The translations under genes and the position numbers were made by a program. From assembly GCA_003838145.1 (NCBI GenBank), contig QYZZ01000089.1, forward strand, positions 1 through 59,840: a DNA stretch of 59,840 nucleotides, in the 5' to 3' direction. Shown piece after piece: positions 1 to 59,840 of the stretch. A model generated the notes under the pieces. The model had not been told where the DNA came from. It saw nothing but the letters and a program-made list of their open reading frames with translations, and did not search any database. The number at the start of each line of letters is the position of its first letter. Positions within the stretch are counted from its first letter, which is position 1. Source of the DNA: Tindallia sp. MSAO_Bac2 (GTDB lineage: Bacteria; Bacillota; Clostridia; Peptostreptococcales; Tindalliaceae).

Positions 1-45
1 TCTCCGCCATTGGTCACGTGGGTTCAAATCCCTCCACCCGGACCA
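1..45 (+). tRNA. tRNA, 3' part only (isotype unresolved)
   Basis: The window opens inside a tRNA. The T-loop TTCAAAT lies between GTGGG and CCCTC (one mismatch), followed by a 7-nt acceptor strand, a discriminator base and an encoded CCA. The anticodon is outside the window or cannot be placed. If the anticodon stem ends near position 5, the variable region is long, which would suggest a class II tRNA; this is uncertain. Confidence 0.65.
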
Positions 46-60
46 AAAATATAATTATGA

Positions 61-137
61 GGGCCTTTAGCTCAGATGGTTAGAGCATCCGGCTCATAAC
101 CGGCAGGTGCGGGGTTCGAGTCCCTGAAGGCCCACCA
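61..137 (+). tRNA. tRNA with CAT anticodon (Met, or Ile2 with lysidine)
   Basis: Complete cloverleaf. Acceptor GGGCCTT pairs with AAGGCCC, the D-arm reads AGCTCAGATGGTTAGAGC, the anticodon loop CTCATAA gives CAT at 95-97, the T-loop is TTCGAGT, and CCA is encoded at 135-137. The sequence alone does not distinguish elongator Met from the CAT-anticodon tRNA-Ile that is modified by TilS. The TTTAGCTCAG start resembles Ile2 tRNAs of Firmicutes. Confidence 0.93.
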
Positions 138-145
138 CATTTTTC

Positions 146-174
146 TTAACAGAACAATAAAAATATGTTATAAT
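146..174 (+). promoter_or_regulatory. sigma-A-type promoter for tRNA-Trp
   Basis: TTAACA at 146-151 and TATAAT at 169-174 are 17 bp apart and end 17 bp before the mature tRNA-Trp. The last tRNA of the cluster therefore probably has its own promoter. Confidence 0.6.
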
Positions 175-191
175 ACAAAAGAAAGTCTTTT

Positions 192-268
192 AGGGGTGTA
201 GTTCAGTCTGGTAGAACGACGGTCTCCAAAACCGTATGCCGTGGGTTCAAATCCTGCCACCCCTGCCA
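192..268 (+). tRNA. tRNA-Trp (CCA anticodon)
   Basis: Complete cloverleaf. Acceptor AGGGGTG pairs with CACCCCT, the anticodon loop CTCCAAA gives CCA at 226-228, the T-loop is TTCAAAT, the discriminator is G and CCA is encoded at 266-268. It closes the tRNA cluster and is followed by an intrinsic terminator. Confidence 0.95.
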
Positions 269-280
269 AATATCCAACAA

Positions 281-315
281 ACATCTTCTTGATTTTGACG
301 AGAAGGTGTTTTTTT
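281..315 (+). terminator. intrinsic terminator of the tRNA cluster
   Basis: The arms ACATCTTCT and AGAAGGTGT (one G-T pair) are separated by an 11-nt loop and followed by a run of T. Confidence 0.8.
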
Positions 316-342
316 ATACCATTTCCTAAAATATCAATTAAA

Positions 343-379
343 AAAGCCCATCGCTAAATATCATATAGCGATGAGCTTA
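343..379 (-). terminator. intrinsic terminator downstream of hcp
   Basis: The 12-nt arms AGCCCATCGCTA (345-356) and TAGCGATGAGCT (366-377) have one mismatch. Read on the minus strand the hairpin is followed by a T-run (A-run at 340-345 on the plus strand), so it should end the hcp transcript. Confidence 0.75.
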
Positions 380-403
380 TATTGTATTTATTTATTGTTT
401 TTA

Positions 404-2038
404 CTATCCAAGAAACATTTCCATGTCTTTTTCGACAGTTGAAATACCTGCGATCCCAAACTTATCGACCAGTACGTTAGCAACATTTTCAGATAAGAAG
501 GCCGGCAATGTTGGGCCAAGATGGATATTTTTTACTCCCAAGGATAGAAGTGCCAGCAGGACTATAACGGCCTTTTGCTCGTACCATGCTATATTATAAG
601 CTATTGGAAGTTCGTTTACATCTTCCAGGCCGAAAACTTCTTTTAGCTTCAGAGCGATGACTGCCAGTGAATAGGAGTCGTTGCACTGTCCGGCATCAAG
701 AACTCTCGGAATACCTCCGATATCACCAAGATTCAGCTTGTTGTATCGGTACTTAGCGCAACCAGCAGTTAAAATAACAGTATCTTTAGGAAGTTCTTCA
801 GCAAATTCTGTATAGTACTCTCTTGATTTCATTCTGCCGTCACAACCTGCCATAACAAAAAACTTTTTAATTGCGCCGGATTTAACGGCATCTACTACTT
901 TATCAGCCAATGCCAGCACCTGATTATGAGCAAATCCTCCAACAATTGTACCGGTTTCAATTTCTTTTGGTGCCTCTAATGATTTGGCATGCTCGATAAT
1001 CTTTGAGAAATCTTTATACCCGTTTTCGTCGGCTATGATATGCTCACAACCTGGGAACCCGGCGGCTCCTGTAGTATAAATCCGATTTTTTACATCCTCA
1101 GATTTTGGAGGGACAATGCAGTTTGTTGTAAAAAGAACAGGCCCATTAAAGCTTACAAAATCAGTAGTTTGCTCCCACCATGATCCGCCATAATTTCCAA
1201 CGAAATGATCATATTTTTTAAACGCAGGGTAATAATGGCCGGGAAGCATTTCACTATGAGTGTATACATCAACCCCTGTGCCTTCAGTTTGCTGAAGCAG
1301 CGCCTCGAGGTCAACCAGGTCATGGCCTGAAATTAGAATAGCCGGGTTGTTTTTAACACCAATATTTACTTCTGTTATTTCCGGATTACCGTACTTGGAA
1401 GTATTTGCTTCATCAAGCAGTGCCATTACTTTTACTCCATATTCACCGGTTTTTAAAGTTAACCCAACCAGATCATCAGCGTTAAGGCTATCATCCAGAG
1501 TTGCAGCCATGGATTCGTAAATAAATTCATAAATTTCATTGTTTTCTTTACCAATATTCAAGGCATGCTCCCCATACGCTGCCATTCCTTTAACACCGTA
1601 GGTAATCAACTCTCGAAGTGATCGCACATCTTCGTTCTCGGTTGCAAGAACGCCAACCTCTGGACTATTGGCCTTTCTTTCCATGTCTTCGATTGTTGAA
1701 ACCTGGAATGTAGCAGCATCATGAAATCCATTCAAATCAGAACCTTTTGCTAAATCATCCCTAAGAGAAACCATTTTTGAAATCTGTTTTTCAAAGGCTT
1801 TGTCATCGAAGTTAGCGTTTGTAATAGTCATAAAAATGCTGGTTAGCACCTCGTGGTTTACATTTTTAATCGATTTAACGTCGAGATTCTTTTTTTCTAC
1901 AATCTGGGAAACACCTTTAACTACGTAAATTAACAGATCCTGAAGATTTGCTACGTTATCTTTCTTACCACATACACCCATTACCTCACAGCCTTTATTT
2001 TTAGCTGCTTCCTGGCACTGATAACAAAACATGCTCAT
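404..2038 (-). CDS. hcp: Hydroxylamine reductase / hybrid cluster protein
   Basis: A 544-residue Hcp. The N-terminal motif has cysteines at 5, 8, 17 and 23 (CX2CX8CX5C), the pattern of the cubane [4Fe-4S] cluster in Hcp of strict anaerobes. Downstream motifs NCIVPP, GFPGCEH and MAGCDGR supply ligands of the 4Fe-2S-2O hybrid cluster. Hcp reduces hydroxylamine in vitro and handles NO or S-nitrosylation in vivo; it is cytoplasmic. Length is normal for the family. The start at 2038 follows an AAGGAGG site by 8 nt. It lies downstream of an Rrf2 regulator on the same strand with two inverted repeats in between, suggesting nitrosative-stress control (inferred). No hcr reductase gene is adjacent. Confidence 0.95.
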
Positions 2039-2131
2039 TGACCATTCCTCCTTGAAATTATTGTTTATAGTTAAAAAATATTTACAAATGCTTTATGCTT
2101 TGGAAAGCACTTCACCCCCTCAAAAGTAAAA

Positions 2132-2147
2132 AGGTATCAAAATACCT
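2132..2147. promoter_or_regulatory. inverted repeat AGGTAT-N4-ATACCT upstream of hcp
   Basis: A perfect 6-bp inverted repeat with a 4-bp spacer lies about 95 bp upstream of the hcp start. Its position between the Rrf2 gene and hcp makes it a candidate operator. No consensus was matched. Confidence 0.35.
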
Positions 2148-2177
2148 AAATATAGTTAAATTTATATACAGATACAG

Positions 2178-2214
2178 TCAGGCAATTTATAAACTTAAAA
2201 CTTAAATTGCCTGA
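2178..2214. repeat. 12-bp inverted repeat across the stop of the Rrf2 gene
   Basis: TCAGGCAATTTA (2178-2189) and TAAATTGCCTGA (2203-2214) are perfect complements separated by 13 nt. The right arm overlaps the last codons and stop of the regulator gene. No T-run follows on the minus strand, so it is not a classic terminator. It could be an operator or an mRNA-processing or attenuating hairpin between the regulator and hcp. Confidence 0.55.
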
Positions 2215-2642
2215 TGATCTGTTATTACGTCTTTACGGTTTCCTACAAAATCAGAAAGTCGATTTTCCTGCAAATACTCAAGAAACTGACTATTCATTTT
2301 TTCTGGGATGCCCTTGAAAATACATGATGAAAAAGGACATGTTTTACGATGGTTTGGACAACCTTCAATATAAATTGGCCCTTCTATGATTTCGTAAATA
2401 TCAAGAAACGAAATTTCTTCCGGTGGCAAGGCAAGGGCAAAACCACCACGGGGTCCTCTAACAGAGTGTATGAGACGACCTTTTGCAAGTCGCTGCAAAA
2501 CCTTGGACAAATGGGCTTCCGAAGCACCGGTGGAAGCAGCAATTTGCTTCACATTTACATAATCATCGTCGGCAGTAGCAATATAAACCATGCTATGCAG
2601 TGCCAGTGAGAGCATTTCTGATAAATGAAAAACACCAGCCAT
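2202..2642 (-). CDS. Rrf2-family iron-sulfur transcriptional regulator
   Basis: A 146-residue protein with the winged-helix Rrf2 fold: an N-terminal helix (SLALHSMVYIA), the recognition region ASEAHLSKVLQRLAKG and the wing VRGPRGGFAL. Cysteines at 95, 102 and 107 (CX6CX4C) sit where Rrf2 proteins such as NsrR and IscR bind an Fe-S cluster. Members of this family sense NO, Fe-S status or redox. Location directly upstream of hcp on the same strand suggests it controls the nitrosative-stress response here (inferred; could also be an IscR/RsrR-type sensor). The start follows GGAGGTG by 5 nt. Confidence 0.9.
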   Translation of the reverse strand: MAGVFHLSEMLSLALHSMVYIATADDDYVNVKQIAASTGASEAHLSKVLQRLAKGRLIHSVRGPRGGFALALPPEEISFLDIYEIIEGPIYIEGCPNHRKTCPFSSCIFKGIPEKMNSQFLEYLQENRLSDFVGNRKDVITDHQAI

Positions 2643-2733
2643 GAGTACACCTCCATTCGCGATTTATTTTATCATTAGAGTACCAAATTGTCAACAAAAG
2701 CTTGGTTAATAAATGAAAAATTTCATGATTCGT

Positions 2734-2758
2734 TTATACCCAAAAAAATGGGTATAAT
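2734..2758 (+). promoter_or_regulatory. promoter -10 with overlapping inverted repeat, zinc transporter operon
   Basis: TTATACCC (2734-2741) and GGGTATAA (2750-2757) form a perfect 8-bp inverted repeat with an 8-nt spacer. The right arm contains the TATAAT -10 box (2753-2758). Repression by a metal sensor bound here is plausible. It does not look like the Bacillus Zur box; the ATACCC/GGGTAT arms recall CsoR/RcnR-type operators. Confidence 0.5.
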
Positions 2759-2804
2759 ACTAAAATAATTAAATGCAAATGACTTGCAAAAAGGAGGGCT
2801 AATT

Positions 2805-3857
2805 ATGTTAAAACAAAAATCGATTGTATTACTTATGCTGGTGATTATTCTTATAGTGGCCGTTGGCTGCAGTGACGAAGAACCGGAGGTGAATTCAGAA
2901 CAAGTAAATGAAGAAACCCTCAACGAATCGATAGGGACTGAAGAAGATATTGAGCCGCTTCACGTAATAACAACTTTTTACCCATACTATGATTTTGTGA
3001 AATCTATCGCTGGAGAGCATGTCAAGGTAGATCAGATGGTAGCTGTCGGTGCAGATCCACATAGTTACGAACCATCACCCAGAGACATTATTGAACTTGA
3101 AAATGCAGATATATTTATATACAATGGTTTAAGCATGGAACCCTGGATTGATGATGTGTTGGAAATGCTTAATGATACAAATGTCAGGATACTAAAAGCC
3201 AGTGACTATGTCAGTATTAGAGAATATCGTCATGACCACGATCTTGATCACGAGCATGACCACGAGCACGACCATGACCACGACCATGACCACGATCATG
3301 ACCACGAGCACGACCATGACCACGACCATGGCGAATATGACCCTCATATATGGACAGATCCAAAGAATGTTATTGCTATTTCTGAGCAAATTAAAGAAAT
3401 TCTTGCAGAAAAAGACCCAAATAATAAAGAATATTACTCAGTAAACTACAGAAACTTTGAAAGTGAGTTGCTAAAGCTTCATGAAAACTTCGAGACTATA
3501 ATGGAAGAAGCCCATAGTAACATCATTTTGGTTTCTCATTCTGCTTTTGGATACCTGGCTGACAGACACGGTATTAATGAAATCGCTGTTACGGGTATTT
3601 CGCCTCATGCAGAGCCCAATCCCGGAAGACTTGCCGAATTAACAAATTTAGCCCGTGAATATGAACTGCAGTACATCTTCTTCGAAACGCTGGCCAATCC
3701 AAGAACTGCTGAGATACTTGCTGAAGAGGCTGGACTGGAACCTTTGATGTTGCATAATTTAGAAGGACTAACTACGGAACAAAGGGAAGCCGGGGAAAAC
3801 TATATAAGCTTAATGCGCCAAAATGCTGATACGATTCGCAAGGCACTGGTAGAATAA
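2805..3857 (+). CDS. znuA: Zinc ABC transporter substrate-binding lipoprotein
   Basis: A 350-residue cluster A-I metal-binding protein that delivers Zn(II) to the permease. The ATG at 2805 follows AAGGAGGG by 6 nt; an upstream in-frame start at 2784 has no such site. A signal peptide ends in a lipobox with Cys22. Likely metal ligands are His86 (DPHSYEPSP), a His in VSHSAFGY and Glu about 294 (FFETLANP). A His/Asp/Glu-rich loop covers roughly residues 141-177, as in ZnuA and AdcA, and argues for zinc over manganese. First gene of an apparent znuA-znuC-znuB operon. Confidence 0.93.
   Translation: MLKQKSIVLLMLVIILIVAVGCSDEEPEVNSEQVNEETLNESIGTEEDIEPLHVITTFYPYYDFVKSIAGEHVKVDQMVAVGADPHSYEPSPRDIIELENADIFIYNGLSMEPWIDDVLEMLNDTNVRILKASDYVSIREYRHDHDLDHEHDHEHDHDHDHDHDHDHEHDHDHDHGEYDPHIWTDPKNVIAISEQIKEILAEKDPNNKEYYSVNYRNFESELLKLHENFETIMEEAHSNIILVSHSAFGYLADRHGINEIAVTGISPHAEPNPGRLAELTNLAREYELQYIFFETLANPRTAEILAEEAGLEPLMLHNLEGLTTEQREAGENYISLMRQNADTIRKALVE
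3229..3332 (+). repeat. tandem GAYCAY hexamer repeats coding the His-rich loop
   Basis: Repeated GAC/GAT-CAC/CAT units with interspersed GAG codons encode alternating His-Asp and His-Glu. The tract is a likely site of slippage and length variation between strains. Confidence 0.85.
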
Positions 3858-3876
3858 ATATTTATCCTGGAAGCGG

Positions 3877-4632
3877 GTGAAAACATTGTCAGAGGTAGTA
3901 AAACTGGAAAAAGTAACCTTTGGATATGATGAAATTACTTTGTTGAAAGATGTAGATCTGAACATACACAAGGGTCAATTTTGGGGAATCGTAGGGCCTA
4001 ATGGATCAGCAAAAAGCACCTTGCTGAAACTGATGCTTGGATTGCTAAAACCGCACTCTGGTTCCTGTTCCTTATTGGGTACACCAGTGAAACAATTTCG
4101 GCAATGGGACCGCATTGGATACATTCCACAAAATGTTCGGGAATTTAATATGGGGTTCCCGGCAACAGTACAGGAAATGGTTAGTGCCAACCTAATCAGC
4201 CAGATGGGGACATTTAAGTGGATGACTTCCAAATACAGGAAAAAGGTTCGGGAATCCCTCCAAATTGTAGGAATGCAGGATTATGCAACTCGGCGCATAG
4301 GCCAGCTGTCTGGTGGTCAACAGCAGAGAGTATTTATTGCGAGAACATTGGTTAATTCTCCAAAAGTTATTTTTATGGATGAACCATTAGTAGGTGTAGA
4401 TGTCGAATCACAGGAAAAATTTTATGATTTAATGGAAAAGTTAAACCAGCAAATGGGTATTACGCTGGTGATGGTATCGCATGACATTGGTGTGGTTAGT
4501 GAACGAACCAGCCATATTGCATGCATGGGAAAAGAAAAACTTTTTGTTCATGATGCAAAGACCTTTAAGCCTGAAGAATATCTGGAAAGTGTGTACGGAG
4601 AAAAAACCAGGCTGGTACATCACGCTCACTGA
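3877..4632 (+). CDS. znuC: Zinc ABC transporter ATP-binding protein
   Basis: A 251-residue ABC ATPase energising Zn(II) import. The Walker A region reads GPNGSAKST (Ala where most ABC proteins have Gly), the Q-loop is PQNVREF, the signature is LSGGQQQR, Walker B is VIFMDEP and the switch His is in MVSHD. It lies 19 bp after znuA and 14 bp before the permease, so it is probably co-transcribed. The start is uncertain: GTG at 3877 has a poorly placed ribosome site, while TTG at 3886 would sit about 7 nt after AAGCGGG. Confidence 0.92.
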   Translation: MKTLSEVVKLEKVTFGYDEITLLKDVDLNIHKGQFWGIVGPNGSAKSTLLKLMLGLLKPHSGSCSLLGTPVKQFRQWDRIGYIPQNVREFNMGFPATVQEMVSANLISQMGTFKWMTSKYRKKVRESLQIVGMQDYATRRIGQLSGGQQQRVFIARTLVNSPKVIFMDEPLVGVDVESQEKFYDLMEKLNQQMGITLVMVSHDIGVVSERTSHIACMGKEKLFVHDAKTFKPEEYLESVYGEKTRLVHHAH

Positions 4633-4646
4633 GGGGGAGGCTTGTA

Positions 4647-5450
4647 ATGCCTGAAATTTTGCAGTATGGTTTTATGCAACGAGCATTGGTGGCAGGGATT
4701 GTAGTAGCGTTAATTTGTCCCTCTATTGGAATATTTTTAACATTGAGAAGGCTTTCGATGATTGGGGACACACTCTCCCACGTAGCATTGGCAGGAGTTG
4801 CCGGTGGAATATTATTGAACTTCTATCCAATCTATATGGCTTTACTATTTACTTTGCTGGCCTCCTTTGGAATTGAATTACTAAGAAGAGAGTTCCACCA
4901 ATATGCAGAAATTTCCCTCGCGGTAGTCTTATCTTCCGGAATTGGCCTGGCTACAATTCTTATAAGCATGGGAGGAGCAGGAGCTCAGGTGTTTAGCTAT
5001 CTTTTCGGAAGCGTTACTTTGGTTTCATCACAGGACATGCTTAGTATTATTCTTTTGGGATCGGTTATACTTGCAACAATAGCATTTTATTATCGGCAGC
5101 TATTTTATATGGCTTTTGATGAGACGGCCGCCCGACTTGCAGGTGTTCCGGTGAAAAGAATCAATTTGATTTTTACAATACTGGTTGCAATTACCATATC
5201 CATATCGATGCGCATTGTTGGAATCTTGATGGTTTCGTCATTAATGGTAATCCCGGTAGCCAGCAGTTTGCAGCTTAAGAAAAGCTTTCTGGTAACCTTT
5301 ATTGCATCTTTGGGTTTTGGATTGCTATCCGTTATAGTTGGGCTGATTATCTCCTTTTATGCGTCGCTGGCACCGGGAGGCACCATTGTAATGACATCTG
5401 TTGCCATTTTAGCTGTAGTAGCTGCCGTTAAAAAGCTGCTGACAGGATAG
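4647..5450 (+). CDS. znuB: Zinc ABC transporter permease
   Basis: A 267-residue integral membrane protein of the ABC-3 family, with about eight hydrophobic segments and the family motif GDTLSHVALAGVAGG near residue 35. It forms the transmembrane channel for ZnuA and ZnuC. The ATG follows GAGGGGGAGG. The next gene starts 35 bp downstream. Confidence 0.93.
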   Translation: MPEILQYGFMQRALVAGIVVALICPSIGIFLTLRRLSMIGDTLSHVALAGVAGGILLNFYPIYMALLFTLLASFGIELLRREFHQYAEISLAVVLSSGIGLATILISMGGAGAQVFSYLFGSVTLVSSQDMLSIILLGSVILATIAFYYRQLFYMAFDETAARLAGVPVKRINLIFTILVAITISISMRIVGILMVSSLMVIPVASSLQLKKSFLVTFIASLGFGLLSVIVGLIISFYASLAPGGTIVMTSVAILAVVAAVKKLLTG

Positions 5451-5485
5451 GAGATGCAGCAAATTGTGAAGGGGGCATTTGGTAA

Positions 5486-6160
5486 ATGAATCTGGAAAAA
5501 TCAGCACTGATATTGATTGACCTTCAAAAGGAAGATGGTTTTTCTATCGATAACATGGAGCAAGTTGTTGAAAACGCAAAAATTTTGATTGATATATGTA
5601 GAAGCAGGGGGATTCCCATTGTATATACACGACAGATTAACAGGGATGACTCAAAAGGGCTGTCATTAAGAGAACCATTAGACAATAACAGCAAGCCTGT
5701 TTTTTATAGAAGCAACACCGAAGCTGTAGAAATAATTGATAAAGTAAGACCGGAAAAAGAGGACATTGTAATTGATAAATACCGTTGGAGTGGTTTTTAT
5801 CAGACAAACCTGGATCTGATGTTGAAAGGGATGGGCGTAACAAGTGTTATAATAGGCGGATTTGTTACTGACGGCTGTCTGATGACATCGGTATTTGATG
5901 GTTATTTCCGTGATTATGAAATTAACTTGGTTGAAGATATGTGTGGGGCGTCAAATGAAGGTGCCCACATGGCATCAATACTTATCATGTGCAACTGGGT
6001 TTATGGAATAAGGGTTTATCAGACCGGAGAATTAATAAAAAAATTACAGGGTGAAGAGCATTATGTCTGGGAATCAAAGGAAGCAGACCAGCTAAAGTTT
6101 ACAGGCGATAATCTCAGAGAAGTTTTTAACACATATATAAGAGGCAAAGAGCAGGGATAA
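5486..6160 (+). CDS. Isochorismatase-family cysteine hydrolase
   Basis: A 224-residue cytoplasmic protein with the family's catalytic triad: Asp12 in LILIDLQKED, Lys in DIVIDKYRWSGF and Cys in GGFVTDGCLMTSV next to the usual cis-peptide. The family includes isochorismatases, nicotinamidases, N-carbamoylsarcosine amidases and ureidoacrylate hydrolases; the substrate cannot be read from the sequence. It is 35 bp downstream of znuB with no terminator between, so it is probably the last gene of the zinc operon, followed by an intrinsic terminator. Confidence 0.85.
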   Translation: MNLEKSALILIDLQKEDGFSIDNMEQVVENAKILIDICRSRGIPIVYTRQINRDDSKGLSLREPLDNNSKPVFYRSNTEAVEIIDKVRPEKEDIVIDKYRWSGFYQTNLDLMLKGMGVTSVIIGGFVTDGCLMTSVFDGYFRDYEINLVEDMCGASNEGAHMASILIMCNWVYGIRVYQTGELIKKLQGEEHYVWESKEADQLKFTGDNLREVFNTYIRGKEQG

Positions 6161-6177
6161 AACCTTGCTCTTTTTTT
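6148..6177 (+). terminator. intrinsic terminator of the zinc operon
   Basis: AGAGCAGG pairs with CCTTGCTCT (one bulge) and is followed by seven T. The stem begins inside the last codons of the hydrolase gene, and the T-run merges into the -35 box of the next promoter. Confidence 0.8.
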
Positions 6178-6204
6178 GACAAAATTCAAACTTTATAATA
6201 TAAT
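6176..6204 (+). promoter_or_regulatory. perfect-consensus sigma-A promoter of the DUF2325 gene
   Basis: TTGACA (6176-6181), a 17-bp spacer and TATAAT (6199-6204) match the consensus at all twelve positions. The gene should be strongly transcribed when not repressed. Confidence 0.85.
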
Positions 6205-6220
6205 AATGATAATCATTATC
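6202..6220. promoter_or_regulatory. Fur box
   Basis: AATAATGATAATCATTATC matches the classical 19-bp Fur consensus GATAATGATAATCATTATC at 18 of 19 positions and overlaps the -10 box of the preceding promoter. Iron-bound Fur should block transcription. Confidence 0.85.
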
Positions 6221-6287
6221 AATAATGGGTATTATTTAAATTAACTAGCTTTAATGTATGGAATCTATATTTTGAGGAGGGAATAAA

Positions 6288-6620
6288 ATGAGAGCACTTT
6301 TAGTTGGAGCGGATAAATTGGGAAACATACCTAATGCACTTGAATCTTTTGGAATTGACAACTACACTCATTGGACCGGACGAAAAAAAGGCATGAGGAA
6401 GATGGATATACCGGAACAGACGGATGTAATAATTGTTTTTACAGACTTCATCGAACATAACATGACGCAGTTAGTAAAAGAAAAAGCAAAACAAATGAAT
6501 ATACCCTGTGTTTTTTCTAAAAGGGCCAGCAGTGATTTGGTTCATCGGCTTGAAGGATGTAAACATTGCCCTTTTAATCCAGAAAACCAAAAATCTAAAA
6601 AAGCTAAAAGAAAGCATTGA
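6288..6620 (+). CDS. DUF2325 domain protein, Fur-regulated
   Basis: A 110-residue protein matching DUF2325 by memory: N-terminal RALLVGADKLGNIP, a strand DVIIVFTDFIEHNM resembling a Rossmann-like fold, Cys74, a C-terminal CKHC pair (Cys91, Cys94) and a Lys-rich tail. Function unknown. It appears monocistronic, bounded by terminators, and has a Fur box on a perfect promoter, so it should be produced under iron limitation. The CXXC pair may bind metal (inferred). The ATG follows GAGGAGGG. Confidence 0.8.
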   Translation: MRALLVGADKLGNIPNALESFGIDNYTHWTGRKKGMRKMDIPEQTDVIIVFTDFIEHNMTQLVKEKAKQMNIPCVFSKRASSDLVHRLEGCKHCPFNPENQKSKKAKRKH

Positions 6621-6643
6621 AAACAAGTGTCAATATTTTCATT

Positions 6644-6672
6644 AAAACTTCTGCAAAAGCAGGAGTTTTTTT
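6644..6672 (+). terminator. intrinsic terminator after the DUF2325 gene
   Basis: AAAACTTCTGC and GCAGGAGTTTT (one G-T pair) around an AAAA loop, followed by T. Confidence 0.8.
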
Positions 6673-6720
6673 GATTTTGTCGAACTTATTTATAGAGAAT
6701 AAACTCAGGGAGGTTTTAAG

Positions 6721-7251
6721 ATGATTCATAGACAGGACACAACAGAAAAAAAAGCAGCGATGGTAACGGCACAAATGATGGCAGCTGCCGCAAGAACAGC
6801 TCCCAAAGCAAAGGGAGCTGATAACCTGGAAATTATCATTGTTGAAGGTCCGGAAAAAGATAAACTGGCCGAAGAAATGAGGAAAATTGCAAAAGAAAAC
6901 AAAGCAGCTTTTTTTGAGAGGGATGCAGGAAACGTAGACCAAGCACATGTAGTGTTTCTGGCAGGTACGAGAATTCAAACAGTGGGAGTTGCTGTTTGTG
7001 GTTATTGTGGTTTTAAAGATTGTGCCGAAAATCAACAAAATAACGGCATCTGTACTTTTAACTCAGGTGACCTGGGGCTGGCAGTAGGATCTGCGGCTGC
7101 GGTTGCAGCCGATCATCACTGTGACAATCGGGTAATGTTCACGGCGGGTAAAGCAGCCATGCTACTTGAATACTTTAAAACAGATGTGAAAATTGCATAT
7201 GCTATTCCCTTGTCTGTTAGCGGCAAAAGTCCGTTCTTTGACCGAAAATAG
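6721..7251 (+). CDS. DUF2148 ferredoxin-like domain protein
   Basis: A 176-residue protein of the DUF2148 family, described as containing a ferredoxin domain. Cysteines 93, 96, 101 and 111 (VCGYCGFKDCAEN and GICTF) probably hold an Fe-S cluster, followed by the family motif NSGDLGLAVGSAA. The molecular role is not established. It has its own ribosome site (CAGGGAGG) and is separated from the Fur-regulated gene upstream by a terminator. A weak promoter candidate (TTGTCG, 17 bp, TAAACT) lies at 6677-6705. Confidence 0.85.
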   Translation: MIHRQDTTEKKAAMVTAQMMAAAARTAPKAKGADNLEIIIVEGPEKDKLAEEMRKIAKENKAAFFERDAGNVDQAHVVFLAGTRIQTVGVAVCGYCGFKDCAENQQNNGICTFNSGDLGLAVGSAAAVAADHHCDNRVMFTAGKAAMLLEYFKTDVKIAYAIPLSVSGKSPFFDRK

Positions 7252-7376
7252 ATCGAAAATATAATTTGATACTGAAGGAAATGAAGGATTTAAGTCTTTA
7301 AGTTGCTGTGGAGAGGGTATAACAGAAACATTAAGACAGTAACTAAATCATAGCGGCAGCAAAGGGAGGCTAACGT

Positions 7377-9434
7377 ATGGATGAAATTAAGCAGGAGAAA
7401 GCCAGACAAGTATTATCAAGGAATGAGCTACAAGTGAGCAACCTTGATCATATAACCCGAAAAATCACCATAATTTACCTGGTCCTTGGATTATTGTGGA
7501 TTTTATTATCCGATCAGGCGCTGGCAGCCCTTGTTCAGGATCCGGACACCTACCATACGTTGCAGACCTACAAAGGCTGGTTTTATGTATTAATGACAGC
7601 TTTAGTCCTTTATGGGTTACTTCACGAACAAATGAAAAAGCTGAAAAACTCCAGGCAGAAATTGCTGACAAGCTATGAAGAACTTGAAAGTGCCTATGAA
7701 GAGCTTATTGCCATGGAGGAAGAGCTGGAGCACCAATACGATACTTTGAAAAACAAACAGGAAAAACTGCTTGAAACAGAAGAAAAATATCGCTTGATTG
7801 TAGAGGGCAGCAATGAGAATATATGGGATCTTAACATAAAAACCGGAAGGATGATGTTTAGTCGGACCAAAGAGATGCTTGGTTACTCGGATGATGAAAT
7901 CAGCAGCACCTATGAAGGATGGAAAGCCCTGGTACATCCAGAAGATATTCTGACGGTTCAAAAAGCAGAAGAACAGCATATTAAAGGCAGAGTTCCCTAT
8001 TATTACTGTGAATTCAGGTTGAAGGACAAGTCCGGTGAATACAGATGGATCCAAAGCAGAGGAAAAGCTGCATGCGATGGTGAAAGTAATGCGCTGCGTA
8101 TGGCTGGATCTCATCTGGATGTAACCGAACAAAAACGAATGATGATGGAAATGTATGATATGGCATTCTATGATAAATTAACTCAACTGGGTAATCGTTC
8201 ACTTTTCTATGATCATTTGAAGAAAATTCTCTCATCGCACCACAGAAGAAAAAGACGGTTTGCCTTGCTGATTGTAGATTTGGACGATTTTAAGCGTATT
8301 AATGATACTCGCGGCCATATTGTGGGCGATAAAATGCTTCAACAAGTGGCCCAACGCTTAGGAGATGTAACAGAAAGTGGAGAAATGCTGGCCAGATCTG
8401 GTGGAGATGAGTTTTTTATTTTAAAGCCAAGAATTAAATCTTTGGAGGAAGTGAAAAATCTGGCAGTAGAAGTTTTGAAAACCTTTGAAACTCCTTTTTC
8501 AATTGATGAATCAGAATTCTTTATCAGTGCCAGCATAGGGATCGCTGTATATCCTGAGGATGGCGAAGACCGAGATACACTTATTCAGCATGCGGATGTA
8601 GCAATGAATGAAGCGAAGGCCGGTGGTAAAAATAAATATAGACTTTTTGATCATAATATACGTGAACGCGTTGCCAGTTGGATGGAAAAAGAAAGAGGGC
8701 TGCGATACGCTATTCTGCGTGAAGAATTTCTAGTTTATTACCAGCCGGTACTGGAAACGGCTACCTCTAAAATTAGTGGTGCAGAAGCTTTAGTTCGATG
8801 GAATCATCCGGAAGAAGGCGTTCTCTCACCCTTCCATTTTATTGATATTGCTGAAGAAACCGGACAAATTGTATCAATAGGGCAATGGGTAATGGAATCC
8901 GTCCTGAAGCATCATAAGGAATGGCGCAGCCAAAATGACCTACCGTTGATGGTGTCTGTGAATATTTCGCCAGCCCAGTTCAAAAGGCATGACTTAGCTG
9001 AATGGATAGAGGACTTGACTCGAAAATATGACATGAAGCCGGAAGAACTGCAGATTGAAATAACAGAAACAGTGGCAATGGAAAATCTTGAACATAGTAT
9101 TACGGTGCTGGAGAAAATCAGAAAGTTGGGCATCAAGGTAGCTCTCGATGATTTTGGAACAGGATTTTCATCATTGAACTACCTCAGGACACTCCCTCTT
9201 GATGTTCTCAAAATTGATAAATCTTTTATCGGCCACCTGGGAAAAGACAGGAAAGAGGCAGCTATAGTTCGCCAGATTATTAATATGGCTCATGAACTGG
9301 AATTGTCTGTGACGGCTGAGGGAGTGGAAGAAAAAGAACAGGTGGAAATGCTTCAGCGTTTCGGCTGTGATAACTTACAAGGATACTATTTTTATCGCCC
9401 AGTACCGGAAACATCCTTTAGAGAACTTCTATAA
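7377..9434 (+). CDS. Membrane PAS-GGDEF-EAL c-di-GMP turnover protein
   Basis: A 685-residue protein with two membrane helices (about 27-49 and 64-82) around a short outside loop, a coiled coil (about 85-130), a PAS domain (about 135-255), a GGDEF domain with intact RSGGDEF (about 341) and an EAL domain (EAL about 469, NISPAQF, EITET, ALDDFGTGFSSL, LKIDKSF, AEGVE). Both catalytic sites look intact, so it could make or degrade c-di-GMP. The inhibitory RxxD site five residues before GGDEF is missing (ESGE there). A c-di-GMP riboswitch lies at 47857 in this window. It ends in a strong terminator. Confidence 0.93.
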   Translation: MDEIKQEKARQVLSRNELQVSNLDHITRKITIIYLVLGLLWILLSDQALAALVQDPDTYHTLQTYKGWFYVLMTALVLYGLLHEQMKKLKNSRQKLLTSYEELESAYEELIAMEEELEHQYDTLKNKQEKLLETEEKYRLIVEGSNENIWDLNIKTGRMMFSRTKEMLGYSDDEISSTYEGWKALVHPEDILTVQKAEEQHIKGRVPYYYCEFRLKDKSGEYRWIQSRGKAACDGESNALRMAGSHLDVTEQKRMMMEMYDMAFYDKLTQLGNRSLFYDHLKKILSSHHRRKRRFALLIVDLDDFKRINDTRGHIVGDKMLQQVAQRLGDVTESGEMLARSGGDEFFILKPRIKSLEEVKNLAVEVLKTFETPFSIDESEFFISASIGIAVYPEDGEDRDTLIQHADVAMNEAKAGGKNKYRLFDHNIRERVASWMEKERGLRYAILREEFLVYYQPVLETATSKISGAEALVRWNHPEEGVLSPFHFIDIAEETGQIVSIGQWVMESVLKHHKEWRSQNDLPLMVSVNISPAQFKRHDLAEWIEDLTRKYDMKPEELQIEITETVAMENLEHSITVLEKIRKLGIKVALDDFGTGFSSLNYLRTLPLDVLKIDKSFIGHLGKDRKEAAIVRQIINMAHELELSVTAEGVEEKEQVEMLQRFGCDNLQGYYFYRPVPETSFRELL

Positions 9435-9438
9435 TTTT

Positions 9439-9482
9439 AAGAAGCCGATCCCCCTATTAATGTAGGGGATCGGCTTCTTTTA
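9439..9482. terminator. bidirectional intrinsic terminator
   Basis: A perfect 15-bp stem (9439-9453 with 9465-9479) is followed by T on the plus strand and by AT-rich sequence on the minus strand. It separates the convergent GGDEF-EAL and membrane-protein genes. Confidence 0.85.
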
Positions 9483-10043
9483 AAGCGTCAGTAATTTTCT
9501 CTTGACTCGATCCGGGTCCTTTATGTAGGGGATAACCATAACCCGGAGTTGAGAGTCCAGACTGCTCTCCACCAGATATTCGACATAAAGTGTTCCACCC
9601 TGAACCAGCCCGTCAATTAAGTTTTGCTCAATTCTCACCTGGATTAGCTTATTGAAACGATTTTCATCTTCGATGCGCAGAAAGGGAAACCGAAGGGCTT
9701 TTTGTATAATGCGCCCATGGTTGAAATCGATAATGGTTGTGGAAGATAACCCAAACAGCAGGGAAAACAGTTTATAAAACAGATACAGAATGGCTGCCAG
9801 CAAAGCCAGACTAAGAAAGTAGGAAGCAATTAGAATTCCAAGTTCAATCAGCTCCATATCCGTATCAAGAATCTGAGTAAGGGCAGAAATGTAGCCGACT
9901 TCGTACTCTTGCATCAAACTCTGCTGATAACCCCTTAACCGAAAAAAAACGATGAATACAACCAGCAAAAGAGCACTGTACTTAATCAACATGCTTAACA
10001 TACCCTGAATTGAAGATCTTAAAATCATTTTCTTTTCATCCAT
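9480..10043 (-). CDS. Membrane protein of unknown function
   Basis: A 187-residue protein not recognised. Two hydrophobic segments (about 18-34 and 66-95) flank a short extracytoplasmic stretch; the C-terminal 85 residues are soluble, starting TTIIDFNHGRIIQKALRFPF, with strand-rich character resembling PH-like membrane-associated domains (a guess). The start follows GGAGGTACCAAT. It lies 50 bp downstream of the MATE gene on the same strand and may be co-transcribed. No catalytic motif is visible. Confidence 0.7.
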   Translation of the reverse strand: MDEKKMILRSSIQGMLSMLIKYSALLLVVFIVFFRLRGYQQSLMQEYEVGYISALTQILDTDMELIELGILIASYFLSLALLAAILYLFYKLFSLLFGLSSTTIIDFNHGRIIQKALRFPFLRIEDENRFNKLIQVRIEQNLIDGLVQGGTLYVEYLVESSLDSQLRVMVIPYIKDPDRVKRKLLTL

Positions 10044-10093
10044 ATTGGTACCTCCAGTTTTTCAATAATATTTAAAGCTGTCAACTGATGCAT

Positions 10094-11479
10094 TTATTCT
10101 TTCTTACTTTGGATGGATGAGGATTCCATCTCTTTAAATACTTTTTTTAATCGCTTTCCCAGCCATAGAATCATGACGGAGAAGGAAAAAAACTCAGAAA
10201 CGGGGAATGCATACCAGACGGCATAAAGACCCCACATTTCTCCAAAAATATATGCCAAAGGCACTAACAAAATCATCTGGCGCATAAAAGATAGTGCCAG
10301 AGCCGGCAATCCTTTACCAATGGCCTGAAATGTGGTGGCGCCAATAATTGAAGGTCCAACCACAAATAATCCGATGGATATGGTTTGCAGCGTGTGGATA
10401 CCAATTTGCATCATTTCATCACCCGGATTAAAAAGACTCATTAGCTGTGCCGGGAGAAAACGAAACAATAGTGAGCCAATACTGGTGATACACAGCCCGG
10501 TTATTAAAGCATAAATGACGGTTCGTTTCATTCTTTCTGCATTTCCAGCCCCATAATTATACCCAATAATAGGAATATACCCCTGAGTCAAACCGAATAC
10601 CGGCATAATTGCGAAAGATTGCAACCTGAAATACACACCATTAACGGCAATGGCTACTTCCGAATAGGCGCCTACAATTCCATTTAATATGCTGATCATC
10701 AGAGAAGTCATGACCTGCATCACCATATTGGGAAGCCCTATTTTATACACTTCACCCAGAATGCGATAATCAAAGCTAAAGCGTTCCATACGAGGTTTGA
10801 TCTCGTTATCTCCACCGTATAGAATGACAAGGATAAATAAGCAGCTGATAGCTTTGGAAATCACCGTGGCCAAGGCAGCGCCCAATACTTCCAGACGTGG
10901 AAAGAAACCAATACCAAATATCATGAAAGGGTCCAGTATGATGTTGGTAATAGCGCCCAGCATCAAAGCCAGCATCGGCACAAAAGTATTACCCTGTCCT
11001 CTCATAATATCGCTGGCGATAATAGAAACATAGAGAAAAACGGACCCCAGCAGCAGGACACGGATATATTGTGTTCCATATACCAGTACTTGTGGATCTT
11101 CAGTAAAAAAAGAAACCAGTGGACCGGCAAGAAACATTCCGGCAAAACCGGAAAGGATTCCATAAATCAGGCCGGCTGCAATAACATGCTGGGCTACTAA
11201 AAAAGCAGCTTTGGGGTCTTCTCTGCCAAGCATTCTGGATATCAGAGAGCTGGTGCCAATTCCGGTTCCGGTAGATAGAGCAATGATAAAAATATGTACC
11301 GGAAAAGCTATAGCAAGAGCTGTCAGTCCGCTTTCGCTAACTCTTGCAACGAACAAACTATCCACAACATTATATAATGCCTGAACCGACATTGATACCA
11401 TTCCGGGAATTGACAATCGAAAAAGTAAAGGCAAAATTGCCTCGGTACCTAAACGTTGACTCTGTGGATGCTTTTTCAT
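10094..11479 (-). CDS. MATE-family multidrug/cation antiporter
   Basis: A 461-residue protein with about 12 membrane helices and the two homologous halves of MATE transporters. The N-terminal region has LFRLSIPGMVSMSVQALYNV and VDSLFVAR, the second half GLPNMVMQV and GYNYGAGN. Such proteins export cationic compounds using Na+ or H+ gradients. Length is typical. The start follows GAGGAGGGCAACTT. It is divergent from cysE with about 150 bp between them. The substrate is unknown. Confidence 0.92.
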   Translation of the reverse strand: MKKHPQSQRLGTEAILPLLFRLSIPGMVSMSVQALYNVVDSLFVARVSESGLTALAIAFPVHIFIIALSTGTGIGTSSLISRMLGREDPKAAFLVAQHVIAAGLIYGILSGFAGMFLAGPLVSFFTEDPQVLVYGTQYIRVLLLGSVFLYVSIIASDIMRGQGNTFVPMLALMLGAITNIILDPFMIFGIGFFPRLEVLGAALATVISKAISCLFILVILYGGDNEIKPRMERFSFDYRILGEVYKIGLPNMVMQVMTSLMISILNGIVGAYSEVAIAVNGVYFRLQSFAIMPVFGLTQGYIPIIGYNYGAGNAERMKRTVIYALITGLCITSIGSLLFRFLPAQLMSLFNPGDEMMQIGIHTLQTISIGLFVVGPSIIGATTFQAIGKGLPALALSFMRQMILLVPLAYIFGEMWGLYAVWYAFPVSEFFSFSVMILWLGKRLKKVFKEMESSSIQSKKE

Positions 11480-11547
11480 AAGTTGCCCTCCTCAGTCTTA
11501 ATTTCCATTATAGACATGATTTAAACAAAAGAAAAGGATTGTTTTTA

Positions 11548-11576
11548 TTGACAGACATCGATGAAGAGCGTAAAAT
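11548..11576 (+). promoter_or_regulatory. sigma-A promoter of cysE
   Basis: TTGACA (11548-11553), 17-bp spacer, TAAAAT (11571-11576). Confidence 0.75.
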
Positions 11577-11582
11577 ATACAT

Positions 11583-11604
11583 TACTATTCCGACTGAATT
11601 AGTA
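11583..11604. promoter_or_regulatory. imperfect palindrome at the cysE transcription start
   Basis: TACTATTC and GAATTAGTA flank CGACT just downstream of the -10 box, where a repressor would block transcription. The AT-rich ATTCC/GAAT pattern recalls CymR sites of cysteine metabolism in Firmicutes, but the match is imperfect. Confidence 0.3.
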
Positions 11605-11628
11605 TAGTATAGAAGGAGGGCTTAGAAC

Positions 11629-12177
11629 ATGTCTTCGTATTTTGATGTTGTTAGAGAAAAAGACCCGGCAGCCCGTCACTGGCTGGATATTATATTAAAT
11701 TATCCGGGACTTCATGCCATTTGCTTTCATCGGGTGGCTAATGCTTTATACCGTGCCCGATTTTTACTCCTGGCAAGAATTGTATCTAATCTGGGGCGTT
11801 TTCTGACAGGAATAGAAATACACCCAGGTGCTGTTATCGGAAAAAGACTGTTTATTGATCATGGCATGGGAATTGTAATAGGAGAAACAGCAGAAGTTGG
11901 CGATGATGTAACCCTGTTTCATGGTGTAACACTGGGTGGCACAGGAAAGGACAAAGGAAAAAGGCATCCGACCGTAGGGAATAATGTGACCATCGGTGCA
12001 GGTGCGAAAATACTTGGACCAATTACGCTGGAAGATCATTCAAAAGTTGGTGCAAATGCGGTAGTGGTTAAAAATCTTCCTGAAGGATGTACTGCTGTTG
12101 GGATACCAGCAAGAGTTATTCATCCTGAAGATAGAATGAAAAAAGAGGAAAAAGACGGCATTACAAAAGAATGTTAG
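11629..12177 (+). CDS. cysE: Serine O-acetyltransferase
   Basis: A 182-residue short-form CysE/EpsC-type enzyme that makes O-acetylserine from serine and acetyl-CoA, the first step of cysteine synthesis. It has the N-terminal helix (RDPAARHW-like [13 protein letters not shown]), then hexapeptide repeats with the catalytic motifs [12 protein letters not shown] and [18 protein letters not shown] and the C-terminal GVPARV-like GIPARV. The ATG follows GAAGGAGGG. The upstream TTGACA promoter and palindrome suggest regulated expression. No cysK is present in the window. Confidence 0.95.
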
Positions 12178-12212
12178 AGTGTGATATAATTAGGCCGCTG
12201 TAAGGATAAAGG

Positions 12213-13544
12213 ATGAAAGGGGATAGCGGCTTGATTAAATCCAATATAAAGTTACCATATGGAAAAAATATGATAGAGCTGGATTTACAGAATCACAACG
12301 TAATAGATGTGTTAAAATCCGGGAATGGAAAAGCTGAAAGCGTACGTTTATGTGAAGAGGATATTGTTAAAAAGGCGTTGGAAACGCCCGTCGGTAAACC
12401 GCGCCTGCGAGAAATTATAAAACCGGGAGAATCGGCATGTATTGTTATATCCGATATAACACGTGCATGGCAGCGGATGAATATTTTTTTGCCGGAACTG
12501 GTAAGAACACTTAATGAAGCGGGAGTATCAGATCAGCAGATAACTTTCGTCTGTGCGGTTGGTTCGCATCGTAAAATAACGGAAGAAGAAGGCAAAGCAT
12601 TGCTTGGAGAAAAACTTTCTTCACGATTTAAGGTGATCAATCATGACTGCCATGATTCGGAAAACCTGAAATTTTTAGGTACTACAAGTTTTGGGACAAA
12701 AGTTCATGTTAATCGCCTGGTGATGGAAAATGATCACATTATCCTTACCGGAGGCATTGTCTTTCATGATTTGGCCGGGTGGGGCGGCGGCAAGAAGTCA
12801 ATTTTGCCTGGAATTTGTGGCTATGAAACCATCATGGAAAACCATGCACTGTCTTTGGGAGATAATCCCGGAGATGGTATTCATGAATGTGTTCGATGTG
12901 GCAGCATAGATGGAAATCGGTTAAATGCCGATATGGAAGAAGCGGCAAAGATGGTTAATCCTTCTTTTATGTTAAACGTAATTGTGAACAGCGAGGGAAA
13001 AATCGGAGCAGCAGTAGCGGGAGATTACCTCAAAGCCTTCGAAGAGGGAAAAAGAAAACTTGACGAAACCGACCGTATTCCGATTGATTCTTTGGCGGAT
13101 ATGGTGGTGGTTTCTGTTGGCGGATACCCTAAAGATATTAACCTGTACCAGTCCACAAAAGCCCTTAGCAGTGCAAAAGAAGCTGTAAAGAAAGGCAAAA
13201 TCATTTTGCTGCTTTGCCAATGCTCTGAAGGAGTCGGCCACCCGGAAGTTAAAAGCTTACTGGAAAACTTTGATACCCACATGGAAAGAGAAATGGAGAT
13301 GAGGAAAGCCTTTACTGTGTCAAAATTTGCCGGGTTTCTCCTTTCGCAAATTGCAGAGGATTATCAGGTTTACTGCGTAACGGATCTGGAGCCTGAAATA
13401 TTAGAAAAACTGGGAATTCAGGTTTTTCAAAGAGTAGAAGATGCACTGAAGGCAATTAATAAAAAACACGGCGTAAACCTTGAGACCTATATTATTCCCT
13501 CTGGTTCTAACGTTCTTCCTGGTATAAGGGGAGATAAAATTTAA
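12213..13544 (+). CDS. larA: LarA-family nickel-pincer racemase/epimerase
   Basis: A 443-residue DUF2088/LarA protein. Residues matching the Lactobacillus plantarum LarA active site are present at conserved spacing: Asp81 and Arg84 (DITRAW), His119 (GSHR), His185 (VFHDLAGWGGGKKS), Lys195 (the lysine that carries the Ni-pincer nucleotide) and His211 (ENH). It probably racemises lactate or another 2-hydroxy acid. The cofactor genes larB, larC and larE are not in the window. ATG 12213 has a tight ribosome site; TTG at 12231 sits 8 nt after AAAGGGG and may be the true start. It lies 35 bp after cysE. Confidence 0.85.
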   Translation: MKGDSGLIKSNIKLPYGKNMIELDLQNHNVIDVLKSGNGKAESVRLCEEDIVKKALETPVGKPRLREIIKPGESACIVISDITRAWQRMNIFLPELVRTLNEAGVSDQQITFVCAVGSHRKITEEEGKALLGEKLSSRFKVINHDCHDSENLKFLGTTSFGTKVHVNRLVMENDHIILTGGIVFHDLAGWGGGKKSILPGICGYETIMENHALSLGDNPGDGIHECVRCGSIDGNRLNADMEEAAKMVNPSFMLNVIVNSEGKIGAAVAGDYLKAFEEGKRKLDETDRIPIDSLADMVVVSVGGYPKDINLYQSTKALSSAKEAVKKGKIILLLCQCSEGVGHPEVKSLLENFDTHMEREMEMRKAFTVSKFAGFLLSQIAEDYQVYCVTDLEPEILEKLGIQVFQRVEDALKAINKKHGVNLETYIIPSGSNVLPGIRGDKI

Positions 13545-13573
13545 TTGCATAAACACATTTTTGGGTGTATAAT
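13545..13573 (+). promoter_or_regulatory. sigma-A promoter of the amino-acid ABC operon
   Basis: TTGCAT (13545-13550), 17 bp, TATAAT (13568-13573), just after the larA stop. Confidence 0.7.
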
Positions 13574-13621
13574 AATACAATCCGAGAAATGATTTTTGGA
13601 AGATAAAGGGGGATAAATATA

Positions 13622-13642
13622 ATGATAAAGACAAAAAAATGA
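13622..13642 (+). other. 6-codon leader ORF or shifted true start of the binding protein
   Basis: ATG at 13622, placed 9 nt after the only good ribosome site AAGGGGG (13606-13612), encodes MIKTKK and stops at TGA 13640-13642, which overlaps the ATG at 13639 as ATGA. A7 precedes it (13633-13639). One extra A would fuse MIKTKK to the binding-protein ORF and give a normal positively charged signal-peptide start. Confidence 0.5.
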
Positions 13643-14517
13643 ATCTGGTATTGATTATGATGCTGGTGATAACTATGTTGATAACAGCTTGTGGCGGCCA
13701 GCAGGAGGCTGCACCGGAACCGGAAGAACCGGTGGAAAACGGTACAACTGAAGAAGCTTCCGGAGAAGAGGCTGAAGAAGCTTTGGGTGCTAAAATTCAG
13801 GAAATTCAAGATGAAGGAAAAATAGTTCTTGGTACTGCGGCGGACTACCCGCCCTACGAATTCATTGCAGAAATTGACGGAGAACTCCAGGTAGTCGGTT
13901 TTGATATCGATATCGCCAGAGAAATTGCAAATGACCTGGGCGTGGAACTGGAAATACGGGATATGGACTTTGACGGACTTCTGGCGGCCTTGGTTGCTGG
14001 CAACATTGACTTTATTGTTGCCGGAATGGTGCCAACTGAAGAAAGAAGAGAAAGTGTTGATTTTTCAATGCCTTACTATGCAGCTGAGCAACGTTTTCTT
14101 GTGCGGGCAGAAGATGTTGATGAACTAAACACAATAGACTCCCTGGAAGGAAAACGTATTGGAGCACAAATGTCTACGGTTCAGGAAACCATAGCGGAAG
14201 AAATGATTGAAAATCCGGCAGAAAGAAGGTACCTGAGCCGAATCAACGATCTGGTAATGGATCTGAAGAGTGGCCGGATTGATGGCATTGTTCTGGTGGG
14301 ACCGGTTGCTTCGGCCTATGCTTCAGCAGATCCGGATCTGGAAATGTCCGACATCAGCTTTGGACAGGAAGATGGAGTGGCCATAGCAGTAGCTAAAGGA
14401 AATGAAGATCTGGTGGCGGCCATTGATGATACCCTCCAGCGGCTTATTGATAATGATATGATTGATGAATTTATTGCAGAAGCGACGGCTCTTGCTGATG
14501 AGCAGCAGGTTCAGTAA
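13639..14517 (+). CDS. Polar amino-acid ABC transporter substrate-binding lipoprotein
   Basis: A 292-residue family 3 solute-binding protein for polar amino acids. The signal peptide ends in a lipobox (MLITAC, Cys18), followed by a very acidic linker, then the binding domain with GTAADYPPYEF, VGFDIDIAREIA, FDGLLAALVAGNIDF and SMPYYAA. First gene of the operon with permease and ATPase. As annotated it lacks a basic n-region and has no ribosome site of its own; see the leader ORF at 13622, which suggests a one-base shift in an A7 run or translation by reinitiation. Confidence 0.9.
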   Translation: MNLVLIMMLVITMLITACGGQQEAAPEPEEPVENGTTEEASGEEAEEALGAKIQEIQDEGKIVLGTAADYPPYEFIAEIDGELQVVGFDIDIAREIANDLGVELEIRDMDFDGLLAALVAGNIDFIVAGMVPTEERRESVDFSMPYYAAEQRFLVRAEDVDELNTIDSLEGKRIGAQMSTVQETIAEEMIENPAERRYLSRINDLVMDLKSGRIDGIVLVGPVASAYASADPDLEMSDISFGQEDGVAIAVAKGNEDLVAAIDDTLQRLIDNDMIDEFIAEATALADEQQVQ

Positions 14518-14604
14518 TTATATTTTGCAGTGACTTTCAGGAAAGGCGGTGCTGTCAGGCAGCCGTCTTTTCTTCCGTTTATTAATATTAAGGGAGGTAG
14601 CTTT

Positions 14605-15258
14605 ATGGATTTTAGTTTTATTTTCAGATACCAGTCGCTATATCTGATAGGAATAAGAAACACTCTTTTACTGGCTCTGGCGGCGGTTATCTTTGGCAGT
14701 ATTATTGGAGTATTTTTGGCCCTGATGCGATTGTCCAGCATAAAACCCCTGAAATTTGCAGCAGCCTCCTACATTGAGTTTGTTCGTGGTACGCCTTTGC
14801 TGGTGCAATTATTTATTATTTTTTATGGACTTCCGGTGGTGACTGGTATGCGTTTTCCGGATATTGTGGCTGGAGCGATGGCTTTATCACTCAACAGCGC
14901 AGCTTATGTGGCAGAAATAATCCGTGCAGGTATTCAATCAGTGGATAAAGGTCAGATGGAGGCAGCCAGGTCTCTTGGCATGCCTCATGGTATGTCGATG
15001 AAACATATCATTATTCCACAGGCGTTTAAAAATATCCTGCCAGCTCTTGGGAATGAGTTTATCGTCATTATTAAAGAATCGGCAATTGTATCAGTAATCG
15101 GAATTTATGATATTATGAGAAGTGCTAATATCGTAAGGGGAATTACCTATCGACCTTTTGAACCCCTGATTGTTGCTGCGATCATTTATTTCATCATCAC
15201 TTTCAGCTTATCTAACTTGATGGGTGTTGTGGAAAGGAGAATGAGAGCCAGTGATTAA
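14605..15258 (+). CDS. Polar amino-acid ABC transporter permease
   Basis: A 217-residue HisM/GlnP-type permease with about five helices. It has the family motif [13 protein letters not shown] and the EAA loop EAARSLGM...[17 protein letters not shown]. The ATG at 14605 sits behind AGGGAGGT; an upstream in-frame start at 14530 is rejected for lack of a ribosome site. The stop overlaps the ATPase start by 8 bp, so the two are translationally coupled. A bulged hairpin with a T-rich tail (about 14543-14575) between the binding protein and this gene may lower downstream expression. Confidence 0.93.
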
Positions 15259-15985
15259 AATTAAGAATCTTCATAAAAAATTTGGTGATCTCCACGTTCT
15301 GAAAGGAATTGATGATGAAGTCAGGCAGGGCGAAGTGGTTGTCGTTATAGGACCCAGTGGTTCCGGGAAGAGCACTTTTTTAAGGTGCTTAAATTTACTG
15401 GAACAGCCGACGGAAGGAGAAATTGTTTTCAACGGTGTATCTATTACTGATCCAAGGAATAATATCAATAAACAGCGTGAAAAAATGGGAATGGTTTTTC
15501 AGCAGTTTAATTTATTCCCCCATATGTCAGTCATGGACAACATTATTTTAGCACCCATGGAAGTAAAAGGCATGAAAAAAGAAGAAGCAAAGGATACTGC
15601 ATACAAGCTTTTGAAACGAATCGGTTTAGCGGATAAAGAAAAAGCCTACCCCAACCAGCTTTCGGGTGGACAAAAACAAAGGATTGCAATTGCAAGAGCT
15701 CTGGCAATGTCGCCACAGGTAATGTTGTTTGATGAACCGACATCATCCCTGGATCCGGAAATGGTGGGAGAAGTTCTGGACGTAATTAAAGAGTTGGCAT
15801 CGGAAGGAATGACCATGGTTGTGGTAACGCATGAAATGGGATTTGCACGTCAGGTTGCTTCAAGAGTATTGTTTATGGACGATGGGTTAATCGTTGAACA
15901 GAATACACCACAGGCAATTTTTAATGAACCGAAGCACCCCAGAACTAAAGATTTTCTGGGAAAAGTCTTACGTTCATTTGAATAA
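15251..15985 (+). CDS. Polar amino-acid ABC transporter ATP-binding protein
   Basis: A 244-residue GlnQ/HisP-type ATPase: Walker [11 protein letters not shown]-loop [11 protein letters not shown], signature LSGGQKQR, Walker [14 protein letters not shown], switch [12 protein letters not shown]. It starts at GTG 15251 behind AAGGAGA and overlaps the permease by 8 bp. It drives import of the amino acid bound by the upstream lipoprotein. Confidence 0.95.
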
Positions 15986-16013
15986 ACTTGCAATTAAGGC
16001 AGGAGGCAATGGA

Positions 16014-17171
16014 ATGAAACATCCCTTTTTGGCAAAAAGCTACTGGAATCAACAACCCACAGACCTGGCCAAAGTCTTTCAGCGGGCTGTTGACACACCA
16101 AACTTGATAGATCTTAGTCTGGGAGATCCGGATTTTCATACAGATCCACGCATAGCTGATGCGGCACTGGAGGATGTTAAGGCGGGATGGACACATTACA
16201 CGGATTCCCTGGGGATACCGGAACTGAGAAAAACGATAGCAGCTGATTATGCCAAAACACATCAGTTGCATTATGATATCAATGAGCTGATGATAACCGT
16301 AGGTGCCTGTCATGGAACTTATCTGGCTTTAGAAGCTATTTTGGATCCGGGTGACGAAGTAATAGTTCCCTCCCCCCATTTCACCCCCTACGACGGACAG
16401 ATCAGACTGGCGGGTGGTGTGCCGGTGTATCTGCCGGTGGAGGAAAAAGATGGCTTTCAGGTGGACCCGGAGAAAATGATACAAAAACTGACCAATCGAA
16501 CTCGTGCAATACTGGTAAATACCCCTAACAATCCAACCGGTGCGTGTTACAGTCGGGAGCTGCTGGAATCAATTGGTGAAATTGCAGAAAAGAATGATTT
16601 AATTCTACTGGCTGATGAGGTTTATGGTGCCTTTACTTATAATCAGCCATATACTCCGTTGGCATCCCTGAAAGGATTGAAAGAAAGAACAATAACACTG
16701 GGAAGTTTTTCGAAGGAATACACCATGACTGGATGGCGACTGGGATATGTGGCTGCGATTCCGGAGATTGTACAGTGTATGAGAGATATAAACGAAGGTA
16801 TCTGCTTCTCGGCGCCGGCAGTTTCACAACGTGCTGCAATGAAAGCAATTGAGTTAAAATCGGAAATACAGCCAAAGCTGAAGGAAATATACAGACAACG
16901 GATGATAAAAGCCTATCAGCTGATTAATAACACTCCTTATTTTTCGGTGACCGAGCCTCAGGGAGCATTTTATATGATGGTTAATTGCAAAGAGACAGGT
17001 TATTCTTCAGAGCAGGTAATGTTGAAGATACTAGAAAAAGCAGGGGTGCTGATGCTTCCCGGGACAGCTTTTGGTGACGCCGGGGAAGGATATCTTCGTC
17101 TTGCCTGCACAGTAACGGAAGAAGTGATGGAAGAGGCTTTTGACCGTATAAAAAAAATATCCTGGAGCTAA
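16014..17171 (+). CDS. Class I/II PLP-dependent aminotransferase
   Basis: A 385-residue fold-type I aminotransferase with NTPNNPTG (substrate carboxylate region), ADEVYGAF (PLP-binding Asp and Tyr) and SFSKEYTMTGWRLGY with the PLP lysine at 234. The ATG at 16014 follows GGCAGGAGG; a start at 15894 would run inside the ATPase gene and is rejected. It lies 28 bp after the amino-acid ABC ATPase, so it probably transaminates the imported amino acid. The exact substrate (aspartate, aromatic, alanine) is not determined. Confidence 0.9.
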   Translation: MKHPFLAKSYWNQQPTDLAKVFQRAVDTPNLIDLSLGDPDFHTDPRIADAALEDVKAGWTHYTDSLGIPELRKTIAADYAKTHQLHYDINELMITVGACHGTYLALEAILDPGDEVIVPSPHFTPYDGQIRLAGGVPVYLPVEEKDGFQVDPEKMIQKLTNRTRAILVNTPNNPTGACYSRELLESIGEIAEKNDLILLADEVYGAFTYNQPYTPLASLKGLKERTITLGSFSKEYTMTGWRLGYVAAIPEIVQCMRDINEGICFSAPAVSQRAAMKAIELKSEIQPKLKEIYRQRMIKAYQLINNTPYFSVTEPQGAFYMMVNCKETGYSSEQVMLKILEKAGVLMLPGTAFGDAGEGYLRLACTVTEEVMEEAFDRIKKISWS

Positions 17172-17265
17172 CTGATAATCTGAAATTAACAGGTGAATAT
17201 ATGGCTGGGACCGCTGAGCGGTATCCGGCTTTTCTTAAACCTGGCTGAAGGGCTGGTGAGGATAC

Positions 17266-18498
17266 ATGAAAAAAAGCGAACCAATTATTGTTATTGGAGG
17301 CGGGGCATCCGGTATGATGGCAGCTTTGGAAGCTGCCCGTTGCGGAGCAAAGGTCGCGATTTTGGAAAAAGAAAAAAGAATAGGAAAAAAACTTCTGGCG
17401 ACGGGTAATGGCAGATGTAATTTTAGCAATATCGATCCGGATCTTCGTTATTATCACGGTGAAGACTTAAGGTTAGCTGAATCAGTCCTTAAACAAATAT
17501 CAGCGGAAGAAGTATTAAGGATTTTTCATCAACTGGGTATAACTCACAAAATTGAAGAAGCAGGGAAGGTTTATCCATATTCTGACCAGGGATCAGCCGT
17601 ACTGGATGTGCTCAGGTACGAAATAGAGATGCAGAACATAAATATTCTGACAGAAACCAAAGCTGTATCTATCCATAAAAAGAAGGATTACTTCATGATT
17701 AAAACGAACAAGGATGAGCTAATAGAAGCCAAAAAAGTTATTTTGGCAACGGGAGGAAAGGCCGGAAGTCAATTTGGAGCTGATGGAAGCGGATACCAAC
17801 TGGCTCAGAGTCTTGGGCATCGATTAGTCGATCCTTTTCCGGCTATTGTTCAACTTAAGCTGCATGCACCATGGTTAAAAGCTGTAAATGGAGTTAAGTG
17901 GCAGGGACAAGTTTGCTACAACCGTAATGGTAAATGTCTTCGAACCGAAAAAGGAGAAATACTATTTACTGAATACGGGATATCCGGACCGCCAGTATTG
18001 CAGCTGGGACGTCTGGCGTCAAGACAGCACAAAAATGACACTGTGAAAATAGATCTCTTTCCGACATGGGGGATGGAGCAAATACAAGCTGAAGTTTATA
18101 CGCGCCTACAAAGCAACCCCCAAAAACCAGCAGACTTTTCGCTGGTAGGACTCTTGCATAAAAAAATGATTCCGGTGTTACTTAAAGAAGCTGGTGTTGA
18201 TAAAGTCGGAAAACCATCATCCGAAATAACGGAGAAAGAAATTAAAAATCTGATTTACTTGTTAAAAGAATGGGAGATTGGCGTATCTGGAACGCTTTCC
18301 TGGCAACATGCTCAAGTAACTGCCGGTGGCATTGATACACGGGAAATCCACTCTTCAGGTCTTGAATCTCAGTTAATATCGGGATTATATCTGACTGGTG
18401 AAGTGTTGGATACAGATGGAGATTGCGGCGGTTACAACCTTCACTGGGCATGGTGCACGGGACTCCTTGCCGGAAGACAGGCTGCGTCATTCTTGTAG
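17266..18498 (+). CDS. HI0933/YhiN-type flavoprotein
   Basis: A 410-residue FAD-dependent oxidoreductase of the HI0933-like (BaiN/YhiN) family. The dinucleotide fold IVIGGGASGMMAALEAAR starts near residue 4, followed by LATGNGRCNFSN, ILATGGKAG, TEYGISGPPVLQ and the C-terminal VTAGGIDTREI and GEVLDTDGDCGGYNL typical of the family. Physiological substrates are unclear. It is 20 bp upstream of a second FAD protein and probably co-transcribed with it. Confidence 0.9.
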   Translation: MKKSEPIIVIGGGASGMMAALEAARCGAKVAILEKEKRIGKKLLATGNGRCNFSNIDPDLRYYHGEDLRLAESVLKQISAEEVLRIFHQLGITHKIEEAGKVYPYSDQGSAVLDVLRYEIEMQNINILTETKAVSIHKKKDYFMIKTNKDELIEAKKVILATGGKAGSQFGADGSGYQLAQSLGHRLVDPFPAIVQLKLHAPWLKAVNGVKWQGQVCYNRNGKCLRTEKGEILFTEYGISGPPVLQLGRLASRQHKNDTVKIDLFPTWGMEQIQAEVYTRLQSNPQKPADFSLVGLLHKKMIPVLLKEAGVDKVGKPSSEITEKEIKNLIYLLKEWEIGVSGTLSWQHAQVTAGGIDTREIHSSGLESQLISGLYLTGEVLDTDGDCGGYNLHWAWCTGLLAGRQAASFL

Positions 18499-18517
18499 TT
18501 GGAAACGGAGGCATTAG

Positions 18518-20104
18518 ATGATTCGGATTTATGAGCTGAAAATAGCGGCAAATAAAGAGCAAAATCTTGAGAAGAGCATAGCAGAGTACTTAAAAATTAA
18601 GCCGCAGGAAATAATTGAATACCGTATATACAAGCGATCTGTTGACGCCAGAAAGAAAGACCGAATTATGCTGGTATATATTGTGGATCTGACAGTAAAG
18701 GATGAAAAAAAAGTTCTTCACAACAATAGAAACAAGAAAGTTGAAAAGAAACCTCCGGAAAAAGAATTATCCATTAGTTTTGGGGACAGCAAACTCCCTC
18801 ATCCGCCTGTAATAATTGGTACTGGGCCTGCCGGCTTGTTTTGTGGCCTGCTTTTGGCTGAAAAAGGTTACCGTCCTATTCTGCTTGAAAGAGGGGAACC
18901 GGTAGACAAGCGCATTAAAGATGTACACCAGTTTTGGAAAGATGGAAGCTTAAATACCGAATCAAATGTTCAGTTTGGGGAAGGGGGAGCAGGAACCTTC
19001 TCTGATGGCAAACTGACAACCCGGATTAACGACCCCAGGTGCAGGTATATACTGAAGAAAATGAAAGACCATGGTGCTCCAAATGAAATATTATATGACA
19101 GCAAACCACATATTGGGACAGATAAGCTAAGAAAAGTAGTGGCAGAAATAAGAGAAGCTATTATCCGCTATGGTGGAGAGATTCGCTACAGAAACAGAGT
19201 GGAAAGGCTTCAAATAGAAAACAATCACATCAAGGGAATTGAAATAGAAGGTGAAGAGGCGGTTGAAACTTCGGTGGTTGTAGCATCTATGGGACACAGT
19301 GCCAGAGATCTCTTTGAATCTTTTTATGATAGTGGAGTGCCAATGGAATCCAAAGCCTTTTCAATAGGAGCTCGAATTGAACATCCTCAGGAGTTAATTA
19401 ATGAAATACAATATGGGACAAAATCTGGTATTTCCACGCTTGGTGCTGCAGACTACCGTTTATCGTGGCATCATCCCAATGGTCGTGGTGCTTATACTTT
19501 TTGTATGTGCCCGGGAGGTATGGTAGTAGCATCCGCTTCTGAAAAAGACTCAGTAGTCACCAACGGCATGAGTGCATACGGAAGAAATGGAAAAAATGCA
19601 AACAGTGCTTTACTGGTTTCTGTTACGCCGGAAGACTTTGATTCAGAAAATCCATTGGCGGGTATTGATTTTCAGCGAAAATGGGAACGAAAAGCCTTTG
19701 TGCTGGGCGGCAGAAACTACCGGGCTCCTGCCCAAAGAGTTGAAGACTTTCTCAGTTTAAGAGCATCAAAAGACCTGGGGGAAGTCTATCCAACCTACAG
19801 GCCGGGAGTAAACCCTGCAGATTTATCTGTCTGCCTTCCTTCCTACGTATCTGAAGTGCTAAGAGAAGCACTGATGCAATGGAATCGGAAAATGAAAGGC
19901 TTTGCCTTAAACGACGCTATTTTAACCGGCGTTGAAACCAGAAGTTCTTCACCGGTACGGATAAAACGAAATGAATTGATGGAAAGCGACGTAAAAGGAC
20001 TGTACCCGGCAGGTGAAGGGTGTGGTTATGCGGGAGGAATTATGTCTGCAGCTGTTGATGGCGTTAAAATCGCAGAAGCTATCATGGAAAAATATTATCT
20101 ATAA
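18518..20104 (+). CDS. COG2509-type FAD-dependent dehydrogenase
   Basis: A 528-residue FAD-dependent protein. A small N-terminal domain (about 1-75, MIRIYELKIAANKEQ) precedes the FAD fold (PPVIIGTGPAGLFCGLLLAE), then FGEGGAGTFSDGKL, ARIEHPQELIN, CMCPGGMVVASAS and GEGCGYAGGIMSAAVDG. The family is widespread in anaerobes but of unknown function. The ATG follows GGAAACGGAGG. A small UGA-containing selenoprotein gene starts 55 bp downstream on the same strand. Confidence 0.9.
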   Translation: MIRIYELKIAANKEQNLEKSIAEYLKIKPQEIIEYRIYKRSVDARKKDRIMLVYIVDLTVKDEKKVLHNNRNKKVEKKPPEKELSISFGDSKLPHPPVIIGTGPAGLFCGLLLAEKGYRPILLERGEPVDKRIKDVHQFWKDGSLNTESNVQFGEGGAGTFSDGKLTTRINDPRCRYILKKMKDHGAPNEILYDSKPHIGTDKLRKVVAEIREAIIRYGGEIRYRNRVERLQIENNHIKGIEIEGEEAVETSVVVASMGHSARDLFESFYDSGVPMESKAFSIGARIEHPQELINEIQYGTKSGISTLGAADYRLSWHHPNGRGAYTFCMCPGGMVVASASEKDSVVTNGMSAYGRNGKNANSALLVSVTPEDFDSENPLAGIDFQRKWERKAFVLGGRNYRAPAQRVEDFLSLRASKDLGEVYPTYRPGVNPADLSVCLPSYVSEVLREALMQWNRKMKGFALNDAILTGVETRSSSPVRIKRNELMESDVKGLYPAGEGCGYAGGIMSAAVDGVKIAEAIMEKYYL

Positions 20105-20159
20105 TTTAAAAGTTAACAGGGTAACGATATATTATGCTTTGGATAGGAGAGATGAACGC

Positions 20160-20450
20160 ATGGAAATTATAATGTCAGAAAAGCTAAGGCATTATCTGAC
20201 CAAAAGAAAAATTACAGACCTGACGGTTGAGCAGGTTGAAATTAAACGCTGCTGACTGGGTCCGAATCTTCCTTCGGTGAAGGAAGGGAAACCGGAAAAC
20301 CCCGAAAAGTATCTTCTTGTTGAAGCTGATAATACTAAAGTGTATCTTGACAAAGAGATTGAGTTTAAGCGAAAGGTTGCTAAAATGGATCTTAGAAAGT
20401 TTTTTCTGACTCATGAAATAACAATTGACGGTGTTGATATCACATATTAA
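20160..20450 (+). CDS. Small selenoprotein with in-frame UGA (Cys-Sec motif)
   Basis: Read through the TGA at 20253-20255 as selenocysteine, this frame gives a 96-residue protein. ATG 20160 follows AGGAGA by 9 nt. Codons 1-31 end in EIKRC, the UGA is codon 32 (Cys31-Sec32), and 64 further sense codons in the same frame (LGPNLPSVKEGKP, KYLLVEADNTKVYLD, HEITIDGVDITY) run to TAA 20448-20450, followed directly by a terminator. A SECIS-like hairpin begins 12 nt after the UGA. From memory this resembles the small family called CC/Se motif (seleno)protein, whose other members have Cys-Cys at this place. Function unknown; a redox role is likely. The alternative is a nonsense-mutated gene. Confidence 0.8.
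20256..20296 (+). promoter_or_regulatory. bacterial SECIS-like element
   Basis: A 7-bp stem CTTCCTT (20268-20274) / AAGGAAG (20280-20286) carries the loop CGGTG; the loop starts 20 nt after the UGA. A G early in a short apical loop at this distance is the usual layout of bacterial SECIS elements that recruit SelB. GGT (20259-20261) and ACC (20291-20293) may extend the base. Confidence 0.7.
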
Positions 20451-20453
20451 TTT

Positions 20454-20487
20454 AAAAAGACTTCCCCGAAGAGGAGAAGTCTTTTTA
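20454..20487. terminator. bidirectional intrinsic terminator
   Basis: AAAAAGACTTC (20454-20464) and GAAGTCTTTTT (20476-20486) form an 11-bp stem with T-runs on both strands. It separates the selenoprotein gene from the convergent parvulin gene. Confidence 0.85.
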
Positions 20488-20499
20488 GTGAACTTTAGT

Positions 20500-21246
20500 C
20501 TACTTAATTTCAATGCTGTATTTCTCTTTTAACTTATTGACGGTGTCTAAATAAATAGACTGTTGCTTCTGAGCAACTAAATGTTGGTTAAGCTGGTCTT
20601 TCACATCTTCCAGGTCGCTGGTGCTGCCTTCTTTTCGATCAACAACTTTTATAATGTGATAGCCAAACTGGGTTTTCACCGGTTCGCTGATTTCTCCCGG
20701 ATTTAATTCCAAGGCAGCTGCTTCAAATTCCGGCACCATTTTTCCTTTTGAGAAATAACCAAGATCTCCACCCTTTTGTCCTGATGGGCATCCTGAAGAT
20801 TCTTGGGCTTTTTCTTCGAAGGACGCTCCGTTATCAAGCTCTTCTTTTATTCTCTGAGCTTCTTCTTCTTCGTCAACCAAAATATGGCTTGCCTTTGTTT
20901 GTTCTGGTTGTTGAAACTGATCCGGATTTTCGTCATAGAATTTCTGAATTTCTTCTTCTGTCACCTCAGCCTGCTGGAACATTGCATTCATGGCGTATTG
21001 TTTCAGAAAATTATCCTTCATTTTCTTTAATGCACGCTGATAGTCCAGATTGGACTCTAATCCATTTTCTACAGCATCCAGAAAAATCAGTTCCTGGTTC
21101 ACCAGTTCCTGCAGTAAACGCTGTTTACCTTCTTCTGTCTGAAATTGGTTGGCTTGTTGCGGATTAAGGCTTTGAATTACCAGATCAAGATCTTCCTGAG
21201 TAATCTCACGACCTTCCACGATGGCCAGTACTTGTTTCTGATCCAT
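20500..21246 (-). CDS. Parvulin-type peptidyl-prolyl isomerase
   Basis: A 248-residue SurA/PrsA-like protein: N-terminal chaperone helices, then a parvulin domain (about 115-208) with [29 protein letters not shown] and [10 protein letters not shown]. It accelerates cis-trans isomerisation of prolyl bonds. Unlike PrsA it has no signal peptide or lipobox (starts [16 protein letters not shown]), so it is predicted to be cytoplasmic. The start follows GGAGCGATCCC-type spacing. It appears monocistronic. Confidence 0.92.
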
Positions 21247-21340
21247 GGGATCGCTCCTTTATTTAAGTTTGTGGCTATGATATCAGAAAATGCTTAAGTT
21301 GTCCAATGCATTGAAAGAATTTGATTAAAGACCGAAAAGT

Positions 21341-21931
21341 CTAACTTATTTCAATGAGTTTAACCGGCAGCCCAAATACTTCCTCAAACAAAGAGGATTT
21401 TTGAGAAACGCGGATAGCGACAATGCTAAAGGCAGTTGATTCAATGGATATTTCAAGGCAGTCAGACTTCAATAACAATCTCTTAATGCTCAGAAATGAG
21501 TCCCTGGGATAATCAATAGCATCAGCAATTCGCAGTATAGCCGCCAGCTGTTTTACAATTTGCTGATTGCGGATAGATAGCTGGTTCAACTCACGAGCCA
21601 GCTTTTTTCGATGCCCTCCTGCAATTAACGCCATCATAAGCCGTTCGGGATGCGGGACAATATCAAAGAAAGGATCGGTGCTGATGATGCTTCTGGTGTG
21701 TTGATCATGCTTCTGAGGGCTGATTTCATAGCCAATATCATGTAGGAGTGCACTGTAATAGAGCAGGGATCTGCGTTTCCCACCCATTGAATAAGCAGTG
21801 CTTAGCACATCGAAGATTTCAAGGGAATATTCAAGCACTCTGAATTCGTGAGAATTGTTGTTCTCTATAAAAAACCGTTTCTTTAACTGGTCCAGATGAT
21901 CTTTAGAGATAAATTCATCAATATTTTGCAC
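21341..21931 (-). CDS. HD-domain protein, Ppx/GppA C-terminal-like
   Basis: A 196-residue cytoplasmic protein with an HD metal-binding core: LLHDIGYEIS (His64-Asp65), His75, His78 and later ILRIADAID. This arrangement matches the HD domain found at the C-terminus of exopolyphosphatase/GppA proteins; here it stands alone. A phosphohydrolase acting on nucleotides or phosphoanhydrides is likely; the substrate is unknown. It starts at GTG 21931, 7 nt after GAGGTG. Confidence 0.8.
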   Translation of the reverse strand: MQNIDEFISKDHLDQLKKRFFIENNNSHEFRVLEYSLEIFDVLSTAYSMGGKRRSLLYYSALLHDIGYEISPQKHDQHTRSIISTDPFFDIVPHPERLMMALIAGGHRKKLARELNQLSIRNQQIVKQLAAILRIADAIDYPRDSFLSIKRLLLKSDCLEISIESTAFSIVAIRVSQKSSLFEEVFGLPVKLIEIS

Positions 21932-25789
<3,858 letters not shown>

Positions 25790-25815
25790 ACCAGGCTTAA
25801 ACTTAAAACAATAAA

Positions 25816-25855
25816 AACAGGGTGCAGGCCATTTATTGGCCTGCACCTGTTCTTT
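25816..25855. terminator. bidirectional intrinsic terminator after PFOR
   Basis: A 15-bp stem with one bulged G (25816-25831 with 25837-25851), followed by a T-rich tail; it also serves the convergent hemerythrin gene. Confidence 0.8.
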
Positions 25856-26412
25856 TATTTTACATATTTTTCTTCAAGCTTTTCAAGCAAACTGAGATAA
25901 TACTGCTGTGTTCCCTCATTTTCAGCTTGTTCTTCGAACTGAATAGTTTCGTTATTGATCGTAAGAATCATTTTTTCGTCAAAGTGTCTCCAGGCAAACT
26001 GATAGACCATATCGTCCTCTTTGGTGATATGACGATCCAGCAACTGGGTGTAAGCGATGGCATTTCCGATAATATCTAATCTTGCTTCGTCATTCCCAGC
26101 CTTAAAATCCTCAATGGCTTCCTCCAGCAATTTTATGTGTAATCGTCCCAGATCGTGTTCCACTAGCATCCCGTGTCGCACCAATTTTTGTGCGGCAGCT
26201 CCCAGATGTTCTTCCATACGGTTAAAGAGCAAATCTTCTTCTTTGCCGTGATGGTGTTTATCTGCGTACTGACGAACAAATTCAATCATTTTAGGTACGT
26301 CTGAAACGTCTGTGCCTGGATCCTTCATTAACTCATAAGAAAACTTTCGAAGCACTGTCAGCATTCTCCGTATATTAACATGTTCAGCTATCATCAGCTC
26401 GATGGCATTCAT
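25855..26412 (-). CDS. Hemerythrin-domain protein
   Basis: A 185-residue four-helix hemerythrin-like protein. Likely di-iron ligands are His11, HxxxE in KHHHGKEED (His54/Glu58), His86 and HxxxE His128/Glu132. Such proteins bind O2 or NO or repair Fe-S centres in anaerobes. It starts directly after the stop of the upstream unknown gene (TAAATG), and is last in a three-gene operon with a DUF1858 protein, a common partner in oxygen/NO stress modules. Confidence 0.9.
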   Translation of the reverse strand: MNAIELMIAEHVNIRRMLTVLRKFSYELMKDPGTDVSDVPKMIEFVRQYADKHHHGKEEDLLFNRMEEHLGAAAQKLVRHGMLVEHDLGRLHIKLLEEAIEDFKAGNDEARLDIIGNAIAYTQLLDRHITKEDDMVYQFAWRHFDEKMILTINNETIQFEEQAENEGTQQYYLSLLEKLEEKYVK

Positions 26413-27048
26413 TTATTTTGCCTCACTTTCTATTTGGTGTATTCCCTGAGAACTGAGAGTATAACCCCAGGCAGGTTTTAGATGATAGACAAAAGATTGA
26501 ATCCATGACTTCCGAAAATCATAATAATGATTCACATCGCCATTTACAGCATCCCAATACTGTTTGTGAAGGCATGGTTCATAAACCCAGGCTACCTTGT
26601 CTTCGCTTTCTTCAACAATCCTTTGAGCCCGGTCGCAAGGCATCCCTTCCAGCAGGTAGTTATGGATGGACTGAACCATTTTTTCCGGAGTTGAAGGAAC
26701 TTCACTTAAGCTGCTGGCAATTTTTGTAGCATTTTGGCTATAAATGCCAACGATATCTTTCTTTACGCTTGAATCTGATTTTAGAATCTCGGTTACAAAA
26801 TACGCTATTCTTGTCTCAACCTGAACAATTCGATGTTGAAGCCAGGCGTGAATATTTCCATGGTCAATCTGTGATTCCAACGGTGCATCGGGTGTTGGCG
26901 GTTCAAATTTTTGTTTGGCGTCTTCTAAAACTTCAGATGCTATGAGATTTTTCCTTTGAGCAAAATCAAGAATTTCTTTTTCGATTTCTTCAGCTATTTT
27001 AATTTTATTGAAAAGCCAATGATGAATAGGCCCAATAAATAAACTCAT
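26413..27048 (-). CDS. Unknown protein with internal GxIHxWL repeat
   Basis: A 211-residue soluble protein, family not recognised. It contains an internal duplication: GPIHHWLFNKIKIAEEIE (residues 6-23) aligns with GNIHAWLQHRIVQVETRI (64-81), both keeping G-x-I-H-x-W-L followed by an amphipathic helix. The C-terminal part has Cys138, Cys159 and many His and Trp residues (EPCLHKQYWDAVNG). Its start overlaps the DUF1858 stop (TAATG) and its stop abuts the hemerythrin start, so the three proteins probably act together; metal or haem binding is possible but unproven. Confidence 0.75.
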   Translation of the reverse strand: MSLFIGPIHHWLFNKIKIAEEIEKEILDFAQRKNLIASEVLEDAKQKFEPPTPDAPLESQIDHGNIHAWLQHRIVQVETRIAYFVTEILKSDSSVKKDIVGIYSQNATKIASSLSEVPSTPEKMVQSIHNYLLEGMPCDRAQRIVEESEDKVAWVYEPCLHKQYWDAVNGDVNHYYDFRKSWIQSFVYHLKPAWGYTLSSQGIHQIESEAK

Positions 27049-27242
27049 TAAGCATCCTCCCCGTTTAGTGCTTCCACCAACTTGTCAGCATCCATTCCGT
27101 GTACCATGGCTGCTTCCTCGAGGGTTTCAGACTGGGCTGAAGGGCATCCAATACAACCCATTCCAAACTGCATTAAAACAGTAGCTTTTTCCGGGTTTTT
27201 GCGTAAAATTTCACCAATAGTCATTGTCTTTGTAATAGTCAT
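27048..27242 (-). CDS. DUF1858 domain protein
   Basis: A 64-residue protein: [20 protein letters not shown] then the family motif GMGCIGCP (Cys30, Cys33). DUF1858 domains accompany hemerythrins and hybrid-cluster or ScdA/RIC-type stress proteins. Function not established; the vicinal cysteines suggest metal or persulfide chemistry. First gene of the operon; the ATG follows AAAAGGAGATG. Confidence 0.9.
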
Positions 27243-27264
27243 ATCAACATCTCCTTTTAATTCC

Positions 27265-27277
27265 TACTAAACTAGTA
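27265..27277. promoter_or_regulatory. inverted repeat TACTA-N3-TAGTA upstream of DUF1858
   Basis: A perfect 5-3-5 inverted repeat located 23 bp upstream of the DUF1858 start, in the expected leader or promoter. Candidate operator for a redox or NO-sensing regulator; no consensus match claimed. Confidence 0.35.
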
Positions 27278-27370
27278 TGGATTAATCAATTATTATTCTA
27301 CATGAATTTTTACGAAGATGCAACCCCTAAATCAATATTTTGGTAAAAAAATACCTGAATTTGCACAGCG

Positions 27371-27399
27371 TTGTGTTTTATCAACAGTTATGCTACAAT
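27371..27399 (+). promoter_or_regulatory. sigma-A promoter of glmM
   Basis: TTGTGT (27371-27376), 17 bp, TACAAT (27394-27399). Confidence 0.65.
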
Positions 27400-27414
27400 G
27401 AAAGCGTTGATAAA
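27377..27414. promoter_or_regulatory. 9-bp inverted repeat flanking the glmM -10 box
   Basis: TTTATCAAC (27377-27385) and GTTGATAAA (27406-27414) are perfect complements separated by 20 bp. One arm lies between -35 and -10, the other at the predicted start of transcription: an operator-like layout. Confidence 0.45.
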
Positions 27415-27439
27415 CAGACAAAAGGGAGGAAGATGATGC

Positions 27440-28786
27440 ATGGCAAGACTTTTTGGAACCGACGGTGTACGGGGTATTGCCGGAGAAGACTTGACGGCGG
27501 AACTGGCATTTAAACTGGCTAAGGCTTGTGCGGTGGTGATGCTCAAAGATACTGAAAAGCCCCTGGCAATAATAGGAAAAGATACTAGGAAGTCCTGTGA
27601 TGCACTGGAAGCGGCGTTGAGTGCCGGATTTTTCAGTATGGGTGTTGATGTTGCATCTGTAGGTATCATTCCAACTCCTGGTGTGGCCTATCTAACGAAA
27701 AGTACCCGTGCGTCCTGTGGAGTTATGATTTCTGCTTCCCACAATCCTGCGGCATATAATGGAATTAAGTTCTTCGACGAAAAAGGATATAAACTGGATG
27801 ATACTCTGGAAGATGAGATTGAAGAAGTCATGAAAGATCCTGTGAAAATGACTTCTAATGTTGAAGCGAAGGAAATGGGTAAATGGCGTCAGCGTGAAGC
27901 GGATGTAGACCAATATATCAAACACCTTAAAGACGGCGTATCTTCTGATTTTACCTCCTTCCGAGTAACTCTGGACACAGCAAATGGAGCGGCCTGGCGA
28001 ATTGCTCCGGAAGTTTTTGCTGCATTGGGTGCAAAGGTTCATATAATAAACAATCAGCCTAATGGAATTAACATCAATGAACAATGTGGTTCCACTCACA
28101 CGAAATCACTTCAGGAAAAAGTGGTTCAGACAAAGAGTCATTTTGGCTTTGCGTATGATGGTGATGCCGACCGACTTATAGCAGTGGATGATACCGGAGC
28201 CATCGTTGACGGTGATAAGATCATGGCTTTGCTGGCATTAAGATTTAAGGAAAAAAACAAACTACCTAAAAATACGCTGGTAACCACTGTGATGAGTAAT
28301 GTTGGGCTTGAACTGGCACTTAAAGAGCAAGGTTGTCTTTTGGTGCGTACAAAAGTAGGGGACCGATATGTGCTGGAAGAGATGCAAAAAGAAGGCTATG
28401 TGCTGGGAGGTGAGCAGTCAGGACATATAATTTATCTTGAACAAAGCACTACCGGCGATGGCTTGCTGACATCTTTAATGTTAACATCACTAATGGCTGA
28501 AAAAAAAGAACCACTGTCAAAAATGGCTTCCGTGATGAAAAGCTATCCTCAGGTTCTGGTAAACGCAAAAGTCCAAAATAAGCTTAAAGACCAATATATG
28601 GATGATCCCGAGATATGCAGCGAAATTAAGTGTCTGGAAAAAGAAATGGACGGAAAAGGGCGTGTACTAATACGACCATCAGGAACTGAAGCTTTGGTTC
28701 GTGTTATGCTGGAGGGCGAAGACCAGGAAAAGCTAAGCCGCTTGGCGAAAAAACTGGCTAAGGTTATTGAAGAGCGCCTTGGGTAG
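27440..28786 (+). CDS. glmM: Phosphoglucosamine mutase
   Basis: A 448-residue enzyme converting glucosamine-6-phosphate to glucosamine-1-phosphate for peptidoglycan synthesis. It has FGTDGVRG at the N-terminus, the phosphoserine motif SASHNP (Ser100), the metal loop DGDADR and the C-terminal phosphate-binding RPSGTEALVRVM. Length is typical. It is followed at once by the glmS ribozyme and glmS. Confidence 0.97.
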   Translation: MARLFGTDGVRGIAGEDLTAELAFKLAKACAVVMLKDTEKPLAIIGKDTRKSCDALEAALSAGFFSMGVDVASVGIIPTPGVAYLTKSTRASCGVMISASHNPAAYNGIKFFDEKGYKLDDTLEDEIEEVMKDPVKMTSNVEAKEMGKWRQREADVDQYIKHLKDGVSSDFTSFRVTLDTANGAAWRIAPEVFAALGAKVHIINNQPNGININEQCGSTHTKSLQEKVVQTKSHFGFAYDGDADRLIAVDDTGAIVDGDKIMALLALRFKEKNKLPKNTLVTTVMSNVGLELALKEQGCLLVRTKVGDRYVLEEMQKEGYVLGGEQSGHIIYLEQSTTGDGLLTSLMLTSLMAEKKEPLSKMASVMKSYPQVLVNAKVQNKLKDQYMDDPEICSEIKCLEKEMDGKGRVLIRPSGTEALVRVMLEGEDQEKLSRLAKKLAKVIEERLG

Positions 28787-28839
28787 TGTTTATAGTTGGA
28801 AGGGGTGATGTCATGCTTAGAATGTAAAAATTGAATAGC

Positions 28840-29015
28840 AAAACCAAGCGCCTGAACTTGCTTAATATGCGAGTTGACGAGGAACAGGGAGGATCGAGAT
28901 TTCGGCGGATGCCCTGCGGTGACTTCACCACCGATAAAGAAGCTACAAAACTGGCAAGCGATTGGCAGTACAAAGGGTTTCGGGTGAAAACCTGTGGCAG
29001 CAGTCAGAGGTTCAT
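28840..29015 (+). promoter_or_regulatory. glmS ribozyme (GlcN6P-responsive self-cleaving riboswitch)
   Basis: The leader of glmS contains the conserved core: AAGCGCCTGAACT (cleavage expected between A28847 and G28848), AGTTGACGAGG, ATCGAGATTTCGGCGGATG and CCCTGCGGT. Glucosamine-6-phosphate acts as cofactor for self-cleavage, which destabilises glmS mRNA. Exact 3' boundary is approximate. Confidence 0.93.
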
Positions 29016-29058
29016 TTTTAATGCAATCAATCAGATATGCCTGAAAGGAGACTATTAT

Positions 29059-30888
29059 ATGTGCGGTATTGTTGGATACATTGGAGATGAGCAATCTGCT
29101 CCAATATTGATGGAAGGACTACAAAAATTAGAGTATAGAGGTTATGATTCTGCAGGAGTGGCTATTTATTCAGGTAGTGGAATTACTGTAAGGAAATTTA
29201 AGGGGAGACTGGCGGTGCTGGAAGAGCATCTGAATAATCATCGTATTACCGGAACCTTGGGAGTTGGACATACACGCTGGGCTACACATGGTGAACCAAA
29301 CGATATCAACGCTCACCCGCATTCCAGTTCCGGGGGAAGCATTGCTGTTGTTCATAATGGGATAATCGAAAATTATATGAAACTGAAAGAATGGTTAAAC
29401 AGTCTGGGTACAGAGTTTAAAACTGAAACAGATACAGAAGTTATAGCCCATCTTGTAGAGTATTATTATGAAGGTAACCTGATCGAAGCCGTCCAAAAAG
29501 CTATTCACAGAATGGAAGGCGCTTATGCTATTGGCGTGATCTGCAAAGATCACCCGGATACGCTGGTAGCAGTTCGGAAAGACAGTCCGTTAGTGGTAGG
29601 CATCGGTCAGGGGGAAAATTTCATTGCTTCTGATATTCCGGCTTTGCTGAAATATACAAGAGATGTATATTTTCTTGAAGATGGTGAAATGGCAGTCCTT
29701 ACCAAAGACCATATAGATATTTTGGATGAACTGGGAATGCCGGTGGAAAGAAATGTTTTTAAAGTAACCTGGGATCTGGAATCTGCAGAAAAAGGCGGGT
29801 ATGAACATTTCATGCTTAAAGAAATGCATGAACAGCCCAAGGCGGTTCGTGACACGTTAATGCCACGTTTGGACGACAACAACCGGATTGTTCTTGATGA
29901 ATTAAGTCTGACACCGGATCAGCTGCAGGCTTTCAACAAAATTGTCATCATTGCCTGTGGCACTGCGTGGCACGCCGGGCTGGTCGGGAAAACAGCTATT
30001 GAAAAATTTGCCCGTATACCGGTGGAAGTAGAGATTGCATCGGAGTTTCGGTACAGAGACCCTTTTGTAGATGAAAAAACATTGTTAATTGCAGTTAGTC
30101 AATCTGGCGAGACAGCTGATACATTGGCTGCCCTGAGAGAGGCTAAATCAAAAGGCGCTCATATCATGACGGTGACCAATGTGGTAGGAAGCCGTATTTC
30201 CAGGGAAGCACAGGATGTTTTTTATACCTGGGCAGGACCGGAAATTGCCGTAGCATCGACAAAAGCCTATATTACTCAGGTGGTGGCACTTTATTTGCTC
30301 GGCCTTTCTATGGCGGAACTAAAAGGTTTGATGAAAGCCAGTGATGTGGAGGCCGTAGTTCAGGAACTTAAGGAACTGCCAAACAAAATACAACAAATCC
30401 TGGAGCATCAGGAAAAAATACAGGAGCTGGCCAACAAACAAATTCATCAGCAACATGCATTCTATATTGGGCGTGGATTGGATGATTATACCGCCAGAGA
30501 AGGATCTTTAAAATTAAAAGAGATATCCTATGTACACTCTGAAGCAATTGCTGCCGGTGAGCTGAAGCATGGAACCATCGCATTGCTGGAACAGGGAACA
30601 TTGGTTGTTGCAATGGCAACTCAGGAGTATCTGTATGATAAAATGTTATCAAATATGAAAGAAGTGAAAGCCAGAGGTGCTTATGTAGTGGCTGTTACAA
30701 AAAAATCTCTTGAAGAGGAAGTGAATCAGTCAGCCGACATCGTTTTAAGCATACCAGATACATTAGATATTCTGACGCCTGTATTATCTGTAGTTCCGCT
30801 ACAGCTTTTCGCATATTATATGGCAGTCGCAAGGGGTGCGGATGTGGACAAACCAAAAAATTTGGCAAAATCAGTTACGGTAGAATAG
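29059..30888 (+). CDS. glmS: Glutamine--fructose-6-phosphate aminotransferase
   Basis: A 609-residue enzyme making glucosamine-6-phosphate from fructose-6-phosphate and glutamine. The start at 29059 exposes the catalytic Cys2 (MCGIVGYIG) after AAAGGAG; an upstream in-frame reading through the ribozyme is not coding. The glutaminase domain has GHTRWATHG, the isomerase domains have CGTAWHAG, SQSGETADT and the C-terminal KNLAKSVTVE. It is feedback-controlled by the ribozyme in its leader and lies downstream of glmM, making a compact amino-sugar unit. Confidence 0.98.
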   Translation: MCGIVGYIGDEQSAPILMEGLQKLEYRGYDSAGVAIYSGSGITVRKFKGRLAVLEEHLNNHRITGTLGVGHTRWATHGEPNDINAHPHSSSGGSIAVVHNGIIENYMKLKEWLNSLGTEFKTETDTEVIAHLVEYYYEGNLIEAVQKAIHRMEGAYAIGVICKDHPDTLVAVRKDSPLVVGIGQGENFIASDIPALLKYTRDVYFLEDGEMAVLTKDHIDILDELGMPVERNVFKVTWDLESAEKGGYEHFMLKEMHEQPKAVRDTLMPRLDDNNRIVLDELSLTPDQLQAFNKIVIIACGTAWHAGLVGKTAIEKFARIPVEVEIASEFRYRDPFVDEKTLLIAVSQSGETADTLAALREAKSKGAHIMTVTNVVGSRISREAQDVFYTWAGPEIAVASTKAYITQVVALYLLGLSMAELKGLMKASDVEAVVQELKELPNKIQQILEHQEKIQELANKQIHQQHAFYIGRGLDDYTAREGSLKLKEISYVHSEAIAAGELKHGTIALLEQGTLVVAMATQEYLYDKMLSNMKEVKARGAYVVAVTKKSLEEEVNQSADIVLSIPDTLDILTPVLSVVPLQLFAYYMAVARGADVDKPKNLAKSVTVE

Positions 30889-30923
30889 TTATTAAACCGG
30901 CGGAGAAAATGTTGTCCCCTCCC

Positions 30924-30980
30924 AAAAAACATCTACACTGACAAAAAAACATCTACACAGTAACAAAAAAGTTTTACACT
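30924..30980. repeat. three short direct repeats, possible IS end remnant
   Basis: CATCTACAC (30930), CATCTACAC (30950) and GTTTTACAC (30971), each preceded by an A6-A7 run, are spaced 20 and 21 bp. Such A-run-plus-TACAC repeats resemble the subterminal repeats at ends of IS21-family elements; no transposase gene remains. A protein-binding array is the alternative. Confidence 0.35.
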
Positions 30981-31041
30981 GGGAAGGCAGGAAACACAGG
31001 GAAAACAGGATATAATATAAGGAACAAGGAAAACAACACCG

Positions 31042-31081
31042 CCCCAGGCACATCCTTTTCAGGATTTCCCTGGGGATTTTT
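31042..31081 (+). terminator. probable terminator downstream of glmS
   Basis: CCCCAGG (31042-31048) pairs with CCTGGGG (31069-31075), with an inner ATCCT/AGGAT stem, followed by ATTTTT. It lies 150 bp after the glmS stop. Confidence 0.6.
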
Positions 31082-31396
31082 ATGACTATGGAAACAGTAA
31101 TCGCAATTGCCTCTCTGTACTCATAACGGGTATAAATAATATTTAAATTGGAAGACTTGAAATGTATTTGTTTTGTAATCTGATCAATTAATTGAAAAAA
31201 TTCAGTAGATTGATCAAAAGAAAACATAGAGTTGAATTATGCAATGAAGTTAAATAAGACAGCTGACATAAATTTTTTAGTAGAAATAATGGTTATCCTG
31301 ATTGCTTGTATGTCTGGAAAACGTGTGAGCAGAAGGTTTAAGAGAAAAAGAAAATGATTGACTAAAAATTAACGAAAATTAAAATTAAAACAAATA

Positions 31397-31425
31397 TTGA
31401 AATTTATTCCGTGGAGGTGTATAAT
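31397..31425 (+). promoter_or_regulatory. sigma-A promoter of the first TctC-type gene
   Basis: TTGAAA (31397-31402), 17 bp, TATAAT (31420-31425), leaving a leader of about 115 nt. The hexamers and spacing are identical to the promoter of the second paralogue at 32760. Confidence 0.75.
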
Positions 31426-31546
31426 ATGCAATATTATTAAAAAATTCAAATAAATTCAAAAATAAGGAGGTGGGTTGCGGAATATATTTATTGTAAACAA
31501 GAAAAATTTTGATTACTAATAAGCTATTAATAAAGGGGGAAGTTTT

Positions 31547-32593
31547 ATGAAAAAAAATAAGTTGTGGATTATGCTACTGGTGTTTATGATGACCTTTTCG
31601 CTGTTAGCTGGGTGTGGTGGAAACGATGCACCTGCTGATGAACCTGAGCCAGAACCAGCAGATGATGCTGAAGAAACGGCAGAAGCACCTGCTGATGAGC
31701 CTGAAGAAGACGTGGAAATTGATATTATTGTAGGCTTTGGTGCGGGTGGTTCCAACGATTTGGCAGCCAGATACATGGCGGAGGCCCTTCGTGAACATGG
31801 AATTATAGCGAATGTTGTTAATATGCCAGGTGGAATGGGAACAGAGGCAGCATACTACATGACTCAGCAAAGACCTGATGCAAACATGTTCTTCTGGAGC
31901 CAGGCAATGACCCTGATTTTTGAGCCAGCCATTGATGACAGAGGATTTACCATTGATGATTTTGTTCCGGTTGGGATGCTGGCAAGCCCCACGTTTAGTT
32001 TGGGTTCCAGAGCAGAAGCACCTTGGTCTGACTGGGATGAATTAATCGAATACATTCAGGAGAACCCAGGTGAAGTAAGTGTGGGAGGTCAGGGAGAAGG
32101 AAGTATGATGCACTTTTACTTAACTCGAATGCTTCCGCCTGATGAACTTGACTATATTTACACAGCTTTTGCAGGGGGTGCTGATGTATCCTTGAACCTG
32201 ACAGGTGGACACGTGGATTTAGGACATTTAAGCCTTGCTGCAGCCAGACCATTGCATGAAGAAGGCGATATGACAGTATTGGTAAATACTCAGGTTCTCA
32301 TGGATAGAGATCCATTGATGCCTGATATACCAAACATTACGGAAGTATCTGATGCACCTGCTGAGCCACACTCTATCTCCCTTTTTGCAATACCGGGAAC
32401 AGACGAGGCACTTATTGATAGGATCAGTAAGGCCATGGAAGCCGTGGCGCAGGATGAAAAACTTCAGGAAAACTACTTCAACAGCGGTCTTATCGCACAT
32501 TACTTGAATCCAGAGGAAACTTTGGACTTCTATATGCAAATACAGGAAGAAATGGTTCCTGTTTTCCAGGAGTGGCATCAAACAATAGATTAA
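31547..32593 (+). CDS. tctC: TTT transporter substrate-binding lipoprotein, copy 1
   Basis: A 348-residue TctC/Bug-family binding protein for tripartite tricarboxylate-type transport. The signal peptide ends at lipobox LLAGC (Cys23), then a Glu/Pro/Ala-rich acidic linker to about residue 60, then the binding domain (VGFGAGGSNDLAARYMAE, NVVNMPGGMGTEAAYY, LTGGHVDLGHLSLAAARPLH). Compared with classical Bug proteins the ligand loops are divergent but shared with the next two genes. RBS GGGGGAAG. Followed by its own terminator. The ligand is probably a carboxylate; unknown. Confidence 0.9.
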   Translation: MKKNKLWIMLLVFMMTFSLLAGCGGNDAPADEPEPEPADDAEETAEAPADEPEEDVEIDIIVGFGAGGSNDLAARYMAEALREHGIIANVVNMPGGMGTEAAYYMTQQRPDANMFFWSQAMTLIFEPAIDDRGFTIDDFVPVGMLASPTFSLGSRAEAPWSDWDELIEYIQENPGEVSVGGQGEGSMMHFYLTRMLPPDELDYIYTAFAGGADVSLNLTGGHVDLGHLSLAAARPLHEEGDMTVLVNTQVLMDRDPLMPDIPNITEVSDAPAEPHSISLFAIPGTDEALIDRISKAMEAVAQDEKLQENYFNSGLIAHYLNPEETLDFYMQIQEEMVPVFQEWHQTID

Positions 32594-32628
32594 AATGTTA
32601 TAATGTGTAGAGACAGAGAAGAGTTAGT

Positions 32629-32663
32629 AATAGGCTGCTTGTAAAAGCAGCCTATTATTTTTT
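32629..32663 (+). terminator. intrinsic terminator after TctC copy 1
   Basis: AATAGGCTGC (32629-32638) pairs perfectly with GCAGCCTATT (32647-32656), followed by ATTTTTT. Confidence 0.85.
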
Positions 32664-32759
32664 GATGAAAAAAGGAACAAATCGATGCTCTGAAAACATT
32701 GTAAAATCAATGTTTTTAACAGATTGATTATTTTTTGACGATTTTGACTTGATTAAACA

Positions 32760-32788
32760 TTGAAATATCAGCACATTTGTTGTATAAT
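32760..32788 (+). promoter_or_regulatory. sigma-A promoter of TctC copy 2
   Basis: TTGAAA (32760-32765), 17 bp, TATAAT (32783-32788), downstream of the terminator of copy 1. This and the preceding terminator account for most of the 322-bp gap 32594-32915. Confidence 0.8.
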
Positions 32789-32915
32789 GACTCCGAGTTT
32801 AGAGGCATTCACAATTTAACCATTATATGTAAATGGCTGGGAGGTGAGATGCGAAAGAACTATATCATCTTATGTTGTAGCGAAGCTAGTTATAAAAAAG
32901 GGGGAGTTGCACAAA

Positions 32916-33965
32916 ATGACAAAGAAAAAAGTTTTATTGTTAATGCTGGCTATGGTAATGGTTGTTTCTTTACTGGCAGGTTGTGGATCACCGGATGCTG
33001 AACCGGAAGAAGAGCCAGAACCAGATACACCCAACGGAGAAGAAGTTGTTGAAGAGCCAGCAGCAGAAGAACTTGAAGAAATTGATATTGATATCGTTGT
33101 AGGATTTGGAGCAGGTGGATCCAATGATCTTTCAGCCCGTTATCTGGCTGAGGCAATGCATGCTCATGGCATTAATGCAAACGTAGTAAATATGCCAGGA
33201 GGTATGGGTACGGAAGCTGCATATCATGTTTCAACACAAGCTCCAGATTCTCATATGTTCATGTGGGCTCATCCGCTGATTATGTCTTTTGAACCTGCAG
33301 CAGGAGACAGGGGTTATACTATCCATGATTTTGATCCGGCAGGTCTTGTTGCCAGTCCAACCTTTGCATTGGCCTCAAAAGCTGATGCGCCATGGGATGA
33401 TATGGATAGCCTGATTGAGTACATCCAGGAAAACCCTGGTGAAGTTGTACTGGGTGGTCAGGGAGAAGGCAACATGATGCACTTTATTGCAGAACTGATT
33501 CTGGATCCGGATGAGCTGGACTACAGCTACGTTGGTTTTGGTGGTGGAGCTGATGTAGCCCTGAACCTGACAGGTGGACATGTTGATTTGGGGCACTTAA
33601 GTTTAGCGGCAGCAAGACCACTGCACGAAGACGGTGATTTAACTGTATTGGTTAATACGCAGATCCTTATCGATCGAGATCCATTAATGCCAGACATACC
33701 AAATATCGATGAGTTTGGTATTGATGCAAGAGAGCCTCATCCACTGGGTCTCTGGGCACCAACAGGAGCTCCTCAGGAGTTAATTGATCGTGTCAGCAGT
33801 GCTGTAGAAGAGATTGCTCAGGATGAAGAATTTATCCAAAACTATCAGGATATTGGTGTAGTTGCTCATTATCTTAACCCTCAAGAGCAGTGGGACTTCT
33901 TCATGGAAGTAGAAGATGATATGATTCCACGTTTTGTTGAGTGGTTAGAAGCATTTGACGGCTAA
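32916..33965 (+). CDS. tctC: TTT transporter substrate-binding lipoprotein, copy 2
   Basis: A 349-residue paralogue of the preceding gene with the same layout: lipobox LLAGC (Cys23), acidic linker, VGFGAGGSNDLSARYLAE, NVVNMPGGMGTEAAYH and LTGGHVDLGHLSLAAARPLH. ATG 32916 follows AAAGGGGGAG; an in-frame ATG at 32844 is rejected because it precedes the ribosome site and signal peptide. It has its own promoter, so it can be expressed separately from copy 1. Confidence 0.9.
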   Translation: MTKKKVLLLMLAMVMVVSLLAGCGSPDAEPEEEPEPDTPNGEEVVEEPAAEELEEIDIDIVVGFGAGGSNDLSARYLAEAMHAHGINANVVNMPGGMGTEAAYHVSTQAPDSHMFMWAHPLIMSFEPAAGDRGYTIHDFDPAGLVASPTFALASKADAPWDDMDSLIEYIQENPGEVVLGGQGEGNMMHFIAELILDPDELDYSYVGFGGGADVALNLTGGHVDLGHLSLAAARPLHEDGDLTVLVNTQILIDRDPLMPDIPNIDEFGIDAREPHPLGLWAPTGAPQELIDRVSSAVEEIAQDEEFIQNYQDIGVVAHYLNPQEQWDFFMEVEDDMIPRFVEWLEAFDG

Positions 33966-34113
33966 TTAACCCATAAAGTATCAGTTTGGAAATTACATTA
34001 ATTATAAGCGTTAAATTGGTTTGGTTAATGCTGGGATTCAAAAGCACGAAGTGACGGAGCGTGTGATTACAAATACTTGCTCCGGCCAAACCCCTTGTAA
34101 ACTTATCAGCCAG

Positions 34114-34143
34114 CAGCGATTCTTATCATGATAAGAATCGCTG
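34114..34143. repeat. perfect 30-bp palindrome upstream of TctC copy 3
   Basis: The two 15-nt arms beginning CAGCGATTCTTATCA are fully self-complementary with no spacer. No T-run follows. It lies 40 bp upstream of the copy 3 start and may be an operator or an mRNA hairpin that protects or insulates the downstream message. Confidence 0.8.
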
Positions 34144-34183
34144 TGTAATAAAAGGATAAAGGTAAAAAGGGGGAAATAAGTGT

Positions 34184-35233
34184 ATGAGTAGCAGAAAAAT
34201 TTTAAGTTTGTTGTTGGTTTTAATGTTGGTAGGAGCTATGGTAACGGGATGTGGGGGAGAAGAACCTGCAGAAGCACCGGAAGAACCTGCTGAAACTGAA
34301 GAAACAGCTGAAGCATCAGAAGAGCCGGCGGAAGAGCCGGAAGAAGAAATTGACATCGATATCGTTGTAGGATTTGGAGCAGGCGGTTCAAACGACCTGA
34401 CAGCCAGATATATGGCCGAGCATATGAGAGAGTTTGGAATTAATGCCAACGTTGTTAATATGCCTGGTGGAATGAGCACTGAGGCCGCCTACTATGTGTC
34501 AAACCAGTCTACGGATGCCAACATGTTTTTCTGGGGTCACACAGGTCCACTTCTATTTGAACCTGCAGCAGGAGACAGAGGTTATACCATCGATGATTTT
34601 GAGCCTATTGCAACCCTGGCCAGTCCAACCTTTGTTATTGGAAATCGTCAGGGCGCTCCCTGGGAAACACTGGATGAACTGATTGAGTACATTCAGGATA
34701 ATCCAAATGATGTGACTTTCGGTGGACAGGGAGAAGGTAATGTACGCCACTATATTGTTGAGCAAATATTGCCGCCGGACGAACTGGATTATGTATTCGT
34801 TGGTTTGGAAGGTGGAGCAGATGTTGCTTTAAACTTGACTGGTGGACATGTGGATGTTGGTCACTTGAGTTTGGCCGCAGCTGTTCCATTGCATCAAGAC
34901 GGAGATATGACGGTAATGGTTAATACACAGCCGTTAACTGAAAGAGATGAGCTGATGCCTGAAGTTCCTAATGTTTCAGAATATGGAATAGAAGAAGGAC
35001 GGGAAAGACATCCAATTGCCCTTTGGGCCGTTAAGGGAACGGATCAGGAACTGAAGGATCGGCTTTCCAATGCAATAAGAGAAATTGCAGAAATGCCAGA
35101 GCTTCAGGAAAGCTTCAAGGACATGGGTGTTGTTGCCCATTACTTGGATGCTGACGAAACCTGGGACTTTTACATGGATGTAAATGACACCATGGTGCCA
35201 GACTATATTGAATGGGTAGAACAACTTGACTAA
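34184..35233 (+). CDS. tctC: TTT transporter substrate-binding lipoprotein, copy 3
   Basis: A 349-residue third paralogue: lipobox MVTGC (Cys23), acidic linker, VGFGAGGSNDLTARYMAE, NVVNMPGGMSTEAAYY, LTGGHVDVGHLSLAAAVPLH. It keeps the same core motifs but differs more in the ligand-proximal stretch (NQSTDANMFFWGHT), which could mean a different substrate. It lies just upstream of tctB and tctA, separated by a hairpin that may lower membrane-subunit expression relative to the binding protein. Confidence 0.9.
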   Translation: MSSRKILSLLLVLMLVGAMVTGCGGEEPAEAPEEPAETEETAEASEEPAEEPEEEIDIDIVVGFGAGGSNDLTARYMAEHMREFGINANVVNMPGGMSTEAAYYVSNQSTDANMFFWGHTGPLLFEPAAGDRGYTIDDFEPIATLASPTFVIGNRQGAPWETLDELIEYIQDNPNDVTFGGQGEGNVRHYIVEQILPPDELDYVFVGLEGGADVALNLTGGHVDVGHLSLAAAVPLHQDGDMTVMVNTQPLTERDELMPEVPNVSEYGIEEGRERHPIALWAVKGTDQELKDRLSNAIREIAEMPELQESFKDMGVVAHYLDADETWDFYMDVNDTMVPDYIEWVEQLD

Positions 35234-35285
35234 ACATAATAAATTTTACACAGCAAAGAAATTGAATTGATACAATAAAGGAAGG

Positions 35286-35316
35286 GCCCTGAGTGTTCAA
35301 GCATTAAACTCAGGGC
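35286..35316 (+). other. intercistronic hairpin between TctC copy 3 and tctB
   Basis: GCCCTGAGT (35286-35294) pairs perfectly with ACTCAGGGC (35308-35316). No T-run follows, so it is more likely an mRNA-stabilising or attenuating stem than a terminator. Confidence 0.6.
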
Positions 35317-35375
35317 TCTGCCCTAAAAGGAATTATGATAGATTCATAACAAAGATCGAGTCAGGAGTGAGAAAA

Positions 35376-35864
35376 ATGAGTTCGAAGGGACTATTATCAC
35401 TTAATTCAAAAGTAGGACTGGTGGTTGCTGCCCTTTCACTGGGAGGATATGCTTGGACTTTTACATCATCTTTGAGAACGATGGAGTTATTTGTACCAAG
35501 AATTTCATTACTTCTTATGGTGTTGGGAGGCATACTGGTTCCTGTCAGAGAAATTATGAAGCCTGAAACAAAAGTTGAATTTAAATTGACTGGAAAACTG
35601 CCCTACGCTATAGCGATTGCTATATTTATGTGGGCATATTCCTGGTCTTTTAGAAATATAGGGCTGGTAACATCTACCTTTGCTTTTTTATTTGTATGGT
35701 GGCTTTGGACAGTTTATCGTGATGCAAGGAGAAAGAATGACTTTAGTAAATTTGGTAAAACCGTAGTGAAGATGGCTGCGTTGGCGGTGACAGTTTCCAT
35801 CGTTATACATGTATTATTTATTGAATTACTGTCCATGTACATGCCTAGAACACCATTGCCTTAA
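35376..35864 (+). CDS. tctB: TTT transporter small membrane subunit
   Basis: A 162-residue protein with about four membrane helices, matching TctB in size, topology and position directly before tctA. TctB proteins are poorly conserved. ATG 35376 lies 8 nt after AGGAG; the GTG at 35367 overlaps the ribosome site and is rejected. It associates with TctA in the membrane. Confidence 0.85.
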   Translation: MSSKGLLSLNSKVGLVVAALSLGGYAWTFTSSLRTMELFVPRISLLLMVLGGILVPVREIMKPETKVEFKLTGKLPYAIAIAIFMWAYSWSFRNIGLVTSTFAFLFVWWLWTVYRDARRKNDFSKFGKTVVKMAALAVTVSIVIHVLFIELLSMYMPRTPLP

Positions 35865-35878
35865 AGGGGGGATAATTA

Positions 35879-37399
35879 ATGGCTATAGATACAGTTGCGT
35901 TATCAGGAGCAGTTGCAGATGTTTTTACCATACAAACAATACTTTTTATCATGATGGGAATTGTTGTTGGAATCTCAGTTGGTGCTATACCAGGGCTTGC
36001 ACATAGTTTGCCAATCGCTTTGGTGTTGCCATTTTCATTTATTCTGCCATTAGCTCAGACAATGGGTCTGTTAATTGGTACATATGTTGGAGGGACTTAC
36101 GGTGGTTCCATTACAGCCATAGCATTTGGAACACCCGGAACCTCAGGAGCAGCTGCAACCGTTGCGGACGGTTATGGATTAACACAAATGGGAAAAGGGA
36201 AAAAAGCATTACAAATGGGTCTTTATGCATCTGTTCTTGGAGGGTTCTTTGGATCCTTCGTATTGATTTTTCTCGTTGTTCCCATTGGAAGAATGGCTCC
36301 AAGTTTCGGACCTGGTGAATTGACGGCATTATACATGCTGGCGTTATCTCTGGTGGTTGTCTTTTCGGCTGAGAATCCTGGAAAAGGAATTATGTCTGCT
36401 GGAATTGGTTTTTTCTTAGCGATTATAGGAAGAGATATCATCACTGGTGGACTTCGTTTTACTTTTGGAATAAGGCAGATGCAATCTGGATTTCCGTTGG
36501 TTCCATTATTGATGGGTTTCTTTGCTTTACCAGTAATTGTGAAAGAGATTCACGAGTTTATTAAAGATCCGGATAAGTCCGGTGATCTGGGAGAAAGCAT
36601 TCTAGATGAAGCGAAAAAGAAAGAGCCGGGTCTGACAATTAAAGAATTATTTAAATCCGGAAAAGCCATTGGAATTGGATCGGTTTTGGGAACTTTCCTC
36701 GGAGCGCTTCCTGGACCGGGAGCAACGCTGGCTTCTTACACTTCTTACTCAGTATACAGTCAGATTTCCAGAGATAAAAACTATGGAAAAGGTTCTTTAG
36801 ATGGTGTCGCCGCAGCAGAAGCTGCAAACAATGCTACCTGTGGTGCTACTTTCATACCAATGCTGACATTTGGTATACCAGGAAGTTCCATAGCGGCGCT
36901 AATGATGGCAGCACTGGTAATGGAAGGTGTTCCGGTGGGTCCCCGCGTTGTTGTGGATCACACTCAGGTTGTATACACGCTCTTTATTTTGATGTTGATG
37001 ACAAACCCGCTTAACCTGGTATTCGGTTGGTTATTGATCCCTGTATTTACTAAGCTATCCAAAATACCGGCCCAGGTATTGTGGCCGATTATTGCTATAT
37101 TTTTGGTCATTGGTACTTATGCCTATAGTAATATGCCGTATCATACCATTATTGCAATTGTATCAGGATTTATTGGATACTTCTATAAATGGTATAAGCT
37201 TCCGGACGGTCCACTGATTTTGGCCTTTCTGGTAACGCCTCTTTTCGAGGCCAGTTTCCGACAGGCGTTAACCATAGCCAGAGGAAATTACCTGTACTTT
37301 GTAAGTAGTCCAATTTCTATAGGGCTGTGGACGGTAACAATTCTATCTATTTTCTTCTTTCTACGCAGAAAGAAGGAGATTATTGAAGACGAAGAATAA
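35879..37399 (+). CDS. tctA: TTT transporter large membrane subunit
   Basis: A 506-residue TctA-family protein with about 12 membrane helices. It carries the family signatures GIVVGISVGAIPGLAHSLP, GGTYGGSITAIAFGTPGTSG and, in the second half, GAFLGALPGPGATLASYTSY-type and FIPMLTFGIPGSSIAALMM motifs. It is the ion-coupled channel used by TctB and the binding lipoproteins. ATG follows AAAGGGGGG. It is the only large subunit in the window for three binding proteins. Confidence 0.95.
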   Translation: MAIDTVALSGAVADVFTIQTILFIMMGIVVGISVGAIPGLAHSLPIALVLPFSFILPLAQTMGLLIGTYVGGTYGGSITAIAFGTPGTSGAAATVADGYGLTQMGKGKKALQMGLYASVLGGFFGSFVLIFLVVPIGRMAPSFGPGELTALYMLALSLVVVFSAENPGKGIMSAGIGFFLAIIGRDIITGGLRFTFGIRQMQSGFPLVPLLMGFFALPVIVKEIHEFIKDPDKSGDLGESILDEAKKKEPGLTIKELFKSGKAIGIGSVLGTFLGALPGPGATLASYTSYSVYSQISRDKNYGKGSLDGVAAAEAANNATCGATFIPMLTFGIPGSSIAALMMAALVMEGVPVGPRVVVDHTQVVYTLFILMLMTNPLNLVFGWLLIPVFTKLSKIPAQVLWPIIAIFLVIGTYAYSNMPYHTIIAIVSGFIGYFYKWYKLPDGPLILAFLVTPLFEASFRQALTIARGNYLYFVSSPISIGLWTVTILSIFFFLRRKKEIIEDEE

Positions 37400-37409
37400 C
37401 AATATAAGA

Positions 37410-37444
37410 AGTGACTTCTGTGACCATACAGGAGTTACTTTTTT
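37410..37444 (+). terminator. intrinsic terminator after tctA
   Basis: A 12-bp stem with two G-T pairs (37410-37421 with 37428-37439), followed by T6. Confidence 0.8.
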
Positions 37445-37450
37445 AATTAC

Positions 37451-37479
37451 TTGCAAAAGTCAGGGCAAATTGATATAAT
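37451..37479 (+). promoter_or_regulatory. sigma-A promoter of the B12-controlled operon
   Basis: TTGCAA (37451-37456), 17 bp, TATAAT (37474-37479), about 20 bp upstream of the cobalamin aptamer. Confidence 0.75.
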
Positions 37480-37498
37480 GGCAAATGATTATAATGCA

Positions 37499-37754
37499 TC
37501 GAAGGTGCCTTCAAGAGAAGGAGAATAGGGAAGACCGGTTAAAGTCCGGCGCGGACCCACCACTGTAAACGGTGACAATTCCCCGAAAAAGCCACTGAGT
37601 CATACTTGGGAAGGCGGGGAGGAGGAAGAACCGTAAGCCAGGAGACCTGCCTTAAGATGAGAGCGAATACGTGCTGGGAGTGCGTGTATTTGTATTGATG
37701 AAAGCAGACTTTTAAATGGGACAAGTCTCTTGATATATTCAAGAGGCTTTTTTT
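37499..37754 (+). promoter_or_regulatory. Cobalamin riboswitch with terminator
   Basis: The aptamer shows AGGTGCC, the GGGAA..CGGTTAAAGTCCGGCGCGGACCC region, CCACTGTA, GCCACTG and the B12 box AGCCAGGAGACCTGCC (37636-37651). The expression platform is a 9-bp terminator hairpin (37725-37733 with 37739-37747) followed by T7. Adenosylcobalamin binding should stop transcription of the transporter operon that follows. Confidence 0.95.
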
Positions 37755-37824
37755 ATTTCCGATAGCTTTCCTCATCTCGTCTATAACTAACTTAAGCCAT
37801 CGATGTAAAAAAGGAGGAAATTAG

Positions 37825-39408
37825 ATGAGGAAATTTTGGGCAAGTAAGGTTATGTTTTTTATGGTGACTACCCTGGTATTTGCGGGATTGTTTTCCGGCT
37901 GCTCCAACCCGGCAGAAATGGGTGGGGAGCAACAACAGTCAGCTGATAGCAGCCCTAAAGTAATCCGACTGGAAGGTGGTGACTATGGACTGCCACAGCC
38001 TTATACTACCCACTCAAGAGGGCCGGGGCGCTATAAGGTAAATCTTATTTTTGATAAACTGGTGGAAAAAGACGAAAGCGGTTATATCCCCTGGCTGGCT
38101 GAAAGCTGGGAAGTTTCAGAAGACGGAAAAGAGTATTTATTTAAGTTGCGGGAAAATATTCAGTGGCACGACGGAGAAGCTTTTACGGCAGAAGACGTTG
38201 CTTTTACACTGGAATATGTGAAAAAATTCATGCCGGTAGTGTCTTCGGCTCAGCTGCTGGACGAAAGTTTTGTTCAGGAAGTGGAAGTTAAAGGTGAGCA
38301 TGACTTAATAATCAGACTAGGAGAACCCAGCCCGATTTTTATTGAAGAACTCTTCAGTATTAGCATGATTCCAAAGCATATATGGCAGAATGTTGATGAA
38401 CCGGAGGCGTTTACCGGTCCGGAGTCGTTAGTTGGCACCGGTCCTTATCAGCTAACCCACTATGAACAGGAACATGGATCCTATCGGTTTGAAGCTTATG
38501 AATCCTTCTGGGGACCTGATCAAAAAGTTGATGTAATAGAGTTTGTTCCGGTTAGTGACCCGGTGCTGGCTCTTCATAACGGTGATATTCATCTTTCTGA
38601 TATTCCTATAGATTCTCTGGATCGTTTTTGGGAAGATGAATCTTACGAAGTTGTTGAAAAACCAGGAGTATGGGGTTATCGATTGCGATTTAATATGGAG
38701 CGAAAACCTGAGCTTCAAAGACGGGAGCTCAGACAGGCTATGGCATATGCTATCCATCGACAAGACCTGGTGGAAAGAATAGCTCGCGGAGGAGGCATTC
38801 CGGGAAGCCCTGGTATTTTACCTCCGGATCATCGATGGTATAACCCTGATGTGAATCAGTACGAATATTCAACAGATGAAGCGATGGAATTATTAGCCAA
38901 AACCAGTCTTGAATCAGCCTCTCTTTCCTTTGAATTACTGACGGGAGAGGATCAGGAAGTCAGAATGGGTGAACTGTTACGGGAGCAGTTAGCAGATGTG
39001 GGAATAGAAATTAATTTACGTTCCCTGGATAGTCAGTCAAGAGATCAAAGAATAGCCGACGCACAGTATGAAATGGTTTTGGTTGGACATGGTGGCTGGG
39101 CAAGAGATGCCGATTATCTGAGAGCGCGTTTTTCTTCCACAGATGGGGACTGGGTGAATAGCATACCTGGATATCATCATCCGCAGCTGAAGAGGATGCT
39201 GGAAGAACAAATTACAATGGTAAATGAGGAAGAAAGAAAAAAAACAGTGATGAAGATTCAGGAACTGTTGGCAGAAGATGTACCGGAAATCCCCTTGTTT
39301 ATGAGAACAGGATACACTGTTTATAATAAAGAAGCTTACTCCGGATGGATGCACGTGTTTGATCATCACAATATGACCCACAACAAACTATCGTACTTAG
39401 ATTATTAA
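37825..39408 (+). CDS. Nik/Opp-type ABC transporter substrate-binding lipoprotein
   Basis: A 527-residue family 5 solute-binding lipoprotein (lipobox GLFSGC, Cys26) of the peptide/nickel class. Motifs include LAESWEVSEDGKEYLFKLR, WHDGEAFTAEDVAFTLEY and GTGPYQLTHYE. It is the first gene after a cobalamin riboswitch, so the cargo is probably cobalt, nickel, a metallophore or a corrinoid precursor, not a peptide (inferred from regulation). RBS AAGGAGG at 37811. Confidence 0.9.
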   Translation: MRKFWASKVMFFMVTTLVFAGLFSGCSNPAEMGGEQQQSADSSPKVIRLEGGDYGLPQPYTTHSRGPGRYKVNLIFDKLVEKDESGYIPWLAESWEVSEDGKEYLFKLRENIQWHDGEAFTAEDVAFTLEYVKKFMPVVSSAQLLDESFVQEVEVKGEHDLIIRLGEPSPIFIEELFSISMIPKHIWQNVDEPEAFTGPESLVGTGPYQLTHYEQEHGSYRFEAYESFWGPDQKVDVIEFVPVSDPVLALHNGDIHLSDIPIDSLDRFWEDESYEVVEKPGVWGYRLRFNMERKPELQRRELRQAMAYAIHRQDLVERIARGGGIPGSPGILPPDHRWYNPDVNQYEYSTDEAMELLAKTSLESASLSFELLTGEDQEVRMGELLREQLADVGIEINLRSLDSQSRDQRIADAQYEMVLVGHGGWARDADYLRARFSSTDGDWVNSIPGYHHPQLKRMLEEQITMVNEEERKKTVMKIQELLAEDVPEIPLFMRTGYTVYNKEAYSGWMHVFDHHNMTHNKLSYLDY

Positions 39409-39432
39409 GGGATGCAGAGTAAGGAGGATACC

Positions 39433-41142
39433 ATGGATAGAACCATAAAAGCCAGTTGTCTTAAGGTTCAGTATCAAACCGGAAATTATGCCGTAGAAGC
39501 AGTTCGGGGGGCTTCTTTTACGCTACGGGAAGGTAAAAGTCTTGGAATAGTTGGAGAGTCTGGCAGTGGAAAAACGTCTCTGGCTCTTGCTCTGATGGGT
39601 CTGATTGATAAACCGCATAATTCCTCTGGAGAACTGATGCTTTTTGGTGAGTCTTACTTAGGTTTATCTGAGGTAAAGCAAAAACATCATCGCTGGAGTA
39701 CCATAGCGATGATGTTTCAGAATTCGATGGAAGTCCTAAACCCGGTGATGACTATTGGCGACCAATTGACAGAAAAGTTGAAAGAGAGAAAGACAATCTC
39801 TTCTGGTCAGGCCGGGCGGGAAGCTGAAAGACTGCTGCAGTTAACAGGCCTGGAAGGTTGGGAAGCGAAGGCCTTTCCCCATCAGCTTTCCGGTGGAATG
39901 CGTCAAAGAGTGCTTCTGGCAATGGCCATTGCCCCTAAGCCACGTTTTCTGATTTTGGATGAACCAACCAGCTCCTTAGATGGTCTCGCCAAGCAGGATA
40001 TGATTAGAACCATACTGAGCTTACAGAAAAAAATGGACTTTGCTATGCTGGTCATTTCTCATGATGTAAAGCTTATTGGTGGATTGACTCAGGAAGTGAT
40101 GGTGATGTATGGAGGCCATATTATCGAAAAAGGCTTTACAGATGCCGTAATGGAAAAGCCAATGCATCCATATACCCGCGGCCTGTTTAATGCCTCTGTT
40201 GAGCTGTCGCCGCACAAAGATTTATGGGGTATCCCGGGAGAGTACAATGGCAATGAAGTGCATAAAGGATGTGCTTTCTATAATCGCTGTTCACAGCGTA
40301 TTTCCCTTTGCTGTGAACAGACACCTGAATTAAAGAGCGTTTCCATTGAACGGGAAATCGCGTGTCATCAAAAGGGTTTAATAAATGTGCTTAGAGGTGA
40401 AGCCATAACTAAACATTACCAGATCGGTAATCGTTCCATTCCAGCACTCAGGAAAGCATGCATGAACCTGAGACATGGTGAAACCATAGCAATGGTAGGG
40501 CCTTCCGGCTCCGGTAAATCTACTTTTGCCAAAATCCTTGCAGGCTTTATTCAGCCGGATGAAGGGCAGGTATTGTTTAATGAAAAAAAGAATGACCTTC
40601 AACAACTTGCCTGTTGTGAAGGTGGTGTACAACTGGTGCTGCAGGATCCTTTCAGTGCACTGAGCCATCGAATGACCGTGGAGGAAGTGATAAGCGAACC
40701 ATTGAAACTCAATGGCATTGGAAATGAACTGAGCAGGTGCAAACGGGTTAAAGAAACACTTAAAGCCCTCCAGTTGGACGACTGTGAAGCATTTTTGAAA
40801 CGGTATACCTCCAGTCTCAGCGGAGGACAGCGTCAGCGGGTGGCGATAGCCCGGGCGTTAGTGATGAATCCGAAGGTACTGATAGCTGACGAAATTACCT
40901 CAATGCTGGATGTATCAACTCAGGCTAATGTGCTGAGATTGCTGAAAGGACTGCAAAACAAAAATGGTTTTGCGCTCCTATTTATTACTCATGACCTGAA
41001 TCTTGCCAGAAAAGTAGCAGATCAACTGCTTATTCTGGATCGGGGAAGTGTCGCTGAGGAAGGCAGCGCAGGGCGGATTTTGCAAAATTCTGATGAAAGT
41101 CAGTGTGCCGACATGCTTAAGGCAGGGTTGGCGGATGGGTAA
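39433..41142 (+). CDS. Fused double ATP-binding protein, Nik/Opp type
   Basis: A 569-residue protein with two complete ABC ATPase domains, corresponding to OppD-OppF or NikD-NikE fused in one chain. Domain 1: GESGSGKTS, LSGGMRQRV, FLILDEPTS, then the HPYTRGLFNA segment and a Cys-rich GCAFYNRCSQRISLCC tail that in this family can bind an Fe-S cluster. Domain 2: [33 protein letters not shown] 39433 follows TAAGGAGGA; the ATG at 39412 is rejected. It overlaps the permease gene by 8 bp. Confidence 0.92.
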   Translation: MDRTIKASCLKVQYQTGNYAVEAVRGASFTLREGKSLGIVGESGSGKTSLALALMGLIDKPHNSSGELMLFGESYLGLSEVKQKHHRWSTIAMMFQNSMEVLNPVMTIGDQLTEKLKERKTISSGQAGREAERLLQLTGLEGWEAKAFPHQLSGGMRQRVLLAMAIAPKPRFLILDEPTSSLDGLAKQDMIRTILSLQKKMDFAMLVISHDVKLIGGLTQEVMVMYGGHIIEKGFTDAVMEKPMHPYTRGLFNASVELSPHKDLWGIPGEYNGNEVHKGCAFYNRCSQRISLCCEQTPELKSVSIEREIACHQKGLINVLRGEAITKHYQIGNRSIPALRKACMNLRHGETIAMVGPSGSGKSTFAKILAGFIQPDEGQVLFNEKKNDLQQLACCEGGVQLVLQDPFSALSHRMTVEEVISEPLKLNGIGNELSRCKRVKETLKALQLDDCEAFLKRYTSSLSGGQRQRVAIARALVMNPKVLIADEITSMLDVSTQANVLRLLKGLQNKNGFALLFITHDLNLARKVADQLLILDRGSVAEEGSAGRILQNSDESQCADMLKAGLADG

Positions 41143-42115
41143 GAAGCTTGAATACCTTATTACTTTTCTGGTGATTTTAAGCCTGAATTTTGGGCTTCCC
41201 AGAATGATGCCCGGGGACCCTTTCCTTTATATCAGCGGAGATGACAATGATATTCCTGTCGAATATTCACGGGAACAAATTGAGTATTATAGAGAATACT
41301 ATGGCATGGATCAGCCGATTTATAAGCAATATGGTGGCTACATATCAGACTTGGCTCGTGGTGATCTGGGATTTAGTTACACCCATCGAGAAAAGGTAAG
41401 TCGTCTTATTATAAACCGTCTTCCCTGGACATTTCTGTTAGTAGCGTCCTCTATGTTGCTAAGTTTATTTCTGGGAATTGGGCTTGGAACATACTCTGCC
41501 TGGAAAAGAAACCAATGGAAGGATTCGCTGCTCTACAGCCTGATAATGATATTGTCAGAAATACCCGCTTTTCTGATAGGACTGGCCTTACTGGTCATTT
41601 TTGCTGCCGGTTTAGACTGGTTTCCGCTATCCGGCGCTAAAACCCATTTTGCGGTTTATGCCAGCAACTGGCAGCATGGTATGGATATAGCGAAGCATGC
41701 TGTGTTGCCCGTCATTACTCTGACAATAGCCAGAACAGGTGGAATCTACCTGATGGTTCGGAACAGTCTCGCTACCGTACTCACCAAGGATTTTATGAGG
41801 ACGGCCCGCGCAAAAGGCCTGAAGGAACATCGGATCCGTTATGTTCATGCGCTCCGCAATGCGCTGCTGCCTCTGATAACACGCATTGCTATGCAGCTGG
41901 GTGGCCTGGTGGGTGGTGCCGTATTGGTTGAAAATGTCTTTTCGTACCCGGGTCTCGGTACTTTAATGACGACGGCTGTTGCTTATCGTGATTATCCGCT
42001 TCTTCAGGGAATTTTTTTGGCGATAGGCACAACAGTGGTGTTGGCCAACCTGTGTGCAGACATGCTTTATCAAAAAGCAGATCCGAGAATTGGACAGGGG
42101 GTTCAGCGCAAATGA
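41135..42115 (+). CDS. Nik/Opp-type ABC permease 1
   Basis: A 326-residue DppB/NikB-type permease. It has the N-terminal helix, the extracytoplasmic segment YYGMDQPIYKQYGGYISDLA and GDLGFSYTHREKV, and the EAA loop ARAKGLKEHRIRYVHALRNALLP. ATG 41135 lies inside the ATPase 3' end (8-bp overlap), and the stop overlaps the next start as ATGA. A longer frame from 41048 is rejected because it would lie within the ATPase gene. Confidence 0.92.
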   Translation: MGKKLEYLITFLVILSLNFGLPRMMPGDPFLYISGDDNDIPVEYSREQIEYYREYYGMDQPIYKQYGGYISDLARGDLGFSYTHREKVSRLIINRLPWTFLLVASSMLLSLFLGIGLGTYSAWKRNQWKDSLLYSLIMILSEIPAFLIGLALLVIFAAGLDWFPLSGAKTHFAVYASNWQHGMDIAKHAVLPVITLTIARTGGIYLMVRNSLATVLTKDFMRTARAKGLKEHRIRYVHALRNALLPLITRIAMQLGGLVGGAVLVENVFSYPGLGTLMTTAVAYRDYPLLQGIFLAIGTTVVLANLCADMLYQKADPRIGQGVQRK

Positions 42116-42963
42116 AATCTTTGAAAAAACTGATATTTTTCTGGAAAGCAAGATCTGTTTCAGGGAAAATGGCGATTATTGTACTCGTTTTACTGATTAC
42201 CACAGCTATTTTTGCCCCAGTGCTTACCAATTTACCACATCAGCGTTCATCGGGACCTGCATTAGAACCACCAGGACGGCCTCATATCATGGGGACGGAT
42301 CAACTTGGAATTGACATATGGTCAATGATTGCTTATGGAGCAAGAGTCAGTCTGGCTGTAGGTCTTGGGACATCGCTGCTGGCCGGATTTGGAGGCGGAA
42401 TGGTGGGAATGCTGTCAGGCTGGAAGGGTGGAAGGACTGACAAACTGATTCAGCGTTTAATCGATATTATGCTGGCATTACCGGAACTTCCAGCCATGAT
42501 TGTGATTGCTGCTTTTTTCGGCTCCAGCCTGAGCAATATTATCATTGTACTGGCTTTGTTTTCCTGGTCAAGACCTGCCAGAATCCTCAGATCTGCAACC
42601 TTGTCCTTGAAAGAACAGCCTTATATCAAAATGGCAGCGCATTATGGGGCGGGCACTGGTTATATAATCAGAAAGCATTTAATTCCTGAATTGTTTCCAC
42701 TGTTAATCATAAACATGATTCGACTTTCCAGCATGGCGATTGTGACGGAAGCCTCTTTGGCCTTCATAGGTTTGGGAGATCCTGCTTCCAGGAGTTGGGG
42801 ACTGATCATACATCATGCTGTGAATTTTCAGGGCATATTTATGACATCGTTCTGGAAATGGTGGCTTTTGTTCCCCTGGTTATTTCTCACTCTGCTTGTG
42901 ACTTCTCTGGCCTTATTAGGCAGAGATTTAGAGAGTTTGGCGGATCCAAGAATGCTGAGATAA
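42112..42963 (+). CDS. Nik/Opp-type ABC permease 2
   Basis: A 283-residue DppC/NikC-type permease with an N-terminal helix, HIMGTDQLGIDIWSMIAYGA and the family loop; a second cytoplasmic motif EASLAFIGLGDPASRSWG is characteristic of DppC. The start overlaps the previous stop by 4 bp (ATGA), so the permeases are translationally coupled. It pairs with permease 1 to form the channel. Confidence 0.93.
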   Translation: MKSLKKLIFFWKARSVSGKMAIIVLVLLITTAIFAPVLTNLPHQRSSGPALEPPGRPHIMGTDQLGIDIWSMIAYGARVSLAVGLGTSLLAGFGGGMVGMLSGWKGGRTDKLIQRLIDIMLALPELPAMIVIAAFFGSSLSNIIIVLALFSWSRPARILRSATLSLKEQPYIKMAAHYGAGTGYIIRKHLIPELFPLLIINMIRLSSMAIVTEASLAFIGLGDPASRSWGLIIHHAVNFQGIFMTSFWKWWLLFPWLFLTLLVTSLALLGRDLESLADPRMLR

Positions 42964-42983
42964 TTTGAAAGGATGACTTTAGA

Positions 42984-43838
42984 ATGTCAGAAGAAAATTT
43001 ACAATACTGGATTGAACATTTGGAACAGGATTTGGACATGGAAATCTGTGAAGCATTTTGGGATAATAGGGCTAAAGAGTTTAGCCAGCGATCTGAAAAA
43101 CGTCATGACAAAGCGGAGAGACTAATCGAAAAGCTGCAAAGCAAAGGCGCTGTTACAAAGGACAGCAGAATACTGGATATTGGCTGTGGTCCGGGCACGC
43201 ATACTGTTCCGCTTGCAAAAAGAAGCAAAGAAGTGTATGCCCTGGATCTGTCAGCCTGTATGCTCCGGGAGCTGGAGCGAAAAGCAAATCGATTAGATAT
43301 TAAAAATATTAAAATCCTGAAAGAAAACTGGGAAGAAATAAACTTAAAGAATCGAGGGTGGAATCAGCATTTTGATTTGGTGTTTGCTTCCATGTCGCCT
43401 GCGATACACAGCTGGGAAACGCTTAAAAAAATGATGGCTGCAAGTCGCGGGTACTGCTATCTGAGCGCCTTTATTTATCGGAAAGACCTAATTGGAGATG
43501 AAATACAAAATACAGTCTTTGAGGAAGAAAATCCTGGGCCGGCCAGAGATACAACAAAAAAAAACCATCATAAAATAGAATGTGTTGAAAATATACTGAG
43601 ATTACATGCTATAGACTATGAAAAAGAAGTTTCGCACCGGGACTGGAAAATGGAAATGACCCTTGAAGAAGCATACATGCATTATGTACAAAAGGCTGGA
43701 ATAAAGCGTCAGATTAGTAATGATGAAAGACAAAAAATCAGAGAAATCCTTCTTGGAAAACTGGATAAGGAGAAAATCGTTGAATGCACAGAAGCCTCGG
43801 TTGGGGAAATTATTTGGAAGAACAGTAAGAGCTGGTAA
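42984..43838 (+). CDS. Class I SAM-dependent methyltransferase of the B12-controlled operon
   Basis: A 284-residue cytoplasmic protein. The SAM motif I LDIGCGPGTHTVPLA is near residue 68, motif II VYALDLS follows and motif FDLVFASMSPAIHSW completes the site. Substrate unknown. It is 20 bp after the second permease and before a terminator, so it is co-controlled by the cobalamin riboswitch. It might modify a corrinoid or a metal-chelating small molecule imported by the transporter; this is inference from context only. Confidence 0.85.
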   Translation: MSEENLQYWIEHLEQDLDMEICEAFWDNRAKEFSQRSEKRHDKAERLIEKLQSKGAVTKDSRILDIGCGPGTHTVPLAKRSKEVYALDLSACMLRELERKANRLDIKNIKILKENWEEINLKNRGWNQHFDLVFASMSPAIHSWETLKKMMAASRGYCYLSAFIYRKDLIGDEIQNTVFEEENPGPARDTTKKNHHKIECVENILRLHAIDYEKEVSHRDWKMEMTLEEAYMHYVQKAGIKRQISNDERQKIREILLGKLDKEKIVECTEASVGEIIWKNSKSW

Positions 43839-43857
43839 ATTTCCGGCTCTTTTTTTC
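43828..43857 (+). terminator. intrinsic terminator of the B12-controlled operon
   Basis: AGAGCTGG (43828-43835) with CCGGCTCT (43843-43850, one G-T pair), followed by T7; the stem overlaps the methyltransferase stop codon. Confidence 0.85.
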
Positions 43858-43863
43858 TGGATA

Positions 43864-43891
43864 TTGAATCCTGAGTCATGTATGCTATAAG
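43864..43891 (+). promoter_or_regulatory. sigma-A promoter of the DUF418 gene
   Basis: TTGAAT (43864-43869), 16 bp, TATAAG (43886-43891). Confidence 0.55.
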
Positions 43892-43916
43892 GAGGAAAAA
43901 TAAAGGGAGTGGTTTT

Positions 43917-45146
43917 GTGCTTTCAGATAAAGCTGAATCAACCTTAGCGCCGGTCACTGAACAGGAAAGGATTCGGGAAATAGATATGCTTCGGGGGTTT
44001 GCCCTGTTGGGGGTGCTAGTGGTCAATACACAAATGTTTAACGATACGCTGATGAGTTTTCCAGTAAATCCCTTTAATTACGCTGAAGCGATGAATCGCT
44101 GGGTAGCTGTCGTTATTCAGATTTTTGCCACAGGTAAGTTTTATACCATGTTTTCTTTTTTGTTTGGCCTGGGCTTTTATATATTTATGGAAAGAGCTGA
44201 CAGGAAAGGCTTAAACGCTGCCAGATTATTTAAACGCCGACTTTTGCTTCTGCTGGTTTTTGGAATGGCTCATATGCTATTATTCTGGTATGGAGATATT
44301 CTTACTTCATACGCGTTAACCGGATTCTTATTACTGTTATTTCGCAACAAAAGTATTCGCAGCCTTCGAAACTGGGTGATTGGATTGCTTCTATTTTCAA
44401 CAATTTTTATGGCTGGAATTATGACGCTTCAGGTGATGGCTGAAAATCAGATGTCAGCAGACCAGGAGGTACTAATCAGCAATGCTTCTGCGTTGCAAGA
44501 GGTGATCAATATCTATCAGGAAGGCAGCTACTCTCAAATCGTTAGTTTTCGTTTAAGGCATGAGATTCCGATGGTTCTGATCAGTTTCATTTTTTGGATC
44601 CCTAAAATTTTAGGTTTGTTTCTTGCTGGATATTGTGCTGGGAAACTTGGTTTTTTTGAGAGGCTGGCCGAAAATAAGAAAACGATTCACCGTATGTTTG
44701 TCTGGGGCGGGGCAATTGGTTGGTCAGCGACTGTTTTGTATTTGATTACCAGCAGCAGTCTTATTTATGAGTCGAATTATCTTTTCATTTTTGCCGGTGA
44801 AATCGCTAAAGAAGTGGCAACGGTTTCGTTGTGTTTATTTTATATGACAGCATTGTTAAAGCTTCATCAAAACGGCAGGATGGATGTATTTTTGATGAAG
44901 TTTGAAAAGGTGGGTCGTCTGGCACTTACTCACTATATTACCCAGTCTGTTTTTTTAACATTGATTTTCTATGGATACGGACTGGGGCTGATGCACCGGA
45001 TCAACTTGTTACAAGGGTTGCTTATCAGCGTTTTTATCTATGCTGTGCAAATGCTGCTAAGTCCTTTAATAATAAAACAATTTAAAACAGGACCGATGGA
45101 GAAACTCTGGCGTAAGGGCACCTATGCTTCACAGATTAAACGGTGA
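43917..45146 (+). CDS. DUF418 family membrane protein
   Basis: A 409-residue protein with about ten membrane helices. The N-terminal motif REIDMLRGFALLGVLVVN and the C-terminal GRLALTHYITQS and FYGYGLGL mark the DUF418 (YeiB-like) family, related to acyltransferase-type membrane proteins; function unknown. GTG 43917 lies 8 nt after AAAGGGA. An ATG at 43878 overlaps the promoter -10 box and is rejected. Confidence 0.88.
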   Translation: MLSDKAESTLAPVTEQERIREIDMLRGFALLGVLVVNTQMFNDTLMSFPVNPFNYAEAMNRWVAVVIQIFATGKFYTMFSFLFGLGFYIFMERADRKGLNAARLFKRRLLLLLVFGMAHMLLFWYGDILTSYALTGFLLLLFRNKSIRSLRNWVIGLLLFSTIFMAGIMTLQVMAENQMSADQEVLISNASALQEVINIYQEGSYSQIVSFRLRHEIPMVLISFIFWIPKILGLFLAGYCAGKLGFFERLAENKKTIHRMFVWGGAIGWSATVLYLITSSSLIYESNYLFIFAGEIAKEVATVSLCLFYMTALLKLHQNGRMDVFLMKFEKVGRLALTHYITQSVFLTLIFYGYGLGLMHRINLLQGLLISVFIYAVQMLLSPLIIKQFKTGPMEKLWRKGTYASQIKR

Positions 45147-45182
45147 AAAAATATTGGCAGCATTTCAACAAAAAAGAAGGGG

Positions 45183-45210
45183 TTTACAAAAAATTGTCGA
45201 ATGATATATT
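45183..45210 (+). promoter_or_regulatory. sigma-A promoter of megL
   Basis: TTTACA (45183-45188), 16 bp, TATATT (45205-45210). Confidence 0.55.
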
Positions 45211-45260
45211 AGAAGATAGCATATGATAAAATTCCGTGATAACAGGAGGGTTCGTTCATT

Positions 45261-46460
45261 ATGAAAAAAGAACAGCTTAGTAAACAGGGTTTTGCGACAC
45301 AAAGCATCCACGCAGGAGCTTTGAGAAACGAACAGGGAACATTGGCTACTCCTATTTACCAGACAGCAACGTTCCTATTTGATTCAGCCGAACAAGGTGG
45401 TAATCGATTTGCAGGAGAAGAAGAGGGATATATTTACTCCAGGATCGGAAATCCGACCAGCACTGTGATTGAAGAAAAAATGGCATTGCTTGAAGGAGGA
45501 GAAGCGGCTCTGGCGACTGCCTCGGGAATGGGGGCTATTACCTCGGCAATTTGGACAGCTGTTAAAGCCGGTGATCATATCATAGCTGCCAAAGCATTGT
45601 ATGGCTGCACCTTTGCCCTGTTGAGCCACGGTTTAAGCAGGTTTAATGTGGAAGTAACCTTTGTTGATATGAAAGACCCGGAAAATGTTCGCAAAGCCAT
45701 GAAGCCAAACACACGAATTGTATATATGGAGAGCCCGGCTAATCCAACCATGGAAATTGCAGATATTGAAGCCATCAGTAAAATTGCACATGAAAATGAA
45801 AACTGTATGGTAATGGTAGATAACACCTTCTGTACTCCTTACCTTCAAAAACCACTGGAATTGGGAGCGGATGTTGTTGTGCATTCTGCTACCAAATACC
45901 TGAACGGACATGGAGATGTCATTGCAGGGTTTGTGGTTGGAAGTCAGGAATTTCTTATGGAAGTAAGAACCTTTGGTTTAAAAGATATGACAGGCGCCGC
46001 CATCAGTCCCTTCAATTCTTTTCTTATTGAACGTGGTCTGAAAACCCTTAAGCTCAGAATGGATAAGCACTGTGAAAACGCCAGAGAAGTTGCTGAGTTC
46101 CTGCGGAATCATCCGGCAGTTAAAGAAGTCTACTACCCTGGATTTGATGATTTTCCTCAGGCTGAGCTGGTAAAAAAGCAAATGACTCAACCAGGTGCAA
46201 TGATAGCTTTTCTGATTCATGGAGGCCTCGAAAAGGGCAAACAAGTGATGGAGAAGGTTGAATTGTGTGGTCTGGCGGTAAGCCTTGGTGATGCAGAAAG
46301 TCTTATCCAACATCCGGCCAGTATGACACACTCTACCTATTCTCCGGAAGAATGCCAGATGGCCGGCATATCACCTGATCTTATACGGTTATCTGTAGGA
46401 TTGGAAGAAGCAGAAGATATAATGGCGGATCTTGATCAGGCATTGAACAGCATTCTTTAA
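45261..46460 (+). CDS. megL: Methionine gamma-lyase
   Basis: A 399-residue Cys/Met metabolism PLP enzyme. It has the YSRIGNPT motif, LYGCTFALLSHGLSRF with Cys116 (the residue typical of true methionine gamma-lyases), the PLP lysine Lys212 in SATKYLNGHGDV, and LSVGLEEAEDI. It cleaves methionine to methanethiol, 2-oxobutyrate and ammonia; 2-oxobutyrate can be oxidised by PFOR-type enzymes. It ends 4 bp inside the convergent dinB gene, and its terminator lies within dinB. Cystathionine gamma-lyase activity cannot be excluded. Confidence 0.9.
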   Translation: MKKEQLSKQGFATQSIHAGALRNEQGTLATPIYQTATFLFDSAEQGGNRFAGEEEGYIYSRIGNPTSTVIEEKMALLEGGEAALATASGMGAITSAIWTAVKAGDHIIAAKALYGCTFALLSHGLSRFNVEVTFVDMKDPENVRKAMKPNTRIVYMESPANPTMEIADIEAISKIAHENENCMVMVDNTFCTPYLQKPLELGADVVVHSATKYLNGHGDVIAGFVVGSQEFLMEVRTFGLKDMTGAAISPFNSFLIERGLKTLKLRMDKHCENAREVAEFLRNHPAVKEVYYPGFDDFPQAELVKKQMTQPGAMIAFLIHGGLEKGKQVMEKVELCGLAVSLGDAESLIQHPASMTHSTYSPEECQMAGISPDLIRLSVGLEEAEDIMADLDQALNSIL

Positions 46461-47659
46461 GTATCCTGTTTATCAATTAATGAAGCGCGGCTGACGATTG
46501 TTGAGCCGTGCTTTTTTCTTATGCTATCCATCACTTCGTCAATTTTATAAGAGTTGTTTAGTTTGTTTTCTGGAGAATCAATGTTTAATGAATCGAACAT
46601 ACTCATCTGACGGCCGTCATCAATTGAATCAAAGCCGGTTAAACTGATACCTATCAAACGGACGCCTTTGGCAGCGGGCCAGTGCTTTTTTAAAAGAGCA
46701 AATCCCATATCAAAAAGATCTTTAGTATAAAAAGTGGGAGTGGTTGTAGTCTGTCTGGTGATGCTTTTAAAATCGTTAAACTTTATCGTAATCTGAATGG
46801 TAGTCCCTTTTTTTCTGTGGTTTCTTGCTCGTATACCTACATCTTCAGCGAGGGATAAAAATATACTCCGGACGGAATCAGCAGCATAAGCATCTGTCTT
46901 GAGGGTAGTGGAACGTCCAATAGATTTCATTTCATCTTTTAAGTGAGGAACAACAGGAGAAGAATCAATCCCGTTCGCTTTACGATGAAGATCCATTCCA
47001 ACACTTCCGAGATGGGTCACCAGAGTTGAAACATCAGCAGCAGCAATTTCTCCTATGGTGGATATTTTCAGAGCTTTTAGCTTCTCCATAGTCTTGTTGC
47101 CTACCCCATACATAGCCTGAGCAGGCATAGGCCATAATTTATCAGTTATATTTTTGGGCCAAAGCTCAGTAATGCCCAATGGTTTTTTCATATCTGCAGC
47201 CATTTTAGATAAAAACTTATTATCTGAAATACCGATAGAGCACCACAGGTCTAATTCATTTTTCAGGCCAGTCATGATTTTTTCAGCTACCTGAAAAGGG
47301 GAACCAAACAGCTTTTCTGTACCTGTGATATCCAACCAGGCTTCGTCAATGCTGTTTTGCTCGATTACTGGTGAAAAGTGATGCAAATAACTCATAACTT
47401 CTTTTGATCTCTGGTTATAAAAAGTATGATCCGGGGCGATGGTTACCAGATCAGGACACTTTTTAAAAGCTTCGTGTAGAGTCATGGCAGTTTTCACACC
47501 ATAATTTCTGGCACTATAATTTGCAGCAAGAACAATACCCGTTCTGTTTTGTGGATCGCCGGCAACAGCAGCAGGAATATTTTTCAGTGCTGAATTACGA
47601 CTCATTTCACAGCTAATATAAAAGGCATTCATATCTACCAGTAAAACTATTCTTTCCAT
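46457..47659 (-). CDS. dinB: DNA polymerase IV (Y-family translesion polymerase)
   Basis: A 400-residue Y-family polymerase for error-prone translesion synthesis. It has the first catalytic Asp in LLVDMNAFYISCE, YSARNYGVKTAM, the second acidic pair SIDEAWLDITG, two helix-hairpin-helix segments (AMYGVGNKTMEKL) and a C-terminal clamp-binding QMSMF motif. ATG 47659 lies 9 nt after GAGG; an ATG three codons upstream touches that site and is less likely. Confidence 0.93.
   Translation of the reverse strand: MERIVLLVDMNAFYISCEMSRNSALKNIPAAVAGDPQNRTGIVLAANYSARNYGVKTAMTLHEAFKKCPDLVTIAPDHTFYNQRSKEVMSYLHHFSPVIEQNSIDEAWLDITGTEKLFGSPFQVAEKIMTGLKNELDLWCSIGISDNKFLSKMAADMKKPLGITELWPKNITDKLWPMPAQAMYGVGNKTMEKLKALKISTIGEIAAADVSTLVTHLGSVGMDLHRKANGIDSSPVVPHLKDEMKSIGRSTTLKTDAYAADSVRSIFLSLAEDVGIRARNHRKKGTTIQITIKFNDFKSITRQTTTTPTFYTKDLFDMGFALLKKHWPAAKGVRLIGISLTGFDSIDDGRQMSMFDSLNIDSPENKLNNSYKIDEVMDSIRKKHGSTIVSRASLIDKQDT
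46484..46517 (+). terminator. megL terminator embedded in the dinB coding region
   Basis: AGCGCGGCT (46484-46492) with AGCCGTGCT (46504-46512, one G-T pair), followed by T6. It lies wholly within the last codons of the convergent dinB gene. Confidence 0.75.
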
Positions 47660-47795
47660 ATTTATCATCCTCGGACAAAATGATAGGCAGCGGTAATACT
47701 GTTTCTGTAATTATCCACCAGGGAAAAGGATGTGTCAAGTTTGCTAATAGTGGCATATGTCCTGTATATTAGGACGTAAAAAGAACCCTGAATGG

Positions 47796-47823
47796 TTTAC
47801 AAAAAATAAATTTATGATATAAT
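47796..47823 (+). promoter_or_regulatory. sigma-A promoter of the c-di-GMP riboswitch transcript
   Basis: TTTACA (47796-47801), 16 bp, TATAAT (47818-47823). Confidence 0.65.
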
Positions 47824-47856
47824 TTTGTTTAAATTAAATTAGCTTGGGTAATCAAT

Positions 47857-47948
47857 AATTTCCCGAAAAGGCAAACTGCTGGAAACAGCAGGACGCAAAG
47901 CTATAGGGCCCGTATATAGGCAGCCAGCTACCGAACGAAATTTTTTTT
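47857..47948 (+). promoter_or_regulatory. c-di-GMP-I (GEMM) riboswitch
   Basis: The core reads AAAAGGCAAACTGCTGGAAA, CAGCAGGACGCAAAGC, GGCAGCCAGCTACCGA, matching the GEMM-I aptamer (GGCAAAC, GGACGCAAAGC, GCCAGCTACCG). AATTTC (47857-47862) and GAAATT (47937-47942) close the structure, and eight T start within the 3' arm, so the closed aptamer may itself act as a terminator (an OFF switch, inferred). Confidence 0.92.
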
Positions 47949-47989
47949 GTGTTTATCCGGCATCAAAAAAGGTTTAAAGGAGTGACAGT

Positions 47990-49036
47990 GTGAAACTTGC
48001 AAAAATACTAGTTCTTGTCATCCTGGTTATAAGCATAAGCAGCACCTCGGCATTCGCATCCAGCAACGGATCCGGGTTTGCCGACGTAGATTTAACAGAC
48101 TGGCACGTAGGATATGTACTGACATTATCGGACATGGATGTGGTTAGAGGATATAGTGATCGAACCTTCAGACCGGACGGTACAATTAGCAAGGCAGAGT
48201 TTATCGTTCTTGCAATGAAAACCAGTCATCGCCATTATGAAACAGCTGAGAATGAGCACTGGGCTATGAATTACATACGCGGTGCCGAAGAAATGGGAGC
48301 CGTTGAGCCAGGGGAAGCCAAAACCATGGCATTGGATGAACCCATCAATCGGGCTGAAGCCGCCCGCATATTGGTTAGAACTCAACTCAATGAAGATACT
48401 GAAGGGTGCGAATCATTTATTGATCAAATTGATGATTATCACTCCATTCCTGAAGATTATCAGACGTATGTTCTGAAAGCATTTGCCAAAAACTGGATTT
48501 CTGGTTACCCGGATGGAACTTTCCGACCTGCAAATGAAGTCACCAGAGCTGAAGCATCAGTTATGCTGACAAAATCCATGGGAGAGCAAGCTCAATCCCG
48601 AATGGAACAAATGCTGGAAGAGGCTGAGCGTCTTCTTCAGAAAGAGGTTGAGCAGGCTGATAATCTGCGTGAAAGCATTCTTAAAGAAGCTTTGTCTTTA
48701 AAAGGAACACCTTACCGCTTTGGCGGTTCCAGTCCAAACACCGGTTTTGATTGCTCCGGCTATGTTTCATATGTTCTGGCAAAACATGGTATTGTTTTAC
48801 CGCGATCCAGCTCTGATATGTATCACTCTGTGGAGCATATCTCAAGAGATGAAATGCAGCCCGGAGATTTGGTGTTTTTTACGGCATACCAAGCTGGACC
48901 ATCCCACGTTGGGTTTTATGCGGGGGAAGGACAGTTTGTTCATGCTCCATCCTCTGGCAGAACCGTCTCCTTTGATCATATCGATAATTCCTCTTACTGG
49001 GGTCCCCGTTTTTTAACAGCAGCTCGTGTAAAATAG
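47990..49036 (+). CDS. SLH-domain NlpC/P60 cell-wall peptidase
   Basis: A 348-residue exported protein. A signal peptide ends near ASA-type SAFA (about residue 24). Three S-layer-homology domains follow (about 30-78, 85-125, 146-188; the first and third have GYSDRTFRPDG and GYPDGTFRPANEV), then a short coiled coil (about 190-225) and an NlpC/P60 domain with Cys255 (DCSGYV), His in SHVGFYAGEG and His in FVHAPS. It should bind wall polymers and cut peptidoglycan stem peptides. GTG 47990 follows AAAGGAGTG. Expression is controlled by the upstream c-di-GMP riboswitch. Confidence 0.93.
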   Translation: MKLAKILVLVILVISISSTSAFASSNGSGFADVDLTDWHVGYVLTLSDMDVVRGYSDRTFRPDGTISKAEFIVLAMKTSHRHYETAENEHWAMNYIRGAEEMGAVEPGEAKTMALDEPINRAEAARILVRTQLNEDTEGCESFIDQIDDYHSIPEDYQTYVLKAFAKNWISGYPDGTFRPANEVTRAEASVMLTKSMGEQAQSRMEQMLEEAERLLQKEVEQADNLRESILKEALSLKGTPYRFGGSSPNTGFDCSGYVSYVLAKHGIVLPRSSSDMYHSVEHISRDEMQPGDLVFFTAYQAGPSHVGFYAGEGQFVHAPSSGRTVSFDHIDNSSYWGPRFLTAARVK

Positions 49037-49060
49037 AACTTCAAATTAATAGATTACAAA

Positions 49061-49096
49061 AAGAATCTTCGGAGGTAGTTCCGAAGATTCTTTTTG
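49061..49096. terminator. bidirectional intrinsic terminator
   Basis: A perfect 13-bp stem (49061-49073 with 49080-49092) followed by T5 on the plus strand and T-rich sequence on the minus strand; shared by the convergent NlpC/P60 and DUF4349 genes. Confidence 0.85.
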
Positions 49097-49105
49097 CTAA
49101 TGAAA

Positions 49106-50089
49106 TTATTCATCTGATGGTGTTGACTTCTTTTTTTTGAATTTACGTCTTGGTTGGATATATTTCTGGTACAATTTCCGAAGGAGCATGAATATCGAGC
49201 CAAATACAATTATAAAAGGAATTGCCATAATAGCAAAGGTAATAAGATATTTTAAAGACTCTACAACGGCCAGAATTGAATCCTGCAACGCTTCCTGCAA
49301 ATCCGACAGAAAGCCTGGTGGGTCGTCCGGATCAGGTGTTATTTCATCGACTTCCCTTATTGTCATATGAATGGTGGAGAACTGGATCAAATTATCCCAT
49401 TTTTGCAAGGTGCCTGTTAAGCTCTCCACTTGATAACGAATATTGGATAATTCGGATTCGATTCGCATGATGTCGTCAATGCTGTCTGCTTTTTCCAGGA
49501 GACTTAACAGACGTTCTTCCTGAACCTGCAAACTATTTAAACGAGCTTCTGTATCAAAATATCGCTCCGTAATATTTTCGCCATGGGTACTTTCTGAGGT
49601 GACGTTGCCAAATTCCCTTATCTGGTCAGCAAAACTGTGAAATCGCTGCTCAGGGACCCGAAAAGTGAAAGATGCATATCGCCTCGAATGTCTGGAGGAG
49701 TCACCAATTCTTCTTCCTTCAATAGTTGAATTTTCGGTGTAACCACCAATCTCGTTAACGTATTTTGTAACATCTGACACAGTATCCTCAAAGTCCAGGG
49801 TCTCCATAGATATTTCGCCGGTATAAATCACTTTATGCTGGCTTTCCGTTGTGCTGCTGAGATCCAGTCCGGAGCCTTCTCCACGTTCTTCTGCCATAGC
49901 ATCCCGCGACACCTCCATATCCGGTGCTGGTGCACTTTCGGCAGTATCATAGTCTGGTGCCATAGCCGGTTCGGACATCGCTGCATCTTCTCTTGGCGCT
50001 CCACATCCTGCAATAATAAGGATAATGACAAGCAGTAAAAGAAACAGGGATAAACAGCTTTTTTTATTCTTGAAATTGTACGGTATCAT
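49106..50089 (-). CDS. DUF4349 lipoprotein
   Basis: A 327-residue protein with a lipobox (IIAGC), an acidic Met/Ala/Pro-rich linker, a DUF4349 domain (about 85-265: VIYTGEISMETLDFEDTVSD, GGYTENSTIEGRRIGDSSR, coiled coil ERYFDTEARLNSLQVQEERL) and a C-terminal membrane helix (about 285-308) with a basic cytoplasmic tail. It is probably anchored at both ends. Function unknown. The ATG follows AAAGGAAGGGG. Confidence 0.88.
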   Translation of the reverse strand: MIPYNFKNKKSCLSLFLLLLVIILIIAGCGAPREDAAMSEPAMAPDYDTAESAPAPDMEVSRDAMAEERGEGSGLDLSSTTESQHKVIYTGEISMETLDFEDTVSDVTKYVNEIGGYTENSTIEGRRIGDSSRHSRRYASFTFRVPEQRFHSFADQIREFGNVTSESTHGENITERYFDTEARLNSLQVQEERLLSLLEKADSIDDIMRIESELSNIRYQVESLTGTLQKWDNLIQFSTIHMTIREVDEITPDPDDPPGFLSDLQEALQDSILAVVESLKYLITFAIMAIPFIIVFGSIFMLLRKLYQKYIQPRRKFKKKKSTPSDE

Positions 50090-50238
50090 TTTAACCCCTT
50101 CCTTTCGTCATGTTTCAGTTACTGTTAAAGACGAACCCCGACAATAAAAGTTTCATAATTTCTTAAATTGTTATTATTACATGATTGTGGTAAAATCTTT
50201 AACATCAGGTATATTGCTAATACCCTAATAATAATACG

Positions 50239-50276
50239 GCTAATCCGGGTCGTATCGATGATACGGCATTGTTAGC
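50239..50276 (+). promoter_or_regulatory. nested inverted repeats upstream of the ABC exporter
   Basis: Outer arms GCTAA (50239-50243) / TTAGC (50272-50276) enclose CGTATC (50251-50256) / GATACG (50260-50265). It is either an operator or a leader hairpin. Confidence 0.35.
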
Positions 50277-50299
50277 ATTGGTAAGAAAGGTGTATTTTT

Positions 50300-52045
50300 A
50301 TGCTTAAAAAATTTATTGGCTATTACAGACCACATTTACCGCTGTTTTTTCTTGATTTTGGCTGTGCTTTTATTACAGCCCTTATGGACCTGGTGTTTCC
50401 TTTCATGGTGACAATCATTATAGATGACGTCATTCCAGCAGGAAACTTTCATCTGTTTATAACAATCGCAGCTGGGATGTTGATTTTTTTCATTGTTCGA
50501 GCACTACTTCAATATATTGTAGACTATTGGGGTCATGTACTGGGAATACGAATGGAATATCACATGCGGAAAGATTTGTTCCAGCATCTCCAGAAACAAT
50601 CTTTTAATTATTACGACAATACTAAAACAGGTCATGTAATGTCGCGGTTGGTAAATGATCTGAATGAAATTTCAGAGCTGGCACATCACGGTCCAGAGGA
50701 CTTATTTATTGCAATGGTAACATTAACAGGATCGTTCATTATTATGTTAAATATGAACTGGCAGCTTACGCTTATCACTTTTGCACTTATTCCTATTGTC
50801 ATGACCTTTACGATATTAAAAAACAAACGAATGCAAATAGCCTTCCGTAATATGAGACGAAAGCTGGCAGACATTAATGCACAGGTGGAGGATAGCATTG
50901 CCGGTGCGCGTGTGGTAAAGTCCTTTACCAACGAAAGTCTGGAAGAAGAAAAATTTAAAAAAGGAAACGAAGAATTCCGAAATTCAAAGGAAAAAACGCT
51001 TAAGGTTATGGCGGAATTTTTTGCCGGGGTCAATTTCTTTACCAATGCCATAAACTTGGCGGTGATTACTTTTGGCGGGTATTTTGTTTATCAGGGAACC
51101 ATGAGAACAGGTGAATTGATGGGGTTTTTGCTTTATGTTTCCATGTTTTTACAGCCTATGAGAAAGTTGACAGTGCTGGTTGAAAACTACCAGAAGGGAA
51201 TGGCCGGATTTCACCGTTTTGTGGAAACGCTGGAACTGGAGCCGGATATACAGGATCAACCAGGTTCTGCTGATATTACGGAGGTGGATGGGAAAATTGA
51301 TTTTGAGAATGTCACATTCAGCTACAATCAAAAAGATAATGAACAGATAAATGTGCTGAAAAATTTAAGTTTTACGATTATGCCTGGCGAAACCATTGCA
51401 CTGGTAGGCCCTTCCGGCGCTGGGAAAACCACATTGTGCAATTTAATACCCCGCTTTTATGAACTGGATGACGGAACTATAAAAGTGGACGGTCGTGATA
51501 TAAAAAGCTATACCCAGAAGTCACTCAGGAGTCATATTGGTACTGTGCAGCAGGATGTATTTCTTTTTTCCGGAAGTGTAAGGGATAATATTGCTTATGC
51601 TAATATAAATGCTTCTGAGGAAGAAGTAATATGGGCAGCAAAAATGGCTAATGCCCATGATTTTATTCTCAAGCTAGAGAATGGTTACGACACCTATATT
51701 GGAGAGCGTGGCATTAAGCTGTCAGGAGGACAGAAACAGCGGCTTTCGATTGCCCGTATATTTTTGAAAAATCCACCTATCCTGATTCTTGATGAAGCAA
51801 CATCGGCGCTTGATCATGAAACAGAAAAATTAATTCAACAGTCTCTGGAGAAGCTTTCCATCCAAAGAACCACTCTGGTTATTGCGCATCGTCTGGCAAC
51901 GATACAAAATGCAGATCGGATTATGGTGCTGACGGATGAAGGAATTGCCGAAGAAGGCAGCCACGATGTGTTAATGAATAAGAACGGTGTCTATGCCCGC
52001 TTATACCGGGCACAGTTTGGTAAAACACCTGATGAAGTAGCCTGA
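50300..52045 (+). CDS. ABC exporter half-transporter (MsbA/BmrA type)
   Basis: A 581-residue fusion of a six-helix type I exporter domain (about 1-310) and an ATPase domain with Walker A GPSGAGKTT, Q-loop, signature LSGGQKQR, Walker B ILILDEATSALD and IAHRLATIQNADRI. It should act as a homodimer that exports a lipid or drug-like substrate; the substrate is unknown. The ATG follows AAGAAAGGTG. It ends directly against the convergent racemase gene with no clear terminator. Confidence 0.92.
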   Translation: MLKKFIGYYRPHLPLFFLDFGCAFITALMDLVFPFMVTIIIDDVIPAGNFHLFITIAAGMLIFFIVRALLQYIVDYWGHVLGIRMEYHMRKDLFQHLQKQSFNYYDNTKTGHVMSRLVNDLNEISELAHHGPEDLFIAMVTLTGSFIIMLNMNWQLTLITFALIPIVMTFTILKNKRMQIAFRNMRRKLADINAQVEDSIAGARVVKSFTNESLEEEKFKKGNEEFRNSKEKTLKVMAEFFAGVNFFTNAINLAVITFGGYFVYQGTMRTGELMGFLLYVSMFLQPMRKLTVLVENYQKGMAGFHRFVETLELEPDIQDQPGSADITEVDGKIDFENVTFSYNQKDNEQINVLKNLSFTIMPGETIALVGPSGAGKTTLCNLIPRFYELDDGTIKVDGRDIKSYTQKSLRSHIGTVQQDVFLFSGSVRDNIAYANINASEEEVIWAAKMANAHDFILKLENGYDTYIGERGIKLSGGQKQRLSIARIFLKNPPILILDEATSALDHETEKLIQQSLEKLSIQRTTLVIAHRLATIQNADRIMVLTDEGIAEEGSHDVLMNKNGVYARLYRAQFGKTPDEVA

Positions 52046-52747
52046 CTATTCTTTTGCCAGCCGAACCGCTTCGTAAGCCAGCAAATCCAACGGATCAATT
52101 ACTGGAAGCGGTGAAGGCTGGTTTTTTAACAGCAAGCCTATTTCGGTACAGCCAGCAATGGCGCAACTTATTCCGGACTGCTGATAACGTTGCATTAAAC
52201 GATATACTCGCTCGATATTATGTTCATCTGTGTAACCGGCTTTTATACCACGAGAGCCGTAAATCAGATCCATCACTTCGTCTTCCTGAATGCTTTCGCC
52301 TGGAAAAACAAGGCTTTCTTCAGGTAAATAGTTTGTGTACAGGCCAGATTGAATACTACCGCTGGTGGCTATGACCAATACTTTTACCTGGCGGGAGAAA
52401 TGTTGATCAATGTTCTGCTTCATCAGTGTAAATGCATTTATCAAGGGTATCTTCAGCCTGGTTTGCACCTCGTCATAAAAGTAATGGGCTGTCATGCAGG
52501 GCATAGCTAAGAAATCAGCTCCTGCTCCTTCCAGATTTAATGCTGTTTCCACCATTGCCTTAACAGGACTGACGCCGTTCCGAAGAATGGCATCCGTGCG
52601 GTCCGGTATTTTTGCGTTAGAGTCAATGATCACCCTCAAATGATCAGAATCTTTATTTGCAGGAGTGTTTTTGATAATTCTTCCGAATAAATCCCAGGTG
52701 GCTTCCGGCCCCATACCTCCGAGGATTCCTACAGTTTTTTCTTTCAT
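52046..52747 (-). CDS. Aspartate/glutamate racemase family protein
   Basis: A 233-residue PLP-independent racemase-type protein. It has the N-terminal GILGGMGPEAT and the two catalytic cysteines Cys84 (MPCMTAH) and Cys200 (AGCTEIG). The usual PCNTAH motif has Met in place of Asn at residue 85, which may change substrate. It probably interconverts L- and D-aspartate or glutamate. It sits 85 bp downstream of a symporter gene on the same strand, separated by a terminator. Confidence 0.85.
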   Translation of the reverse strand: MKEKTVGILGGMGPEATWDLFGRIIKNTPANKDSDHLRVIIDSNAKIPDRTDAILRNGVSPVKAMVETALNLEGAGADFLAMPCMTAHYFYDEVQTRLKIPLINAFTLMKQNIDQHFSRQVKVLVIATSGSIQSGLYTNYLPEESLVFPGESIQEDEVMDLIYGSRGIKAGYTDEHNIERVYRLMQRYQQSGISCAIAGCTEIGLLLKNQPSPLPVIDPLDLLAYEAVRLAKE

Positions 52748-52780
52748 TTGGATAGGCTCCTTTCTGTGACTGTGTTAAAA

Positions 52781-52810
52781 AAAAGCCTGGTATTTAACCA
52801 GGCTTTTTTA
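52781..52810 (-). terminator. intrinsic terminator of the symporter gene
   Basis: AAGCCTGG (52783-52790) with CCAGGCTT (52798-52805), flanked by A8 on the 5' side and T6 on the 3' side; it can work in both directions and separates the symporter from the racemase. Confidence 0.8.
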
Positions 52811-52831
52811 GAAAAATTAGATATTAAATGA

Positions 52832-54064
52832 TTAACCCAGTTGAGCCTCTTCAGGCACTTCAAGCTCATCTTCAGTTGCTGCAACAACAACGGCTGCAGA
52901 AGCATCACCGATTACGTTTACTGAAGTTCTGGCCATATCCAGAATACGGTCAATACCAGCGACGAGAGCTACACCGTCCAACGGAAGACCAATAGAGGTT
53001 AACACCAGTGAAAGCATGATCATACCAGCTCCGGGCACACCAGCAGTTCCAATGGATGCTAAAGTGGCTGTTAATATTATCGTACCCATTTGAGCCATCG
53101 TTAATTCGATACCGTATACCTGAGCAACAAAGAGAACACTAACACCCTGATATAATGCTGTACCATCCATATTGATGGTAGCACCAAGAGGCAGCACAAA
53201 ACTCGATACTTTCTGGGAAATACCCAGATTTTCGCGTGCACATTTGATGGTTACCGGAAGGGTTCCGGCACTGCTGGTGGTACTGAAAGCTGTAATGGCT
53301 GCTGGCGCCACTCCTTTAAAGAATTTGACAGGACTGATTTTACCCATAACCGAAACAGCTGTGCTGTAAACAATCGTAGCGTGAAGGATACACCCCAGAT
53401 AGACAGCTCCAATAACGGTAGCTAAAGGAAGAAGTACGGATAAACCGTGATTGACAACAACTGGTGTGATCAGACCAAATACTCCAATGGGAGCAAAGGC
53501 CATTACGTATGAAGTAACTTTATACATGATTTCGGCCAGACCGTCAAAGAAATCGATGAATACTTTTCCTTTTTCTTTTGGAATTGAGTTAAAAGCAACT
53601 CCGAGGAAAAGGGCAAAAACAATAATTTGAAGCATATTACCATCTGCCATGGCACTGATAGCGTTTCGTGGAATAATATTGAGCAGTGTTTCTGTAAGAG
53701 CAGGTGCTTCTGAAGCTGCTACATCAGCATCAACCGGTATGGAGAGTCCTACTCCCGGTTTGAATAAAGAGCCTAAAACAAGGCCGATGGTAATGGCGAA
53801 AGCAGTTGTAACCAGATAATAAGCAAGTGTTTTTCCGCCCATGCGGCCGAGGGTCTTGGGATCACCAACACTGGCAGCGCCAACAATGAGGGATGAAAAT
53901 ACCAGTGGAACAATGATCATCATGATCATGTTAAGGAACAGGCGTCCCAAGGGTGCGATGAAGGTGTTTACAAAATCCGGAGCACCCTGCAAAACCAGAC
54001 CGGCTACCAAACCGGCCACCAGACCAAGCAAGATTTTGGTGGTAAGCGTCATTTTGCTTTTCAA
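52832..54064 (-). CDS. Dicarboxylate/amino-acid:cation symporter (DAACS family)
   Basis: A 410-residue sodium- or proton-coupled symporter of the GltP/GltT class. It has about eight helices and the re-entrant loop motifs FSTTSSAGTLPVT (HP1) and GTAGVPGAGMIML (HP2) with NMDGTALYQG between. Glutamate, aspartate or C4-dicarboxylates are the likely cargo. TTG 54064 lies 7 nt after AAGGAGG; longer in-frame starts up to 54163 run through the promoter and are rejected. The adjacent GlnK/GlnL-like two-component system on the same strand probably controls it. Confidence 0.92.
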   Translation of the reverse strand: MKSKMTLTTKILLGLVAGLVAGLVLQGAPDFVNTFIAPLGRLFLNMIMMIIVPLVFSSLIVGAASVGDPKTLGRMGGKTLAYYLVTTAFAITIGLVLGSLFKPGVGLSIPVDADVAASEAPALTETLLNIIPRNAISAMADGNMLQIIVFALFLGVAFNSIPKEKGKVFIDFFDGLAEIMYKVTSYVMAFAPIGVFGLITPVVVNHGLSVLLPLATVIGAVYLGCILHATIVYSTAVSVMGKISPVKFFKGVAPAAITAFSTTSSAGTLPVTIKCARENLGISQKVSSFVLPLGATINMDGTALYQGVSVLFVAQVYGIELTMAQMGTIILTATLASIGTAGVPGAGMIMLSLVLTSIGLPLDGVALVAGIDRILDMARTSVNVIGDASAAVVVAATEDELEVPEEAQLG

Positions 54065-54195
54065 TATAATTCCTCCTTTTCCATGCACTTTAAAATATAT
54101 AACGACAACATCATTATATAATTCAAGTGACAGAAACAGACAAAAAGGGACATAAAAAGACACAGAATCGAGAGAATTAATTGAATTTTTTCAAA

Positions 54196-55095
54196 TTATC
54201 TTTCTGCAAAATCTCCTGCTAATATCTGTATCCCTTCCACAAACTTTCGGACGCTTACTTTACCACTATAACTACCTTTCCCGTTAATATAATCCATTTC
54301 TCGTCGGACTTCACTGAATTCGAATAGTAAGGTGGAGTATCGCACAAAAATATCATCATGATAATCTTCCAGGCCGCGGTGGGCTAAATTATTCAGGGCA
54401 TTTTTAATGGAGCGGCGTATGCGTTGTTCTATGGTACCCGGATTAATCAGCAAGCCATTTTGTTGATAATATTCCTGTACGAGTTTATACGCATCGGTCA
54501 TCTTAATGTTTCCGGTATTTGCTCCAGACAACTCTTTGTTTATCAGCAGAAAGATTAATTCTATTAAATCCTGACAACCAGCCTCACCGGAAACGCCCAT
54601 ATTAGCCAGGATTTTCCGGACATTGGATTTAACACTATCAGCGGCGGGGATATCCATGGAATATGTATCTGAACCCCGAACCATTTTAACGGCACTTTCA
54701 AATGAATGAAGCATTTTGGTTAAGCTGTGTTTTTCCATGACATTTTTGATTACTGATACAACCTCCACAACGTTGATAGGTTTGTTAATAAAAAACTCAA
54801 TTCCTTTTTCGTATGCAATAGAAATCATGTCGCGGGAATCAACCTGAGAAATCATAATAAATGAATATTTGCAATCTGAATGGTTTAGAGAAGAAACGAC
54901 ACCAATTCCATCTACTTGTGGCATCAGAAGATCAACCAGCACAATATCTGGCTGAAGAGCAGGGATTTCATCGATAGCCATTTTGCCGTTACTGGAGCTG
55001 CCTATAACAGTTCCCAAATCGTGTTTTTCAATAATGCTTTCCAGTATACGTTGAATGCTCAGGTCATCATCGGCGATATAAAAACGTGTCTTCAT
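54196..55095 (-). CDS. Response regulator with YcbB (GlnL) output domain
   Basis: A 299-residue protein with an N-terminal receiver domain (acidic pocket IADDD, phosphoacceptor Asp55 in VLVDLLMPQVDG, Lys105 in FINKPIN) and a C-terminal YcbB-type DNA-binding domain (about 175-295; NPGTIEQRIRRSIKNALNNLA). The B. subtilis relative GlnL regulates glutamine uptake and use. ATG 55095 overlaps the kinase stop (TAATG) and follows GGGAGGAGG. The likely target is the downstream symporter. Confidence 0.9.
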   Translation of the reverse strand: MKTRFYIADDDLSIQRILESIIEKHDLGTVIGSSSNGKMAIDEIPALQPDIVLVDLLMPQVDGIGVVSSLNHSDCKYSFIMISQVDSRDMISIAYEKGIEFFINKPINVVEVVSVIKNVMEKHSLTKMLHSFESAVKMVRGSDTYSMDIPAADSVKSNVRKILANMGVSGEAGCQDLIELIFLLINKELSGANTGNIKMTDAYKLVQEYYQQNGLLINPGTIEQRIRRSIKNALNNLAHRGLEDYHDDIFVRYSTLLFEFSEVRREMDYINGKGSYSGKVSVRKFVEGIQILAGDFAER

Positions 55096-56369
55096 TAAGA
55101 AGCCTCCTCCCATAGTCTGCTTACTGGCATCTGCAACGAAAATCTGGTCCATCTGGACTCTTGGATTGAATCGACCTGTATAGAGCCTGAAAAGTGGTTT
55201 TCAACTATTTCTTTTACATGAGAAAGTCCGATACCGGTAGACATTTTTCCGGTGACTTCATCGTATTTTGTAGAATAGCCCGGTAAAAACAGCAGTTCTA
55301 AATCCTTCGGATCAATGCCTTTTCCGTTGTCCATAACCTGAAAATGGTAGTATTCTTTATCCATAAAAGCTTTTACAACGATGGAACCTTCCTGTTGAAT
55401 GGCCTCCAATGAATTAATGATTAGATTGTTTAATATGGAAATCAAAGGGTAATATTCGGAAGTCATAATATTATTGCGGCACTGAAAAGAAAAACGGACA
55501 TCCAACTTTCTGCTATTGGCAAGTGTAATATAGTTCTCTTTAAGCAAGTCGAACAATTCTCTTATACTCATCATTGAATAGTCTTCCTCTTTTGCCAATG
55601 CATTTTCCATGCCTTCCACCACTCTGACATAATCTTTTTTGATTTCGTGAATGTTTTTTGCAACGCTTAGGGCTTGTTCTTTAAAAGGTCCGGGCGCCAG
55701 TTGGCGATAAAGTCCATAGCTTTCCTTCATGGCTTCTTCGATATCAGCAATAGATTTTCGAATAAAAAACAGCTCTGATTTAAGTCCGGAAAGAAACAAC
55801 AGGGTTTCCCGGTATTTTTTTTCCTTTACACTTCGGTCATATCGCTCAATATAGTAAAGGGTAGTATTGTAAAGGAAATACGTAAGTACTGTTCGAATCA
55901 TTCCCATCAGAATAATCTGCAGAATCGCATCTCCTATTTCAGTCCGATCTAAAAGCTGGCGCAATGAGAGCTCCATAATATTTGAAAAACTGTCAACAAA
56001 CCATAAAGAGAACATAAAGAGCATCGGGCTCTGCAATTTTTTGCGAATCTGGAGGAACTCAAATAATGTACCGTAAGAAAAGTAGTAAAAAGCAACCGGT
56101 AGATATCCCAGAAACAGGTTAGTAAATCCAACGGAAGAAAGACTCATATAATCCACCAGAGCCCGAAATAGTGGAATGGTAAAAGCTACCGTTCCGCACA
56201 CCAGCATAACCGGTAGCTTCTGAAAATGAATCAACGTAACAGTAAGAGCTGCTACCGCCATGGACAATCGAAACATACCAGGCAAAGGACTCAAATAGAT
56301 TTGGCCGGAAAAGGTGATGATCATTGTTACCAATAAAAGGTTTTCGATGTTCTTTCGATTCCACTCCAT
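55095..56369 (-). CDS. Sensor histidine kinase, YcbA/GlnK-like
   Basis: A 424-residue kinase with about six N-terminal membrane helices (to about 175), a coiled coil, a dimerisation segment with a probable phosphoacceptor His241 (NIHEIKKD), and a GHKL ATPase with N-box NNLIINSLEA (314-323), G1 DNGKGID (347-353) and G2 TGIGLSHVKEIV (378-389). No extracytoplasmic sensor domain is evident, so it may sense within the membrane or through a transporter. Partner of the overlapping YcbB regulator gene. Confidence 0.9.
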   Translation of the reverse strand: MEWNRKNIENLLLVTMIITFSGQIYLSPLPGMFRLSMAVAALTVTLIHFQKLPVMLVCGTVAFTIPLFRALVDYMSLSSVGFTNLFLGYLPVAFYYFSYGTLFEFLQIRKKLQSPMLFMFSLWFVDSFSNIMELSLRQLLDRTEIGDAILQIILMGMIRTVLTYFLYNTTLYYIERYDRSVKEKKYRETLLFLSGLKSELFFIRKSIADIEEAMKESYGLYRQLAPGPFKEQALSVAKNIHEIKKDYVRVVEGMENALAKEEDYSMMSIRELFDLLKENYITLANSRKLDVRFSFQCRNNIMTSEYYPLISILNNLIINSLEAIQQEGSIVVKAFMDKEYYHFQVMDNGKGIDPKDLELLFLPGYSTKYDEVTGKMSTGIGLSHVKEIVENHFSGSIQVDSIQESRWTRFSLQMPVSRLWEEAS

Positions 56370-56605
56370 AATGAGGCACCCTCTCCTTTTTCTTAATTAT
56401 ATCTTTTTTCAGACTGTAAAACGAGGATTCTATCTAAAATTTATAAAAATAAGCGTGAATTATGACATAAAGTAAGAGTTCTTGGTTTTAGATTGATAGA
56501 GTTGAGGAATGAAAGGGTATTAAATCACGGAAAAGCATAAAATCAGGTGCGAAGAAAGAGTAATCTGGCAAAAACAAAAAGAGTTTGAAAGGGAGGGATC
56601 TTATC

Positions 56606-57187
56606 GTGCGTAATGTAGGGATATTAATTTTTGAAAAAGTGGAAGTCCTGGATTTTGCCGGGCCATATGAAGTTTTTTCGGTTACTTCAGAGCTCAACAA
56701 TGATGACTTGTTCAAGGTGTTTACTATTGGAGAAAAGTCAGGTGTCGTAGAGACGGTCAATGGACTCAGGGTGATTGCTGACTACTCTGTCGAAGATCAC
56801 CCGTCGGTGGATATTCTGATAATTCCCGGAGGTGAAGGGACTCGATATCAGGCAGGAAATAAGAAAGTGATGGATTGGATTAAAAAGCTTCAGCCTGAAA
56901 CTGAGATTACCATGTCTGTATGCACCGGATCTGTTTTGCTTGGAAAACTTGGTCTGCTTGATGGATTGGAGTCCGTTACTCATCATCAGGTTCTGGATCT
57001 GCTTAGAAAGAGCGCGCCGGGAACGTTGGTTAACCCGGAAAAGCGAATGATTGACCATGGCTATATCGCAACCTGTGGAGGCATTTCTGCCGGGATTGAC
57101 CTGAGCTTACATATGGTGGAAAGACTTTGTGGTGTTGAAATAAGAGAAAAGACGCAGTCATATATGGAGTATGGTGACTGGAAATAG
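56606..57187 (+). CDS. DJ-1/PfpI family protein
   Basis: A 193-residue class I glutamine-amidotransferase-like protein: NVGILIFEKVEVLDFAGPYEVF, IIPGGEGTRYQ, and the nucleophile elbow VCTGSVLLG with Cys106. It resembles the isonitrile hydratase/AraC-N branch of the family; the reaction is unknown. GTG 56606 lies 11 nt after GGGAGGG; TTG 56585 is an alternative. Gene 35 bp upstream of the RocB-like hydrolase and probably co-transcribed. Confidence 0.85.
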   Translation: MRNVGILIFEKVEVLDFAGPYEVFSVTSELNNDDLFKVFTIGEKSGVVETVNGLRVIADYSVEDHPSVDILIIPGGEGTRYQAGNKKVMDWIKKLQPETEITMSVCTGSVLLGKLGLLDGLESVTHHQVLDLLRKSAPGTLVNPEKRMIDHGYIATCGGISAGIDLSLHMVERLCGVEIREKTQSYMEYGDWK

Positions 57188-57221
57188 TACTGGGATAAAA
57201 CTTAAGGAAAGGGTGGTATGA

Positions 57222-58868
57222 ATGAAAAGATCAGAGCGAATTATGCAGCTTATGAAATTATATATGAAGGAAAAAACCCATACAGGAACTTCAATGGAAA
57301 AAGGTAATGAAACTTTTTTTGCTAATTGGTTTCAGGATGTTCCTTATTTTGTAAAACATCCGGATTATTGTGGATTGTACCCGATTGCAGGAGATCACCT
57401 GAATAGAAGAGTGCCTTGGGCTTTGTTAAAAGGGAAAGGGAAAAAGACAATAGTACTGGTACATCACAGTGATGTAGTGGATGCGGACGATTATGGGAAA
57501 TATTCGGAAACTGCCTACGACCCGGAAAAAATAACTTCTGTCTTCAAGGATGGCAGCATTCAGATGAATGACACAGTTCGGGAAGACCTGGAAAGTGGTA
57601 AGTGGATCTTTGGAAGAGGAACGGCGGATATGAAGGGTGGAGCTGCTATTCATATGGCTTTGATGGAGGAGTACAGTCGGCAGGAAGATTTTCAGGGTAA
57701 TTTGTTGCTTATAGCAGTTCCTGACGAGGAAAACTTATCAGCCGGCATGCGTGGTGCCATCCCACTCATAAAACAACTGAAAGAATTACACGATTTGGAC
57801 TATATTTTAATGCTGGATGTAGAACCTCATTCCAGACCGGATGAAAACACTGCATTAATTCAGGAGGGATCCGTAGGTAAATTAATGCCAGTAATATATG
57901 TACGCGGCAAACTTAGTCATGTCGGGCAGGTTTACCAGGGATTCAATCCGGTAAATCTTCTTTCGGCGATCATCAGAAGAACAGAAGTGAATCCGGAATT
58001 TATTGAAACTGCAGGAAATGCAGCAACACCCCCACCAACATGGCTTTATGCGAAAGATCAAAAAAATGTGTACGATGTTTCGCTGCCGATAGCTGCAGCT
58101 GGCTATATGAACTTATTGACCCTGGATCGCTCACCGGCTGAAATATTTAATCAGCTGAAAGAAATCTCTGAAAACGCCTTTGAAGAAGTCATTAATGATA
58201 TTGAAAAAAGCTATTTGTACTATTCGAAAGTCAGTCTTGATAAAACAGCTTTACCTGAATGGAAACCTAAGGTACGACTCTTCGGAGAGTTATATCAGGA
58301 AGCGCTTGATGATTCCGGATCTGCATTTATTCAGGAAATGGAATCTGTAATGGATGAAGTAAAAAATAATATTGCCAATAATGAGATGACGTTAATTGAC
58401 GGTGCTTACCGGATGATTGAAACAACACTCAGTCATGTCAAGGACTTGTCCCCGGTAGTGGTGATTGCACTGGCGCCACCATACTACCCTAATGTTAACA
58501 ATAGTATGATGCCGGAAGCAGCTAAGCCTGTAAATGATGCTATCGATGATCTGCAAAAATATTCTCTTTCAGAGTGGGGCCTGACCTTTGAGGTGGAAAA
58601 CTACTTTACGGGTATTTGCGACCTGAGTTATGCAATGTTTCAGGCAGAATCAGAGAACATCAGGTACATTGAAGAAAATATGTTGCTTTGGAAGCATGTT
58701 TACGACATACCCCTGGAAGCAATAAAAGAACTCTCGATGCCGGTGATGAACCTGGGACCGTGGGGAAAAGATTTTCATAAATATACGGAGAGGGTATACT
58801 TACAAGACTTACTGGAGCGAACACCTATTTTGACGGACCGATTAATAAAAAAAATGTTGGGAGAATAA
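57222..58868 (+). CDS. RocB-like M20 family metallohydrolase
   Basis: A 548-residue protein of the M20 peptidase superfamily, closest in length and motifs to RocB of arginine utilisation. Metal-binding motifs are VLVHHSDVVDADDYG, GRGTADMKGGAA, VPDEENLSAGMRGA and the dimerisation-domain GKLSHVGQVY. RocB's exact reaction is not established; amide or peptide hydrolysis of amino-acid derivatives is likely. ATG follows AAAGGGTGG. It is 2 bp before the endonuclease IV gene. Confidence 0.88.
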   Translation: MKRSERIMQLMKLYMKEKTHTGTSMEKGNETFFANWFQDVPYFVKHPDYCGLYPIAGDHLNRRVPWALLKGKGKKTIVLVHHSDVVDADDYGKYSETAYDPEKITSVFKDGSIQMNDTVREDLESGKWIFGRGTADMKGGAAIHMALMEEYSRQEDFQGNLLLIAVPDEENLSAGMRGAIPLIKQLKELHDLDYILMLDVEPHSRPDENTALIQEGSVGKLMPVIYVRGKLSHVGQVYQGFNPVNLLSAIIRRTEVNPEFIETAGNAATPPPTWLYAKDQKNVYDVSLPIAAAGYMNLLTLDRSPAEIFNQLKEISENAFEEVINDIEKSYLYYSKVSLDKTALPEWKPKVRLFGELYQEALDDSGSAFIQEMESVMDEVKNNIANNEMTLIDGAYRMIETTLSHVKDLSPVVVIALAPPYYPNVNNSMMPEAAKPVNDAIDDLQKYSLSEWGLTFEVENYFTGICDLSYAMFQAESENIRYIEENMLLWKHVYDIPLEAIKELSMPVMNLGPWGKDFHKYTERVYLQDLLERTPILTDRLIKKMLGE

Positions 58869-58870
58869 AT

Positions 58871-59707
58871 ATGCTTACTATTGGTTGCCATTTATCAATT
58901 ACGAAAGGGTTTTATAAAGCAGGATTGGATGCAGTAAGTATTGGGGCCAATACATTCCAGTTCTTCACCCGAAACCCGCGGGGCGGAAAAGCAAAAGAAA
59001 TCAACGCGGAAGATATCAATAAACTGACTCAATTAATGGAGGAGAATGACTTTGGCCCTCTGTTTGCACATGCCTCCTACACCATGAACCTCTGTTCAGA
59101 CAAAAAAGCCACCCGAGAATTCTCGAAAATGATCTTTCAGGATGATTTAAAACGTCTGCCCCTTCTGCCCGAAAGCCTTTACGTCTTCCACCCTGGTTCG
59201 CATGTGGGTCAGGGAAGCGAAAGAGGCATAGAGTTGATTATTGAAGCAATGAATGAGTCCATTAAAGATGATACAGAAGCAACGATTTTACTGGAGGGGA
59301 TGTCCGGAAAGGGCACTGAAATCGGAGGTAGTTTGGAGGAATTAAAACAGATTATTGATGGAGTGAAAAACAATAAGAAAATTGGAATCTGCTTAGACAG
59401 CTGCCATCTTTATTCAGCAGGGTATGACCTGGTAAATGATTTAGATGGTGTTTTGGAAGAAGTAGATCATATAATTGGTCTGGACCGATTGAAGGCTTTC
59501 CATCTGAACGACAGCAAAGTAGAATATAGGTCTCGGAAAGATCGCCATGAAGTAATTGGTGAAGGCACTTTAGGACAGGAGGCTATAATTCAAATTATCA
59601 ACCACCCAAAACTGAAGGATATTCCTTTTAATCTGGAAACACCAAATGAACTGGAAGGATATCATCAGGAAATAGCCTTTTTGAGAAATAACTTCACAAA
59701 TAAATAA
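58871..59707 (+). CDS. nfo: Endonuclease IV (apurinic/apyrimidinic endonuclease)
   Basis: A 278-residue TIM-barrel AP endonuclease with three zinc-site motifs: GCHLSITKGF at the N-terminus, FHPGSHVG about residue 108, LEGMSGKGTEIGG, CLDSCHLYSAGYD and FHLNDSKVEYRSRKDRHEVIGEG. It nicks DNA 5' of abasic sites in base-excision repair. Length is typical. ATG 58871 follows GGGAGAATAAAT, so it is tightly coupled to the upstream hydrolase gene. Confidence 0.95.
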   Translation: MLTIGCHLSITKGFYKAGLDAVSIGANTFQFFTRNPRGGKAKEINAEDINKLTQLMEENDFGPLFAHASYTMNLCSDKKATREFSKMIFQDDLKRLPLLPESLYVFHPGSHVGQGSERGIELIIEAMNESIKDDTEATILLEGMSGKGTEIGGSLEELKQIIDGVKNNKKIGICLDSCHLYSAGYDLVNDLDGVLEEVDHIIGLDRLKAFHLNDSKVEYRSRKDRHEVIGEGTLGQEAIIQIINHPKLKDIPFNLETPNELEGYHQEIAFLRNNFTNK

Positions 59708-59840
59708 AGCATATAATTAACTCAACTTTCGCAGACTTAAAACAAAATCAAAACCTGTATTTCTAAAGTGTTGTATCTCTTAAAAATGCTCCATTGACTT
59801 TCTCTTAAAACAATAATAGACACCCCGACTTCTGGTATAA

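Follow-up and report, generated by a model that had tools for sequence, protein, structure and literature searches.

How far does a gene extend when its reading frame is interrupted by a single UGA, and what might its product do? The question is raised by a locus on the plus strand of a 59,840-nucleotide stretch of DNA from Tindallia sp. MSAO_Bac2 (the whole of which is called the window here), where a standard call of open reading frames ends the gene at codon 31. The frame begins with an ATG at 20160, with a ribosome-binding site AGGAG read from the sequence at 20145-20149, 10 nt upstream. The single in-frame UGA between 20160 and 20450 is codon 32 (20253-20255) and directly follows the TGC of Cys31 (20250-20252), so that the pair occupies 20250-20255. 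Beyond it the frame stays open for 64 codons to a TAA at 20448-20450, giving a reading of 96 residues in which Cys31 and selenocysteine (Sec, or U) 32 would be the sole cysteine or selenocysteine residues. A terminator-like hairpin lies at 20452-20488 between convergent genes (−17.3 kcal/mol, z = −5.0, a value reached by none of 200 shuffles), a site that a simple scan gives for the minus strand only. Upstream on the plus strand are genes for an HI0933-like FAD-binding enzyme (17266-18498, matching TIGR00275) and an FAD-dependent enzyme with a PF21688 C-terminal domain (18518-20104). The original prediction had described the frame with its ribosome site, the UGA next to Cys31, the further 64 codons, the TAA with a terminator behind it, and two preceding genes for FAD-dependent oxidoreductases, and each element is found where it was placed.

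The openness of the frame is not remarkable in itself, because 16 places in the window, the present gene included, fit a similar rule of an open frame interrupted by TGA (at least 25 codons to the TGA, then at least 50 open codons, with a total of at least 110). What raises this gene above chance is that the frame, the codon and a hairpin are kept in relatives.

The 96-residue reading matches the NCBIfam family NF041239, 'CC/Se motif family (seleno)protein', with 52.2 bits over profile positions 1-91 of 91 (cut-off 40), and a six-frame search gives the window gene 47.2 bits against the same profile. The window protein matched no family in Pfam and did not reach the cut-offs of TIGR01911 or NF038090; at E up to 0.1 and up to 1 the only match was again NF041239. 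A poorly characterised family of the Cys-Cys/Cys-Sec kind had been proposed from the sequence, and this was right, the family being NF041239; the existing name, the IscA/HesB-like fold and the U-C and U-U pairs discussed below had been missed. In Table 1 of a 2026 review the family appears as a 'hypothetical protein predicted in Moorella thermoacetica', a predicted selenoprotein with motif CxxU and one Sec, and the text on the family and this table give no fold or function (PMC13188914). That entry and the window protein have in common a Cys/Sec pair and the status of predicted selenoprotein, and the window protein matches the whole length of the profile. The table gives CxxU and one Sec, whereas in the window protein C and U are adjacent; U-C, CxxU or U-U occurs elsewhere in the family. 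The window gene almost certainly encodes a selenoprotein and adds a member to an already known, uncharacterised family.

Family matches were found in 33 of 60 related genomes. We analysed 58 of the 60 matches, leaving out one short piece (G001:C115) and one that proved on translation to be an unrelated frame (L081). One in-frame UGA is present in 43 of the 58, and all 43 UGAs fall in two adjacent columns of the alignment, the first holding 19 and the second 24; U was written as C when the rows were aligned, which favours column agreement. C31-U32 of the window protein occupies these same two columns. The residue pairs among the 58 rows are CU (22), UC (13), CC (9), UA (5) and others (nine), the CC rows being the Cys-Cys homologues against which an alignment had been suggested. 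Among nine aligned C-U rows, window included, with 32-76% identity to the window protein, Cys is followed by UGA in every case; random frameshifts after the UGA would have spoken against the original prediction, and the eight nearest C-U relatives keep both UGA and frame. Six loci include those of a Tindallia sp., two Clostridiaceae bacteria, Anoxynatronum buryatiense, Alkaliphilus transvaalensis and Candidatus Petromonas tenebris. For the part following the UGA the window and one relative (L043) give pS of 0.73 and pN of 0.17, many other pairs being saturated at silent sites, and on this comparison of sequences the part following the UGA is judged to be under purifying selection.

We note that three family members (L045, L058 and L069) form a Cys-Cys clade lacking the UGA, and that Sec forms occur in their genomes too. 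The gene 3′ of L045, the one of these loci on which Pfam was run, encodes a PF03601 membrane protein.

The genome itself contains matches to SelA (507.1 bits), SelB (392.6), SelD (399.9) and tRNA-Sec (74.1), all above cut-offs. The genes selD, selA, selB and that for tRNA-Sec (selC) lie in a row on the minus strand between 60,107 and 64,685 of contig C34 (within the region L080, C34:56000-68000). The original prediction depended on these four genes, and all are present, on that one contig. The selD gene has one in-frame TGA of its own, and weaker extra matches to SelB, SelD and tRNA-Sec fall below the cut-offs. When the count is limited to genomes of at least 90% completeness, the family has Sec forms in 24 of 43 with SelA versus none of 10 without (Fisher p = 0.001), one genome with a SelA match only below the cut-off (G035) being counted as lacking it. 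Over all 60 genomes the corresponding numbers are 28 of 48 versus two of 12 (p = 0.02); the two genomes with a Sec form and no SelA match are incomplete, at 79% and 63%.

Bacterial SECIS elements are hairpins located just past the UGA with a G opening the loop, and are recognized by this loop G and its distance from the UGA. In the window a 7-bp hairpin with loop CGGTG had been described 12 nt past the UGA; CTTCCTT-CGGTG-AAGGAAG is present there and folds in this way. The loop closes further to GGU (20276-20278), beginning 20 nt past the UGA, on an 8-bp stem of 20268-20275 with 20279-20286, so that the element spans 20268-20286 and has a G at the start of its loop, just past the UGA, as in the bacterial elements. 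Its folding energy stands out only mildly (z = −2.1 over 61 nt and −0.8 over 41 nt). When each member was scanned for hairpins with G as the first or second base of the loop, the best-scoring one had a loop beginning exactly 20 nt past the UGA in 19 of 24 C-U members compared with two of 15 non-Sec members. The stem in the 24 C-U forms beats all of 400 synonymous recodings (z = 7.1) while 11 Cys forms give z = −0.9, the other four of the 15 non-Sec rows, which lack Cys in the second column, having been omitted. The 24 C-U forms also score when the hairpin is set 3 nt earlier (z = 5.2), the Cys forms reach z = 2.9 at an offset of 21, and the 19 first-column Sec forms share no common hairpin offset (best z = 1.8).

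The hairpin also covaries, as would be expected of the SECIS-like element that was proposed. The covariation score for 15 of the 24 C-U rows is 0.423; shuffles give 0.180, with none of 500 reaching the score, and sliding the pairing gives no more than 0.262, though the rows compared are kin and the hairpin statistics consequently overstate the number of independent events. In these 15 rows 82.1% of the stem cells pair and six of the eight pairs vary on both sides; two of the 15 (L046 and L056) begin 3 nt late, which leaves the stem unaffected. A search of 1.5 kb around the gene with Rfam gave six matches at E up to 5, all below their gathering scores. BTnc231, the only one on the plus strand that overlaps the coding sequence, begins well 3′ of the hairpin. 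A tblastn search of a plasmid collection gave one match, in Acetoanaerobium noterae, with 31.6% identity and no annotated feature beneath it.

Genome-wide reassignment of UGA to an ordinary amino acid, for which nothing was found in support, is exceedingly improbable in view of the presence of SelA, SelB and tRNA-Sec and the confinement of the family UGAs to the Cys/Sec pair. If translation simply ended at the UGA and the open frame beyond it were a relic or had arisen by chance, the unremarkable openness and single-sequence folding would be as observed, but the UGA, the downstream frame and the hairpin would not be conserved in relatives; we regard this as very unlikely. The decoding machinery, the conservation of UGA, frame and hairpin, and the family match, all found in silico, support the proposal of a selenoprotein with a Cys-Sec UGA, and we are highly confident that UGA32 is read as Sec. 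In the cell SelB with Sec-tRNA would read the codon as selenocysteine, helped by the hairpin 3′ of the UGA.

What kind of protein would this be? AlphaFold2 with the window protein and six relatives gave a model with a mean pLDDT of 84.0 and pTM of 0.75. The best match in a Foldseek comparison with the PDB is 1x0g_A (E = 2.4e-3, probability 1.00), with none under E = 1e-3, and the ten best rows comprise IscA, SufA, HI1723, AQ_1857, a putative Fe-S biosynthesis protein and chain B of an ODPA-YNER model, the YneR part of which we take to be a HesB-like protein. VIA-align gives Z of 5.2-6.4 for ten entries, including DsrR and a second Fe-S biosynthesis protein, after which Z drops to 2.5; a Z below 8 can alone reflect a common arrangement, and here sequence profiles agree. 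In a profile search at E up to 1, PF01521 was matched by five of 30 family members (best 1.2e-4), the window protein not being among them, and NF038090 by six of 30 (best 9.6e-5). Alignment by hhalign of the family with 18 HesB-like proteins of the same genomes gives a probability of 97.7 (E = 1.5e-12, 97 columns), or 95.5 when the family is represented by only its nine C-U rows. A PDB sequence search with the family profile (A2) returned two irrelevant matches only. The fold of the window protein is predicted to be IscA/HesB-like.

In these alignments Sec32 falls on the Sec of the HesB-like proteins, with U-x-G-P read in both. The HesB-like profile in turn sets its Sec on the cysteine of Gly-Cys-Ser-Gly in Escherichia coli IscA, residue 35 by count. 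By this two-step alignment Sec32 would take the position of IscA Cys35, and the Cys31-Sec32 pair would lie in the loop that carries it. The window protein resembles the HesB-like selenoproteins (TIGR01911 / NF038090 IscA_HesB_Se) in its length, predicted fold, aligned Sec and U-x-G-P. However, it lies on a separate branch in a tree built on few columns whose bootstrap is unsettled, has a Cys before the Sec and scores below the HesB-like model cut-offs, and it lacks the C-terminal Cys that is present in 17 of 18 aligned HesB-like rows. A study on Methanococcus reports that HesB-like selenoproteins came to light through 75Se labelling and that their function is not clear (PMC11097638).

The likeness of the window protein to the A-type Fe-S carriers IscA, SufA and ErpA (PF01521) lies in the predicted fold and the placing of Sec32 at Cys35; unlike them it has no Pfam match and no C-terminal cysteines. 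IscA has three cysteine ligands, Cys35 and two at the C-terminus. We have rejected assignment of the window protein as a classical A-type carrier, because it has only Cys31 and Sec32 and the three-cysteine set is absent. With the other cysteines missing, its role is likely to be that of a small thiol-selenol redox or metal carrier and not that of a classical IscA.

Two further genes of this kind were observed in the genome. One (L022, C34:108097-108360, minus strand) is a second CC/Se selenoprotein gene, with C-U encoded with UGA and a C-terminal Cys-Leu-Cys that recalls IscA. The other (L093, C23:15991-16224, minus strand) is a HesB-like selenoprotein gene with UGA and is the sole PF01521 match of the genome. 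As both have a UGA, the genome has three IscA-like selenoprotein genes when that in the window is included.

In six genomes of two genera the gene immediately preceding that for the selenoprotein, on the same strand, encodes the PF21688 FAD enzyme, and downstream PPIase and HD genes are found in four genomes only, all of the genus of the window. Three of the nine closest C-U rows (L062, L063 and L068) have no such FAD gene next to them, and the pairing is absent in the other branches looked at. Since PF21688 is present in 52 of the 60 genomes, the proximity could have arisen by chance in one lineage. The window gene shares this proximity with HesB-like selenoproteins of other lineages, which lie within 5 kb of a PF21688 FAD gene in five genomes; the two are close in six of 14 chosen regions (L118-L122 and L128), those of the five genomes included. 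A link between the FAD enzyme and the selenoproteins is suggestive and no stronger, because few lineages supply the pairings. Around other branches of the family, 20 chosen neighbour proteins belong to mixed families, including transporters, peptidases, a sigma factor and a multicopper oxidase, and the neighbourhood was accordingly rejected as a guide to function.

Of the 43 Sec forms, 35 have a Cys adjoining the Sec and 41 have one no more than four residues away; the remaining two have none anywhere. This closeness favours a selenol-thiol pair, though a metal chelate would look identical. In a redox role the Cys-Sec pair would cycle between the thiol/selenol and the selenylsulfide, making the protein a small thiol-selenol carrier, and the FAD enzyme of the adjacent upstream gene would perhaps reduce the oxidised pair.

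Alternatively, the selenoprotein might carry a metal or an Fe-S cluster, with two subunits pooling two Cys-Sec pairs to hold the cluster or a soft metal ion in place of a redox relay. The predicted IscA/HesB-like fold and the location of Sec32 where IscA has Cys35 are in keeping with this, as are an added C-terminal Cys-x-Cys in six rows of the sister branch that includes L022, and the UGA in the genome's single PF01521 match. Against this, the C-terminal cysteines of IscA are missing in the window protein and no neighbouring assembly genes were seen in the annotated regions. We regard a metal or Fe-S carrier as possible but rather doubtful. For the redox pair we would put the chances as even. 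Overall the best explanation, held with moderate confidence, is that of a genuine bacterial selenoprotein acting as a small thiol-selenol carrier.

The family extends to members with two UGAs. A survey of 398 genomes of the phylum gave family matches in 91, and in 11 of these matches there are two in-frame UGAs, which are consecutive and located at the position of the pair. A profile of nine of these U-U rows gives 11 matches above 87 bits, spread over 10 genomes from five families; each of the 11 has both UGAs, and the next match has 43.5 bits. These are L162-L172, in genomes G100, G133 (twice), G166, G195, G267, G288, G309, G369, G387 and G404. All 11 proteins are devoid of Cys, and SelA is present in all 10 genomes. 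In nine of the 11 rows (L162 and L164 being left out) a hairpin has its loop 21 nt past the second UGA; all 63 cells pair and two of the seven pairs vary on both sides, with a covariation score that was reached by three of 500 shuffles. The branch is weak against NF041239, one of four tested exceeding the cut-off, and hhalign of the branch with the family gives 98.8. From their sequences these are candidate bacterial Sec-Sec proteins. The window gene, having one Sec, is not among them. In a separate locus (L173, G406:C13) there are two family matches with TAA or TAG inside the matched frame, which are possibly decayed copies.

Consecutive Sec-Sec has been reported for the algal PDI_e, with the motif GUGUU (PMC7539508). 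The likeness to the U-U branch is in the consecutive Sec; PDI_e is eukaryotic and another protein, named as a PDI, and the window gene with its one Sec is unlike it. No bacterial case came up among the papers listed for consecutive Sec or in the table of PMC13188914.

The family may be a selenium-rich branch of the IscA/HesB fold, in which the pair is C-U, U-C or a tandem U-U. UGA-UGA would be decoded with the aid of one SECIS hairpin to give a Sec-Sec site in Cys-less proteins, and together with the HesB-like selenoproteins these small carriers would work with the PF21688 FAD enzyme. We place this joint reading a little short of an even chance rather than at one, because the part concerning the FAD enzyme rests on few lineages.

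The family itself was already known, and what is added is the predicted IscA/HesB-like fold, the link to the HesB-like proteins and the tandem-Sec branch. This provides a fold and a candidate chemistry for a family that is given only as a hypothetical protein in the table of PMC13188914, and connects that family with the HesB-like selenoproteins. With the tandem UGA-UGA relatives it would become possible to test how a single hairpin serves SelB in the decoding of two Sec codons in succession.
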